From contig NC_092671.1 of assembly GCF_964355755.1 (NCBI RefSeq), positions 24,197,070 to 24,261,069 on the forward strand: DNA of 64,000 nt. Reading direction: 5' to 3'. Source of the stretch: Antedon mediterranea. Its lineage: Eukaryota; Echinodermata; Crinoidea; Comatulida; Antedonidae. The translations under genes and the position numbers were made by a program. Below are positions 1 through 64,000 of this stretch, one piece after another. Each line of letters starts with the position of its first letter. The stretch's first letter is position 1. The notes beneath the pieces were generated by a model, which saw only the letters and a list, made by a program, of their open reading frames with translations, had not been told where the DNA came from and did not search any database.

Positions 1-604
1 CACTGTGCTCTCCTGGCTCCAAATTGGCTCCACTTGAGCAAAGTGTATTAACATATGAAAAGTTATTAAAATTCAGTGATTTATTTCTATTTATATTATT
101 TTGAATGAACTACCAGGGTGTAAACAAAATGTATTTTGAGCCCTAGACTGTGAACGTTTTTTATTATTTTGTTTTGTTTATCTATTACTACGGCATTGCA
201 AATCTTGATATGTTTTATATCAATGTACATGTATATGATAGCTACTCGCAGATGGCGAAGGTTATCCAATGCTACGCATATTTGTATTTGATGTTCGCAA
301 TTGTAATTAATGTTAATGTAATCATTAATTTTTTTTTTTTTATTTTGAGTTTCGCATTTTATAATGTACTATTAAATGTGTATGTTTTTATACCCGGTAA
401 TGGAAACGGCTATAGAAAACGGGACCCCGCTAATTATTTGCATTCTTAACATATACTATTTATTTCCATCAGATAACGATGTACAGTATCTATAACGACG
501 TTTATGATCTCAATTGTTATGATCTCTCTGATATAACTAAATGCATACAATAACGCAGACAGTAATAGAACCAATAAAGAATAAATATGGGAAGCATAGT
601 CTAG
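1..604. other. AT-rich stretch without a recognised gene
   Basis: No coding segment is supported. A 99-codon open frame at 150-449 is a run of Phe, Tyr, Ile and Val codons in AT-rich DNA with a poly-T tract, and looks like chance. The last part may be the 5' untranslated region of the LINE that follows, since LINE coding similarity starts near 605. Confidence 0.6.
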
Positions 605-2230
605 ATATCATGTAGTTTAAATGTACGGGGGCTTAGAAACCCTTTTAAACGCAGAACCGTATTTAATTGGCTAAGGGATCAACCCTTCTCCATATACCTC
701 CTACAAGAAACCCACTGCACGCATGAGCTGGAACCTGCGTGGCGTAATGACTGGGGTTCTGAGATTAAATTTAGCAATGGAAAGAATAATTCGGCTGGAG
801 TCTGTATTCTCTTAAAATTAAATGTCAGCTATAAAATAGGAAAAATTTACAATGATCAAAATGGGAAATTTATTATTATGAATATACAAATAGAGGATAA
901 ACATATTACAATTGCAAATTTATATGGACCAACTGATGACAACAGTTTCTTTTTTGAACAATTTAATAATAAAATTGAGGAGTTCGCACAGCACTCTCTA
1001 ATAATAGGCAGAGATTTTAATACAATTCTTGAACCTGATCTGGATAAGAAAAATGTAAGAGGTCAAATTCACCCAAGATCTGTAGAACAAATAAATAGTA
1101 TAAAAGACAATTATAATTTAATTGACATCTGGAGACAGGAAAATCCAACTAAAACCAAATTTACATGGCACTCCAATCAATCTCCAAAAGTGTTCTGTAT
1201 AGGTTAGATTATTTTCTTATATCTTATGAACTTTGGTCTCAAGTTGAAAAAACTTTAATATCACCGGGTTTTAAAAGTGACCATTCATTGATTACGTTAT
1301 CAATACATGGAATAACAAGTAAACGAGGATCAGGTTTCTGGAAACTGAATACAAGCCTTTTAAGTGACCCACAATACGTTAAAGAAATTAAAGAAACCAT
1401 AAAAAAACACAAAAGAAGAATGTTTAGAAAATAACCCACATACTGTATGGGAAATGATAAAATGTAATACAAGGAGAACATCAATGTTGTATTCTGGAAA
1501 CTGAATACAAGCCTTTTAAGTGACCCACAATACGTTAAAGAAATTAAAGAAACCATAAAAAAACACAAAAGAAGAATGTTTAGAAAATAACCCACATACT
1601 GTATGGGAAATGATAAAATGTAATACAAGGAGAACATCAATGTCGTATTCTGGTAAACTAAATAAAACAATTTAAAAAGACGTGGATCGATTAAATAATG
1701 AAATCAAAACTTTAGAAGAGCAATATTGCGTAAACAGTAATGAAAAAATAACCGAAATGATCCAAATTAAAAGAAACGAACTAGAATCAATCTATGACAT
1801 TAGAACATGTGGCTCACTGATTCGATCCAAAGCCCGTTGGATAGAAGAAGGAGAAAAAAGCACGAAATATTTTCTTAATTTAGAGAGGAGGAATTATAAT
1901 AAAAAGCATATAACTAAACTTACAACAGATAATGGAGACATAAGTAACCCCGACGATATAATAAATGAAGAAAAACGATTCTGTGAATCATTATATAGTT
2001 TTAAAGGCGAAAATTACAATGTCAACCCTGTTGATATTTTTGACACGATACACATAGATAAAATCAATAAAGATGATGAATTTATATGTGACCAGCCCCT
2101 TAGAGATACTGAATGTTTAGAAGCATTAAAAACAATGGATAACAATAAAACCCCTGGGACAGATGGTTTTCCTGCCGAGTTTTATAAACTATTTTGGAAT
2201 GATATAAAAGATACGCTAATTAACGCTTAT
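605..2230 (+). pseudogene. L1/Tx1-like LINE ORF2, 5' half (endonuclease and start of reverse transcriptase)
   Basis: This is the 5' half of a non-LTR retrotransposon ORF2. From about 614 the frame reads SLNVRGLRNPFKRR, then LLQETHC, the catalytic-loop style GRDFNTIL near 1010, RLDYFLIS at about 1205 and SDHSLITLSI near 1280: the order of an apurinic-type endonuclease. An RT N-terminal region follows, with RSKARWIEEGEKSTKYFLNL at about 1826-1885 and the finger motif NNKTPGTDGFPAEFYKLFW near 2140-2196. Frame changes occur near 1200 and in the A-run at about 1400, and a 156-bp tandem duplication lies inside, so the copy is dead. No ATG is seen before the endonuclease. Coding stops at a transposon insertion and resumes at about 6364. 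Assignment to the L1/Tx1 group rests on the RT wording and on the terminal CCHC motif of the 3' half. Confidence 0.85.
1337..1648 (+). repeat. 156-bp tandem duplication inside the LINE
   Basis: Two adjacent copies (1337-1492 and 1493-1648) run from TCTGGAAACTGAATACAAGC to the following TCTGG. I see one difference between them (TGTTGTATTC against TGTCGTATTC). The period is 52 codons, but an upstream frameshift had already broken the frame. The near identity against a decayed background suggests a recent local duplication, or an assembly artefact. Confidence 0.9.
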
Positions 2231-2356
2231 AGTAGGGCGGCCAATGTGAGCTTTTTCATCATGGGGGGCATTTTATGTTAATAGCAGGCAACCATGTGGA
2301 ATATATCCCTTATGGGATGACAAAAAAGATAGGGGTGGATGCCGCTCTCAAATTTC

Positions 2357-2369
2357 AGGTCAAAGGTCA
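2357..2369 (+). promoter_or_regulatory. AGGTCA direct repeat (DR1 nuclear-receptor-like site)
   Basis: AGGTCAAAGGTCA is a perfect DR1 arrangement of nuclear-receptor half-sites. Related AGGTCA words recur at 2390, 2524 and 2545 and, inverted, near the other TIR (6184-6210). In this setting they are more likely subterminal transposase-binding repeats than a host enhancer; both readings are inference. Confidence 0.4.
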
Positions 2370-3238
2370 TTTTCAAGGTTATAAGGTCAAATATGGTAAA
2401 ATAGAGGTTTACGCTGTTTTCAACAACATATAAGCTAATTAAAAGAAATGTAACCATTATTGAATCATTATTGACATATTGCTGTAGATGGTGCAGTTCA
2501 TCAATTTTTCAACTTACAAGTTTAAAGGTCATTTTCAAAGTCATAAGGTCAAATAGAGCACAGACCTGTTAATTATCGGTATTAATAATTGAAATAAATA
2601 TAATTTTCATGATAGCCTGGGGCTGATGGTTATAGTGTGGTGTCAAAAAGACCAGAATTGTACTGGGAAGATTTTAAACTTTTTGAGTCACTCCTGGAAG
2701 GTGTTCAAGGAATGGAGAGGATGAGTCCTAGAGTATCAAAATAACCGAAATTGGAGGCCTACTGGAATGTCTTAAATTTCATTTAAAAACGGTCACAGAG
2801 GGTTTGTGGGTTGGGAGTAATGGGCGGCATGGGCACATGCCAATATTCGAAATTTTTCTGGGATGGAAGGAGGTAACGCTCTGAGGTGGGTATTTCTTCA
2901 AGCACTGATATATAATGCCTACTGGCCATCTGGGTAACGGCAAACGATTGAATCACAACCACATATGCATGCTTTCTGTAACAACTTCATCTGGCTCTTT
3001 AGTTTACATGCACATGTAACAAGTTCCAAACTGACAACTGGGTTAGGGGCTTCCAAACGACCCGATTCATTTAGGCCACATACTTATAGCTCTGCCTGAT
3101 AGTTGGCTCGTATGTTCAGGTTCTATGATGTCTGTATTCACCATAGGCGAGTTTTTTGAATTTTAAGTGTTTCCCGAAGTAGAAATACAGGTACTTAAAT
3201 ATTTATTGAGTGAAGTGAAATACTTAATATTTAAGGGA

Positions 3239-3900
3239 AATATAATAATAATCTTCTTTATTGTATCAAACAAAAAACAATTTAATACAAAAGGTAGTCA
3301 AGGTATAGCCGAAGCTAATCAAGCTTGGTACCTTTTATCTTAACTAACTTAAGCTACAAAATTAACAAATAAATAACAGAACTTAAAAGAAAATAAAAAT
3401 TTGATAACTTCAAAAACAAAACAAAAAATGTTGAATAATAAATAAATAACATAACATAACATAAGTGCTGTATGTACTATACTGTAATAAACAAAACCAT
3501 ATCAGTTCAATAGATAATATCTGATGAATTAACAATATATAAAAACATTGTAAATTATAGATTATTCTTTTATATACTTAGATAAAAGTAATTCTTTAAG
3601 TTGTTTAGAGAAAGAAAATCTAGATGTAATTGTTTGTAATTCTAAAGGTAAATCATTCCAAATAACAGCACCAGAAAAAGAAATTCTAAATCGTCCACAA
3701 TTAATACGACAAGGAGGAATGACTAAATTAAAATAATGATTAATTCTTGTATTATATGCATGATCAGTAGTTTCAAAATAATCAGATAAACTATATATCA
3801 CAAGTGTTAATGGTATATAGTCACTGAGTCTAGATGGAGGTAGCACCAAAGAGTAGTCTGTTATTATACAGTTCTGCTCAAGAGTACCATATATTTGGCA
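3239..3900 (-). pseudogene. LINE (CR1-like) RT C-terminal tail and 3' end
   Basis: On the minus strand the frame at 3849-3562 reads AYNTRINHYFNLVIPPCR, then RISFSGAVIWNDLPLEL and FSKQLKELLLSKY before the stop. This is the typical tail of CR1/L2-type LINE proteins (R-x-S-F---G-x-x-WN-LP followed by F-K-LK). The element then runs into a 3' untranslated region that ends near 3239 with ACAATAAAGAAGATTATTAT. It is strongly 5'-truncated and sits inside the 4.1 kb TIR element, so it is a passenger or a nested insertion. Confidence 0.75.
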
Positions 3901-4879
3901 ATATTAAACTTTAGTGTACACTGTACGTGAAAAGTCTTAATCTTAATCAATTCCATTTTCAAGGAGTGGATGCGTTACAAATGATTTCCAGTATGACCTC
4001 TTTCCATAACCAGCAAATAATGACGTGCTGCAACCTGTAATGGCATGGAAGCTGGTTAGATTATTCTTAATAGGTTTTCAACCACTTCATTGTTCACTAT
4101 ACCAGACATCGTCCATACTTTTGAAGGCTACTGTTACAAAGTGCATATCATTATAAATTAACATCAACTTTCATGTATAATTGCAAGCTCTTTGTTATTG
4201 ACATAAAGAATGTCTAATAACTTTGTGATATTTGTTCTCCTCCAAACCGATGAGTGTGGCCCAAAACACATACGGAAGTACAGATTAGTACATTGGGACT
4301 ATCCTTTCAATCGTGTCACTGTCACAATGTAATGATCAAATACAACAAAATGACGAAATATCTAGGTAACTTGAATAAATACTTGCATAGTCACCAAAAT
4401 GTTTACAGCCATGTTTACTGCATCCTATAGTGCATGACCATCATGTTTTTACTGTAAGTTTTCTTCTGGAACATCTGTGGGTATTTCAACGCCATCCATC
4501 AAGATATGTGAAGTCATATTTGGTTAAAGATATTAAAATTGGGCTATGATCATACTCCAATGGTTGATCAGCAGATTTTCTGTCAGTTTTTGTATACTTT
4601 TTTTTTTTAATCGAAACAGTTGCCTTAGGCCTATAGAAATCCGCAAAGGTTTAGAGCGATGCTTTCTCAGTGGCTCATGAAGTTCTAAGTTCTACTGTTT
4701 TTTTTCTTTCAATAAGTTGTCATCATTTGTCAGTTCGAAAGAATATTGTGTATTATGTGTGATTCGTGATCAGTCTGACCATGTCATGCAGAACCTTTCA
4801 ATGAATTACAGCGTTTCTTGTTATACCAATGATTCTATTTTGAATTGATCAATCATCCACTCAGTGTTTAGAATATTGG

Positions 4880-5345
4880 TTCTGATAGTTTAGATAGGTA
4901 AATTTGTTTACCCTTTTAACCTCATTTCTACAACGAATCCAATCGGTTTTTAAATGTGTTGGTGGTTTCAGAAATGACGACTTTGGTTGGCAAACTATTA
5001 AAATATATAATTACTAATTGTGAAAAAGTGGATCTCCTATCAGTTCTTTGTGAAATTTAGGTTTAAAAAGTCTAAGCTGATGTCCTCGTGTATTTCTGCT
5101 TAGATTGCATCTCATTTGAAGGAAGTCTTCCTTGGCTACACCCTCGAAATCTTTTGAAAATTTTCAATCAAGTCACCATGAATTTGTCTGTCATATAGGG
5201 TTGTTAGACCAAGAAACTTTAAACGATATTCATATGAATAAGAATGGATAGCTGGAATTTGATTTGTCGCATGACGTTGTCCTCTTCAAGTGCGTTTATG
5301 TCTTTTTGGAGAGATGGATTTCATACCTGGACACAGTACGTAACG
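4880..5345 (-). pseudogene. decayed LINE RT C-terminus
   Basis: Read on the minus strand across frameshifts, the segment gives SYEYRLKFLGLTTLYDRQ, then IHGDLIENF, SRNTRGHQLRLFKPKF and SLPTKVV with FKNRLD. This is the familiar tail of CR1-like LINE polyproteins (YE-RLK-LGL-TLE-RR-RGDLIE, then RGH---L). At least two stops or shifts separate the blocks. The plus-strand open frame 5264-5521 is a shadow. It is a second LINE remnant inside the 4.1 kb element, in the same orientation as the one at 3.2-3.9 kb but of a different family. Confidence 0.65.
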
Positions 5346-5696
5346 TAATGTTTCTAAATAACGTTAAAACCGTCTTTATCCATGTGTATAAAGGACTTCT
5401 TAATTACTTAAGGAGTTTTATATTTGTTATCACCGTCAGCCATGATAGCATAGATGCGAAGGCCTCAAGAAGAAGTCCCCAATTACCACTCCTTCCAACC
5501 TTGATAAAGTCTAATAGTTAGGGTTTTTGAAAGCAAAGACTCGATACCCAGGTTTCTCTTTCGAGATTTCTTGAAACAACAAACTTCAATAAAAACTTGT
5601 ATCATTGAAATAATGAAAAAATGTTTAAATAATTACATTATAGGGAGTCTCTGACCCAAACAAAAACATCTCGACATTAGGTCTCTGTTTTCGAAA

Positions 5697-5832
5697 TTTT
5701 TCTAAAAACAAATTTCTAAGTATTATTACATTATTATAGGTAATATTAATAATTTTTCTAAAAAGAAAATTCTAAATATTACTGTATTACATTAATTATT
5801 ATAGGTAATATTAATATTATAGTAAAATACCA
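5697..5832. repeat. short AT-rich tandem duplication
   Basis: The phrase ATTATTATAGGTAATATTAA occurs twice within about 70 bp, embedded in similar TTTTTCTAAAAA context, giving an imperfect two-copy repeat in AT-rich DNA. No function is suggested. Confidence 0.5.
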
Positions 5833-6363
5833 ATCTTTTGGCACATATGGCGTTTCATACATATAACACTTGACCTATTTTTTCCCGACAAAAATCAAAA
5901 CGACGACTGGTGGACAACATGAAAAAGACAAATTTACAACAGACTGGGAAAAGCCTATTAAAAAACTGTGTGTACTTTACAGAAATATGTGAAAACAACA
6001 TTTTGAGAAAATGACATTTTTATATTTAATTTCCTATGTTTTTATGTGTAAAATTAAATGTTTATCTCATAATTACTATAATATGAAGCATCAGTTGATC
6101 TTCAGATATACCTTTTTGGATAGATCTGATAATGTAGATGATTTTCCGTGAATAAAAAAAAATACTTTATTTTGACATTGTTTGACCTCTTGACCACATA
6201 AACTGACCTTAAAACCCAAAACTGAAGATGGCATCCACCCCTATCGTTTTTGTCACCCCACAAAGGATACATTCAACATGGTTGCCTGCTATTAACAAAA
6301 AATGCCCCCCAAACTTTTTATAGAGGACTTTTGTGTATTTGGCCTTTCTACTATTACCATTAT

Positions 6364-8690
6364 TCTTTCCAATCCGGGTTTTTAAGTATCTCCCAGAAAC
6401 GAGGGGTGATATCACTTATACCGAAAAAAGATAAATCTCCGCTATTATTGAAAAACTGGCGTCCTATCTCGCTTTTAAATGTAGATTATAAAATCTTAGC
6501 AAAAGCCATTGCGACTCGTTTAAAAAGTGTGCTGCCATCAGTAATTAATCCTGATCAAACGGGCTTTCTCAAAGGCAGATATATTGGGGAAAACATAAGA
6601 TTAGTCTATGATGTAATAGAATATGCAGAAATGCACAACAAGCCAAACTTACTGTTTTCGATAAGGTGAAAAGGGACTTCCTTGATATGTCTTAAGAGAT
6701 TTGGTTGGTAAAAATATGATAAATTGGATAACAATATTATATAAAGACATTGTTAGTTGCGTTATAAATAACGGGATAACCTCAAAATTCTTTAATTTAA
6801 AACGAGGCCTACGTCAAGGATGTCCCTTATCCCCATAACTTTTTATAATTTGTGCAGAAATACTAGGTAACATGGTACGTCAATCAGACACATTTAAAGG
6901 TATAGAGTAGTGTACAATAATGTAGACATAAGAATTTAGTCAATTTGCAGATGACACTGTGTTTTTTCTCAAAGACCAAAACTCAATTAAACCGATTATA
7001 GATATACTTGATGAATTTTCTATATATTCTGGACTCAGAATTAATTATGAAAAAAGTAACATTATGAGAATAGGATCGTTAAGAAACTGCGACTATAAAA
7101 CGCCATCTGAGAAAAGTATTTCATGGACCAAAGGCCCAGTAAAATACTTGGGTGTTAATATTTCTTGTAATTTTATTGATATTTTCAGACTCAATTTTCC
7201 AGATAAAGCTAAGGATGCTGAACAATTATTAAATATGTGGAAACAACGCTCACTTACTTTGTTTGGAAAAGCAACTATTATTAAGTCACTGTTTCTCCCA
7301 GTATGTTTTCTCAAATTTACCAGACCCACCCGATTGTTTCCTTCAAGATATTCAAAGTAAAATATTTAAATTTATATGGAACGGAAAACCCGATAAAGTC
7401 AAAAGAAAAGTCATGCTTAACAATTTTGACGAAGGAGGGTTAAAAATTCCCCATATTAAGAGTTACTGTACATCTCTCAAATCATGTTGGGTGAAAATAT
7501 ATCTTGATGGAAATCAATCCAAGTGGAAAGTGTTTTTAAAAAGTAAGATTAAAGAGGTTGGAGGAAATATTGTTTTCGAAACCAACTTTTCTAAATCTTC
7601 AAAAATATTAAAACAATTTGAAAGGTTCCATAAAGATATACTCTCTGCGTGGAGTGAATACAATTTTGTAGAACCGTATACGATAGAGGACATCTTAAAT
7701 CAATCTTTATGGAACAACTCATGTTTTGATAAAAGAGAATTTAAAGTTGAAAAAAATTGGTTGGTTCAAAATGTAAACTATGTAAAAGATATTGTGAACA
7801 AAGAAGGGAAAATATTAGAACTAGACGAATTTAACCATAAATATAATTTTAAACCAAACTTCTTATTATATCACCAGATTGTAAATTCAATTCCAAAGCT
7901 CTGGAAACAGAAATTAATTGAACAAGGTGTAGACACAACTAATGAAGTTGAATCTAAATTACAGACATTTATTTCTTTGAAAACGAGAAATTGTCATTAT
8001 ATCTATAAACACATTATATTAAAAAATGTTGAAGAGCCAATTGGAATTGAATCCAAATGGGAAAAGGAGTTTGACAACAAACTTGATTGGAAAAACCTTT
8101 TCTCAAATTCACACGACTGTACAAATGACACCAAGCTAAAAAATTTTCAATTTAAATTTATTCATCGTATAATTTATACAAATACAATGCTCTTTAAGAT
8201 GTCAAAGGTCGATTCACCAATGTGTAGTTTTTGCAAGGAAAGGCAGGAAACACTGCTACATATGTGCTTTGAATGTGATCTAGTAAAGAAAATATGGGAA
8301 AATGTAAAACAATATATGTATCGAAATATCAACAATAACTTAATTATCACCAAAGAAAGTATATGTTTTGGTTTTGGAAAAACACAGTGATGCAAACATT
8401 CTAATTTTAATTACGAAGTGGTACATATTTAGTTGCAAAATCAAAGAACAATTACTTAATTTTAATCACTTAATGCACATTTACCAAAAATACAAGGCAA
8501 CCATATTATTATTTACAAAATGATTTTTATAAAGTGTATTTTTGCGATACATTATTATTTTTTTTTCTTTTAATTCATTACTCTCTTATTTTTGAAAGAG
8601 TATTATCGTGTTTCTTCTTATTTGTTTAATAGTTACGCTACCTTTATCTATTAATTTTGTATTATGAAAAAAAAAAAGAAAAAAAAAAGT
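6364..8690 (+). pseudogene. L1/Tx1-like LINE ORF2, 3' half, with 3' UTR and poly-A
   Basis: RT continues directly after the insertion: SISQKRGVISLIPKKDKS, NWRPISLLNVDYKILAKAI at about 6448-6503, then INPDQTGFLKGRYIGENIR. After a broken motif-A region come GLRQGCPLSP (about 6808-6837, stop right after) and the catalytic FADDTVFFL at about 6943-6970. The C-terminal part (7263-8390) contains NKLDWKNLF and a CCHC-type knuckle, CSFCKERQETLLHMC, near 8224-8268, as in L1/Tx1 proteins. There are frameshifts at about 6660, 6900 and 7290 and several stops. The 3' UTR ends in the A-rich tract at 8664-8690, which reads as the poly-A tail. Confidence 0.85.
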
Positions 8691-9430
8691 ATGCAGATGA
8701 TTCTGTTGTTGTTGATAAGACCAAAGAATTAATTTTTGATTTCAGAAAGAAGAAAAGTGTTATCGATAATATTGTATTAAACGACCAAAAGATAGAAACT
8801 GTAAAAGAACATAAATATTTAGGAACAACGGTAGATTGTAAATTAAATTGGAATGCAAATACTGTAAATATTTGTAAAAAATGTAATCAACGGCTGTACC
8901 TTCTCAGAAAGCTGAACTCTTTCAGAGTGAATAATGATGTACTTTTTATGTTTCACCAGAGTGTTATTCTTAGTGTTGTAACTTTCAACTGTGTTGTTTG
9001 GTACAATAGTCTGAGTGCTAATGATAAAAAGAAACTTGACCGTACTATGAAAACTGCTAGTAAAATAATAGGAAGGAATGTCAATGTTATCGACGCAGTT
9101 TACAGGCGCGATGTTATTAGCCAAGTTAAGAAAATAATGGAAGATAACTCACACCCATTGAATGATAAATATGTTGTTAATAAATCAGCTAGAATTCGTC
9201 CTTTAATGTGCAATACCACTCGATGTAGGAAATCATTTGTCCACAACTCTATTCATGTTTCCAACACAACATTCCAAAGATAGTTTGTTTACTTCTGTAT
9301 ATAGTTTTAATGTATTGTATTGATATTTTTAATGTTTTATATATTGTATGTGTTTTTAAGCATCAAGGAACACCAATTTCATGTTCGCCTTGTTGTGTTC
9401 ATGACAATAAAGATTTATCTTATCTTATCT
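8691..9430 (+). pseudogene. 5'-truncated L2/Rex1-like LINE, RT C-terminus and 3' tail
   Basis: The frame opens with YADDSVVVDKTKELIFDFRK immediately after an A-rich tract, so the 5' end is truncated within RT motif C. It continues with EHKYLGTTVDCKLNW, RLYLLRKLNSF, KTASKIIGRNV and RIRPLMCNTTRCRKSF, and stops at 9281. These blocks match the C-terminal half of the L2/Rex1 group of LINEs. The last bases are CATGACAATAAAGATTTATC followed by repeated TTATC, the short terminal repeat typical of that clade. Integration at the poly-A of the preceding LINE is likely. Confidence 0.8.
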
Positions 9431-10340
9431 TAATTGCAATACGCAGACGTTACCACTGTGAAATGTTATTTGTGCGTGTAAAAACGCGTCATGGTATATG
9501 CGCGTATTGCGTAAATCATAATTAATAACTTTTATTGTAGACACATGGTCGTGTTTATAATATTGCTATACGATCTTTGATTGCACATCAACAAGGATAT
9601 TTCAAATTGTTCATTGTATCATTGAAATTGATTTTCTATGGCCCTACAGTTAAAAAAAAAGCTTAATGTCTTCAAAATCACCATTTTTACATAGTGTGCA
9701 AATACCTGTGGTTATATTTGACCACTTGCATGTTGCAAGTGTTTGATCTAGCCTTAAACTTTAAACTGGCACCATAAAAATTTGTTTGACAAATATACAA
9801 TTATGATCATAGGATCTCACAAAAACATAAATTATTCAGATTTAAATATCAACACTAATGGCCCGGGGCGTTTATTCGAGGGTTACATAAAAAAAGTAAA
9901 TATTTCTTTCCCAACATAACATATATCAGTAATGTATATACCAATATTTCAAAATAGGGCTGCTAGAAATAAATTATCACAAAAGTTCTGAAGCTTTAGT
10001 AACATATATATCTAAACTAGATTTCATCTCAACACCAACATTATACTAAGATTGCTCTATAACACAATGCCAAATTCAAGAAATTTATTCAAAGAACATG
10101 ATATTAAATTATAATCCGTTTATAGATCAAACACCTAATAATAAATTTAAAAAAAAGTTTTCCCTTTCAGGTAGCTAATTTGTGGAATAAACTAGTACAG
10201 TAATATAAAATCGACTCCAAGTATAAATGATTATAATATGTATATAAATAAGTATATATGAATGTATACTTTTTTTATTTAAAAATTTTTTTTAGTGATA
10301 CTGTATTTTCATTTCATTTATTAATTTACCAAAAATGGTA
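9431..10340. other. AT-rich intergenic DNA
   Basis: I see no coding similarity, tandem repeat or clear transposon end in this stretch. It contains only homopolymer runs and scattered short stop-bounded frames. Confidence 0.5.
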
Positions 10341-10341
10341 A

Positions 10342-10398
10342 GGGACAGCTAAAGAAAAAAAATCTCTATGACCCAAAGGCCAGCTGTCCCTTTAAAAA
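10342..10398. repeat. short hairpin (MITE-like remnant)
   Basis: AAGGGACAGCT and its complement AGCTGTCCCTT flank a spacer of about 35 bases. The arms are 11 bp. This may be the remnant of a small TIR element. Confidence 0.5.
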
Positions 10399-10424
10399 TA
10401 CATATACAAATAAAAAATACATTT

Positions 10425-10742
10425 AAAAACATGCAAGGGATGCAGAAATTATTTAAAAAAATAGTTATAGCACCCATCTCCTGCGTTTTAGGAGATGTCT
10501 GTGGGCAGACTTTAATTTTGTTCCTTCTGACAGGACTAGGTCTTTGGCCTGGAATTGTGGGTGGCAAATTTGCACACATTTAATTTTGGGGTGATGATAA
10601 ACATTTTGTAAATTTCCCAGTTGTTGTGTTTGAGTTTTTGGATTGTAAAAATGTAGTTTTTCTTTGTGCCGTGTCACCAAGTCATATGGTGGAGTTACTG
10701 TTTTTTGAAATAATTTCTGCATCCCTTGCATTTTTTAATTCT
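10425..10742. mobile_element. ~315 bp inverted-repeat element (MITE)
   Basis: The left arm ATGCAAGGGATGCAGAAATT (from about 10433) and the right arm ending AATTTCTGCATCCCTTGCAT (to about 10733) are inverse complements and continue inward for about 45 bp with a few mismatches. The interior is about 220 bp and non-coding. The paired open frames that both begin MQGMQKLF are an artefact of the inverted repeat. No target duplication was resolved. Confidence 0.7.
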
Positions 10743-10925
10743 GTTTGTTATATTTACTAGTTCATATGGTTGCTGCTGTGGTTGTTGTGGTGATGCTTCT
10801 GTGGCTCCTGTCATTTTTGTTGTTTTTTACTGCTGCAGCTCTTGTTGTTTTTGTTGTGGGTGTTGCTGCTTTCTTTTATGTTGTTGTCGTTGTTGCTGCT
10901 GTTGTTGTTCATTTTTGCAGATGTT
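10743..10925. repeat. GTT/GCT-rich trinucleotide low-complexity tract
   Basis: Interrupted runs of TGT, TGC and GTT give frames of poly-Ala, poly-Val or poly-Cys in different registers. This is simple-sequence DNA, not a supported gene. Confidence 0.75.
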
Positions 10926-11255
10926 GCAAATGAAGTTTTTTTCCGATGAAAAGTTCCTTTTTGGCACATCTAGACAATCTTAGTGGTACCATTTGTTGCA
11001 TGTGTCACATGCAACCTAATATTTAACAAATAAAAATGAAATTTGATTTTATATCTCAAACAGATTTGGGTATGTACCCTGAATAGTTGATAACAACATT
11101 AAAATGAATACATAACGGTTTAAAGACTAAAAGGTAGTACATTTCAAAGGGGTAAAAAGCGGGTAAAAAGACACTGACAGGCAGATGAAATAGGGGTATT
11201 TATTTAAAAATTCACACCCTCTTGCTCCCCCTTCCCCCTTCCCTTCTATCTCATA
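10926..11255. other. no gene seen
   Basis: Unremarkable AT-rich sequence immediately downstream of the last exon of the minus-strand Ginger-type gene. It would contain that gene's 3' untranslated region if the gene is transcribed. Confidence 0.4.
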
Positions 11256-11473
11256 TTAGTATGTGGTATTTATAGACTTAAGTGATAACTCTTCACAATT
11301 ATAGCTATAAATAAGAAAACATTTGAAATTAGTAGCATTATTATCATTAAATTCCAAAAAGTGATAATTACGCACCCACTGTGTTGATTTGGGTTTGGGT
11401 CTTGTCTCTTCTTCATACAGACCACTTGGTACCTCCTCATTACCACAAAACCGGCAATATGGTGTTAAATTTT
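11256..11473 (-). CDS. putative 3'-terminal exon with a CxxC motif
   Basis: On the minus strand the acceptor ATCTTTCAG precedes an open frame that reads NLTPYCRFCGNEEVPSGLY, then TRPKPKSTQWVRNYHFLEF, and stops at 11256-11258. The CRFCG pair could be half of a zinc site. Entering with one leftover G gives Glu and keeps the frame, which is exactly the phase left by the 30-nt exons upstream. No family was recognised. The exon may end sooner, at a weak donor after the codons for STQW. Confidence 0.5.
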
Positions 11474-11659
11474 CTGAAAGATAAATTCAAAAATTAGGAT
11501 TTTTTTGTAAATACAAAAAACATTAGGTAGCCATTTTGTCTGACATTTTTGTTACTTTTTTGTTTTTAGTAAAATTTGAAATATCAAGAATATAAAACTA
11601 TAATTTACCAGATGCCATCAATATCTGTACTCCAATCTAAAATAATTAAATGTAAATAA

Positions 11660-12075
11660 ATGCCATAAAACAACGTTAAGAATAATGTATTTATAAATAT
11701 AACAACTTACCTGGCTCATGATGTGGTTCTGTAACATCATCTGTTAACAAAAGATAATTATTATAAACTTGATTTGCTGAAATAATTAAATAAAAGAAAA
11801 TGCCATAAAACAACATTAATAATGATGTATTTATAAATATAACAACTTACCTGGCTCATGATGTGGTTCTGTAACATCATCTGTTAACAAAAGATTATTA
11901 TTATAAACTTGATTTGCTGAAATAATTATATGTAAATAAATGCCATAAAAGAAAATTAATAATGATGTATTTATGAATACGACAACTTACCTGGCTCATG
12001 ATGTGGTTCTGTAACATCTTCTGCTAGAAAAAGATAATTATTATAAACTTGATTTGCTGAAATAATTAAATGCAA
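11660..12075 (-). repeat. tandem triplication of a 30-nt exon with its splice sites
   Basis: Three copies of a roughly 140-bp unit each carry, on the minus strand, an acceptor (TTTTGTTAACAG twice, TTTTTCTAGCAG once), a 30-nt exon and the donor GTAAGTTG. Exon positions are 12020-11991, 11880-11851 and 11740-11711, spaced exactly 140. In phase 1 each exon adds DDVTEPHHEP (first copy EDVTEPHHEP); phase 2 has stops, and phase 0 is open but stops at once in the last exon. Each unit also has an alternative upstream acceptor ATTATTTCAG. A degenerate fourth unit at about 11597-11640 keeps the flanking intron but its exon-like part differs (WSTDIDGIW then stop). Confidence 0.85.
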
Positions 12076-12837
12076 ATACATAAAACATATTGAATACTTA
12101 CATATGCACGTTAATTTATAGAGACATGTATTTACATTGTCTTCATGGCCACAAACAATTCCTAAAGACTATAGATTGAAAAGATGAGTTTAATTCAAAT
12201 GTTATTATTTTACATTATGTACTTGCGTAGATCTTCATCATCATTGTTTTTTGTCTCTTCACAGATACTTTTTTCTGTGTTACTCTCATTGCATATACGG
12301 ATGTGATCAAGGCTTGTTCTTGATTTCAAAACACTTCCATTTTCATCTTTTAGTGTGACAGTCTTACCTTTAATGGATGCAACAATATAGGGACCACTGA
12401 AGTTCGATTGCAAACGATTTCCTTTAATATTTCGTTTTCTTTGGTTGAATTTTAAGACTTTTGAACCTACTTCAATGGCTGGTTTTTTAAACTTTTTGTC
12501 ATATTTTGTTTTGTATTGTTTCTGTTTTTCTTTATATTTTTTAGAACAGCTTTGGTCGGTTCTTTGATGGCATTGCCTCTGTTTTTCATCATTTCTTCAT
12601 TTGCCTCTGTTATGCACGATAGGTTTGATAACTGTTTTTAGAGATACAAATTTATACTTAATATCAGAACACTAATAAATTTAAAATTGCACAATTGATA
12701 ATAACGATAATAATTGAAACCATAATTTTATTTGTGGGTTAACAATAATGTGGCAACTGCTCAAGGGCGGGTATTTATTTTAGTTTCAACGTGCTGATTA
12801 AATATTATAATTGTAAAGATGCACATACCTCTTTATT

Positions 12838-14461
12838 AGTTATCCGCTTGGTATACCAAGCGGATAACTCCTTGTTATTGTACGAGATCAACATTTTTTT
12901 TCTGTATTATTCTTCTTTCCTTCCTTCCTTTTTGTGAGTCGCGTTTCTCTAAAATGTGTAAACATAACATTTCATAACTGTGACAACATATGGGCATTTA
13001 CGTGAAGTTGTGCACCTCCTATTTTTGAATGACGTCATAGTTGCGCAACGTGACTTACGCGCAATTTTATGAATTTCAATGATTGATCATAGATTAAAAA
13101 CCAAAAGTCATTTAGTATTGACACTTTGACAAAATTTAAGTCATATCAGGGGCAAACTTTCTACGGATTAAAAATGGCATGTTTCACAAGAAGTTACGCG
13201 CGCACGCGCATTTAAAATTTCAAAATGCGCAAAATTAATTTCTAATCAACTTTTTACGCGTTTCATGTCATTTTGAGCATGTCAAAAATTCCCACGGGCG
13301 CGCGATTTTTTACGCACGCGGTGCGCACGTAGCGATAAAAACATATTTTTTTCTCTTGAATTATATTTTTCAAGCCTTTCCTAGTAATTTTGAAAACAAT
13401 TTAGAACTTTTCCAGTTTAAATAACGCCATACGAACACGTTGAATTAGACAATTTGTGCGCGTTTTTTATGAAAAAGCTTAAAAAATCATCAAAATAATG
13501 TCTTTTTTTAAACAGTCATAGTTTCTAAAATAAACCGTGAACCGTTTATTTTTATTACAAAATCTAGAAGTTGATGAGTTGCAGATATCGGATCATGCAT
13601 CGATAAGGCCAAAAAAACATTGTGACGTAATCGTATGGCCACACGAATGTAAAATATAGGATTTTTGTCTGTTTCGTTATTGCTCATCACATTCAATGGA
13701 GCGCATCACGCTTATCTGTATTCATTTTTCTCCTATATTTATATATTGTCTAGGTTAATCAACTTTCTTTAGCATGAGATAAAAATATTTTAATTTTTAT
13801 AACGTCATCATGCCTAAAAATTTTAATTACGTGGGTCATTAATTTCATCTTTACAGTAAATTTTAATCTGTAATAGCTCGTAAGAATAAAATGTGATAAT
13901 CACGATTAAAACGTTTTCTGGAAGCTATAGGATTGTAGATACGAATTCATGTAAACATTTTGCCAATCGGATGTTGTGACGTCATCATATTGCCAGTTGA
14001 ATAAAAAGAGTCGTATTTTCATATTTTGCGTAATAGTTCATCACATTTAAATGTGCGCGCACCAACATTTTACGTATTCAAATTTCTTCTACACGTTAAT
14101 ATGTTGTTGCTAAGATAATTTTCTTCAGAAATTGCTATCGTTGTGTTGTTTTTTTTATGACGTCATCATGTTAAATATTTGAATTAAAGGCAGGTCCCAT
14201 AATTCAGTTAATATGTCATATAATAATACAGTAGTACAATGTACACCAGCATAGTCTCTGATGTGAGCAAATTGTTGTTTGCCGCCCTCTGTATCATGTA
14301 GAATTAATGTCTCCTTTTATACACAGTGTACTGTATAATTATAATAGGCTACAAGGCGAAAATACAGGACCACCTCTTATTATAGTTTTTAACGTATGAC
14401 GTGCACGTGGCATCTGTCGTGCGGATAACTAACTCGTCAAAGTGACGAGTTTCATGTCTAG
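12838..14461 (+). mobile_element. Helentron-like non-autonomous element (HINE A)
   Basis: The 5' end is a perfect palindrome at 12839-12868 with arms GTTATCCGCTTGGTA and TACCAAGCGGATAAC. A (TTCC)n microsatellite follows at about 12912-12930. Near the 3' end GCGGATAAC (14421-14429) repeats the 5' word inverted, followed by a separate hairpin ACTCGTCA-AAG-TGACGAGT (14432-14450), and the element ends TCTAG before a T run. An asymmetric inverted repeat plus a terminal 3' hairpin is the published layout of Helentrons and their HINE derivatives. The interior has no Rep/helicase frame and is rich in GCGC words (13190-13340). It interrupts the integrase exon of the Ginger-type gene. Confidence 0.75.
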
Positions 14462-15288
14462 TTTTTTTATTGGTACTTTCATCCAAGCCATTTGATTGTA
14501 GATGGTAAGCTGTTGTTTTCCTATGTTGTACCCCCAATATTTTGCAAAGTCTCTCGTTAACCTTCAGTGTTGAAAAACATTAACGATTACATTTACTTTT
14601 TTTAAAATTATTTTCCATTCCATTTTGAAATTCAACGAATTATATATTTAATACATACTATGTCATACTAATAGTGTACCCAATTGCTGTAGAGACGCTT
14701 AATATATACTTAACTCATAATGAACTAACCTTATTTACAAACTCTTTTCCGTTGTCGCTTATGATTGATTCAACGGCACCATGTCTGTGGTAAATTTTTA
14801 CTATGCACTCTCCTACCTCCTCACTTGTTTTTTGCCGAATGACAAAGGCCTCACACCATTTGGTGTAGTAATCAGTAGCGGTAAATATGTACTTTTTTCC
14901 TCCGTCTGATGTTTTATACGGGCCCATTAAATCAATGGCCATCATCTCAAAAAGGCCAGTTACCTGCAGAAACAAAACAAGTAAATTTAATTTACAACAT
15001 ATATTTTAAATAATGCTGTTGGTCTGGTAGGGCAGAATTTTTGAAACCTTTAAAAGTAATGTAGTTTTGAGATTCACAATTATACTGTAAAACAAAATGC
15101 ATTTTTTAAACTGCAAAACATTTTTTGGAACATGAAAGGAAACATACACCCTCAATTAAAAATCAATACTTGGTCAACCAGTATGAGTGAGTTGTCTGGT
15201 TTGATTAATAATGTTTTGATGATGATCTTTTTTTTGTAATGAATAAACCATTCTCAGATCAGAATAAAAATAAACAATAAAGTCATAC

Positions 15289-15360
15289 TGCTATTGGTTG
15301 GAGTTCCCTTGAAATTGACTTTAAGCTGTCTCCTTTCTGGCAAGACAAGCAGTTTGTTAT
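15289..15360 (-). CDS. integrase zinc-domain exon (CxxC half)
   Basis: This 72-nt exon is easy to miss because it is short. Acceptor AACTTCTAG and donor GTATGACT bound the frame ITNCLSCQKGDSLKSISREL followed by QPIA. It joins in phase 0 to NEW of the preceding exon and VTGLFEMMAIDL of the next, giving the usual HHCC spacing and the linker that precedes the catalytic core in gypsy/Ginger integrases. Confidence 0.8.
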
Positions 15361-15900
15361 CTAGAAGTTTAACAAAATATTTTACTGTTAAGATACATTG
15401 TTCTATATATTCTAGCAATTTACGTCTCCAAACTTTCATATGTCTGACAGCTAAACATTATTTATGTAAATAATTGTTTATTTAAAAAACAAATTTCCAA
15501 TTGTAAAAGACTGAATAAAAGACTGTTACCGTAAGAGAAATTGTAATCTTACAAAAATGTATATATCATAAGATTTCAAGCTTACCCATTCATTTATCAT
15601 TAGTGTTTTGGCTGGCCAGTAAAAACGTTCACACACCATCTTGTGTGTTTTGTTTCGGCCTAGATGCCCCCCTGTTGGTATGTCGTGTACCTGTCTCAAG
15701 ACTTCTTTTGCTTCTTCTTTTGTTTTTATGCATTTGGCAACTCTTCCATCCTTTATTTTCGGTGAAGGATTTTTCCTAGATTTAATAAAAATATAATTAT
15801 GAATAATGATTAATACTGTATTGATATAAAATTGTATTTATTTTATTGTAGATTACAAAAAGGAAAAACAAAACAAGAATTAAAGAAGTATTTAAAACAA

Positions 15901-15938
15901 CTAGATGGCACGCTCGCTTCGCTCGCGTACCATCTAGG
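15901..15938 (-). repeat. 38-bp palindrome, probable 3' end of another HINE
   Basis: CTAGATGG and CCATCTAG flank a GC-rich centre with repeated GCTCGC, giving an 11-bp stem with one mismatch. Read on the minus strand it ends CCATCTAG before TTGT, like the other CTAG-terminated HINE ends here. Only this end was recognised. Confidence 0.45.
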
Positions 15939-17100
15939 TCGTGCCCACAGATGGTTCTCGAATACACAGTATTTTCCAGCGAGAAAAAAATGGAGATTTC
16001 AAATGTACGTACTGCAGGACTATAATACATTGTCGTTTACAGAAACGAATAAATATACACGATGATTTATGTAGTCAGCTAAAATTAGCACCCTGGGAAT
16101 TACTTCCGAGAGAGAAACAAAATGAGTCAAATTTTTTTATTTGGACTCATTTAAACAAACCCAATTTGTGTTTTGAATGTAACATTAAGGGTTGAGGGAT
16201 GGGGGAAGAAGATAGGTACAAAGAGGAAACATTTTAAAATATATTCTTATCCACTCAGTAACGAAATATTGTTTTTAATGTTTTATAGGCCTATAAATAA
16301 TATACCACTAAATACAGTAAAACATTTACGATTTAATACTTTGTTAAAACTCTCACTGTCATAGTCTATTGAAATAGTAAAGTACATGTAACGATACACG
16401 TACCACTACGTACGTTTATATATTTTTAAATTATTAATTAATACAAACGTTGAGAAGCAACTGTCAGTAATAACGTTTATTTATTTGTATATTATATGTT
16501 TATAATCTAACAATACCTTAACAGTATTGTACAGCATTGCAATACTATTTATGTTTATTCTCCAAGGGGGCCCATAAATCTAAATCTATACCTCTATGGT
16601 TAAACCAAATAATTTGGAATGTTCCATTCATCACAAATCAATACATTTGTAAAAACGTATATTACATGTATCAAAATAGCATTTTTTAAAGAAAATCGGC
16701 CTGTCTTCAACATCATGATGCTGTACTCGAACTGTTCAACCGGTTTTCAGCTATTAAAAACAATTATCGTAGGAGGAGATAGGAAAATGCGAAGCGTCCT
16801 CGTATTATTGTGTGCGGGTATTTTTCAAATTGACATCCATTAGACAGTGTATACCACGATCGGAAAACACCCCTATTTGGGGCAAATCTTTGAACCTAAA
16901 TTCGTTTTAATCGTCAATAACTAATTATCGAACTCAATTTAATTAGTAAACAGGGTTACATCAGGTGGTTAAAATTAGTACCGAAAGTACGAACCAACTT
17001 TATATACCATCGCGTAAACATTCTAGAAATAACGCACGATTTACCGATTTTTGCCCTTACGTAAATTTATATATAGATGAAGAATGGAGTCAGCGTTGAT
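15939..17100 (+). repeat. dispersed repeat, copy 1 (second copy at 30.1-31.1 kb)
   Basis: Blocks such as GATGATTTATGTAGTCAGCT with AAAATTAGCACCCTGGGAAT, the sequence around GTTGAGGGATG, AATCGTCAATAACTAATTAT, and CATGATGCTGTACTC recur in the same order at 30.1-31.1 kb with many substitutions. The 5' part has a small frame (15941-16195) reading GDFKCTYCRTIIHCR, DDLCSQLKLAPWELLP and KPNLCFECN. The three Cys pairs hint at a zinc-binding exon, but the second copy is frameshifted, so coding is unproven. Confidence 0.55.
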
Positions 17101-17438
17101 AACACAAGTTCATAATACTACTAATTTGTAATAACAAAACAAAACTGTATAGTCATTTACCCTTTAAAGAGTATTTGTTTACTTTTAGATTTTTGGCTAC
17201 AAATTGATATTTATTTTTGAATTATTTATAATCTGTATTATAAGAGAAATAGTTTTTACAGTTGTTCGCAACCTCCCTGTAGTTGGGGATGGTGTGAATT
17301 AGTAGTAAATGTTTATATACCTTGTATAACAAAATTCAGGCATTTTCTTCTGATCCTCCGTTTATCCTCTTTGGAACATCCCTCTGGATAACTAGAATTA
17401 CTCAGGTAATTATATACCTTGTCATATTCTTCTTCCAT

Positions 17439-18640
17439 AGTTTTACAACCTAAACATTTACTTTGGAGATGGGCAAAGTTTTTCGAATGTTTGTAGTTAA
17501 TTTATAGGCACTGTAACTAAGGTCCAGTTTAAATAAACAGTAACCGCTTAATAATTGTGTAAATAAATTTCACCAAAGTAATTAATTTGTATCAAGACTT
17601 ATTGAAACCTATTGTCTTCATGGACACAATTTTAATTTAACCAAATATATTTTATTATTTTTTTTACAAGCATATACAGTATTAATTTTGCTTTGCAATA
17701 ATAATAATGTGTAAAACGTTTATCCGGTTGATAGTTTAAATGATAATAAAATTGATTTAATGAGCGGATACTCAAATTCTATATTATTTTGCCTAACGCT
17801 ACATCATTCTATTCATGTGTTATGATCAAGCATATGCTTATTCATGTAAACACCCTGGTTATATGTTATAAATGTTTTATCTACTACTAGAATAGTACCT
17901 ACTGACAAACCAACACGTGTCTAGTCTACTAGTAGAATATGAACCAAACGATGTATTCAATTCAATTCAAAACTTTATTTATTCTCGAAATGCAGTTTAA
18001 CAGTAAAATATATACATATAAATCACAGTATGTCACAAGACCTGTTAGATCGTAAAAATATTACTAACAGAAATATGCTTACAAAAAGATCGTTTTTCAA
18101 CAAGTTCTAGGAGAAATGTATACATTCATACAGCTAATTAATTATGTAAAAAAAAATTATCAACCTAGCCAATTGAATTATCATGCTGGAAAATTATTTA
18201 CTACAGTATAAGAGGTACTCATGCCTACCTTGTTGATGTTAAACTTGAAAAAATGTATCTAGATTCAGCCGATCAGACAGCAAAACAGTTAACAATTACG
18301 GTTTCGTTCTTTTATTGCTGCCAGGATACTTTCTATTAACCAGTAGGATTTCACTAAATTCATTACTATCAACCAATAGGATACCAATCAACATTTTTAG
18401 GGAAAATAATTTTTAACTTTGTTATTAAACTTATGTTATTATTTTTAACCAATAAGATTGTGATTATAGTGAACCAATACCCAATCATCATTCAGATATT
18501 TTTGTATTGATCTGTTTTGCCTGGCAGCCTGGTCCATTAAGTACTGCGCAGTGTACTCTTTAGTGATGACATTTTAAATATAATTCTTGCACCATTCAAA
18601 GTAATGAATATACCGTACTCATAATAATTTCACAATTGGT
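17439..18640. other. intergenic DNA with a LINE tail
   Basis: No gene is supported. At 17958-17985 a repeated ATTCA/AATTC motif next to ACTTTATTTATTCTC looks like the (TTGAA)n 3' tail of a minus-strand LINE; the coding part was not found. The rest is AT-rich. Confidence 0.45.
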
Positions 18641-19775
18641 GGTACAATAACTCAACTTAAATATCGCACCATGTAGTGTTGTCAATAGAAAACCGTAGTA
18701 GTACTAGGCTATTTGGATTTCTGTCAATAAACACCCACTGAACTAATTGATTATGACAAAATAATGATGAATACCAATTCAGAACTTCTTTAGGGGCGTT
18801 GTAAATTTTCGATAGGACATGAAAACGTAGCCGCCGCCGCCCCCCACCCCCTCTCTCTCCATTTTCTATGATATTCTGATTTAAAACCAATTTTGTTTGT
18901 ATTGATATTTGACATAGTGTTGAGAACTAATCGATTATGAAAAAATAATGATTAATATCGATTCAGAACTTCTTTAAACAGAGGGGGGACATTCTTTCAC
19001 AGGGGGGTTGAAAATGTTAGATAGGCCATGAAAATGAATCCCCCTCCAATTTCCATGATATTCTGATTTAAAACCAAATTTTGTTTGTATTGATATTTGA
19101 CATAGTGTTGAAAATTGATCAATTATGAAAAAATAATGATGAATATCGATTCAAAACTTCTTTAAACAGAGGGGGGGGGGGGGACATTCTTTCACAGGGG
19201 GAGGGGGGGGGGGTTGACAATTTTAGATAGGCCATGAAAACGAATCCCCCTCCAATTTCCATGATATTCTGATTTAAAACCAAATTTTGTTTGTATTGAT
19301 ATTTGACATAGTGTTGAAAATTGATCAATTATGAAAAAATAATGATGAATATCGATTCAAAACTTCTTTAAGAGGGGGGACATTCTTTCACAGGGGTGTT
19401 GAAAATGTTAGATAGGCCATGAAAACGAACCCCCTCCAATTTCTATGATATTCTGATTTAAAACCAAATTCATTTTGTATTAATAATTGACATAGTGTTG
19501 AGAACTGATCGATATATGAAAAAATAATGATGAAAATCGATTCAGAACTTCTTTAAACAGAGGGGGACATTCTTTCACAGGGGAGGTCGAAAATGTTAGA
19601 TAGGCCATGAAAACGAACCCCCTCCAATTTCTATGATATTCTGATTTAAAACCAAATTCATTTTGTACTGATAATTAACGTAGTGTTGAAAACTGATCGA
19701 TTACAATAAACATAATGATGAATATCGATTCAAAACTTCTTAAAACTGAGGGGGAAATTTCGTCACAGGGGGTTG
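18641..19775. repeat. satellite array, unit ~185-200 bp with long G runs
   Basis: About six units share ATTCTGATTTAAAACCAA, TTGACATAGTGTTGA, ATGAAAAAATAATGATGAA, ACATTCTTTCACAGGGG and TTAGATAGGCCATGAAAA. Spacing of the AAAAAATAATGA block is roughly 183 to 201 bp, and the variation comes mostly from G runs of 5 to 14 after ACAGA and after TCACA. The minus-strand open frames over it are shadows. The G runs could form quadruplexes and are a known source of assembly error. Confidence 0.85.
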
Positions 19776-20285
19776 AACATTTCGTTTCGTTTATTAAACA
19801 ATTCTTTACGCATACATAAAAATACAAGATGTTACATATTAAAATTCATGTGCAGAAGGGAGCCTAGATAAGTTTTTTTTAAAACAAACATCTTAGATTG
19901 TGTAATGTAATGTAGTTAAAAATGTTCAATATTATACAATTTAACAACTGTATACTGACAGTACCGGTGACCTGCAATATTATACAATTTAACAACTGTA
20001 TAATGACAGTACCGGTGACCTGCAATATTATACAATTTAACAACTGTAGGTGACCTGCAATATTATACAATTTAACAACTGTATACTGACAGTACCGGTG
20101 ACCCGCAATATTACTAGGTGATTGACCAGTTGTTTATTTAAAAGAAAAGAAATATTTTCAAAAGAATGAAGTCTACCAACCCCTCGACCTTTAACATCGT
20201 AAAAAAATTTAAGAATGACAGATTTTGGATTAGATATCTTAAGCCATTAATCAACCTTAAGAAGTAGGCCTATCTGGTTATATGC
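19776..20285. other. insertion splitting the satellite array
   Basis: The satellite unit stops at GGGGGTTGAACATTTCG and resumes at about 20286 with the poly-C/TCCAATTTCT block. Between them lie a segment starting TTTCGTTTCGTTTATTAAAC, like a reversed LINE or SINE 3' end, and a 48-bp minisatellite. The inserted piece was not classified. Confidence 0.5.
19927..20105 (+). repeat. 48-bp minisatellite, four copies
   Basis: The unit starts CAATATTATACAATTTAACA and ends CAGTACCGGTGACCTG. Copies start at 19927, 19975, 20023 and 20058; the third has lost 13 bp. Copies are otherwise nearly identical, so the expansion is recent. Confidence 0.9.
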
Positions 20286-20755
20286 TGTGGAAAGAACCCC
20301 CCCCCCCCCCTCCAATTTCTGTGATAATCGCATTTAAAACCAATTTTGTTTTGTATTGATAATTGACATACTGTTGAGAACTGATCGGTTATGAAAAAAT
20401 AATGATGAATATCGATTCAAAACTTCTTTAAACAGAGGGGGGGGGGGGGGGAGACATTCTTTCACAGGGGGGGTGACAATTTTAGATAGGCCATGAAAAC
20501 GAACCCCCCTCCAATTTCTATGATATTCTGATTTAAAACCAAATTTTGTTTGTATTGATATTTGACATAAAGAACTGATCAATTCCCGGATCAATTATGA
20601 AAAAATAATGATGAATATGATGAAAATCGATTCAGAACTTCTTTAAACAGCGGGGAGACATTCTTTCACAGGGGGTTGACAATTTTAGACAAGTAGGCCT
20701 ACCTCATGGTTATATGCTGTGGAAACGAACCCCCCTCCAATTTCTATGATAGTCG
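20286..20755. repeat. satellite array, continuation (about 2.3 units)
   Basis: This is the same unit as at 18.6-19.8 kb, in the same orientation, with a poly-C run of 14 at about 20298 and a G run of about 14 at 20437-20451. The last unit degrades near 20755. Confidence 0.8.
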
Positions 20756-21240
20756 GACTATTTTTTTTGTATTTATATTTTTTTTTTGTCTTATGTAGGA
20801 TCAACCCACTTTTATTTCTTCATCAATAAAATGTTCTCTTACAATGCATTGCACATGAGTAATGTAATGATACAATACAATATAACTGACATTAAATAAC
20901 TTTCAGTACATCTGATATCTCACTCCTACCATTGCATTTTATATATAATAGTATAAGGAAAGAAGAAAAAAAAAAACTTTCCTCTATGTTATACACTCGT
21001 TTTTCAATCCTTAACAATGTAAGTATAATTTACCACAGAATTCTTTATTTTATAACTCTTTTTATCTTATTTAGGCAATCAAAAAAAGTTATATTTTACT
21101 TTACCTAAATATCAATTTTGTAAACGTTAATTTTATACCTTCCTAAATTGTTACGGTCCATATCTGACCACATTTTTTTTGCCTTTTCTTTATTATTACA
21201 ATTGATTATACCTTCTAATTCAGCAGTGAACATTAACCAT
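20756..21240. other. AT-rich DNA, no gene seen
   Basis: Poly-T and AT-rich sequence only. No coding similarity or transposon end was recognised. Confidence 0.4.
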
Positions 21241-21838
21241 GGACATTTTCACGCTGCTGCTTTAGCCCGCTACGTTCCAGGAGGATGACTCATTAAGAAA
21301 CCGAAAGTAAAGCAGCAGTTATATATCTAAGGTTGACAGTTTTGCTAAAATGTATACTCGACTGTAATTTATAGGTACCACCAAAAAACGTCTGGGAAAG
21401 AGTCTTAACGGTTGAATGACAAATCCCAAAGTATTTGTGGTGTTTACGAGTCCCATGATATTATACAGTATAATTCGCTGTCAGATGATACTTCACACTT
21501 AATGAAGTATCTAGGCATGATGAAGTGACCCCCAGACTTGACCTTAGCAATAAAATAAACTAAAGTGATTGATATGAAACACAGACTCTGTAACAAAAAA
21601 ATAATATTTGTTCACATATAAAAAATGAAAGGAAACGTTTAATTATAACTCAAAAACCATTGTCTGACAGACAATTTAAGTATTTTTTGCATTAAATTAC
21701 ATTTTTTCAGGTAAAATAACTATCATGTGACAATAAAATGACACATTCAAACACAAATTTGAAATAAAAAATATTTTTCAGAGGGACAATATATCTTTAA
21801 AACTGTTACGTCAATAAGCGAGCAGCGTTTTTTGTAAG
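21241..21838 (+). repeat. dispersed repeat, copy A (inverse copy at 50.5-51.1 kb)
   Basis: CATTGTCTGACAGACAA, AAGTGACCCCCAGACTTGAC, CTTAGCAATAAAAT and AATAAGCGAGCAGC recur at 50.5-51.1 kb in reverse orientation. Copy A has extra sequence just before ATTTTTCA that ends AGAGGGACAATATATCT followed by TTAA at 21797-21800, matching the ends of TTAA elements at 41.5 and 60.2 kb. So copy A may carry a fragment of one. Confidence 0.65.
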
Positions 21839-22360
21839 AAATATGTTTGTCTATGTTTGACTTTACTTTTATAAACACAGAAAGTTAAAATGGAAAATAT
21901 TTCATTAATTTTGACATCATATTTTCCAAGTGCAATTTTCTCCCACGTAACTTCCCGAGTAAATGCAAAACATGTTTTCAGCATAGCGCAACATTTTACC
22001 CAGCAATGTTTGACTTCTTTGTATTTATATTTGACATGGTGTTGAGAACTGATCAATTATGAAAAAATGAAGCAGAACTTGTTCTTTGTAAAACAGAGGG
22101 AGACATTCTGAAAATTGTATTATTATTATTGCGACATAAAAAAATAAAATTATGATTATAAAAAGGCCCTCGTAATATCCATGTTTATTTTTTTTTTATT
22201 TTTTAGGTAACTATGTGGTTCTGCTATAAGAGATGGGGGAGGGTCAGTCAAAAGAGAAAGTTTCAGCTTAGCTAAAATTTTCAACCTCCCCTCCAAGCCA
22301 GCGAAGATCAGTGAAGCGTGTAATCGTTGATTAAACATAAAAAACTCCCTTTTCGCGCAT
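21839..22360. other. non-coding stretch with one satellite scrap
   Basis: At 22028-22110 the satellite words TTGACATGGTGTTGAGAACT, GATCAATTATGAAAAAAT and GGGAGACATTCTG appear once, as an isolated fragment of the 18.6 kb satellite. Nothing else is recognised. Confidence 0.55.
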
Positions 22361-23367
22361 GCGTTAAGGGGGAGGGGGGGGGGGGGTTGGATTTCTTAGA
22401 AAATCTACGCCAAAAACACAATGGATGGCGCACTACTCCAATAAAATCTCCTATTATGGACAGAAAGTAACCTATTATAGACAGAAAAGTAACCTATTAT
22501 GGACCGATTTCACCAACCCCGCTCCAGCTTTCACAGTATTTAGGTATACTAGCAAATAATCGAGGGCACTGTTTTACATGGAAGATATCAGTGGCTGCTT
22601 AGTCCTGTGTGATGAAAACTATTATAAGTAGGCCCATGCCTACTATATTGATTACTGCATTCTATTTTTGTATGAATAAGTTATTAATCTAATGTACATA
22701 TATGACCATTTCACTAAATTATTTAATAAAAAAAAAAAAGGAAAACGATCATGCGTCATTGTTGCGTTGTCTATTTGACAACTATAAATGGCGTGTTTTT
22801 TATAAAAGGGAAATCCCCGGTCAGCAAAAACATGTAGCTGTTATAGAGGAAACATCTGCCAAAACGAAACCCACTTGTAATTCGACCCCATAGCCCTCCT
22901 GCAGGGAGTTCTAAATTCAAACAATCTTATATATACAAATAAATGTACATAACTAAATAGAAATAATATTTACTTGACTATTATGTAATAAAATGAATTT
23001 TTTCTTAATTAAATGAGAATAAAAGACACAAACATACGTTTTCTCTATATGAATGTTAACAATAAATATGCCTAATTAAACAATGTTTAGAATCAATGGT
23101 CATTTATATTGGCACACATTTCTCCGAGACCTTTAAATTAAAAAAAAACTAATTCAAATAAATAAAAAAAACTCACACCGTCTGGAAGTCTTGCGCCATC
23201 AAATCGGTAAGTAATAAGTAAGCCAACCCTGTATTGATGATGCAATACACAAACAAGCATATGATGCATACAGAAAGTTGATGACAACTGCTTAGCTGTT
23301 GATGGGCTACCACTTTCTTCATTTAAGACCCTTGTGAGGGTGCAGAAAACTATCATCAATATGGATC
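22361..23367. other. no supported gene; G run and short repeats
   Basis: A G-rich run lies at 22368-22386. CCTATTATGGACAGAAAGTAA repeats about 2.5 times at 22450-22505. A sequence around GGGAAATCCCCGGTCAGCAA (22810) has a relative near 54,215, so it is a dispersed repeat. A minus-strand frame at 23359-23138 ends in a plausible donor (GTGTGAGT) but matches nothing I recognise. Confidence 0.4.
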
Positions 23368-23446
23368 CTTTACAGAGAATCCTAACAGACCTGAAACAGT
23401 GGAATACATATTTCCAAACCCAGGTCTGTTAGGATTCTCTGTAAAG
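23368..23446. repeat. perfect 25-bp inverted repeat with 29-base loop
   Basis: The left arm 23368-23392 begins CTTTACAGAGAATCC, and the right arm 23422-23446 is its exact complement, ending GGATTCTCTGTAAAG. The loop is 29 bases. The perfect arms suggest a recent inversion-duplication or a functional hairpin. Confidence 0.8.
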
Positions 23447-23547
23447 GCAGCGTGGAAAGGAGATGAGGGTACCCAGGCTTAGGCCTAAGAGGTTGAGAAA
23501 AAAATCACGAGCGGGAATGTCATACGCCACCAATAGTTTGACTTTTC

Positions 23548-23680
23548 AATTCAATTCAAACATTTCATTCAAAACATTGCATTCAAAACATTTTATTCAA
23601 AACATTTCATTCAAAACATTCAATTCAAAGCATTCAATTCATATCGATGCATTTCATTCACATATCGCATCATAAAATTC
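23548..23680. repeat. ~15-bp minisatellite (CATTCAAAA words)
   Basis: About seven imperfect repeats of ATTTCATTCAAAAC-like words occur, with AATTCAA variants at both edges. It is low-complexity and probably expanded by slippage. Confidence 0.75.
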
Positions 23681-24079
23681 ATATCTTCGAAATGTTGCGT
23701 AAACGGCGTTCCATAGGAAATAGAATTCAGCACCATGCAACTTCTCTTGAAAATGAGGAAATTAATCTAAATCAAGTGCAATACATTTTAGATGGGTTAT
23801 GTAGAGATGCCATACAATTTGAACAATACTCGGAGTTGATGACTCTAATCAATCAAAAGTTTCGCAGAAAAGTTTCATGTTTCGTTTCCTGTTTCGTAGT
23901 GGTTGCATGATGCCCTCAATGTTTAAATTTAGTTAGACTGTACGCCAATTTGTCCTTACGCCTATTTTTGTCCTTTTTTTGCCCATACAGCAATTTGTTT
24001 ATTCACCAATGTGTTCATACGGCAATGTGTGTCTGTACGGCAATATTTGTTTGTCAATCGAGGAATTATGTCTTTAACG
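23681..24079. other. no supported gene
   Basis: A plus-strand frame from the ATG at 23692 reads MLRKRRSIGNRIQHHATSLE for about 60 codons before low-complexity sequence. It has no recognised motif and no clear donor. The later part repeats imperfect words such as ACGGCAAT. Confidence 0.35.
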
Positions 24080-24284
24080 CTATTTGTTTGGCTGACCAAA
24101 GCAGAATTGTTCGTATGGCAACGTTTGTCTATTTTGGCCCTAATGGCCGCCCATATTACAGTGCTCCTCAGTGATGGGTCGCAGGCAAGAAAAACTGGAA
24201 ATGAGAAGGAGCTTGTAATGGTTCGATTATTAAAAAATGGCGGGCCAGTATATTTTGATGTTGCATTGGAGGACATGGACAGCT

Positions 24285-24755
24285 TTTGCAAGGTTTTAAT
24301 TTGTTCAGATCTCTTTTTTGCAGCATTGTACAATTTACAATGTTAAGCTTCTTTAATTATGATTCATTGCACTAATTGGTTTGGATCCAGACCAGCTTGT
24401 CCATCTGTATATTGGGGAAGCTGTTGTCAAAATCATTTTTGCAGAGTTCTGGAGTAATTTTGAAAAATATTGCAGGTGGAACCGTGATGACAATAATGTT
24501 TCACGTATTGGGTTGAACTGGGAATCTCTGGTGTTGTGGTGCCTGTCAATTTGTACAACAATTTCTGAACACTGAGTGAGAAGGAATCACTGATCAATGT
24601 GAAGTGTCTTTTTGCTTAACCGAACCCCAAGACGTAGATTTTGCAAGGTTTTAATTTTTTCAGATCTCTTTTTTGCAGCATTGTACAGTTTACAATGTTA
24701 AGCTTCTTTAATTGTGATTCCTATTGCACTAATTGGTTTGGAACCCACCGAATAA
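24285..24755 (+). repeat. direct duplication inside the hAT-like element
   Basis: TTTTGCAAGGTTTTAATTT at 24285 recurs at about 24640, and the following ~110 bp (AGATCTCTTTTTTGCAGCAT, AATGTTAAGCTTCTTTAATT) match closely. The rest of the unit (CTGTATATTGGGGAAGCTGT to GAACTGGGAATCTCTGGTGT, 24410-24540) reappears at 27040-27173, beyond the gypsy insertion. So the unit was duplicated first and one copy was later interrupted. Confidence 0.8.
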
Positions 24756-24825
24756 AATTGCAAGTTGTTGATTTTAACAGCTTTAATGAAGAGCAGTTGA
24801 TCAAAGAAATGTTACAGATATATTC

Positions 24826-26944
24826 TGTAATGTTGAGTTACATTTACAGATGGATCCTAACAAGGTGGAAGCTATACAAAAATTCCCAAGACCAACCAAT
24901 GTCCCAGAACTGCGTAGATTAATGGGATTGGTTAATTTTGTTAGGAAATTCACCCCAGATCTAGCAGATGAAACAAAGCCGATGCGTGATCAACTTAAGA
25001 AAGAGAAAAAGTGGATGTGGGACGTGATGCAGGAGCAAGCTTTTACTAAACTGAAAAAGAAGCTGTGCTCACCACCAGTACTAGCTCACTATAGTCCACA
25101 TCTAGCTACTAAAGTTTCTGCTGATGCATCATCATATGGACTTGGGGCAGTGTTGCTGCAAGAAACAGAGATGTGCTGGCGACCAGTCTTCTATGCTTCG
25201 AGATCGATGACCACAACAGAGCAGCGATATGCACAAGTTGAAAAAGAAGCTTTGGCTGCTACTTGGGCTTGTCAAAAATTTGCAGATTTCTTAGTTGGCT
25301 TACCAACGTTCACTATAGAAACAGATCGTCGCCCATTACTTGCACTTTTGAAGACAAAGGCTATTGATGAGCTTACTCCGAGAATCCAAAGATTTCGTAT
25401 GAGATTAATGAGATATACATACTGTATCAGATGAAATACACAGCTGGAAAAGACTTGACTACAGCTGATGCGCTTTCTCGAGCTCCAGTGGGACTTCCAG
25501 ATGAAAGTGAAGTTGAGTTGGCGGAGTCGACAGCTGCATTTGTGCATGAAGTAGTTACCAGCAACAACACAGAAATTAAACAAGATTAAAGAGGCACAAA
25601 TGGCTGATCCCGAATGCACACAGGTGATAAAATTTACCAAGGAGGGATGGCCCAAGAAAGGAAGAATCGACTCCAATCTTATTCCGTACTATCAAATTCG
25701 AGATGATCTTACAGAATTAGATGGATTGTTAATGTTTGGCACCAGACTTGTAATCCCGGATCCTCTAAGAGGTGACATCTTAAGTCGTATACATGCAGGA
25801 CATCAAGGGATCGTAAAATGCAGAGCTCTAGCTAAAATATTGGTTTGGTGGCCAGGGATTAGTAAGACAATCCAGAATCTAGTAGACAAGTGTACAGTAT
25901 GTGAAAAAGAAAAACGACAGCGACCAGAACCGTTGCAGCCGAGCAAAGTTCCAGAGTACCCAGTATTTTTGCTCGATTTGCAGACAATTATGGATTTCAC
26001 CATGAATGTAACAGTCCATACTTCCCACAAAGTAATGGCGAAGCCAAGAGGGCGGTTCAGACAATCAAGAACTTGCTGAAAAAAGCGGATGATCCATATA
26101 TGGCACTGTTAAATTACAGGGCAACACCATTACAATCAGGATTTAGCCCAGCTGTTAATGGGAAGGAAAATACGAACAAGAGTTCCTATTGTGACCAACA
26201 GCTTGACACCAGACTGGCCTCAATTCAACAAAATGATTGCAACAGACCAATCAAGAAAAGAGAAAATGAAAATGTCATTTGATAAAAAGCATAGAGCAAA
26301 AGAACTATCAAACTTACCTGTGGGAGAGAAAGTGTGGATAACACACCCAATGGAACGAAGTGGTACCGTACATCGTAGAGTTGCACCGAGATCCAAACTT
26401 CAACAGGAGTTACAAGGCGAAATCGAAAACACCTTAGTAGACGGTCAGAGCTGTATCCTCCGAGGATGCATCCAATACGGGAGGGATCGACCTTGCCCCC
26501 GGTGGCAGGTCAAAATAACAATGAATTGGATTTGTAATTTATGCAACAATGATTAAACTTAAATTGTTAACTACAAAAAATCAGATGACTTGTTTATAAT
26601 CCATATAACGGATGTATGACGTTAATTGTTGAGTTGGTGCTATAATTTTAAAAGAACAAAAGAAGATGCATGTTTAGTGTTTAAACTTCTATTAGCATAT
26701 TTATTTACAACCTTGTTTTACGAGTTCCTCCAAAGAAAGGGAGATGTAATGTTGAGCTACATTTAGGCTATAGCGCCACCTATAGACGAATGTCAAATAA
26801 ATAGGTCGTTGGCCTAGCGATGTAAAACGTGTACATGAGCATATTTATTGTTGTACTAAAACATCATTATAAAGCCTTCCAGCGTCCAGTGAGAGACGTC
26901 CACATATTCGATAATTTAGTTTTTCAACTTGGTCTTATACAACA
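24826..26944 (+). mobile_element. internally deleted gypsy-type LTR retrotransposon
   Basis: The pol order is RT connection, RNase H, then integrase. At 24850: VEAIQKFPRPTNVPELRRLM, then VSADASSYGLGAVLLQ (RNase H active-site Asp). After a frameshift near 25430: YTAGKDLTTADALSRAP. At 25600 onward: an HHCC zinc domain (RIHAGHQGIVKCRALAKILV, VDKCTVCEKEK). The integrase core with both Asp residues is deleted between EYPVFLLDLQ and the SPYFPQSNGEAKR block (about 25985-26050), which keeps the Glu. Near the 5' edge only 21 bp of LTR survive, joined straight to RT at a shared ACATTTA. Gag, protease and RT fingers/palm are absent. It lies in an exon of the hAT-like element. Confidence 0.85.
26745..26944 (+). 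repeat. 3' LTR of the gypsy element
   Basis: A purine tract AAAGAAAGGGAGA precedes TGTAATGTTGAGCTACATTTA; the first 21 bp match the 5' remnant at 24826 with one change. The LTR is short (about 200 bp), starts TG and ends near CTTATACAACA. No target duplication was found, which fits the rearranged 5' side. Confidence 0.65.
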
Positions 26945-28850
26945 TTGTAGACTAATTCCAGATTCAGGCCAATGATTGCAACACATTAACACTAATTTTA
27001 ATACTCATTTTTATACATAATGCATAATTCCAGACCAATTTGTATATTGGGGAAGCTGTTGTCAAAATCATTTTTGCAGAGTTCTTAATTAATTTTGAAT
27101 AATACTGCAGGTGGAACCGTGATGATAATAATGTTTCACGTATTGGGTTGAACTGGGAATCTCTGGTGTTGTGTAAGGAATAATTGGTAAACCCTTATCG
27201 AAAGTAATGTCTCATACACTGATGCATACTCTTAACACCCTGAGCGGAATCTGCTATTGTGACATGGATACCAAAAACAACACCCTACCGTAAAAGTTCC
27301 TTTCCATCTGAAGTGTGTATTTGAGTCAGCATTATCTGCAACCTATTTTTCTAATGTTGGAAGGTATAATAAAATACAATCGCGTTTGGATTTTTGAATA
27401 CATTTAATTTTAAGATAGTATTTGTACATTTTAACTGTTGTTTTTCCCACCAAATTGGACGCCATATTGGATTCTGGCATGATGATGTCATTGTTATCGA
27501 CTCGATTTATCAACTACTATGAGAAGTAGTTATTAAAGTAAGCCTCAGCTAATTTTAATCATAATAACACAACTCCAAGTAAAAAAACGTGAATTGGTTT
27601 CCCTATCCCCTATATATAGGCATTTGCGCGTGTTATATAGGCCAAAATTCAAAAGTGCTGTAAAAAATTTCCCCAAGACCCTGGAATGGGGATTTTTTTT
27701 CTTACATTCTATATGGTATACTCTATCAGAAAAACCCCCAAAAAAGCTTTTTTCCCGCAAAATTTGTACTGCAAATCAACAAACGACATAGTGCAATAAA
27801 TGCAAAGTTGCAAGGTATCATCCTGAAGCACTAAAGAGATTCGCAATTCCTGGAAATAACTTGTCCTTATTACAAGTTTGTAACAATTATCTCCTCTCTA
27901 TCTATGCAATTTGAGAGAGGAGACATTCAAATTTTTTAAGTCATGCCTTACCTTGAAACAACAAAGATGCGGTTGCAAGATTTGATAGAGGAGGAAAATG
28001 CATCCACACTTGTCACAACAGCTGGCTACACCTATAGCAATGATAACATAATCTCTCGAGAATCGAGAATTTGTTTCAGTTTCTTATGACAGAATGAAAC
28101 TGACACAGAGGCGACCTGCTGCTACATTGCAGACCACCACCAACACATTGAAAGAAAATTCTGCCACTGGGTTGACACAGTGCATTGATAATCGATTTAC
28201 TTCTTTCAACCATAGTATTTACACACATGTACATCCTGGTTAATCCAGCCAATTGGAGAGAGGATTCAGAATCTGAATTAGAAGCAATGAGTTTTGTCTC
28301 GGATCAATTTGCAAATACTTTAGAAGCTCCTAGTTTTGACCACTCCAAAGTCAAGAGAGAGTGGAAAAGCTTGAAGATTGTATACAAGAACTTTTACCAA
28401 GGAATGTCGACTAAAGAACTGTGGCAAAAAGTACTTGAATTCAGGAAACATGAGTTGCTAGTTGAAATAGTGATGGCCATGAGAGTAAGCAATAGCACTG
28501 TGGAGCACGGCTTCAGCACGCTCACAGCAATGCTTTCGGATAGAAGGTTGTCACTTCAACATAACACCATGGAGAATCTTCTTCTAATTAAAGCGAACGA
28601 TGGCCTCTGGTCAAAAGTGGAAAAAGATGAAATTATTGATTATGCACTAAATCATTACAATGCAGACCAAGTGACGAAAGCTATTACAACAGGAAATCTA
28701 TGTGTTCCCTGCAACCAGAAATAGACATGAGTCAAGTAAAGAGGAAGAATCAAATGATTCTTCTAGTGACAGTGGGGATTCCAAGCCAGAATTAATGGAG
28801 ATGCTGTATTCTGATAGTGAAGAGACCAGCACATACAGTAGCTTCTGACT

Positions 28851-30089
28851 CCTCATTTTGACTTTACTTAAACTCGGCTGTCTTAAAGTATTAAACCAGT
28901 ATATCAGATTTTAGTACAATAGTTTTAATATTATGTTTCTTGAATTTTCTATTGTGACAAAATAGAATTTTAATCTACCCCTTTTTAAACTCTAAGCTGA
29001 TATAATCACACTGTCTGCTGTCTTATCATCATGCATGTTTAGTTTCACATGTTTGCTTGGTCAGTAAACCACAGACTGACTATACTATTGAAGGGGTAGT
29101 CTTCTCTGGTTGATTGTATAGTGTATTTAATAAGTACTTATAAGTATTTATTTTGTACTTTTTGTACCACAAACATTGATCCAAGTTCATTCATTCATGA
29201 TCAAATCAATAAAGTTTGTTTTCAAGGTATACTATTGTTGGTAATATTTTTTGGGATGTTTTGAGGTTAAGACTAACAAAATCTTGCGATAACCTTTTGA
29301 CGTATTTTCTTCAGAAAAAAAAAACCAGAATTATTTATTAGGTGAGCAATTGCTCTCCACAAAAATTTGAGGAGAGCAATTTAGAGCTCTTCTGCGTTTT
29401 ACATAAACGAAGGACTGATTATTTAAGATGCTGACTCTATCAGATCCCACAAATAATTAGTGATAAAAAATGAAGAATTTTGACGTGCATCCAGGAAAAA
29501 TGGACGAACATCTTTGGCAGTTGATACATCTGAATAATGGATTAAGGAAAATCTATACTTTGTGTAAATTTTGTTTTATCTTTTTATAATGGTTTTGCGG
29601 CTACACAAATTCACCATGTCCATGCTTAATGTGAAAATCCCACACATTTTCAAGTGATGTCATTCACAATAACATTCTTATCTATTCCTGATTATAATTT
29701 ATTATTTATAACACTGTACAGTATACTATTGCAAAAATATAATTAGTATTTACCTGAAAAAAAACATTACCGTTTTTACGGTTAAATACATTGTATACAT
29801 TATATAAATAATTATTAGTCTGTTACTATGTAAGGATACATCCTTTGATTTCCTCTGGCTCACAGTCATACTCCCAACAAATTTTAGAGATATTTTTATA
29901 TAAGCTGATAATGTATCTGAAAAGAAATTAGTTATAGAAATTAATAATGAATAGGGCAGTTTATCTTCACAAAAAAAAAAACAACTCACAGTTAATATCT
30001 TACATTTTCAAATTATCAGTGTGATTTTGATTTTGTTTTTTAATTGAAATAACGCATTTGTAATGTTTGCGTGTAATTTAATTTTATCT
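28851..30089. other. no supported gene
   Basis: AT-rich sequence. A hairpin-like segment at 29342-29400 (GTGAGCAATTGCTCTCC, then GGAGAGCAATTTAGAGCTC) has repeated inverted words and could be one end of a small element. Nothing coding is recognised. Confidence 0.4.
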
Positions 30090-31105
30090 AATACTAATAT
30101 AACCAATTGTAGGAACAAATAAATAGACATGGTGATTTATGTACTCAACTAAAATTAGCATCCTAAGAATTACTTCTGAAAGAAAAACTTGTCACAAAAT
30201 GAGACCAATTTTTTTAGTCAAATTTAAACAAACTTAATTTGTGCTTAGTATGTAACATTAGTGTTGAGGGATGAGGATGGGAGAAAAGAGGAACAATTCT
30301 TAAATATATTCTTTATTCATTGAGTATTGAAATCTTTTGCAAATTGTTTGCCATAGAGCGAAGTGTAATGAATGACCACTGCCAGACCCCATTTCAGGAG
30401 GGCCAAAATTGAGCTAGATCAACTCAAAGGTTAACCCTCAAAAACTGGTGTAATTTCCATACATTGTTATGTACATAGATAATTGCCACATGCATAGAAA
30501 TTGGTTAACTTTCCAGCTTGGCTGACCACTCTGTTAACTTTTCAGCTGATCTAGATCATTTTTTTCACCCTTTACAATGTCCCTCCTAGCCACACCCACC
30601 AAAATAAATGCGCCAGACTGTTATTTTTATTAATCGTCAATAAATAATTATATAACTCGACTTAATTAGTAGGCCTAATGGTATTCAATTGTTTCTTAGA
30701 GCCAATTCATACTTAAGTTGGTTCCTTAATCGACCAAAGTTGTTCTGCGTTTAGGGCATGTGATCCTTCGTACTGTATCCTATACTGGCTTTACAATGCT
30801 ACATATGCCATTGAGGGGGAGGGTGTTGGTGTGGGTGGTGGTTTAACTGCAATAATAAAGTTAATTGTATAGATATAGACAGCGACTAAAGCGCTAGCTC
30901 ATTATCTGTTTAAAAAATGCATATATCCAACCTTTGCAGCATATATTTAAAAAAATGGATCAAATTTCTGTTATGAGTGTACTTGTCTTTTTGTGTTATT
31001 GCGACGCCTGAGGGAATAGACAATTGGCCAGTCATCAAAATTATGATGCTGTACTCAAGCTCAATCGGTCTTCGAACGAAAGTTGGAATACGACAATTGA
31101 CAACA
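30090..31105 (+). repeat. dispersed repeat, copy 2 (first copy at 15.9-17.1 kb)
   Basis: It is collinear with copy 1: GTGATTTATGTACTCAACTA, AAAATTAGCATCC, TTTGTGCTTAGTATGTAACA, GTTGAGGGATGAGG, TTAATCGTCAATAAATAATT, ATTATGATGCTGTACTC. The Cys-rich frame of copy 1 is broken here by shifts and a stop. Confidence 0.55.
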
Positions 31106-32604
31106 TTTTACTACATTTGGCCAATCACAGTTCATTATTTATGGTCATATTTTCTGTTATGTATTTGACCTGATAATGAAGCTCCACCTACTTCAATAAT
31201 CTGGGTGACAAAAACATAAATCAAGCCATTATTTCCAAATTATGTCTCAGTCACAAATAAAGGTTGATACTCATGAGAAACTGAGGGTATGTTCAGACTC
31301 ACGGAGTTACGGTGGAGTTATGCAAGCGGCGTACATATTTTTGTGTCTGAACCATGCCGCGGATTAGCGTTAGGGAGCTGTTACTCCGCGCCAGTGGCGT
31401 TAATAACTCTAGCGGGAGAGGGTAGATTTCATAACGCTAATCCAGTGATGCATCAGTGATTTTAACCTTAACCAATGAAAATACATGACCACGATTAGCA
31501 GACAGCAACTACATACCCGTACCCTATGATACGACAGCGAAATAGCCATGTCAAATGTATTTTCAGGTTCAGATTTTAAAGAACAGTAAAGTTGGCGTCA
31601 GTGATATGATATTTTTAGTCGCGTGGAAGCGACTCTATAGTTCACTATGTCGGTCGGTCGGTCTGTCTGTCGGTCCGGTATCACTATGCGTTTTATCGCT
31701 TTCTGACCTTATCTTGATATCAGTTTAATCTAGCTAGGTCAATTTTTCACAGTATATTCCTTATGGCCAGGAATCAATGTGGTTATGTTTTCACGGTGCG
31801 CAATAAAAAATTACGCGGTCTACGCACAATTTAACGAAATCACGTTTGTAATCATATCTTCACAACCATGATTCACAATTAAATAAAATTTGGTACTCAT
31901 AAATTTCAGGGCATAAATCATCATATGGCAATACAATTACGTGCGTAGCGCATGTAACGCATGCGTACGCGCGCTTAAAATTTTCAAAATTTATTTTCGA
32001 TGAAATAAGAGTACATTTCAGGCAATTTTAAGCGTTTACAAAATTGCCATGAGTGCGCATATTTTTGCGCTCGCTAAATGTTATTGCGCACTCTTTTTGC
32101 CCGATTTCTGTTTTCTTGACTTACTTTTCAACTCGAAATTACGTTATACGAGCACGTCGAAAGTGACAGGCTACGCACGTGTAAATTAAAAAAATATAAA
32201 TGTTTTTAAACATTTCAACATTTTTAAAGTGGAGGTGTACTCAGGGCTTTTCCTTCAGTTATTTACTCCAGTATATTAATATTAGTAGGTACAAACATAA
32301 AAAATCATATCAAAATAAACAGTTTCTGAGAAATCAGAAAAATAAAAAAATGTTTAAAAATATCGAAAAATCGCTGTGTATTTTTTTCAGCAGTTAGGTA
32401 ATGACCTTAGTTGTAAAGGTCACGTTACCGTGTTATGTTATGTCACGTCTCCTCTCTCTCTCCTCGATATCGCTCGAGCTGTCAAGTCGCGCTACTACAC
32501 GTGTATCATTTTCCTCTCATCACAGTACACATCCGATCGAACGAACATTTTATTATTGTCTTGCATTTTGTTATTACTTTTTGCGTCTACTCTTAGCTTC
32601 AAAA

Positions 32605-33145
32605 TTAAGCACTGTATGGTATATAAGTGCCATAACAAGTCACATAGAGATAAGGACGTCAGTTATCATCGCATGCCGCTGAAAAACAAGCAATTGATGA
32701 AGAAGTGGCTTGAAGCCTTGAAACTTAAAAATCCGCCACAGAAAGGGATCTGCAGTGCCCACTTCGCGGAGGATGTACGGAGACAAGGGTAGAAAGACGA
32801 TTCGCCCTGATGCTGTTCCAACACTGCATCTTGGCTATAAGATTCAATCGAGGTCGGAATCTTTTCGAACATCTAGCGTCAGCAGGCTTATGCCTAGTAC
32901 ATCATTATTTGAAGAAAATATTGAGGTATTTACTTTTATGTTTTGTTTATTAATTATAAATTTATAATATAATAAATAATAATTTCACGCTGATGGTAGG
33001 TATCTAATCTACTAGCCTATTTAGTATTATAATGGATAGCTAGGGCCTAGGCCTAGCCAGTATAGAATAGTTAATATAGGACTAGCCTATATTATACTAT
33101 AATACTATACTACTCACTTGTCGGCCAGCTAGGCCTAATAATACT

Positions 33146-33180
<35 letters not shown>

Positions 33181-35121
33181 GATAATAGAATACTATTCTA
33201 GCATTCATAAATATAAATGCTACTGCTGGCTAGACTAGAGAGGGGTAGGTTCCATGGTAGGCCTCTCTTTGATATCAAACACCATGAGAGATGCTGATCT
33301 CTTTTTCTTATGGTTATTATACTATACTCTATGGTTGACCTTGTTAATTACACTAATTAATTGATTAGTCTAATCTCTCTGTTTGAGACAATGGAAGGGC
33401 TGGAAGTGGGATGTGTTAATTATTATCACAGGCAGTATAGCCTATTCTGTGAAACTGTTTACTCTATGCCTTATACTTTACTAAACTGAATTTATTGATA
33501 TTAAGTTGATAATATTGTCATTTCTGTATAATAAAATAGTATTACTGTAATGTAATGGTAATCAAACAAAAAGCAATGCAAAGCCATCCAGAAAACAAAT
33601 ATACTGGACATTATTTAAATGTTGTTTACATACTTTTGTTCCCCAGGATATGACAACCTACAGGGAAAGCTGATTGTAGCTGGAGACTGTAGGCATGATT
33701 CGCCGGGCCATAATGCGACATTTGGGACCTACTCTCTAATGGATACAGATACCGATCTGATATTGGCCTCTAAGACGGTATCAGTAAATGAGGAGGGGAT
33801 ACCAAATTCTCATCATCTTGAAAATGTTGGTTTAAAAAGATGTCTTGAAGAATTAAAGGTTTGAAATCTTGTGTTTTTCTGTGCTACAGTAGATGTCATG
33901 TTTTCAGTAATTTTTGTTTTGTATAATGTAGAAAATACATACATGTTTATTGTTTTACAGGAACACAAACTGAATGTTGATATTATATCCACTGATCGCC
34001 ACCCAATGATAGGAAAGACTTTACGTGAAAACTACCCAGAGATAAAACATGAGTATGATATATGGCACCTTGCTAAATCTGTGAGAAAGAGAGTTGCAGC
34101 TGCAGGAAAGAAGCACAAAGAGTTGCAAGTGTGGGAAAAAGGCATCATTAACCATCTGTGGTGGTCAGCCGAAACCTGCCAAGGAAGTGTCACACAGCTC
34201 ATGGTAGGGATTTATTAATGTAGAATGTTTAATAATTAATCTCAAGCGACAGCAGTTTGTTTTAATCACTAATAATGCATTCTGAAATATATTTAACAAC
34301 AGGAACGTTGGACCTCTATTGTGCGTCACATAGTTGACGAACATGATTGGATTTGTGGCTTCGAGTACATGAAGTGTAGTCATCCTCCACTTGAAGCAAA
34401 CATGACAAAACCCTGGCTAACACCAGAAAGTGATGCCCATAAAGCACTACAAGATATTGTTACAAATAATTTACTTCTGCGTGACTTGAAGAAGGTGAGT
34501 TATGCATTATGTATAAATAAATAGCTTTTCAGTATTGTGTGCATTCACTGGAGGTATTATCATTAAGATAAATTGAATACAATTTTTAATTTACTGTATT
34601 TCTATTCAGGCAACAGAATTTTGTCACACTGGAAATTTAGAAGGATTCCATAACATGATGCTGAAGTACATGCCCAAACGTAGCAAGTTTGAGGACGAGG
34701 GAGCAATAGCTCGTACATATCTGGCTGTCATAGACAACAACATGACATCGAACAGATCATATGCAACATTGGCCGATGGTGAAAGTCAATACCGTTTGGA
34801 GTGGTCCAAAAAATCCAGAATGTATGTGGTTAGGCGTGTGAAGGAAGCAAAGAAATATACCTTCAGGAAAGACTTGATGAAAGGTGTTTTTGACCGCGTC
34901 ATCCACGGTTAGTTAATTGCTTTTAATCTGAACTCTTCATCATGCAAACATGCAATGAAAGAATTTACAGTACTGTATATACACCTTTTTATGTATTTTA
35001 CTTAACAGGCAAGAAGACTAAGTCTACCTTCGTGAAAGGAAAAATGAAGAGTTATATAAGGAAGGAGACAAAACCAAGTAAAGCTGAAGCTGTGGCAAGC
35101 CACAAGTCAAGATTGAAATAA
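32605..35121 (+). CDS. THAP-domain transposase, six exons
   Basis: Exon 1 (acceptor CTACTCTTAG before 32600, donor after 32925) encodes a THAP zinc finger: C at 32613, [24 protein letters not shown] near 32752, and after a one-base frame change the closing PDAVPTLHL. The catalytic part follows: 33647-33858 ([19 protein letters not shown], first acidic residues), 33961-34203 ([30 protein letters not shown]), 34313-34494 ([16 protein letters not shown]), 34610-34907 ([35 protein letters not shown]) and 35009-35121. All junctions from 33858 onward keep frame and have good GT/AG. Motifs GDxRHDSPGH, TDRH and DIWHLAK mark a widespread animal transposase family of DDE type (inference). The shift between CSAHF and GRKTI means this copy is either dead or mis-sequenced there. 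An exon linking THAP to 33647 was not checked. Confidence 0.8.
33133..33185. repeat. AAT/ATT microsatellite palindrome
   Basis: Runs of AAT then ATT in an intron of the transposase gene form a perfect AT-rich inverted repeat. It is simple-sequence DNA. Confidence 0.75.
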
Positions 35122-35820
35122 GTGTTTACTACTGTTATTACTGTACTGAAAATGGTTAATTTAATGCCTACAGTATATTGAATCGATTATAGATCTTCAG
35201 GATCAATGGCGAGTCCCATTTTAAGTTCATGTAAAATTTATACTGCTTTGATGTTATGATTTCATTAGATGGCATCTGAATTTCAAAAATTGGATGTTTC
35301 GTCACAGTTCATCACATTAATTAGAGCGTGTATCTTGTTATGAATTTTCTCCAAAATTGCATTCTGAAACAATTCCCTTTCACATCAAATTGTTTTCATA
35401 ATAGTTGCACAAAATCCTGTTTACAATGCTAATACTGTACTGTCAACTGTTGAATGGTAGAAATTGCCTTCAGCTAGAGTAGAGCTAAATATTTTGCACA
35501 ATAGTTTAACTTGTATCCATAATTGTTGATAGTTTTAATTTAGTGTACTGTAACAAGTTAATTATTGTTAGTCAATATTTTTGAAAGCACTAATAACTGC
35601 AGTTTTTATTACAAAATAAAGATATTTTATTTCTCATACTATTCACCATTATTTATTTCATTTTCTTATACATACATTAGTTACACAGTTATAACTACTA
35701 CCGGTACAATATCAAACTGTAGTGGTATCATATTACAAGCAAATAATTTTGTAAAAAATACAGTACTGTACAGGTTATAAAGTACTAGAGGCAAGTGTTA
35801 AATGCATACAAACATTTATA
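35122..35820. other. shared 3' region of two convergent genes
   Basis: No coding frame. Plus-strand poly-A signal AATAAA at 35615-35620 serves the transposase; minus-strand AATAAA (TTTATT at 35652-35657) serves the facing gene. The predicted 3' ends therefore nearly meet or overlap. Confidence 0.55.
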
Positions 35821-36657
35821 TCAACCATCGTCGGAATTAAAAGGAAGTCCATCCACATCTATAAATCCTGTATAGATCCCACTATCCTCCGGATATTTGT
35901 CTCTAATTGCCCATACGCAGCATGATGGAATAGGCCTTCTGTCGTTTTTTCTTAGTCGCGAATACACCCACCAAATGTAGCATCTGTATGCGATAAATCG
36001 ATAAGTTCTGAAAATAAATAAATTTACAGTCAGCAGTTGGTCAAAATACAACTGGACAGGAACACACAATATGCAGTACACAGCCACAGTGGAAGGAGAG
36101 TATTAACATTGAATTAAATTGCATTAAATGTATTTTTATGACCCTTGCAAATCGTTAAATTTTGCACTGCAAATAAAGACTGATATTTTGCTCGAAAATT
36201 TTAGATTTTTAAGCCCTATCGAGCGGCCGTACTAGGCCTACATACAATTATTACTAGCTAGGCCGGCGTACCTACCTGTTCTTAATTTCATCTTGTGTCA
36301 CGCTCTCGCCAAGAATGTCCTTTTTTGAGACATAAACCAGCTCTAATACATCCTTGTCCATGCAAAGTTTTTTAAATTTCTCATTTATCAAACAGGTATT
36401 TTCTCCAATTTTGTCTTCTAATTCTACCCTCTCTCTACAACAAACGCTCCCCTTTACATTCTTCATTAAACGGCAATTTCCACAATGACACCAATCAAGC
36501 GAGGTTAATCTCCATTCGTCTCTCTGTTGCTGGGGCCTAGCTAGGCAGGCCTAGGCTGATTTACATCTTCGCCGTCGGCAGTTTGAGATGTTTGTATGGG
36601 CCTAGGTTCTGGTTCAAATGCACCATGTCTTTCAGGTCTAGGCCTACGATTAAACAT
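35821..36657 (-). CDS. P2X7 intracellular (ballast)-domain-like cysteine-rich protein
   Basis: Minus strand, two clear exons. Exon 36550-36276 reads SLDWCHCGNCRLMKNVKGS, VCCRERVELEDKIG, CLINEKFKKLC. Donor GTAGGT, intron 36275-36008, acceptor TTTTCAG, then exon 36007-35821: TYRFIAYRCYIWWVYSR, RRPIPSCCVWAIRDKYPE, SGIYTGF, stop. The junction is phase 2 and keeps frame. The CxCGxC, CCRE, C..C, AYRCY.W and LPSCC.W.IR...P...GxYTGF order is that of the zinc-binding ballast of P2X7, known from the literature to exist as separate proteins in invertebrates. No transmembrane segment or P2X ectodomain is present. Upstream the ATG at 36657 (MFNRRPRPERHGAFEPEPR) is in another frame; a 35-nt GT...AG segment (GTAAATCAG...CCCCAG) between them would restore frame if removed, but it is short for an intron. 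The gene lies inside a TTAA transposon, facing the transposase. Confidence 0.8.
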
Positions 36658-37020
36658 TGCCGTTTGATCCGTCTATCCACGCAATAACCACGCAAAACAA
36701 TCTTAATCTTAGACTTATTATTCGTATCCTAGTTTATCGAGTCGAGAAGAGATCGATCGAGTCGAGCGCGAGGAGGATCGGCGGAGGCGGCGAGGAGAGG
36801 CGAGTAAAGAAAGCCAACAGCTCGCGCATGCGCAAATTGATTGACTCCCTAGAAAGTAAAAATTACCCACTTGGCTCAAGTGGGTAGTTTTTTTAATTAC
36901 GTTAATTACGCAAAAATAAATTGGTCAACCCCTAAAAAACACATCGGGAATGAAAAATTTGGCTTCCGAAGAATCTGAAAACATATATGCATAATATTTT
37001 TGGAACTTACATATATTTTT
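36658..37020 (-). promoter_or_regulatory. candidate promoter of the ballast-like gene
   Basis: The region directly upstream of the minus-strand gene is CpG- and palindrome-rich (GATCGATCGAGTCGAGCGCG) and contains GCGCATGCGC at about 36824, the core of an NRF-1 site. It also has a hairpin CCACTTG-GCT-CAAGTGG near 36870. A second copy at 60829-61215 keeps all of these features. Promoter function is inference. Confidence 0.45.
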
Positions 37021-37924
37021 TACGATTTTTTTAAAACGCATCGTTTTTTTTCAATTTACATGCAAATGAATAGGGAAAAAGGTTTGTAATTTGAACTATC
37101 CCCCCAGATGGCATTTTTTGATGTTTTTCAGAATAACCATACAGCATACAACAAATTTAAAAAATACCTTAATTTAGATGAAAGTAATGTTTATTATGAA
37201 CTGAATAAAATAAAAATGTGAAATTTTTTGAGAGCACCTCCACTTTAAACATGTTCAGTAATTTCGGTCAGTATAGTTCACTATGTCGGTCGGTCTGTCT
37301 GTCTGTCTGTCTGTCGGTCCGGTATCACTATGCATTGTAGCACGCGACTTAATGGCTGTTGGCCTTGTTATAAATTAAATCAATTAATCAGATAATTATG
37401 CGTGTAACAATTACGAACAAATCAGTATATTTGAAGGTAAACATTATATGAATAAAAAAAAACAATGTTAACTTTCATGCATTGTCATGAATGTATACAT
37501 ATAGTTCTATCTGCTTTGACCTGATCAGAGTGTTTTAAACGCAAGGCATTGGAATGTTGGTCGTTGTGTCTGAACACCTTGGCTTTTAATGCCACGGATT
37601 ACCGTACGCCTTGCGTAGATAACTCCACCGTAACTCTGTGAGTCTCAACATACCCTTAGATACAGTCTGCCTAAAATTTTGTGCACCCTGTGGTTTAATG
37701 TGTTTACACACACGGCAGGGATTGTCTAAGGTCATGCATCTGTACTGTAACTAATTTGAAATCAATTTTGGTAATTTTTCAAGTCAGTCTATGTACATAA
37801 AATAAATTCCTGAATAAAAAAATTTTGTGGCGTATTAAGCATTTTATGAAGTAAAGAGGTTTTTTTTGTTTAAAAACAGGGGCTGTTCCAAATGAAATTG
37901 CCAAAACATGTGTGTGAGCATGGA

Positions 37925-39050
37925 GGGAGAAATATCCATACAGCGAAAGGACAGAAATAGACATGGTGGAGGAGTACGCTTATATGTAAAAGAGGACTTT
38001 GCATTTAATTGTAGAAACGATGTTTCTGATGATACCGAAGCTGTGCTGGTTGATATTCTCCTTCCAAAAACTAAACCTATCACCATCGGAAGTATTTACA
38101 GACCTCCTAAGGATGGTAAATTCTTGGAAAAATTAGAAAATATTTTTTCTCTTCTGAGGTCCGACTGCGAGTCATACATATTGGGTGACTTCAATATAAA
38201 TTTCAACCAGCCTAGCTCCGGTCTCTTAAATAATTACAAAAACATACTAAATCTTTATGGTTTTATTCAAATCATAAATAAAGTTACCCGTTATTCCATA
38301 AATACCTCCTCATTACTTATTTTAGGAAAAGGTAATCGATCACACGTTCGTGAATATGAACTAAATGCTGTTGGTTATTTGAATGTAACAAACAGTAAAA
38401 TTGTTACAACTTGTACATGTACATAAAATTTATTATGGAACATCCATCCCATATATGTATCCCCATTTTGTCAAATTAAGTACCGTCCATAAACATGAAA
38501 CCAGATCTAGAAAATATAACTTTCAAATCCCTCGCCTAAATGGTGTTGGACAAACCAGCTTCTTTTACAACGGAATAAAAAACTGGAATTCTCTTCCAGA
38601 TTGTATTAAGGCCACAACCTCTACTAAGTTGTTTAAACACAAAGTCAAAGAATATTTTAAGAATGTTCCATAATGTTTCCTATATGTAATTTCACTTAAA
38701 GTAATTGCGTTTAATATATTGCTAAAATAAATATAATTAAAGATGTCTAAATTTTGTCTCAGCTAAATGTACATAAGGACTTAGATGGAAATAAGTTACA
38801 CCGAAAATGTGAAACTTTATCTAATTATCCTTGGTTCATTTGTTCTGTTACCATTGTTTGACGCCTTCTGTTTTTTGTATATTTCTGGAGTTGTCTTTGA
38901 ATTTGATGTTTTTGTAATTTGTCTGTTTTTAAAATGTATTTTATGTATGATCAATCATGGTGTACTGCATGATTGTTGCATGGATTGGAATGGACAATGA
39001 TTTTTAATCATCATTGTTGTTATAGAATCTCATCCCCCTGCAAAAAAAAA
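37925..39050 (+). pseudogene. CR1-like LINE with internal deletion
   Basis: The endonuclease part (37925-38320) reads RKDRNRHGGGVRLYVKEDF, IGSIYRPPKDGKF and SYILGDFNINF. It is joined near 38400 to the RT C-terminal tail (HETRSRKYNFQIPRLNGVG, SFFYNGIKNWNSLPDCI, LFKHKVKEYFKN), so most of RT is missing. The 3' UTR runs to about 39050, ending CATCCCCCTGC before an A run. The endonuclease keeps the GDFN motif, but the element is not functional. Confidence 0.8.
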
Positions 39051-39237
39051 GAATTTTAGGATACGATTGTTTATCGCACCAAAATAAATTAAAAATGTAG
39101 TTTGTTACAGTAGGCCAAAGTCTGGGATTCAAAGTAACTAGACCTAGATATAATACTGTACATTTATTGTGAAAATAATCTACCTAGCTTGATCCCAAAA
39201 TTGCATTACTTTAATAACCTACTCTAGATAGTATATC

Positions 39238-40087
39238 TGTCACGATAAATATGGTCCGGGGCCAAAATCAGTCCGGCCGGACCAGTTTTGGCTATAAAGT
39301 TGTGGCCAAAAGCAATCCGCCACTGCCAAAATCGGTCCAGGCTTTTCTTCTGTCGATTTTAATTGAATTACTAGGCCTATGATGCTGTTTTAAGTTGTTT
39401 ATGGCTAGAAAAATATCCCATGATATATATTAGTAAGTTATCTTGTCGGATAAATACTATAAATAAATGTATTTTATCTAAAAACCTGACTTAGGTGTTC
39501 ACTCATATTTCAGCCTGCCACACACTCACATGAACGGGTATGAGACGCTGATATTGCCAGCTAGATTTTATTTATGATTGGGCCTTTTTCCTTCCTCAGC
39601 CTATATTGGATAGTTGTTTTATAATAATTGTATTTAATTATATATTGATTGATTAACCATAAATAATTAATAAATTAAATTGTTTTTAACATCATGGGGA
39701 AACGAAGATGTTAAAAAAGAAAAATGGAAAACAAGCAGAGATACATATTGTATACAATAAGCAATTAGTACTGATGAGTTACTACTAATAATGATAATAA
39801 AAAAACAGGCTTAATTTATAATATTAAAACAACAAATAAAACCCTGTAGTTTCCAATATAATGATTAATCATGGCCTTTTTTAAATGATATATATTATGA
39901 CTCATTTTGCGCACCATATATTTGTAAGACCGGACCATATTTGGCGGTCAAAAACAGTCCTACTGCTCGGACCGATTTTATCCCGGCCGAACCAGTTTTG
40001 GCGGCCATAAATGGTCCCCCGGACTGATTTTGGTAGCCAAAACTGGTCCGCCGAACCGATTTTGGCCCGGACTGATTTTGGTGTGAC
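39238..40087. mobile_element. TIR element with iterated CCGGACC/AAAATCGG words (family F1)
   Basis: Both ends consist of repeated short words. Left: GGTCCGGGGCCAAAATCAGT, CCGGCCGGACCAGTTTTGGC, GCCAAAATCGGTCC. Right: CCGGACCATATTTGGC, GGACCGATTTTATCCCGGCC, GAACCAGTTTTGGCGG and three more. The termini TGTCAC and GTGAC are flanked by ATATC on both sides, a candidate 5-bp duplication. The middle is AT-rich without a gene. Class unknown. Confidence 0.65.
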
Positions 40088-41250
40088 ATATCAACTCCCT
40101 GGTATAGTATAGGCCTAAAGCTTGAAATGGTCGGATGTAAATACTACGTGAATAAAGATGCATCATCTTTGCAGAGTTAGGGGGTGCCAACAAAACAATG
40201 GGCTAAAATCGTAAATCTGTAAATACTGCATCAATTTTATCCATTCAAAGACTAAAATAATGTGCTTCTTGCTAAAAAAAATGTATAGCCAGAGTTGTTA
40301 TCCAAGAGATTATCTAAACATTACGCAATCAATCATCTATTGATAATAATAATTTACTTTTTTATCAACCCCAAAACCAGTTCTAAAAGTACTGGGATGG
40401 TGTCCGGCGGGGGATAGTTTCACCATGTAGTTTAAGTTCTATTTATTTGTTGTTAGCCGAAAATGTTTTCTCATATAATTCAAAATTACATGCTACAATT
40501 AAATACCAACCTTGTTTTTGGCAGTACCTCTGTTGTTTCCTCTGTAACTTTTGCTTTATGTAAGACTAGATTCTCTTTTTCTTCCCTTTTCTTTTGTACA
40601 GCTTCTTGCACTGATGTGTATTTCAGTTAAGATTGTGTATTTGAACAAATGTTATGATCATAGATAGATAAAAACTAATGTTAGCCATAACTACTGTATA
40701 ACCATTCCAAAGTTAAAACAAATGCAGATACAGTATTCAATCAGATGTCAGATTTTTAAATGTTACTAAATATATATTTCAATATTTTTTTAATACATAC
40801 GAAGGAATGAACAATATCCCATGGCTGTTACTACTTGTAGTCCAGTCAAAAATCACCATCGATGTGGCATAAGCTAGTACCCTAATGAAATTCACACAGT
40901 ATGTTCAGAATAAATTGGAAAGATCATTTCTTGATGTTGCGTCGTGCAAAATCTGGGATTTAACAAAGCAATTTTTACCCACTTCATGTTTACTCTGAAT
41001 GCAACATAGCGTGACATTTTGAGTATTTTGAGGTTAAAAATGTTTATTTGAAATGAGAATAAAGCGCTATTCCACCGAGAAGTCGTCGCTGCTGTGCTTG
41101 ATGACGATGGCCCGGATATTGACGTTGATTACGATGTAGGTCTAGCTAGCTAGGCCTACTCTACAAAGAAATTGATGAAGGCCAAGGCAGTAGTATGGAC
41201 ATAGACTCCTTAAATTATCTAGGCTAGGTCTAGTAGGTCAGCTAGCAAGC
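40088..41250. other. no supported gene
   Basis: Two minus-strand coding-like scraps are visible. At 40610-40535 a frame EAVQKKREEKENLVLHKAK followed by VTEETTE is bounded by an acceptor and a donor and may belong to the coiled-coil gene at 41.5-42.3 kb. A short acidic plus-strand frame near 41085-41140 precedes GTAGGT. Neither is secure. Confidence 0.35.
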
Positions 41251-41490
41251 AGGAAATACCTCACTGAAATGTACTGGCAGTATACAGAACAATAAACATC
41301 CGGCATTCAATGGGTTAAACAATTTGATAACTTTGAATTCAGACGAATTCAGAGAAATTACTTTTACTTTTTTGTTGTTTTCTTTTATAAAGACAAAATA
41401 AATGTTATATTCAACAAAAATCCATTGATTTAAATTACATTTATAATAATTATAAAAAATGGCATATTTTTTCAAGGGGACAATCTATCT
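41251..41490 (-). mobile_element. fragment of a TTAA element (one end)
   Basis: On the minus strand TTAA (41491-41494) is followed by AGATAGATTGTCCCCTTGAA, the same end as in the 60.2 kb element (AGATGTATTGTCCC). The other end was not located, so the left limit is approximate. Confidence 0.45.
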
Positions 41491-41501
41491 TTAAAATAAA
41501 A

Positions 41502-42280
41502 TCATGAAGGATATTTTAAACCCTGTTCAGCAGCAGATTTCTGCATTGAAACTTGCCTAATCTGTAATTCAATTCCAGCCTTTTCTTTCTGGTATTCTGC
41601 ATTGCTTTCTTCGTCGACAATGCTACGTTCTCGTTCTTCCTTCAATGCTAATAACTCTGCAATACAAAAATACGAGATAGTTTACAGCAATATATGCTTG
41701 GCTTTTTACACAAATAGCACACTCAGACTTCTGTCATTTATAAATAGAATGAGAGATGTGGTAATTAAATTGGAAGTCAAACACACATATACATTCTTAC
41801 ATCATCAGCATACTATATAGGAATAAATCCCTAGGACCTACTCAATATTTCTGTTTTTCTCATTAAATGGCATACTGTATAACACCTACAACACTACAGT
41901 AATATCAGCTTAGCTTTCAAAAAATAGTAATAGAATTATTTGTGTTCACTACTAAATTTTTGGGCCTTGAATATAAAATTGCATGGTAATTCTTTTAGCT
42001 GATTATTTTTAGTCAGATTTTTTAACTCTGTATCAAGGACTAGTCATTATAATTACAATTTTTTGTAATTGAATGTCAATACAAGTATATTTAAATTAAT
42101 AAAATTTAAATATAGAATACCTTTGATATCAACTTTGATCTGTTGTTCTTGGGCTTGTCTTCGAGCTTCCATTTTTTGCCAAATTTGTGAAGTCAGTCTT
42201 AGTTTTTCACAATCTTCTTGATTGTTAAGACATTTTATCACCTCTGTTATAATTTCTTCTCCTTCTCTACAATCATTCAT
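41502..42280 (-). CDS. putative two-exon coiled-coil protein
   Basis: Minus strand. Exon 42280-42121 starts at an ATG (MNDCREGEEIITEVIKCLNN, IWQKMEARRQAQEQQIKVD) and ends at donor GTATTC. Exon 41656-41502 after acceptor TTGCAG reads ELLALKEERERSIVDEESNA, YQKEKAGIELQIRQVSMQ and stops. The phase-1 junction keeps frame. The charged, heptad-like composition suggests a coiled coil of about 104 residues. I recognise no family. The second exon ends 7 bp from the TTAA end of a transposon fragment, so it could be a transposon accessory gene or a host fragment. Confidence 0.4.
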
Positions 42281-42849
42281 GTTGAGTATGTACTACAATA
42301 ATAGAAGATAAATTTAAATGACGTAGTTTGTGGTATTTAAAGTACAGCTCCACTTTCTCAGCTTATATTATGTTTAAGTATGTTAAATTGAAAGTGATAC
42401 ATAACAAAAACAGGGAAAATATGGCAATATGCGTTACACTTGGCGATGGTTTTAGTCGCCGGTGAACGCGTTTGTGTATAAGTGTCCAAATGGCGAACCA
42501 ATTCTATACACACAATTAATGCAATTTGTTTAGGCCCAAGTGATATTTCAGATAAAAATGTCAGTTTGTTTTACATCTAACATCATGATTTGCATTGTAC
42601 AACAGCATAATCTAATAATTAACTTGCTTTTTAAGCTAGTCCTAGCTAGGCCGCCTACTAAGCCTAGCTAACTAGGCTTGAATTCATATGATGCCCTTGT
42701 ATTCATGGGTTGTTTTCATTAGTAATAGTAGTCATATATTATTGTCATAATTTTTATATTTACAAAAGTGCCCAAACTGTTCACAAGTTGTCTGTGGTTA
42801 TAGTTTGCATCCGTGATATGCTACATTTTTGACATTCTATTCTCTAGGA

Positions 42850-42970
42850 AGTTTACGGGTGCAGGTTAACTCGGTCCTAAACCGTCTCGGCCAAAGTCAA
42901 GTCAGCCCCACGTCAAGTCGGCCTCACGTCAACCCGGCCAAATACTAAAAGCGGTCAACTCTGCCACATT
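42850..42970. repeat. iterated GTCAAGTCGGCC words (family F4, one end only)
   Basis: AACTCGGTCCTAAACC, GTCTCGGCCAAAGTC, AAGTCAGCCCCACGTC, AAGTCGGCCTCACGTC and AACCCGGCCAAATAC follow each other, imperfect 14-18 bp repeats with a TCGGCC core. This resembles the repeated ends of the F1-F3 elements, but no matching opposite end was found. Confidence 0.5.
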
Positions 42971-43219
42971 AAAGTATGGAACGCAAAAAGTGCTAATAGT
43001 TAATATTATAATGGCAGGATTAGTAAGGTTAGGCCTAAAAAGCTCTGTCTACACTATCAAACTACAGTAGTTTGACAAAAACAGTGTGATGTGCCCAAAA
43101 ATGGTAATGATAATTGATATACCCAAATATGGTAGTGATATGACATCATTATGTCCATATGGGAACATCACAATTTTTTGTCACATAAATTAGTTTGCCA
43201 GAGTAGCCACATTAAGTAA

Positions 43220-43860
43220 CTAGAAAGCCACTCCGAGAGGACATACCTCCGCCTACTGTAAAATTCTGCTACCTTCTCCGGGAAAAAAAATTATATATAT
43301 ATTTGTGTGTGTCTTAATGCTGTTTGTGATTTAGGCTAATTTTACTACAAGCATGTGAGTTTGGTGTAATGGTTATGTAACAAGCCTTTAACATTAACAT
43401 TAGCTTCAGTTGACTAAACAATAGAACAGCAACGCGAAAATCACGAGTGAATTTAAAAAGAAATAGGTTAACTACTCGCATCAAAAAAGGTGTACATTAC
43501 AATCAAACTATGTTTTAAAATTACAAATCAGCAATTATAACTCTTGCCTCTTGTACATAAATGAAGTTTTTTGGGCAAGTAGTTCGAGAAAATGCAATTT
43601 CAGTTTACTTGTTACTTTAAGACTGCTCGCCGGCTTTTGAAAAATTCTTACTTTAATCTTCTTTTAACACTAGCAGGTCTGAAAAGTATACTAAAAAGTG
43701 GTCCAGAATTGGGACCATGGTCCCAAAATTTTAATGGAATGGTTCTTGACCACATATCTATCTACAGTATATATTCATTTTTTAGTAATCCTGCTAACAA
43801 ACAAACAGAAAGACAAACAAACAAACACGATTGATTACATATACCTCCTTGGTGGAGGTA
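43220..43860 (-). mobile_element. HINE C
   Basis: Read on the minus strand: the 5' palindrome ACCTCC-ACCAA-GGAGGT (43859-43843), a GTTTGTTT microsatellite (43835-43800), the sub-3' word GGCGGAGGT, the hairpin CTCTCGGAG with nearby partners, and the end TTTCTAG before TTA (43220). It is the same family as HINE B at 53.1 kb and sits within the 2.0 kb TTAA element. Confidence 0.7.
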
Positions 43861-44551
43861 AATAATCACATTATTTACTGTGAATAAACATGATAGGGTC
43901 ACATCCAGAATGTTTTAATACTTTTCTTCCTTCAAAAACAACATTGCGACGATAATAGATCGCCAGCTGCAGCAGCAGTGTGTCGATGCCACATGATCAC
44001 ATTCCCTAGCATAATAAAAAATCCCAGTTGCATCCTAACGGGGATAAACATCTATTTACGCAAAGTTGCGAAAATGTATACTCATTAAAAAAAATCAGAA
44101 ATAGAAGAATCTTGAAAAAAAGATTTTTTTTAGTGAAGAAATTGTTTTTTTAGGATTATTCAAATTTAGCCTCTCTTTTGAATTGCATTGCATGTAAAAA
44201 GAATAGGAAATTACAAGGTTTCCCTGCCATGATGCGTGATTTTCAAGGAAATCTTACAGTACATTGAAAACAATATAGTACAAAAAACAATATGAAGTAC
44301 TGTATCAGGGATGATAATTTTAAATAACACTAAACTGTAATGTATGAAAAATAGAAATTTTCTCGGTGGAGCTCCATTTTAATAATACTATACAGTAGAT
44401 ATTTTCAAAAGCTAGACAGAATGCTTGGCAGCCTAAAACCTGTTTAGACTAATGGACAATACAAAACAATAATAGATAACCTATGCATTTTGTTACAGAA
44501 AACAAAATAAACAGTTTTCATTCTATAATTACAGAATAATCATAAAAACCT

Positions 44552-44640
44552 AGATTTTAACTCGTAAATTTGACGAGTTAGTTATCTGTACAACAAACGT
44601 TACAGCCACGTACATGAAAAAGATTAGGCCAATATGACCT
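44552..44640 (-). mobile_element. HINE 3' end fragment
   Basis: On the minus strand: CAGATAACTAACTCGTCAAA, TTTACGAGTTAAAATCTAG. The layout (sub-3' GATAAC word, hairpin AACTCGT/ACGAGTT, terminal CTAG) matches the 3' end of HINE A. The 5' part was not identified; an AT dinucleotide tract and a LINE start follow. Confidence 0.5.
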
Positions 44641-44976
44641 TAAGAAAATAATATATACATATATATAGTTTTTACTATTATACCATTATATAATATATAT
44701 ATATATAGTTTCGGTGTTGATTACGAACAATGCACTGTTAACAACATAGCTCCGGTACAAGCTCCTAAAATTGCATTTTTCACTATCATATCATTGGTAT
44801 TTATTCATCGATCTCTGTTATCTCATTTACTTAATTGAGTACTTCACTATGGAAAGAAAGATTCTAAGGTAAAATCTATTGAAGACTTAAACAAGGACAA
44901 GTCAGGCCCTATCCGTATACAGGACGAAACGACTGAGCCTACAGAACACCGGGAAGCAACGTCGAAATCCCCGGTA

Positions 44977-45741
44977 ATGGGTTCACCGATCGATAGTGCC
45001 ACTTTCAGTACTATTCATAACCTGTTGGCTGATGATCCTAATCTCATATCAATTGTGTCACAAAGCATTAGTAACCACATTTTGTCATCACCGGATCTCT
45101 TTAAAAATATTGTACATGCAATAACAACCAACAAAGTGTTAATTTCTGCAATTAGTAAACATATTTTAGACGCGGTCTCGGAATCTGTTTACAACAGCGT
45201 AACCGTGAACAACGCCTCAACTGCGGGCGACATTGATATTATTCGCCGCGAAAATGAAAATCTTGTAGCAGAAAACCGAACCATGATGGACAAGATCGAC
45301 GACTTAGAACAGTATAGTCGACGAAACTGCCTACTTTTGCATGGTATGCCTGAATCACCTAGAGAAGATACCGACGAATTAGCTATTAATTTAATAGGCT
45401 CTAAAATAACAGACAGTATTGAACTAAGCGATCTTGATCGAACTCATCGCCTAGGTAAAAGGAAGTTAGACGCAACAAAATCAAAACCACGGCCGATTAT
45501 CATCAAATTTACGTCGTACCGTTCCCGATCAGAAGTCTTTAAAAACAAAAAAATGCTTAAAAAGTCAGGTTTCACAATCACAGAAAACTTAACATCTAAA
45601 CGCCTTAATCTGCTTCATAAGACCTCAAACAATGAAGCTGTGGAAGCCGCATGGTCAATCGACGGGCGTATTACATGCATACTAAAAAGAAACAAGAAAA
45701 AGATGGTAATCAAATCGGAGTCTGATCTTCGCTGTATCTAA
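44977..45741 (+). CDS. LINE ORF1 protein
   Basis: An intact 254-codon frame. Residues about 90-115 form a coiled coil (RRENENLVAENRTMMDKIDD), followed by LEQYSRRNCLLLHGMPE, DLDRTHRLGKRK and PRPIIIKFTSYRSRSEVF. This is the RRM-like nucleic-acid-binding region of LINE ORF1 proteins (L1-ORF1-like, shared by several CR1/Jockey families). The C-terminal part is basic (ILKRNKKKMV). The frame is open upstream of the chosen ATG back to about 44835, but no earlier ATG exists. It binds LINE RNA as a chaperone in known families. Confidence 0.8.
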   Translation: MGSPIDSATFSTIHNLLADDPNLISIVSQSISNHILSSPDLFKNIVHAITTNKVLISAISKHILDAVSESVYNSVTVNNASTAGDIDIIRRENENLVAENRTMMDKIDDLEQYSRRNCLLLHGMPESPREDTDELAINLIGSKITDSIELSDLDRTHRLGKRKLDATKSKPRPIIIKFTSYRSRSEVFKNKKMLKKSGFTITENLTSKRLNLLHKTSNNEAVEAAWSIDGRITCILKRNKKKMVIKSESDLRCI

Positions 45742-46649
45742 ATGATCGCCTTTCAGGACGTTCTTCATGGATCAACGAACAGATAAGTACTCTCGTAACC
45801 TTTGTGTTATCTGTTACCAATTGAAACTTAACTTTCATCAAATTGACATTTCTGACTCTTTGAATGTAATGTTATTGTCTCATAAATCAAAAGTAATTAA
45901 TTAATCATTTCCTTGCATCATTGCATTGACTTCTTATGACGTTTCCTCATGATTTTCACCTTTTGTATTTTACTTACCCATTTTCGCCATCGATTTCGGC
46001 TTGATTTGTTTGTGTTTTATTTCTCTGTTTTTAGTTTTATGTTATTACCATATTCACACAGAGTATTGACCTTTGTATGCTTCAATATTCAATACGTTTG
46101 TGCATGCGTGTGGGTGGATGTGTGTTGGTGTGTGTGATGGTGTGTTTGTGTGTTATATCTTATTGGTATCTTAGTTTTTAGTCTTCATTGTTTCTCAGTA
46201 TAAAAAATCTCTAAATAATCAGATTACATTGCCATGTGTCATTGCTTTGATTTGAACACTATTATCATCCAAGTGTTTAAGTGCCTGATTGCCATATTCA
46301 TGTAGTTTTCACAATTGTTTATACCATTCCATAATGTTCTCTTGTTTTGCAAATTTTAGTTCCTTGCCGGAGTTCTGTTTAACTCACCTTATTTTGACAG
46401 TCTTGTTTTTATGCATTGTTAATTTTTCTTTTTTCCAATATTCATTTTGATATAATATTTTTTTATTTATTTATACAGTGTATACTTATTTATATATATT
46501 TTATACATATATTTTAAATTATATATTAACTAGTATTTTCACTGAACAGATTTCTCTTTTTATATTTTCATTTTGACTAGATGTAAAACCTTAACGCAGA
46601 TGACGGAACATCGAACCACGACCGATTATCAAACATAAACTTCTTCCCC

Positions 46650-49392
46650 TTGCCCAGCTATTCAGACAACCGTGACATTAACAGGAGCCTTGGCAATTCT
46701 ACATCTAACATTGATCCCGACTCTAATTTTTTCACCAACAGCAACCACAGTCCCTCTCAATATTATGATCCTAATGAATTTCCTGTTGACTCACTTTCTG
46801 ATTGCTTCTCCACTATTCATTTCAACTCTAGAAGCATCCTCAAGCACATTGATGAAATTAAACAACTCCTATCATCCATTAATCTGTCTTTCGATATTAT
46901 TGGAGTAAGTGAAACTTGGCTCAAGTACGATAATCCTTTGGTCCAACTCCCAAATTATAATTTTGTCTCTAACCACAGAACCCATAAAGACGGTGGAGGA
47001 GTCGCCATGTATATCCTTGATACTCTACAATTCTCCATTAGAAGTGACCTACACCCACACCCTTCCAACTGCAAATCCATCTTTATTGAAATTAAACGGC
47101 CTCATCACAAAAACATTATAGTGGGTACTGTATATAGACCCCCCTCCTCTGACCCAAATCAATTCTTAATTGAACTTGACATTGTCCTTTCCAATTTAAC
47201 AAAAGAAAATAAAAATGTTTATATTCTTGGAGACTTTAACATTGACATTCTGAAACATGAATCCGACAATACTGCCCGTCAATTCATTAACACACTGTTT
47301 AGCAATCACTATCTTCCACTTATCGACAGACCATCCCGAATAACAAATTCCACAGCCTCATTATTAGATAATATTATTACAAATCAATTTGATTGTTCTC
47401 ATATAAGTGGTCTGCTATATAGTGATATCTCTGATCATCTCCCTGTTTTTAATATTTCAAACCTCTCTGATAGTTTTGCCACTAGCTCAAACAATGAAGA
47501 GATCCCATCTCTCAGACAGATTAACAATACGTCTCTTAACAACTTTTACCATGATGTCTCTAATCTAACTTGGTTTGATATCCTTAATTCTAATGATCCT
47601 GACTTTGCTTATGACCTCTTTGATAACAAACTTAAAGCCCTTTATGACCAACACTTCCCGTTACTGAAAAGGAACAATACAAACAAGAACAAAAAAATTA
47701 AATCTTGGATGTCAAATGGCCTGCTCAAATCAATAAAGTATAAACATAAACTCTATGCAAAATTTCTTCACCGCCCTTCTCCTGCCAATGAAATCAAATA
47801 TAAATGATATCGTAATAAACTTAACTCCACTATCAAAATTGCCAAAAGAATTCACTTTCATGATATTTTCACCAAGCAAAAAAATGATATTAAGGCAACC
47901 TGGAAAGCAATTAACTCTTTATTGAACCATAAAAACCGAAACCAAAACAAAGGCAATACCCCTGTCAACTGTAACGGAGTACCAACTAAAGACCCCGTCA
48001 TTATTTCTAAAGAATTTAATGATTTTTTTGTCGAAATCGGACCCTCCCTTGCTAACAAAATCCCTCCCAGCAATGTTTCTTTCAAAGAATTTCTTCCTCA
48101 ACCAAATCCGAAATCAATGTTCTTAACCCCTGTCCTAGAAGATGATATCATAAGAATTATCTCTTCCTTCGATAACAATAAAGCTCCTGGTACTGATGAC
48201 TTCCATACTAAAGCCATTAAACATGTTATCAACCTTATCTCCCTTCCCTTGTGTCACATTTTTAATCTTGTCCTCTGCAAAGGTGTTTTTCCGAACAGGT
48301 TGAAGCTGGCGCGCGTTACCCCTGTTTACAAATCTGGCCCCAAATCCAACCTTTCTAACTATCGATCGTCCTATCTCCATCCTGTCAATCTTTTCGAAAG
48401 CCTTTGAAAGAGTTATCTATGATAGAACATTTTCATTTATCAGCAAACATAACATCCTCTTCAAGAGACAATATGGCTTTAGAAATGGACATAACACCTC
48501 CATGGCTTTGATCGACCTCACTAACAAAATTATTCATGCATTCGAAAATCGTCAATTTGAAATCGGACTTTTCATCGACCTTTCCAAGGCTTTCGACACC
48601 ATTGATCATAATATTCTTCTTTTTAAATTGTCTCACTATGGAATCCGAGGACCCGCCTTAAACGTTTTCAAATGCTATCTCACTAACCGCTCCCAATGTA
48701 CTAAATATTTTAACTCTATTTCTAATTTTTGCCCTATCACCTGTGGCGTTCCCCAGGGCTCCTTACTTGGCCCTCTTCTGTTCACCCTTTACATTAATGA
48801 TATCCACCGAACCTCAAACCTGCTAAATTTGTTTCTATATGCTGATGACACTACAGTTTGTCATGCCAACAAAAATATCCAAACTCTTTTTGACACGTTT
48901 AATACCAACGTTATCCCCTTGTCCCAGTACTTTATTGCCAACAAACTCTCCCTCAATCATAATAAATGTAGTTACATCCTATTCGGAACCCCGCAGTTGA
49001 CTAGAGGTATTGATGTGTCCCCACTTAAAGTCGTTATTGATAATCAAGAAATCCCCTCTGTAAAGTATAATAAATTTCTTGGCATTATCATCGACAACTC
49101 TCTCTCATGGAAACCCCATATCCAAGAAATTGAGAACAAAGTGTCTAAGAACCTTGGGATCATTTCTAGGCTTTCTTCCTTCCTCCCAACTAATATTCTC
49201 AGGACCCTTTATTGCACACTCATCCTTCCTTATTTGAGCTATGGTAACATTGTCTGGGCCAACACTTACCCTACAAACATCATTAAACTCTCTATCCTTA
49301 AAAAAAAAAAGCTATCAGGACTACTTTCCTGTGCTGCTAACCGCTATTCATTCAATAATAACATTAAAAATTACCTTTTGTCTCATTACTGA
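46650..49392 (+). pseudogene. LINE ORF2 (endonuclease, reverse transcriptase)
   Basis: Endonuclease: HFNSRSILKHIDEIKQLL, IIGVSETWLKYDNP, KDGGGVAMYI, TVYRPPSSDPNQF, ILGDFNIDIL and the closing SDISDHLPVF. RT: NNKAPGTDDFHTKAI, ARVTPVYKSGPKSNLSNYR, GFRNGHNTSMALIDL, LFIDLSKAFDTIDHNIL (motif A), CGVPQGSLLGPLLFTLYIND and LYADDTTVCH (catalytic motif), then KFLGIIIDNSLSWKPHI. Breaks: a TGA stop at about 47805, a 4-bp duplication (CGAT) near 48366 that shifts the frame, and a shift at the A run near 49303 followed by early termination, so the C-terminal end is missing. The start codon is unclear. Catalytic residues of both enzymes are still encoded. Confidence 0.85.
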
Positions 49393-49965
49393 TCGATCTG
49401 TTTGATTTGGTCGTTGTTTCCATGTTCCGTGACTTGCTATCTTTATTATTCATTTGTCATCATAATTCGCTATATGCCATGCAGCTGTACTTTTTTCTGT
49501 TCTTTTTTTACTTTTTATTCCAACTTTTATCTACTGGTTTTATATATATTTTGTATTTCTTTATTGTTTAATTAATTTATTTTCTTTATTTATATTTTTT
49601 TCTTCTCTTAATTTAAATATGTAAGGCAATCCCGTCACAAGATTGTAATCTTTTTGGGATTTGCCTTCGTCCATTTTCTTGTTTTATCACTTGCCATTTT
49701 GTTTTTGTTTCTTTTGTCTTTTGGACGTGAATAAATGTTCTTTGAATTGAATTGAATTGAACTGTTAGTACTGAATTCTGTCTATTTTGTGTCATATAGT
49801 ATAATATACAGTACAAGTACAACCCGAGGGCGGGTTTCAAAATTAGTTTAAAGCCTTCTCAGTATATAACACCCGACGCCAGTATCTCCCTATACTTACC
49901 AACCTCCACCCCACACTGTTTTTTAAAAACAAATTTTTCCCAGATTTGCTTAAAAATGAGAGGGG

Positions 49966-50301
49966 TATAGAGTTCTGTGGTTGCTAGCCAACCAAAAAAT
50001 TGATTCAACCTGCCTGTGTGACTCCAAGGTCACTTATGGAAGTAGTCATTTTAAAACTTAATAATTTTCAATAAAAACAAACTAAAATTTCAAAAGATCA
50101 CTAAATATTTGTTTTTAATAATCAGTATTTATTGTTCAACAATTTTAGTTAAAAAAAAAGAGCTACGAATAAGATACATAATTTGATAGAAGTACAGATC
50201 TATACAGTTTATCAACATAGAAGCGTCGAACGCAGTTTTTGGTTGGCTAGCAACCATGCAGCGCCATCTATTGTTGTGACGTCACACCGCTGAACTCTAT
50301 A
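49966..50301. mobile_element. ~336 bp MITE
   Basis: Left TATAGAGTTCTGTGGTTGC with TAGCCAACCAAAAAATTG; right, inverted, TATAGAGTTCAGCGGTGT and GTTGCTAGCCAACCAAAAA. The arms match in two blocks separated by different spacers. Flanking TA could be a mariner-type target. No gene. Confidence 0.6.
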
Positions 50302-50504
50302 CATAGCTATGATACTTGATAGGCCTATGGTTTAAGTACAGTACCGGTATGTTGTAAACTGTAAATGAATAGTGTGTCATATTGGCTGATAATTAAAATA
50401 TCTAATTTTGATAAACTGCAACCCCCAACCTTCTTTCTCCTCTCACCATCCCAGCCAATCATTGATTTTTCTAACTACATTCTAAACAAGAAATATTTCT
50501 TACA
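50302..50504. other. short spacer
   Basis: No feature recognised between the MITE and the dispersed repeat. Confidence 0.3.
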
Positions 50505-51065
50505 AAAAATGCTGCTCGCTTATTGAAAAATATTTTTATTTCAAATGTAATTTAAACTTAAAGCAATAAATATTGTCTGTCAGACAATGGTTTTTTGGTT
50601 TCTTTTCTCTTTTTATATGTGAATAAATATTATTTTTTTGTTACAGAAGTGAATACTCAATTTCTGTCACTTTAGTTAATTTTATTGCTAAGGTCAAGTC
50701 TGGGGGTCACTTCATCACCCTAGATATTTCAAGTGTGAAGTATCCTTTACAAACACAAACTTTAATGGACTGTTTCGATAATAATTCAATGAATATCTGA
50801 CAGTGAATTACAGTCAAAAGTCAGTATTATAGTCAAATGGGACTCATACCAGAAATGCTTAGGGATTTGTAATTTATTTTAGCATGACATGTCCTAATAG
50901 ACTCTTTTCCCAGATGTTTTTGGGTCTACTGTAGCAGCTGGATTCTATAAATTATAGTGGAGTTTCCATTTTCGCAAAACTGTCATCCTTAGAACTATAA
51001 CTGTTGCTTGCTTTAGCTTCTGATTGAGTAGTCCTAATGGGACATAGCGAGCTAGAGCAAATGAA
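50505..51065 (-). repeat. dispersed repeat, copy B
   Basis: This is the reverse-oriented relative of 21241-21838, sharing TTGTCTGTCAGACAATGG, GGTCAAGTCTGGGGGTCACT and the GCTGCTCGCTTATT edge. It lacks the ~60-bp insertion of copy A. Confidence 0.65.
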
Positions 51066-51180
51066 GGTAATGTTACAGCTGCTATTTTTTTAGATTTGCA
51101 AAAGGCTTTTGACACCATAAATCATAACCTGCTTTTTAATGAATTAAAACAATATGGTGTGCATGGTAAATTGGTTTATT
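51066..51180 (+). pseudogene. small LINE RT fragment (motif A)
   Basis: The frame VTAAIFLDLQKAFDTINHNL followed by LKQYGVHGK is RT motif A of a CR1/Jockey-type LINE, about 38 codons, cut at both ends. It abuts repeat copy B on the left and a reversed LINE tail on the right. Confidence 0.7.
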
Positions 51181-51184
51181 CATT

Positions 51185-51784
51185 CATTCATTCAATCTTT
51201 TATTTCGGAAACTCTGGTCCATAGAAGGTAAAAAATTACATATAAATGAAATAAAACAGACTAATTACTACTACTCATCTCAGGATGACATTCCACCTGG
51301 AGAGCATCTTCGACTTAACTAAGACGTTGCTTATAATCGTTGAGATTAAAATATTTTTGCTTGCATTAAGTCTACACATCAAGCCATATATTGATTTTCT
51401 TAAAAATTCATAAAAAGAAGGAATTATACATTCCGTAAACATGAGGCTGGCACTGCAATGTCGAGGCCTTTGCAACAACATTCTTAAACCATTATTGTAG
51501 CATACCTGGACTCTGGAGAGATCACAAGGTACAGTACCTTGATTATAGTTGCACCATAATGTAGCACAATACATATTTACACAATATGTTCTAAATAAGA
51601 CACTATTTCACATTGATAGAACACATACTAAATGGCTCGGATACACAAAGATCTGTATTGCCGCTTTATATCGAACTCATCACATAAATCCAAGGAGATA
51701 ACATGACCAAGATATGTGGTTGAGTCATACTTATCAGGAAGATCACAAGTTGTAAATATCAAATCATCTTTATCATTTTCTAAG
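51185..51784 (-). pseudogene. LINE RT C-terminus
   Basis: On the minus strand: TTYLGHVISLDLCDEFDIKR, QYRSLCIRA, then after a short gap MYCATLWCNYNQGTV, NNGLRMLLQRPRHCSASLMF and FLRKSIYGLMCRL. This is the C-terminal region of a Jockey/CR1-like LINE. The 3' end has an ATGAA repeat (TTCAT at 51180-51200). The 5' side is cut by a Harbinger-like TIR at 51786. Confidence 0.75.
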
Positions 51785-51785
51785 G

Positions 51786-52400
51786 GTATGTTCAGACCTA
51801 CGGAGTTATGCTTTCGTATCACAGCCAAGGTCATATTTTAATGAGCGTCGTAAGAGCAAAGTGTTCAGATTCATTGCAACGAAGTTGCGTTACAAACGGA
51901 TATGATGTCACTCGCTGGCGATTAACCAAACTCTAACACACGCATACTACCTTCGTTATTAAAAGTAGTAGTGGTTGGTTTAGGAGTTACAGGCCTAGAC
52001 CGAACACTTGGGCTCGGCATTATCGATTGGTTGTCAGGCATACCAACCAGCCGATCGTTTTGGGGTTTGGGTTTATATTTGGTCTATGACCTGAAATATC
52101 ATTTATGGCAGAAAAATGTTCAAATCCCGTACTTGCACCGGCTCCAGATTTATTTACTCGGTCTTTCGCCACTTTATATGACGACCCCTTTAATTTCGTT
52201 TGGATATTAAATCCTTCTTTATGAGGATGGCCCATCTGCTATTACGTGTCCACCATCTCGTTGAACACAGACATCTTGCTGTCGGTGCTTTTACGCCAGT
52301 TTTTCACTTCCAACCGATCTCTGAACTCAGGGCTTCCCCACAATGAAATAAGGTATTTTACTTCGGTTTCTCGCCAATGCGCACGCTTCGATGACATTTT
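51786..52400 (-). pseudogene. Harbinger Myb/SANT-like protein with adjoining TIR
   Basis: The TIR GGGTATGTTCAGACCTACGG at 51786 follows TAA. On the minus strand a frame starts at about 52396: MSSKRAHWRETEVKYLISLW, SPEFRDRLEVKNWRK, VFNEMVDT, then two stops (TAATAG) and in the same frame GFNIQTKLKGSSYKVAKDR, NKSGAGASTGFEHFSAIND and ISGHRPNINPN. That is the trihelix Myb/SANT-like DNA-binding protein that accompanies PIF/Harbinger transposases. The tandem stops make it a pseudogene. No transposase and no second TIR were found. Confidence 0.7.
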
Positions 52401-52731
52401 AAATTAATTAATATAATAATATTAATAATAATACTGTATAGTATAACAACAAAAGGTATGATTTTTTCGCACGTTCACCGATCACAACAAATGGATCAGC
52501 TTGGCTATACGATGAGGAGCACATGTCACAATGTGATGTGGCGAATATTGTAATTTGATTGGCTAGATATCTAACCTAGGTCCAATAATAACAAAGATAT
52601 TTATATTTTAGTTTACTCTGTAGCAATGTTAGTATACTTATAGGTATACGGGGGTCACGACTTAAAGTTCAGTGAACTTACTGTGACCTCCATCCACTCG
52701 CATTTAATATATGTTGTTGTGTAAATTATAT

Positions 52732-55030
52732 GGTGTCAGATGAAATCGGTCGCGTTTGAAATCGGTCGCGATAAAATCAACTTTCGGTATTTTGTATGGC
52801 GCGCCGAGAGCTATACGTTTAATAATATCGGTCGCGTTTGAAATCGGTCGCGCTTTTTTGCATGGGACGCACTAGATACATTTTTAATGAAAACGCTAAT
52901 TATGTTTTTAGTTAATTTTGAATTTAGAATTTCTAATACTATTAACATTTTGTTTACCTCGATCGTTATTATTTTTTTAGTACAGTAAATATAAATATTT
53001 ATCTCATTATTTATAAATAATTTGTGTTTTCATTTTATCTTACAGGTGTCAATGAATAATTGTAATGTTTTCGTTTAGAAAATCGTTTTAAAATGTGTTA
53101 TTACCTCCGCCAAGGAGGTTATGTTTTCACCCCTGTATGTTTGTTTGAGCGTGTGTGTGTTTGTGTGTGTGTCTGTGAACAGCCTGGAGGCCACAGTTTT
53201 CATGCGATTCTTACCAAATTTGGCCAGTGATCTATGCCCCAAAAGCTTGGACGAGTTTGATTGTGAGGGGAAAGGTCATAGTTCAAGGTCACAACTAACA
53301 AAAAACTATTTTACTGCCTAGAGACCACAGTTTTTATCCAATTCTCACCAAACTTAGCCACAATGATCAATAACACATCATATAATTGTGTTTAAATTTT
53401 GAAGGGTCAGGGTCAAAGAAAAAAAATTTTTTTTAAATATATATTTTCCGGGAAAATTTTATGTAGGGGAATTTTACAATAGGCGGAGGTTTGTACTCTC
53501 GGAGTACCCTCTAGTTGAATTTTGTTTAAGTTTTTGAAAAGATTAGCATGCCACTGTTTAAAATTTTAAAATTGTTGAATTAAACAAGTAGACGCGCCTA
53601 TTGCGTATTTTTTAATCACAGTTAATTACGAAACTAGTTCTATACCTGCAAGTGGATACCAGTTTAATGAGGTTTATGCAATAAAGGAAGATGATGTATG
53701 ACGATGATTTTTACGTTTGATATCCGCCACTCTTACGTGAGCATGGTTTTAGGATAATACTAATAAAATAATATGCCGTTATAAATCTATCTACATTGTA
53801 CAATGATACTGTAGGCCTAGATGTAAGAATAATAATGGATGGATAATAAAGGTGGGCACAATTCTCAAAGAGGTAATCTTGCACTGATATTTAAACATTT
53901 AGATTTACGAACGGCGTGACACTGAGTGGTACTTAATCATTTACATTTATTTAGTGATTATTATAAATGAAGAAATAAAAGATAATTCAAATTTAAAATA
54001 GTATCGCCGACGTACAGTATATACGTAAATTATACATAATTTCACCATGGAACTAGGTTTCACAAAAACATGTGCAGGCCTATAGATGTTTCAAACGTAT
54101 GGTTATATAGTAATAGGCCTATTATACGTCATCTTTACATGTCCATGGACAATGATCGTACGTGTTTTGTCCATGATTTGACACACTAGTGCGTGTTATT
54201 TTTAAAAGGGAATCCCCGTCAGCAAAATAACGTGCAGTTAACGTCTGCACGATCATAGAAGGCGCATCCACGATATGGCCTATTTCGAGATTTATTTCAG
54301 TAACTCGCCTTTTAACGATCCGCATATATTTTAATCATTTTTTACTAGAAAATATTTTAGGCCTAAACATATACACGTGATTTGCCTCAACAATATTCAT
54401 TATAGGCCTATACTTAATATTATCCTACATAACGTACGGACATAAATAAAATAGAAATTAAAATAAGGTAATCCAATAGTAAGTTTTTAACGACATGGAT
54501 ATGATATATCTGCCACAGTATGCATAAGTATAAAAATGGATACGCTGGCTTTACAGGCTATATATTGTTTGATTAATAAAAGACACAGACGTACGGTATA
54601 TTCTCTATATAATATATTAATTACAGTACATAATAAAATAGAGGTAAATTATTATATGCCTAATAAAATATTTAAACGTGTTTAGAAATGGCCATTTAGA
54701 AAAGACACAGTCCTTCTTCTCCGAGACCTGTGAAATAAAAAAAAAAAGTAAAATGTATATCCCGCTAGCATGCATCTTGCTCCATACAAAATAGCGCGAC
54801 CGATTTCAAACGCGACCGCTTTCAAACGTATAGCTCTACAGGGAATAATTTCGCCAGTGTAGCATAGCAAAAAGCTATACAAAACAACCTTTTTGCTACA
54901 CATTTCTAAAATCAGTTTGATTAGCAATTTTGCTAAACAAAATTTTCAAATGAAATTTTTCCTTGCTCTAGCGGCGCGCCATACAAAATACCGGAAGTTG
55001 ATTTTATCGCGACCGATTTCATCGTAAACC
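52732..55030. mobile_element. TIR element with iterated GAAATCGGTCGCG words (family F2, copy 1)
   Basis: Left: GATGAAATCGGTCGCGTTTG, AAATCGGTCGCGATAAAATC, TATTTTGTATGGCGCGCCG, then ATCGGTCGCG twice more. Right, inverted: the same words ending GACCGATTTCATCGTAAACC. The flanks are AATTATAT on both sides (52724-52731, 55031-55038), an exact 8-bp target duplication. No transposase frame is visible. HINE B is inserted at 53.1 kb. An 8-bp duplication fits hAT, P, Merlin or Zisupton; class open. Confidence 0.85.
53102..53514 (+). mobile_element. HINE B
   Basis: The 5' palindrome ACCTCC-GCCAA-GGAGGT (53103-53119), a GTTTG/GTGT microsatellite, the sub-3' inverse word GGCGGAGGT (53482-53490), the hairpin TACTC-TC-GGAGTA and the end CCCTCTAG before TTG. 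The sequence resembles HINE C in reverse. The interior has no Rep/helicase frame. Confidence 0.75.
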
Positions 55031-55128
55031 AATTATATATAGGCCTAGCCTATATATCCTAGGCCTATAGTGAGTGGAAAAAATAAATAAACGAATAGTG
55101 TAGGCCTAGGCTAGGCCCTATCTATTCC

Positions 55129-57167
55129 GAGTGTTGACAAAGTGCGAGGCAGCGAGGCAAGCGAGGCATGCCAAATATTTGTGCGAGGCATCATTTTATC
55201 ATTTCCAAAAGTGCGAGGCATGCGAGGCATATAGTTTACAATTTCAAAAAGGTGCGAGGCATAGCTTAACGTGCTATTATGCTATATTATAGGCCTAATA
55301 ATCAATCGATACAAGCGTATCTAAATAGATTCGTGTATACACTCATCATGTTGTTTATTTTTATGTAACGATTGTTTTTTCATTCAAGTCATATCGTGTC
55401 AAATTTTACTTTTACAAAAGTGCCCAAACTACGGTTCAAAAATCTGAACGACAGTCTTCAACTTTCGATAAACAATAATTGTTATAGCGACACACTCATC
55501 AAATGACTGCAATGTTTGTTGGCATTTCGAGCGTGTTCACTCACATGTCTCTCGAACATAGCAGAGTGAAAATAATATTTTGTCACACCCCTGCGCCTAG
55601 ATCCGGTAGACCCGAGAGATGGAAAATCCCTCTTTACTATTTAGCAGGTAGCGGAATGATTCAGCCCTCAGCTCAGAGGATTGTGGCGCATTCCCCTCCT
55701 ATAGCACGTGGTTTCAGCAGCAATGCACAGACTTCTCTCTGAGCGGCGTGCCAAAGACATTTTTGACATTCCATTCTCTAGGAACAACACGTGTACCTCT
55801 CTCGCAAATAAGGTGAACAGCGATTGCCAGGACAAGTTCAATAACTGGCGGTGAATAAAAGGTAACTGATATGCCGATCCAATAACATGCCGCAAAGAAA
55901 AAAATTGCGACAGAATTCTGGAGCGCGTGTGAAAAAAGACTTACGTCCGACAATTGTAATACTAGGCCTAAAATTAAACTTTAGCTAATATGCTTAGCCC
56001 TAACCTAGATAAGAGGCCTATGTAGAAAATAATTTAATCAATTTTGATATAATAATAATTGGTGTAATATTTAATAATGATACACTATTCCTGTTTTAGT
56101 AAGCTAGGTATATTACGAACGATTTTTATTTATTGTTGTCCATGTACGTACTAATAAACCTGGCGCTAGTTTCCTTCGCTTGTATTTTTACTCCAAATTT
56201 GATAACTAACTTTATCGTGTGAATACCACACCTTAGAAGTATACCTCATGAGTACTTTAATGAAAGAATCACATAAAAAGTAACAAATAAATCCTTAAAT
56301 TAATGATTTTACAGGCGTGTTTCTCGCACACTGTTCGCGAATTTCACTTATTCAATGTTCAATATTTTTGTTTCTATGGAGCGCCAAAAGAGCAACGATA
56401 ATAGAGGACTAAAACTCAGTGGAATGCGTCAATTTCTCATGCATTTATTGGTGAAAAACACGTTTCATTTCAATATATTTGTTAATTTGTCAATAAAAAT
56501 GTTGTAATATGTTACTGCTGATACTGTTCTGTTTTCAACGAATAATAATCGATCCTAAATCAACATCACTACCTAGTCTAGACCTAGGACATCCTACTAA
56601 GGATATTATGATGAATTTTTCTATTTTATTCTTTAAAAGGTTAACGAAACCGTGTACATTATCAACAGTAACATTTTTCCTTACTGACAGTGACAAAATC
56701 TATTCAAATTGTACTTGATTTTCACCAAATAATGCGTTAAATATAAATGGATTCCACAGAGTTTTTAGCCTCTAATTAATTTTGCTCTTTTGGCGTTCCA
56801 TAGAAACCAAAATATTGAACATTGAGTGTGCAAAATGCGAGAAAAACAACGTCTGTAAAATCACGAATTTAATGGATTTATTGTTACTTTTATGTGATTT
56901 TTCTTCATTAAAGTAGGCCTACTAATTCTAAGCTGTGGTATTCAGGATAAAGTTGGTTAAAATACAAGGCAGGTGCAAAGGGAAACTAGCCTAGCGGGCC
57001 TAGGCCTAGGCTACTTCAATTTCGGTGATTTCCTGCCTTGCAATTTTGAGAAATGATAAAATGATGCCTCGCATTTTTTGATGATGGTAAAACGATGCCT
57101 CGCATAAATTTCTGACTTGCCTCGCATGCCTTCCCTGCCTCCCGTGCCTCGCACTTTGTTACTACCC
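55129..57167. mobile_element. TIR element with iterated GTGCGAGGCA words (family F5)
   Basis: Left: ACAAAGTGCGAGGCAGCGAG, AAGCGAGGCATGCC, GTGCGAGGCATCATTTTATC, GTGCGAGGCATGCGAGGCAT. Right, inverted: ATGCCTCGCATTTTTTGATG, GATGCCTCGCATAA, TGCCTCGCATGCC, GTGCCTCGCACTTTGTTAC. The flanks are TCTATTCC on both sides (55121-55128, 57168-57175), an exact 8-bp target duplication. Small open frames inside have no recognised motif. A long foldback lies within. Confidence 0.85.
56165..57000. mobile_element. foldback element with ~300-bp arms
   Basis: GCTAGTTTCC at 56165 is matched by GGAAACTAGC ending at 57000. The arms continue inward with TGATTTTACAGGCGTGTTT against AACAACGTCTGTAAAATCA, and TTTCTATGGAGCGCCAAAAG against TTTTGGCGTTCCATAGAAA. 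The central part is about 200 bp. It is nested in the F5 element. No coding capacity. Confidence 0.7.
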
Positions 57168-57175
57168 TCTATTCC

Positions 57176-58124
57176 TGGCCCGAATTAGGCCTATTCTATA
57201 GGCTAGGCTATCTTTGAAGATAGGGCCTAGGCCTCGTAGGCCTCTAGCTAGGAAGGAGGCCTAGGCCTAGGGCCTATCCCATATAGATAGGGCCTAGCCT
57301 AGCCATAGGCTAGGCCTATTAATATTAATAATAATATTTATTAATTAATAAAACAGTCTTTGGCTACTAGTACTACACCATGGTCCATGCATAATCAATG
57401 TTACCCCAAGGTAAGCCTATTCATTCATTTAACTTTAAATATATATCAACATATTTTTAGGTTACTTACGATTCCTTTACAAATATCTGCAAACTTGGTA
57501 ACAGTTTCTGCTTATTATTAACCCCTTTTTTGTACGATCTCTTTCCCAACTTCGACTCTCCTGTGTGGTCTTGGTGTGGTCCGGTGGTGCACTCACTGTG
57601 TGGACGATTTATTGCACTACTGATTCAGCGCTCCTCGAATTCGAAGCGATTGGACAATGCACTCTTGATTTTCAGAAGCCGGCCAATCAGATTACATGTT
57701 TATAAAGTAGGAAGTACTACTAAAAAGTAAGTTAGTTGCTAGGCCTAGTGTTTTACCTATCCGAAGCGCGGCCGGAAAATGGGCGCGCCTCCTCTACACA
57801 ACATCGTGTGGTACCTGCTTGCTGGGTGCATGGGGTAGAAAACAGAAACAACCATCATCAAAAAGCTTCTATCTCTACTAGACCTATGCCCTCCTAGCTA
57901 GTCATTGGGGAGGAGAAGGAGTCAGTCTGTATTATAAGTAAGTATCGTTACGTTATTCGTGGTTTTATTTTCATTGGATTGAAATCTAGGCCTAGGCCTA
58001 GGCCTAGGCCTAGGCTAGCTAGGCCCCTAACTAATACCTATTAGTAATAGGCCTATGTATAGGCCCAGGCCTAGGTAGCTTAGCTAGCCTACCTAGCCTA
58101 GAAGAGGCCTAGGCTAGTTAGGCT
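57176..58124. other. intergenic DNA with AGGCCT tracts
   Basis: TAGGCCTAGGCC-type words dominate 57180-57330 and 57985-58115, forming nested palindromes. Between them a GC-richer piece around 57760-57800 (GCGCGGCCGG, GGGCGCGCC) precedes a perfect donor-like GTAAGTAT at 57936. It could be a promoter and non-coding first exon of a host gene, but nothing confirms it. Confidence 0.35.
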
Positions 58125-59093
58125 GGTGTCAGATGAAATCGGTCGCGCTTGAAATTGGTCGCAATAAAAATAAAATCAATATTCCAGTATTTTGTATGGA
58201 ACGCCGCTAGATACGCTTTTTATCATTAGTTTACGTTATGATATCGGTTGCGTTTTATTTTGGTCGCGCTTTATTTTGGTCACGCTTATTTGTATGGTTC
58301 CAGGACGATTCGGCCCTGAGACGATTCGGCCCGGGACTATTCGGCCCACTTTTGGTGGGACGAAACGTCTCACTTTAGACCAAATTCATATTAATTTTTG
58401 TTGGTATTTATCAAGTTTTTAAAGGTGTTCAACAATCCGTATTTTATTGATATTGACAATGACAATGTTGATATAATAATAATATATATAATAAATTACT
58501 AAAAAAACAGAATTTTATATTCAATTTATTACTTCGAAAACCTTGTTTATTTCGTGCATTCGCCAAGCAACCAACAGAGGACGTAACTTGTTTACATCGT
58601 TCGCGTGACTAAAAAATGATCATTTTCGACAATGTTTTCAAAATGTTTGCTTTATTGCATCTTTATTCCTAGTAGTACTACCCTATCGTCTCTCTGAAAA
58701 TAAAGTTTGGGGAAAAAAGCTTATTTTATGCTTATAAAATGCATATCAAAGCCGATAAATTTAAGTGTGCCGAATCGTCTCAGGGCCGAATCGTCCCGGG
58801 CCGAAAAATAAAAAAAAATTAACGATTGATAATAATATTTATTAACCAAATAAAAAATATCCACATAAATAAATTATTAAATAATAATAAGAAATCTAGT
58901 TCCTAAAAAATATAGAATAAATCTATACGAAGAAAATATATATCCTGCTACATCTCACTCCGATTTCAATCTCGACCGATATCATCAAAAGTATAGCTGT
59001 AGCTGTGCGCCATACAAAATACCTGAAGTTAATTTTATCGCGACCGATTTCAAATGCGACCTATTTCAGACGCGACTGTTTTCATCGTAAACC
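58125..59093. mobile_element. F2 family TIR element, copy 2
   Basis: Left end GGTGTCAGATGAAATCGGTC with GTATTTTGTATGGAACGCCG; right end, inverted, ATACAAAATACCTGAAGTTA ... GACTGTTTTCATCGTAAACC. The flanks GTTAGGCT and GTTAGGCC (58117-58124, 59094-59101) are an 8-bp target duplication with one change. This copy defines the same borders as copy 1. An F3 element is inserted in it. Confidence 0.85.
58300..58806. mobile_element. TIR element with iterated GACGATTCGGCCC words (family F3)
   Basis: Left: AGGACGATTCGGCCCTGAG, ACGATTCGGCCCGGG, ACTATTCGGCCCAC. Right, inverted: GCCGAATCGTCTCAGGGCC, GAATCGTCCCGGGCCG. It is about 0.5 kb, without a gene, and nested in F2 copy 2. The duplication was not resolved. 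Confidence 0.7.
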
Positions 59094-59132
59094 GTTAGGC
59101 CCAGTCTAGGCCTAGTTAGCCTACTAGCCTAG

Positions 59133-59935
59133 GCCCTCAGGGCCGGGGGGGGGGGGTCACTCTTAAATATTTCCATACGGGGAGGTGCCGCATTTACGGG
59201 TATATTTTCGAGGGCCTGGTGAGCACAAGTGTGGGAAAATATGAAGAGTTGGTAGCACAAGTGTGGGAAATGACAGGGTGAAATTAGTAGTTTAAGTCCC
59301 TAGCCCGCCCACCCGTGTCAAAATGTCACGATTTATCGCCAAATTTTGCAGGTATTGAAGCATACTGGATGCTATAAGCCCATCGCTAAATACCTTTGAA
59401 TAGGCCTAGAGTTTTCGCAGTTTTTTTTTTTTTTTTTTATTTTTTTTTATTTTTAGCCACTTAACTTTTTGTGTGTGTTTTGTAAATTGTATTTCATATT
59501 TATATTTTTGTATTTTGCCAGTTTTCAAATCACATTTCTGTTTTTTTTAAATGGACAATAAAGTATATATGACTATGACTATGACTATGAAACATCCAGC
59601 CTAGGACAAAATCATTCAACTGTGACCACTCTTGATCATTGTCGTCATGCACCCCGCGGATGCGCGATAAACTTTCAAAACACGTTCGTGATTTTTTCAT
59701 GAACGGTCTCTTTGGCCATGCGCAGATCATGCTGGGAACCAGTACAAATTTTGCGCCCTCTCTGGCGTGGCCTTGTTTCTGCCGTCTTTTTAGAGAACAC
59801 TGGATTTTGGTAAATGGTAGTTCAAGTCCGTAGTATTTTTCAGTAAAACAGGTAGCGCAAGTGCCTCGTGTCTTGAAGTGGCTGCTGCACCCCCCCGTTT
59901 GGTTTATATACAAGTGACCCCCCCGGGCCCTCAGG
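59133..59935. mobile_element. ~0.8 kb element with G/C-run inverted ends
   Basis: CTCAGGGCCGGGGGG...TCACTC on the left pairs with GTGACCCCCCCGGGCCCTCAG on the right. Inside, at 59545-59590, GGACAATAAAGTATATATGA followed by CTATGA repeats looks like a LINE or SINE 3' tail. Minus-strand open frames over 59530-59913 have no recognised motif. Confidence 0.5.
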
Positions 59936-60178
59936 CCAGGCTAGCCCTAGCCTAGGGCCTAGTACTAGGCTAGCTAGCTAGAATTATTACTCTATGGATT
60001 GACAATCGTACGTTTGATCATCATAAACAGTAACGAAGCGTGTTCATCTGTGTATATTGTGTATTGTATACATTTCAAAATAAGTGACACTTTTGTTTAC
60101 TCTACTCAGTCAACTGCTCTCACAGCATTTATTTGGTCAAATGTATTCTTTGGTTGATATTTTTTTATCCTTTTTTAA
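59936..60178. other. short spacer
   Basis: CTAGGCCTAG words and AT-rich DNA; no feature recognised. Confidence 0.3.
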
Positions 60179-60702
60179 AGATGTATTGTCCCTTGAGACA
60201 CAAAAAATGAAAAAAAAAAAATTTTCTAAATTTAAATTGGCCATATCAAAGTAATATTAAAGTTATTCACTTTAAGTCAAAAATTCGAGGCAAAAACAAC
60301 AAATTTACGTAATTAACAGGTAAATTAATTTGATTACATTTCTTCTTCTTTCAAACCACGAGTATACATTATGCATGATGCTAATTAGGATTGTTTAGAA
60401 CTCATCGCGGTTCAGACAGAAGGTTTTTTCACACAGATCGCGAGGAAGGTTTATGATTATGCATACAGAGTAGCCAAACAAGCGCGTTGCATTATGAGAT
60501 ATGTTTTGATCGAAAACTTTGACTGGAAGTCAAAGTTATTTTTTGAACAAAAAAACGTCCATATTTTGGTTCAATTATTTTTTTTCCAACTCATTTTTGG
60601 TGAAAGTTAATAACTATTATGATACTTCAAAATGACGCACTTTTTTTTTGAAATATTAAAAAAAAATTTTTTTTTTTAATTAGTCAAAGGGACAATAAAT
60701 CT
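60179..60702. mobile_element. 524-bp TTAA MITE (Kolobok-like ends)
   Basis: TTAA precedes AGATGTATTGTCCCTTGA. At the right AAAGGGACAATAAATCT is followed by GTAA (a degraded TTAA). The inverted ends pair over about 14 bp. The interior is AT-rich without a gene. The same end occurs at 21796 and 41490. Confidence 0.6.
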
Positions 60703-60828
60703 GTAATGAAACCATAGAATTGTCTATGGTCATTCCATTCCAGTAATCCGACAACACCCTTCTGTCAGTGATGGTATTTTGTTTAATAATTATTCTTCTA
60801 AAATTTGTTATGCTTTTGTACCTCCATG

Positions 60829-61215
60829 ATTAAACATTGCAGTTTGATCCGTCTATATTTTCAAATAACCACGCAAAACAATCTTAATCTTAGACTTATT
60901 ATTCGTATGTATTTTTATCCTAGTTTATCGAGTCGAGGAGATCGATCAAGTCGAGGAGATCGATCGAGTCGAGCGCGAGGAAGATCGGCGGAGGACCGAG
61001 AATCGTTAGAGAGTAAAAAAGCCGAAAGGTCGCGCATGCGCAAATTGATTGACTCCCTAGAAAGTAAAATATACCCACTTGGCTAAAGTGGGTAGTGTTT
61101 TTAATTACGTTAATTACGCAAAAATGAATTGGTCAAGCCCTTAAAAACACATCGGGAATGAAAAATTTGGCTTCCGAAGAATCTGAAAACATATGTATAA
61201 TATTTCTCGAACTTA
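60829..61215 (-). repeat. second copy of the ballast-gene upstream region
   Basis: It matches 36651-37020 nearly throughout: ATTAAACATTGC, AACCACGCAAAACAATCTTA, GATCGATCGAGTCGAGCGCG, CGCGCATGCGCAAATTGATT, the CCACTTGGCT/AAGTGGG hairpin, and ACATCGGGAATGAAAAATTT. Homology begins just inside the ATG of the gene and ends at GAACTTACATA. No coding exon follows on the minus strand. A GATCGATCAAGTCGAGGA word is duplicated here. The plus-strand frame with SSRGDRSS is a by-product of this repeat. Confidence 0.75.
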
Positions 61216-61871
61216 CATATTAGACTAGGCTATGAATGAGGTTGGTGCCACCCGGAGAGGTAGAAATTCTCATGTGACTTTTCTAGACCAGTTTTTTCTG
61301 GGGAATCCAAATATATTGGGTAAACGGGCTGTAACCTGAGAACTTTCGCGTGAGGGCGCTTTTTTCAAAATGGCTGCCAGTTACAGTAGACTATGATATC
61401 TTGGCAACCACTGGTCATAGAGAGGTGATTTTGGTGTCAAATTGTTCGGAATGTACATGTTCCTATTTGATGTAATAGAACATTTTGTCAGAAAATGGCC
61501 GGAAATACCTCTATTGACCTTTGACCTGATATCTAACAGATATCATATCTCCGTAACTACTCGACACAGAAAGTTGTAATTGGTGTCAAACTCTCCAGAA
61601 TATAGATGTTTATATTCAGACTAATAGAACATTATCTGTAAAAATGACCGGAAATAACGTTACTGACCTTTGACCCAAAATGCAAGACATTTCTCCCATC
61701 TGATCACGTTAATCTTGTCAATTAATTCATTTTGTGCCAATTGGAGGTTGACATTCTCATATTATTTTCTGGACCAGTTTTTCATGTGCAATCCGAATAT
61801 ATGAGATAAATAAGCCATAACAAGGCCAAGAATTTAATTCTTTTACTACATACATGCTTCCCTTTAGTGTT
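61216..61871. other. non-coding region with an imperfect tandem repeat
   Basis: Two units of about 150 bp (about 61430-61578 and 61579-61680) share TGGTGTCAAA, TAATAGAACATT, GGCCGGAAATA or GACCGGAAATAA, and TTGACCTTTGACC. Each contains an inverted DR1 site (TGACCTTTGACC at 61515 and 61664). It may be the 3' flank of the transposon that carries the nuclease-like pseudogene. Confidence 0.55.
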
Positions 61872-63285
61872 TCAAACTGTATGTCGTGTATTAACTTCAA
61901 GATCGCTCACATCACTGCAATCTGAAAAGTCTTCATATTCATTATGTGTAAACAGTTCCTGGACATCAGTGGGAATCACTGTCTCAATCCATTTAGGCTC
62001 CATTTGTTCGTTCCATCCATTGTGTGTACTGTTGTTGACAAAATCATTAACGTCTGCTGATTGCCATTCTTTAGTAATGAAGTGTGCTCTAAGTATATGA
62101 AACTCAAGGGTCTGCTGACATAGTGGCAGTAATTATATATCTGTAATCTTGTTGTGTCTGGAAAACTTTCTGTTGAAGATATCATATCTTGCTTGATTTA
62201 CACTTTTCCCCTTCACTCCATACAATAGTGAAACATACTCTTCAAATTCCTCATACAACTCTTTTGATGGAACATCTGACACTCCAAGGTTGCAGAATGT
62301 GTCAACAAATTTTGCTTTTGATTCCAGAAGCTTCCAGCAGGTACGTTTTCCTTTCCGAAAGAAAGCGGAGTTATAATCGTTACCTGTGAAAGCATGGAAT
62401 CCAATAAGGGATGATTTCTGCGCTTTTGTTAAATCAATGTCACTCAATTTCAGTACCTTTCAGTATTTCCCAGTGTTTGTATCAATAATTACCCTCTGCC
62501 CAATATCTATGAAATGAGATAGTGCAATGACTGGAATATCAATGTCTCCAGAATGGGAACGAATTATTGCTACGCCTTGATTGTTATTTGTTAAAGCATG
62601 CTTTGCATGCAGGATGACATTCGTGTATGCTTCTTCTTCCGGCTACTATTAAGCTCCGGAACCAATACAACATCTCAGTTAGTAACGTAGATGTATTCTT
62701 TGTACGATGAAAAGTAGATAACATCACTCCTCATATCTGTTAGAATGCTTTCTTTCTTTGACACTAGTACACAGCGAATAAGCTCAATCAATTTGGTCTT
62801 GTTCTCGCCGTTGACAAGGAAATTGTTGAAATCACGGGCCAACTTTGATATTATTGAGCTTACAATTACTTTTGGTGCAATACCGCGTATGTTTCTCTCA
62901 ACAGACTTAATGTTTTTTGGCAGGTATGCATCGGTAACAATATCAACACGCTTGTATCCTTTAGGGATGCTGTTGAAAACCTTTGCTACAAGATCCTCGT
63001 ACGTATCAGGGTAAGATGTAAATGTTCTGATTAATACCATTAAGTCAACAACATAGGCAATGACAATAGCTTTGCTGGCAGTGCCCGACCAGGATCTATA
63101 ACATCTGTTGAACTTTTGATGAGAATTTCCATTAGGACACTTTTCTGAGTTGTTCGTCTTGTCCCATCTGCATTAGCAAGGCTTAGCGGACAGGGGTAAA
63201 TGGATACTCAAAGGCTTTCTTAAAGTCAATTATTCTACCATGCTTTGTTGAGGTGGCAAGAAGCTTTCCTAAAACATCCCGATTA
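61872..63285 (-). pseudogene. multicopy metazoan PIN/FEN-nuclease-like protein, decayed
   Basis: On the minus strand, with breaks: ATSTKHGRIIDFKKAFEYPF, TPVPLSLANADGTRRTTQKS, PAKAIVIAYVVDLMVLIRTF, YKRVDIVTDAYLPKNIKSVE, FLVNGENKTKLIELI, EEEAYTNVILHAKHAL, AIIRSHSGDIDIPVIAL, SLIGFHAFTGNDYNSAFFRK, and a tail YLLPLCQQTLEFH... LRAHFITKEW to a stop at 61872. I know this order (P-SLA--DG, VD---D-Y-----K---R, EEADTK-ILHA, DTDV, HA-TG-D) from large uncharacterised families in cnidarians, echinoderms and fishes. The acidic positions (VDI..D, GDIDI, GND) resemble PIN/FEN nucleases; that is inference. Breaks: a frame change near 62655, a TGA near 62467 and a TAA near 62137. It is probably a transposon-borne gene. 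Confidence 0.65.
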
Positions 63286-63299
63286 GCTTATATTACCGT

Positions 63300-63386
63300 A
63301 TATTTCGGTGTATAAGTCGCACTTTTGACACGCAAATTTGACCTCTAAATTAAGGGTGCGTCTTATACACCGAACATAAATGCCTC
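63300..63386. mobile_element. short foldback MITE (hAT-like ends)
   Basis: TTTCGGTGTATAAGTCGCAC and GTGCGTCTTATACACCGAA are inverted with a 39-base spacer (one mismatch and one gap). These termini resemble ends of widespread hAT-type MITEs. Confidence 0.65.
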
Positions 63387-64000
63387 ACCACACAGATTGT
63401 ACATAGGCCTAGGCTATCGTCACCTCGTTTGCTACTAACTAACGTAACGGCAACCTGCTTCTGCCTAGGCCTAGTTTTCAAGTCATTTTAGCATGATGTT
63501 ATACTAAATATGATGAAAAGATTTGTTCATTATGGCGCTCCGATAAAATTTCATTTGTAAACGTTTACGTCGTACGATTGGAATAGTATTTATTTATACA
63601 GTAGTTATACGCACGATCGCCGTACCCCAAGCGCAAGCCCTTCTTTTGGTGGCACATGGTGTACGGTATTCGACTAGTATATTCTCCAGGTGATTATAGC
63701 ATGGACCTAGCGTACACACTTCTCGGATACATAGATACTAATCGAATACGATTGTCCATGAATACGTGCGCCCTCTCGAAATGATCGAGCGAGGCTAGCC
63801 CACACACGTGCGTGTTACACACACGGTCATGCACTCGATGTTGCGGCGAAACTCATGAATAACAAGTTAGAAAGAACTTGTTGAGGCTGGGCGCGGTCGA
63901 GCCTAGGTAAGAAAAAACCTAAATAAAGGACGCCGTTGTAGATATAACAAAATATATTATTACAATAATATTGATTACAATTTAAAAAAACATTGTTTTG
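63387..64000. other. no supported gene
   Basis: Mixed sequence with GC-richer patches (CGTGCGTGTTACACACACGG) and no recognised coding or repeat element before the window ends. Confidence 0.4.

Follow-up and report, generated by a model that had tools for sequence, protein, structure and literature searches.

In the genome of the feather star Antedon mediterranea, two TTAA sites enclose a THAP transposase gene and a cysteine-rich gene that resembles the ballast of the P2X7 receptor. Does the second gene belong to the transposon and, if so, what may it do there? The locus lies in a 64-kb stretch (GCF_964355755.1, NC_092671.1, forward strand 24,197,070-24,261,069), the whole of which is called the window here; coordinates of the element are window positions. 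Very probably the element is a Kol0-type Kolobok transposon in a decayed state, with a THAP/DDE transposase gene and, convergent to it, KolX. The Kol0 assignment would follow from KolX and the described Kol0 features.

The initial annotation knew of no described element pairing these two genes, a statement overtaken by Kojima and Bao 2022 (PMC9587614). According to the available part of that work, the Kol0 lineage of Kolobok encodes a transposase and KolX, KolX has the ballast fold, and other Kolobok lineages carry different accessory proteins or the transposase alone. In KolobokP the accessory gene lies downstream on the other strand; for Kol0 the same part of the text states neither the gene orientation nor a function of KolX.

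The element and its two genes

The two-gene DNA transposon extends from TTAA to TTAA over 32224-37248. Its left target-site duplication occupies 32224..32227, where the homology with two further copies (L001 and L002) begins, and its right one 37245..37248. The left terminal inverted repeat (32228..32243, + strand) is made up of AGTGGAGGTG and 6 further bases, and the right one (37229..37244, - strand) has CACCTCCACT at its end; the inverted repeat is exact over 10 bp, with 14 of the first 16 positions matching. The two genes converge, the transposase being on the + strand and KolX on the - strand from the other end. That TTAA-flanked inverted ends surround a THAP transposase and a cysteine-rich gene, as first annotated, was thus confirmed, with Pfam naming both genes. 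Elsewhere in the window, long frames at 605-2278, 6226-9280, 37896-38423 and 46587-49389 resemble, by eye, pieces of a LINE endonuclease/reverse transcriptase, and frames at 24790-26553 resemble a Gypsy-type LTR element with reverse transcriptase and integrase words.

Six transposase exons were proposed from the letters alone, and six are indeed left in the window; the complete gene has at least seven, with exon limits set by eye. Exon 1 (32604..32925, limits by eye) encodes the THAP domain and passes the curated cut-off of Pfam PF05485 (E 3e-12), with no start codon and a broken frame. At 33473 some 732 bp are absent, which in L002 hold a conserved transposase exon with a frame of about 190 aa. 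The next four exons match the transposase profile. The first (33647..33858, limits by eye from GT/AG) carries the candidate first catalytic D. The second (33961..34203) contains the candidate second D (TDRH) and a DxxH motif (DIWH); its MULE PF10551 match of 23.9 bits is below the cut-off of 27.6. The third (34303..34494, limits by eye) has KCSHP, candidate zinc-finger residues, and the fourth (34610..34907, limits by eye) the candidate last catalytic E (LEGFHN). The last exon (35009..35121) is an open frame up to the stop, assigned by eye and lying outside the profile.

The catalytic motifs, assigned by eye, recur across the families described below as GDxRxDSxG, (S/T)DR, DIWH / DCWH / DIFH and LEGFHN / VEGYHS. 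The C/DxxH following the second D is present as in the Kolobok DDD/E transposases, also by eye. Residues like NHLWW..C..KCSHP recur between DxxH and the last E and are candidate residues of an H2CH zinc finger. The structure model of the transposase is poor (mean pLDDT 50), and the best rows of its Foldseek search are a mixture of RNase H-fold and unrelated proteins, with the P element structure 6p5a only at rank 34. Because the model is weak, a GTP-binding insertion domain is not inferable from it either way.

The window copy proved not to be intact. Apart from the stretch of about 732 bp and the THAP start codon, it has lost the frames of the THAP exon and of KolX exon 1, as judged against L002, and it cannot be autonomous in its present state. 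L001 likewise lacks the 732 bp. The KolX frame is broken in L001 too; it is open in L002 and L003, so that open-frame copies exist elsewhere in the genome.

KolX has two exons on the - strand. Exon 1 (36276..36657, frame broken near 36541) bears CHCGNC and the CC zinc cysteines, and exon 2 (35821..36007) runs through RxxAYR, PSC, IR and YTGF. When the cysteine-rich gene was tested against the P2X7 C-terminal Pfam model P2RX7_C (PF20478), both exons exceeded its curated cut-off, with E 6.5e-6 for exon 1 and 1.4e-13 for exon 2. A profile built from the KolX proteins of this genome retrieved from the PDB, at E <= 0.01, four distinct sequences, all of P2X7 (E 8e-18 to 6e-17). The fold predicted for the KolX of family B has pLDDT 74-92 over residues 91-170 (66.7 overall), its N-terminal half being of low confidence. 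The 14 best Foldseek rows for this fold are P2X7, one of them with E <= 0.001. Its Z against P2X7 is 8.2-10.1; values below about 13 can reflect a common arrangement in helical folds, but P2X7 is nonetheless well above the other chains, the next unrelated one having 3.2 (74 chains compared). Among these 74 chains no structural relative besides P2X7 stood out, and the BFVD search for viral relatives gave none at E <= 0.001 and 27 weak rows.

KolX contains the seven zinc cysteines that mark the P2X7 ballast and the ZCD proteins. CxCxxC, CC and the PSC/PAC cysteine are kept in all ten KolX families. The cysteine at the C506 place was found in eight of them; it was not found in the rows of F and K, where the gene is partly unmatched.

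Kolobok is characterized by THAP, DDE, H2CH, AG ends and TTAA in the available part of PMC6004289. The TTAA duplication was found in the window, L001 and L002, and at both ends in copies of B, C-short, D and E. The reading of THAP plus TTAA as a Kolobok signature is borne out by PF05485, TTAA, RR/YY ends and the DDE/DxxH motifs. A second gene with ballast similarity, a feature of Kol0, was recovered by PF20478, the PDB profile search and the predicted fold. With Kol0 of the Kolobok-1_XT type the element has in common TTAA, AG..CT ends, DDE with DxxH and a ballast-fold second protein, as far as PMC9587614 describes them; relative to the published Kol0 elements, the families found here are new. 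The Xenopus XKol elements share THAP, DDE, AG ends and TTAA, whereas a second gene, present in the window element, goes unmentioned in the available part of PMC6004289.

Copies and families in the genome

The initial annotation asked whether other copies of the same ends hold the cysteine-rich gene. With at most one mismatch allowed, the 354-Mb genome contains 35 occurrences of the end pattern and one of a control pattern. We read the match list as 12 pairs that face each other plus 11 lone ends. Three facing pairs, the window included, are more than 4 kb apart (5.0-5.8 kb), and all three enclose a ballast match; none of the nine shorter pairs (0.55-2.4 kb) has a PF20478 match. The two other 5-6 kb copies, L001 and L002, lie at other sites, are 94-99% identical to the window element and possess both genes. 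L001 aligns with it end to end at 98.1% identity; L002 aligns as two segments (98.8% and 94.1%) flanking an extra stretch. In both, the homology stops at most one base away from the TTAA. What remains of L003 is the KolX end, where KolX is open; the transposase and most of the element are gone. The idea of a two-gene unit with ballast identity is therefore borne out by repeated copies as well as by PF20478.

Across the genome PF20478 gives 70 matches, or 66 loci after neighbours are merged. Besides the window, 29 KolX loci and later also L039 were read, so that most score classes are represented by one or two members; those left unread are weak C8 loci (3.54-3.56 Mb and 23.03 Mb) and further members of the large classes. 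In ten families (A-I and K) KolX stands beside a match to a transposase profile of one lineage, and always beside a convergent one. The census took in all rows (83 + 95) of the KolX and transposase searches. A KolX match lies within 8 kb of 37 of 73 transposase loci, convergent in 35 of the 37, and a transposase match within 8 kb of 37 of 66 KolX loci; these counts are lower bounds, since the PF20478 search misses frame-broken KolX such as that of L035 and 71 of 366 first-look transposase candidates were scored. The two non-convergent close pairs (2/37) are a reversed second transposase fragment in the C' element, seen in L031 and L032, and a worn C8 locus.

Single genes also occur. At E <= 0.001 there was no transposase match in L003, L009, L010, L024, L025, L027, L033 and L034, and L015, L023 and L028 have one transposase fragment each. 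Conversely, no KolX match lies within 8 kb of 36 of the 73 transposase loci; four of these loci were read (L035-L038). L035 does contain KolX, with its frame broken. In L036 the 3.4 kb where KolX would lie yielded no match to the KolX side, L037 has neither a KolX match nor convincing TTAA ends, and L038 has no KolX in the 1.5 kb read beyond the transposase. Loci such as L036-L038 suggest that the pairing may not be obligatory. L037 (C5:15229500-15239400) is in itself a tandem array of three copies of a Kolobok-lineage transposase, repeating about every 7.0 kb and with 99.7% identity between the two parts read.

A THAP-like exon is recognizable by eye in families B, D and E. Both ends with TTAA-AG could be identified in families A, B, C-short, D and E, and a single one in C' (L031), H, I and J; those of F, G and K were looked for and not found. 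In family J one copy ends at TTAA and the other at GTAA. AG (CT) adjoins TTAA at the identified ends of A, B, C, D, E, H, I and J, which is the RR/YY pattern. Family E (L013:2466-8834, L014:568-6891) differs in the length of its terminal inverted repeats, about 480 bp versus 10-16 bp in A, B and D; long direct repeats like those of KolobokP were considered for it and rejected, the repeats being inverted. C-short is a family of about 3.1 kb with TTAA-AGATCATGGAACATGG ends, to which L009, L010 and L039 belong, along with about a dozen further matches assigned by score class. In its copies L009 and L010 the KolX gene is divided between two frames and a transposase match is missing; L025 is a broken copy related to the family. 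KolX-only copies as a sign of action in cis were set aside, because the L003 element is mostly lost and KolX of L009 and L010 is frame-split.

Distances between families in KolX correlate with those in the transposase (ten families; Mantel r 0.82, p 0.0001). The correlation persists without family I (r 0.60, p 0.0005) and without both I and K (r 0.57, p 0.0054). Between the KolX of G and I (90 codons) dN is 0.16, and between that of C and C-short (93 codons) 0.12, with dS saturated in each case; these two comparisons show purifying selection on KolX. Compared with family B, the copy with stops L015 has dN 0.62 and saturated dS, and the close, frame-broken copy L024 has dN/dS 0.73 (85 codons, 21 changes).

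Possible roles of KolX

From what is known of the family (PMC6004289 and PMC9587614, as far as available), the transposase would bind the ends of the element via THAP and would cut and join at TTAA by means of its DDE core. KolX would be an accessory subunit that cooperates with its own transposase; its most likely task would be to assemble or hold the complex of transposon ends and TTAA target. KolX has stayed in place, is under constraint and diverges in step with its transposase; it most likely helps the reaction as a separate subunit. Our best guess is that KolX is a zinc-dependent partner of the transposase, and we infer with roughly even chances that it acts directly in transposition.

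The main competitor, less probable and still to be taken seriously, is that KolX is a regulator or host-facing factor, concerned for instance with expression or silencing and standing outside the chemistry of transposition. It is a real rival because co-divergence, which in ten families fits a direct partner, could come from co-inheritance alone. Zebrafish nanor, a relative of KolX, is expressed at the midblastula transition and has a proposed role in transcription (PMC7016195, available part). The Kolobok lineages with other accessory proteins or with the transposase alone (PMC9587614, available part) point the same way, as do two transposase loci without a KolX match seen in this genome.

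The boldest reading gives KolX a nucleotide-binding role like that in the P element. The target duplication of the P element differs from the TTAA of this element. Its transposase has in common with that of the window the THAP domain and an RNase H-like DDE core (PMC7776569, available part). According to this proposal, KolX would be the subunit that binds guanine nucleotide within the transposition complex, and would supply in trans the function that the P element transposase has in its own GTP-binding insertion domain. The P2X7 ballast binds guanine nucleotide, and the P element, another THAP transposase, needs GTP (available parts of PMC7016195 and PMC7776569). Of the guanine-nucleotide residues listed for rat P2X7 in the available part of PMC7016195, equivalents of R546 and R578 are kept in 10/10 KolX families, H547 in 5/10, and R574 and K583 in 0/10; the full set is not required of other ZCD proteins. 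With two of these residues kept and two absent, nucleotide binding by KolX appears possible on residue patterns, but both kept arginines could be structural or hold DNA phosphates. The role is weakly backed, and we regard the nucleotide-binding subunit as improbable. Slightly more improbable still is its extended form, in which KolX would be an obligate transpososome subunit with a phosphate or guanine-nucleotide site in trans and the nucleotide site of P2X7 a leftover of a transposition cofactor site.

It is very unlikely that the KolX genes found here are part of piggyBac elements, another group that uses TTAA. A few piggyBac families are reported to have a KolX-like C-terminal part (PMC9587614, available part), and one of 37 piggyBac-domain matches lies within 20 kb of a ballast match (4.3 kb apart). 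However, this single neighbouring ballast match lies within a TTAA element of its own (L039:4764-7874), with the piggyBac gene outside, and the window transposase has THAP and Kolobok motifs; a piggyBac partner was therefore rejected. Least credible of all, to the point of rejection, is a single accidental landing of a ballast gene in the transposon: nothing was found in its favour, and KolX occurs in all three long copies and beside a convergent transposase in ten divergent families.

KolX and the tail of P2X7

As first annotated, the P2X7 tail would come from a transposon accessory protein; this is supported here and had been published before. According to the available part of PMC9587614, a P2X4-like gene fused with KolX to give P2X7, and zebrafish nanor is taken as a domesticated KolX. 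P2X7 ballast, ZCD proteins and nanor, as described in the available part of PMC7016195, share with KolX the zinc cysteines, the RxxAYR / PSC / IR / FP core and PF20478. The ballast of P2X7 is fused to an ion channel, whereas KolX here is a stand-alone transposon gene, and rat R574 and K583 are missing from it. We infer that the P2X7 tail is a captured KolX. In this genome P2X receptors are matched at C3:4.20 Mb and C3:6.7 Mb, at least 1.49 Mb from the nearest ballast match, and a P2X-ballast fusion was rejected, there being no ballast match within 1.4 Mb of P2X matches.

Stand-alone ballast proteins occur across animals, and other invertebrate ZCD proteins have a similar pattern of nucleotide residues (Rump and colleagues, PMC7016195, available part); the word stem 'transpos' is absent from the main text of that paper as available. 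The tick protein with a THAP-like part (printed TAHP) and a ballast in the same work may be a run-together Kol0 gene model, and its conserved neighbour markers may likewise be transposon genes.

The origin of the P2X7 tail thus stands in outline in a paper on mobile DNA (PMC9587614, available part). The ten co-diverging pairs of transposase and KolX in Antedon mediterranea, several with near-identical copies, are material with which to probe the ballast fold in the transposon. Its role there may in turn inform its role in P2X7.
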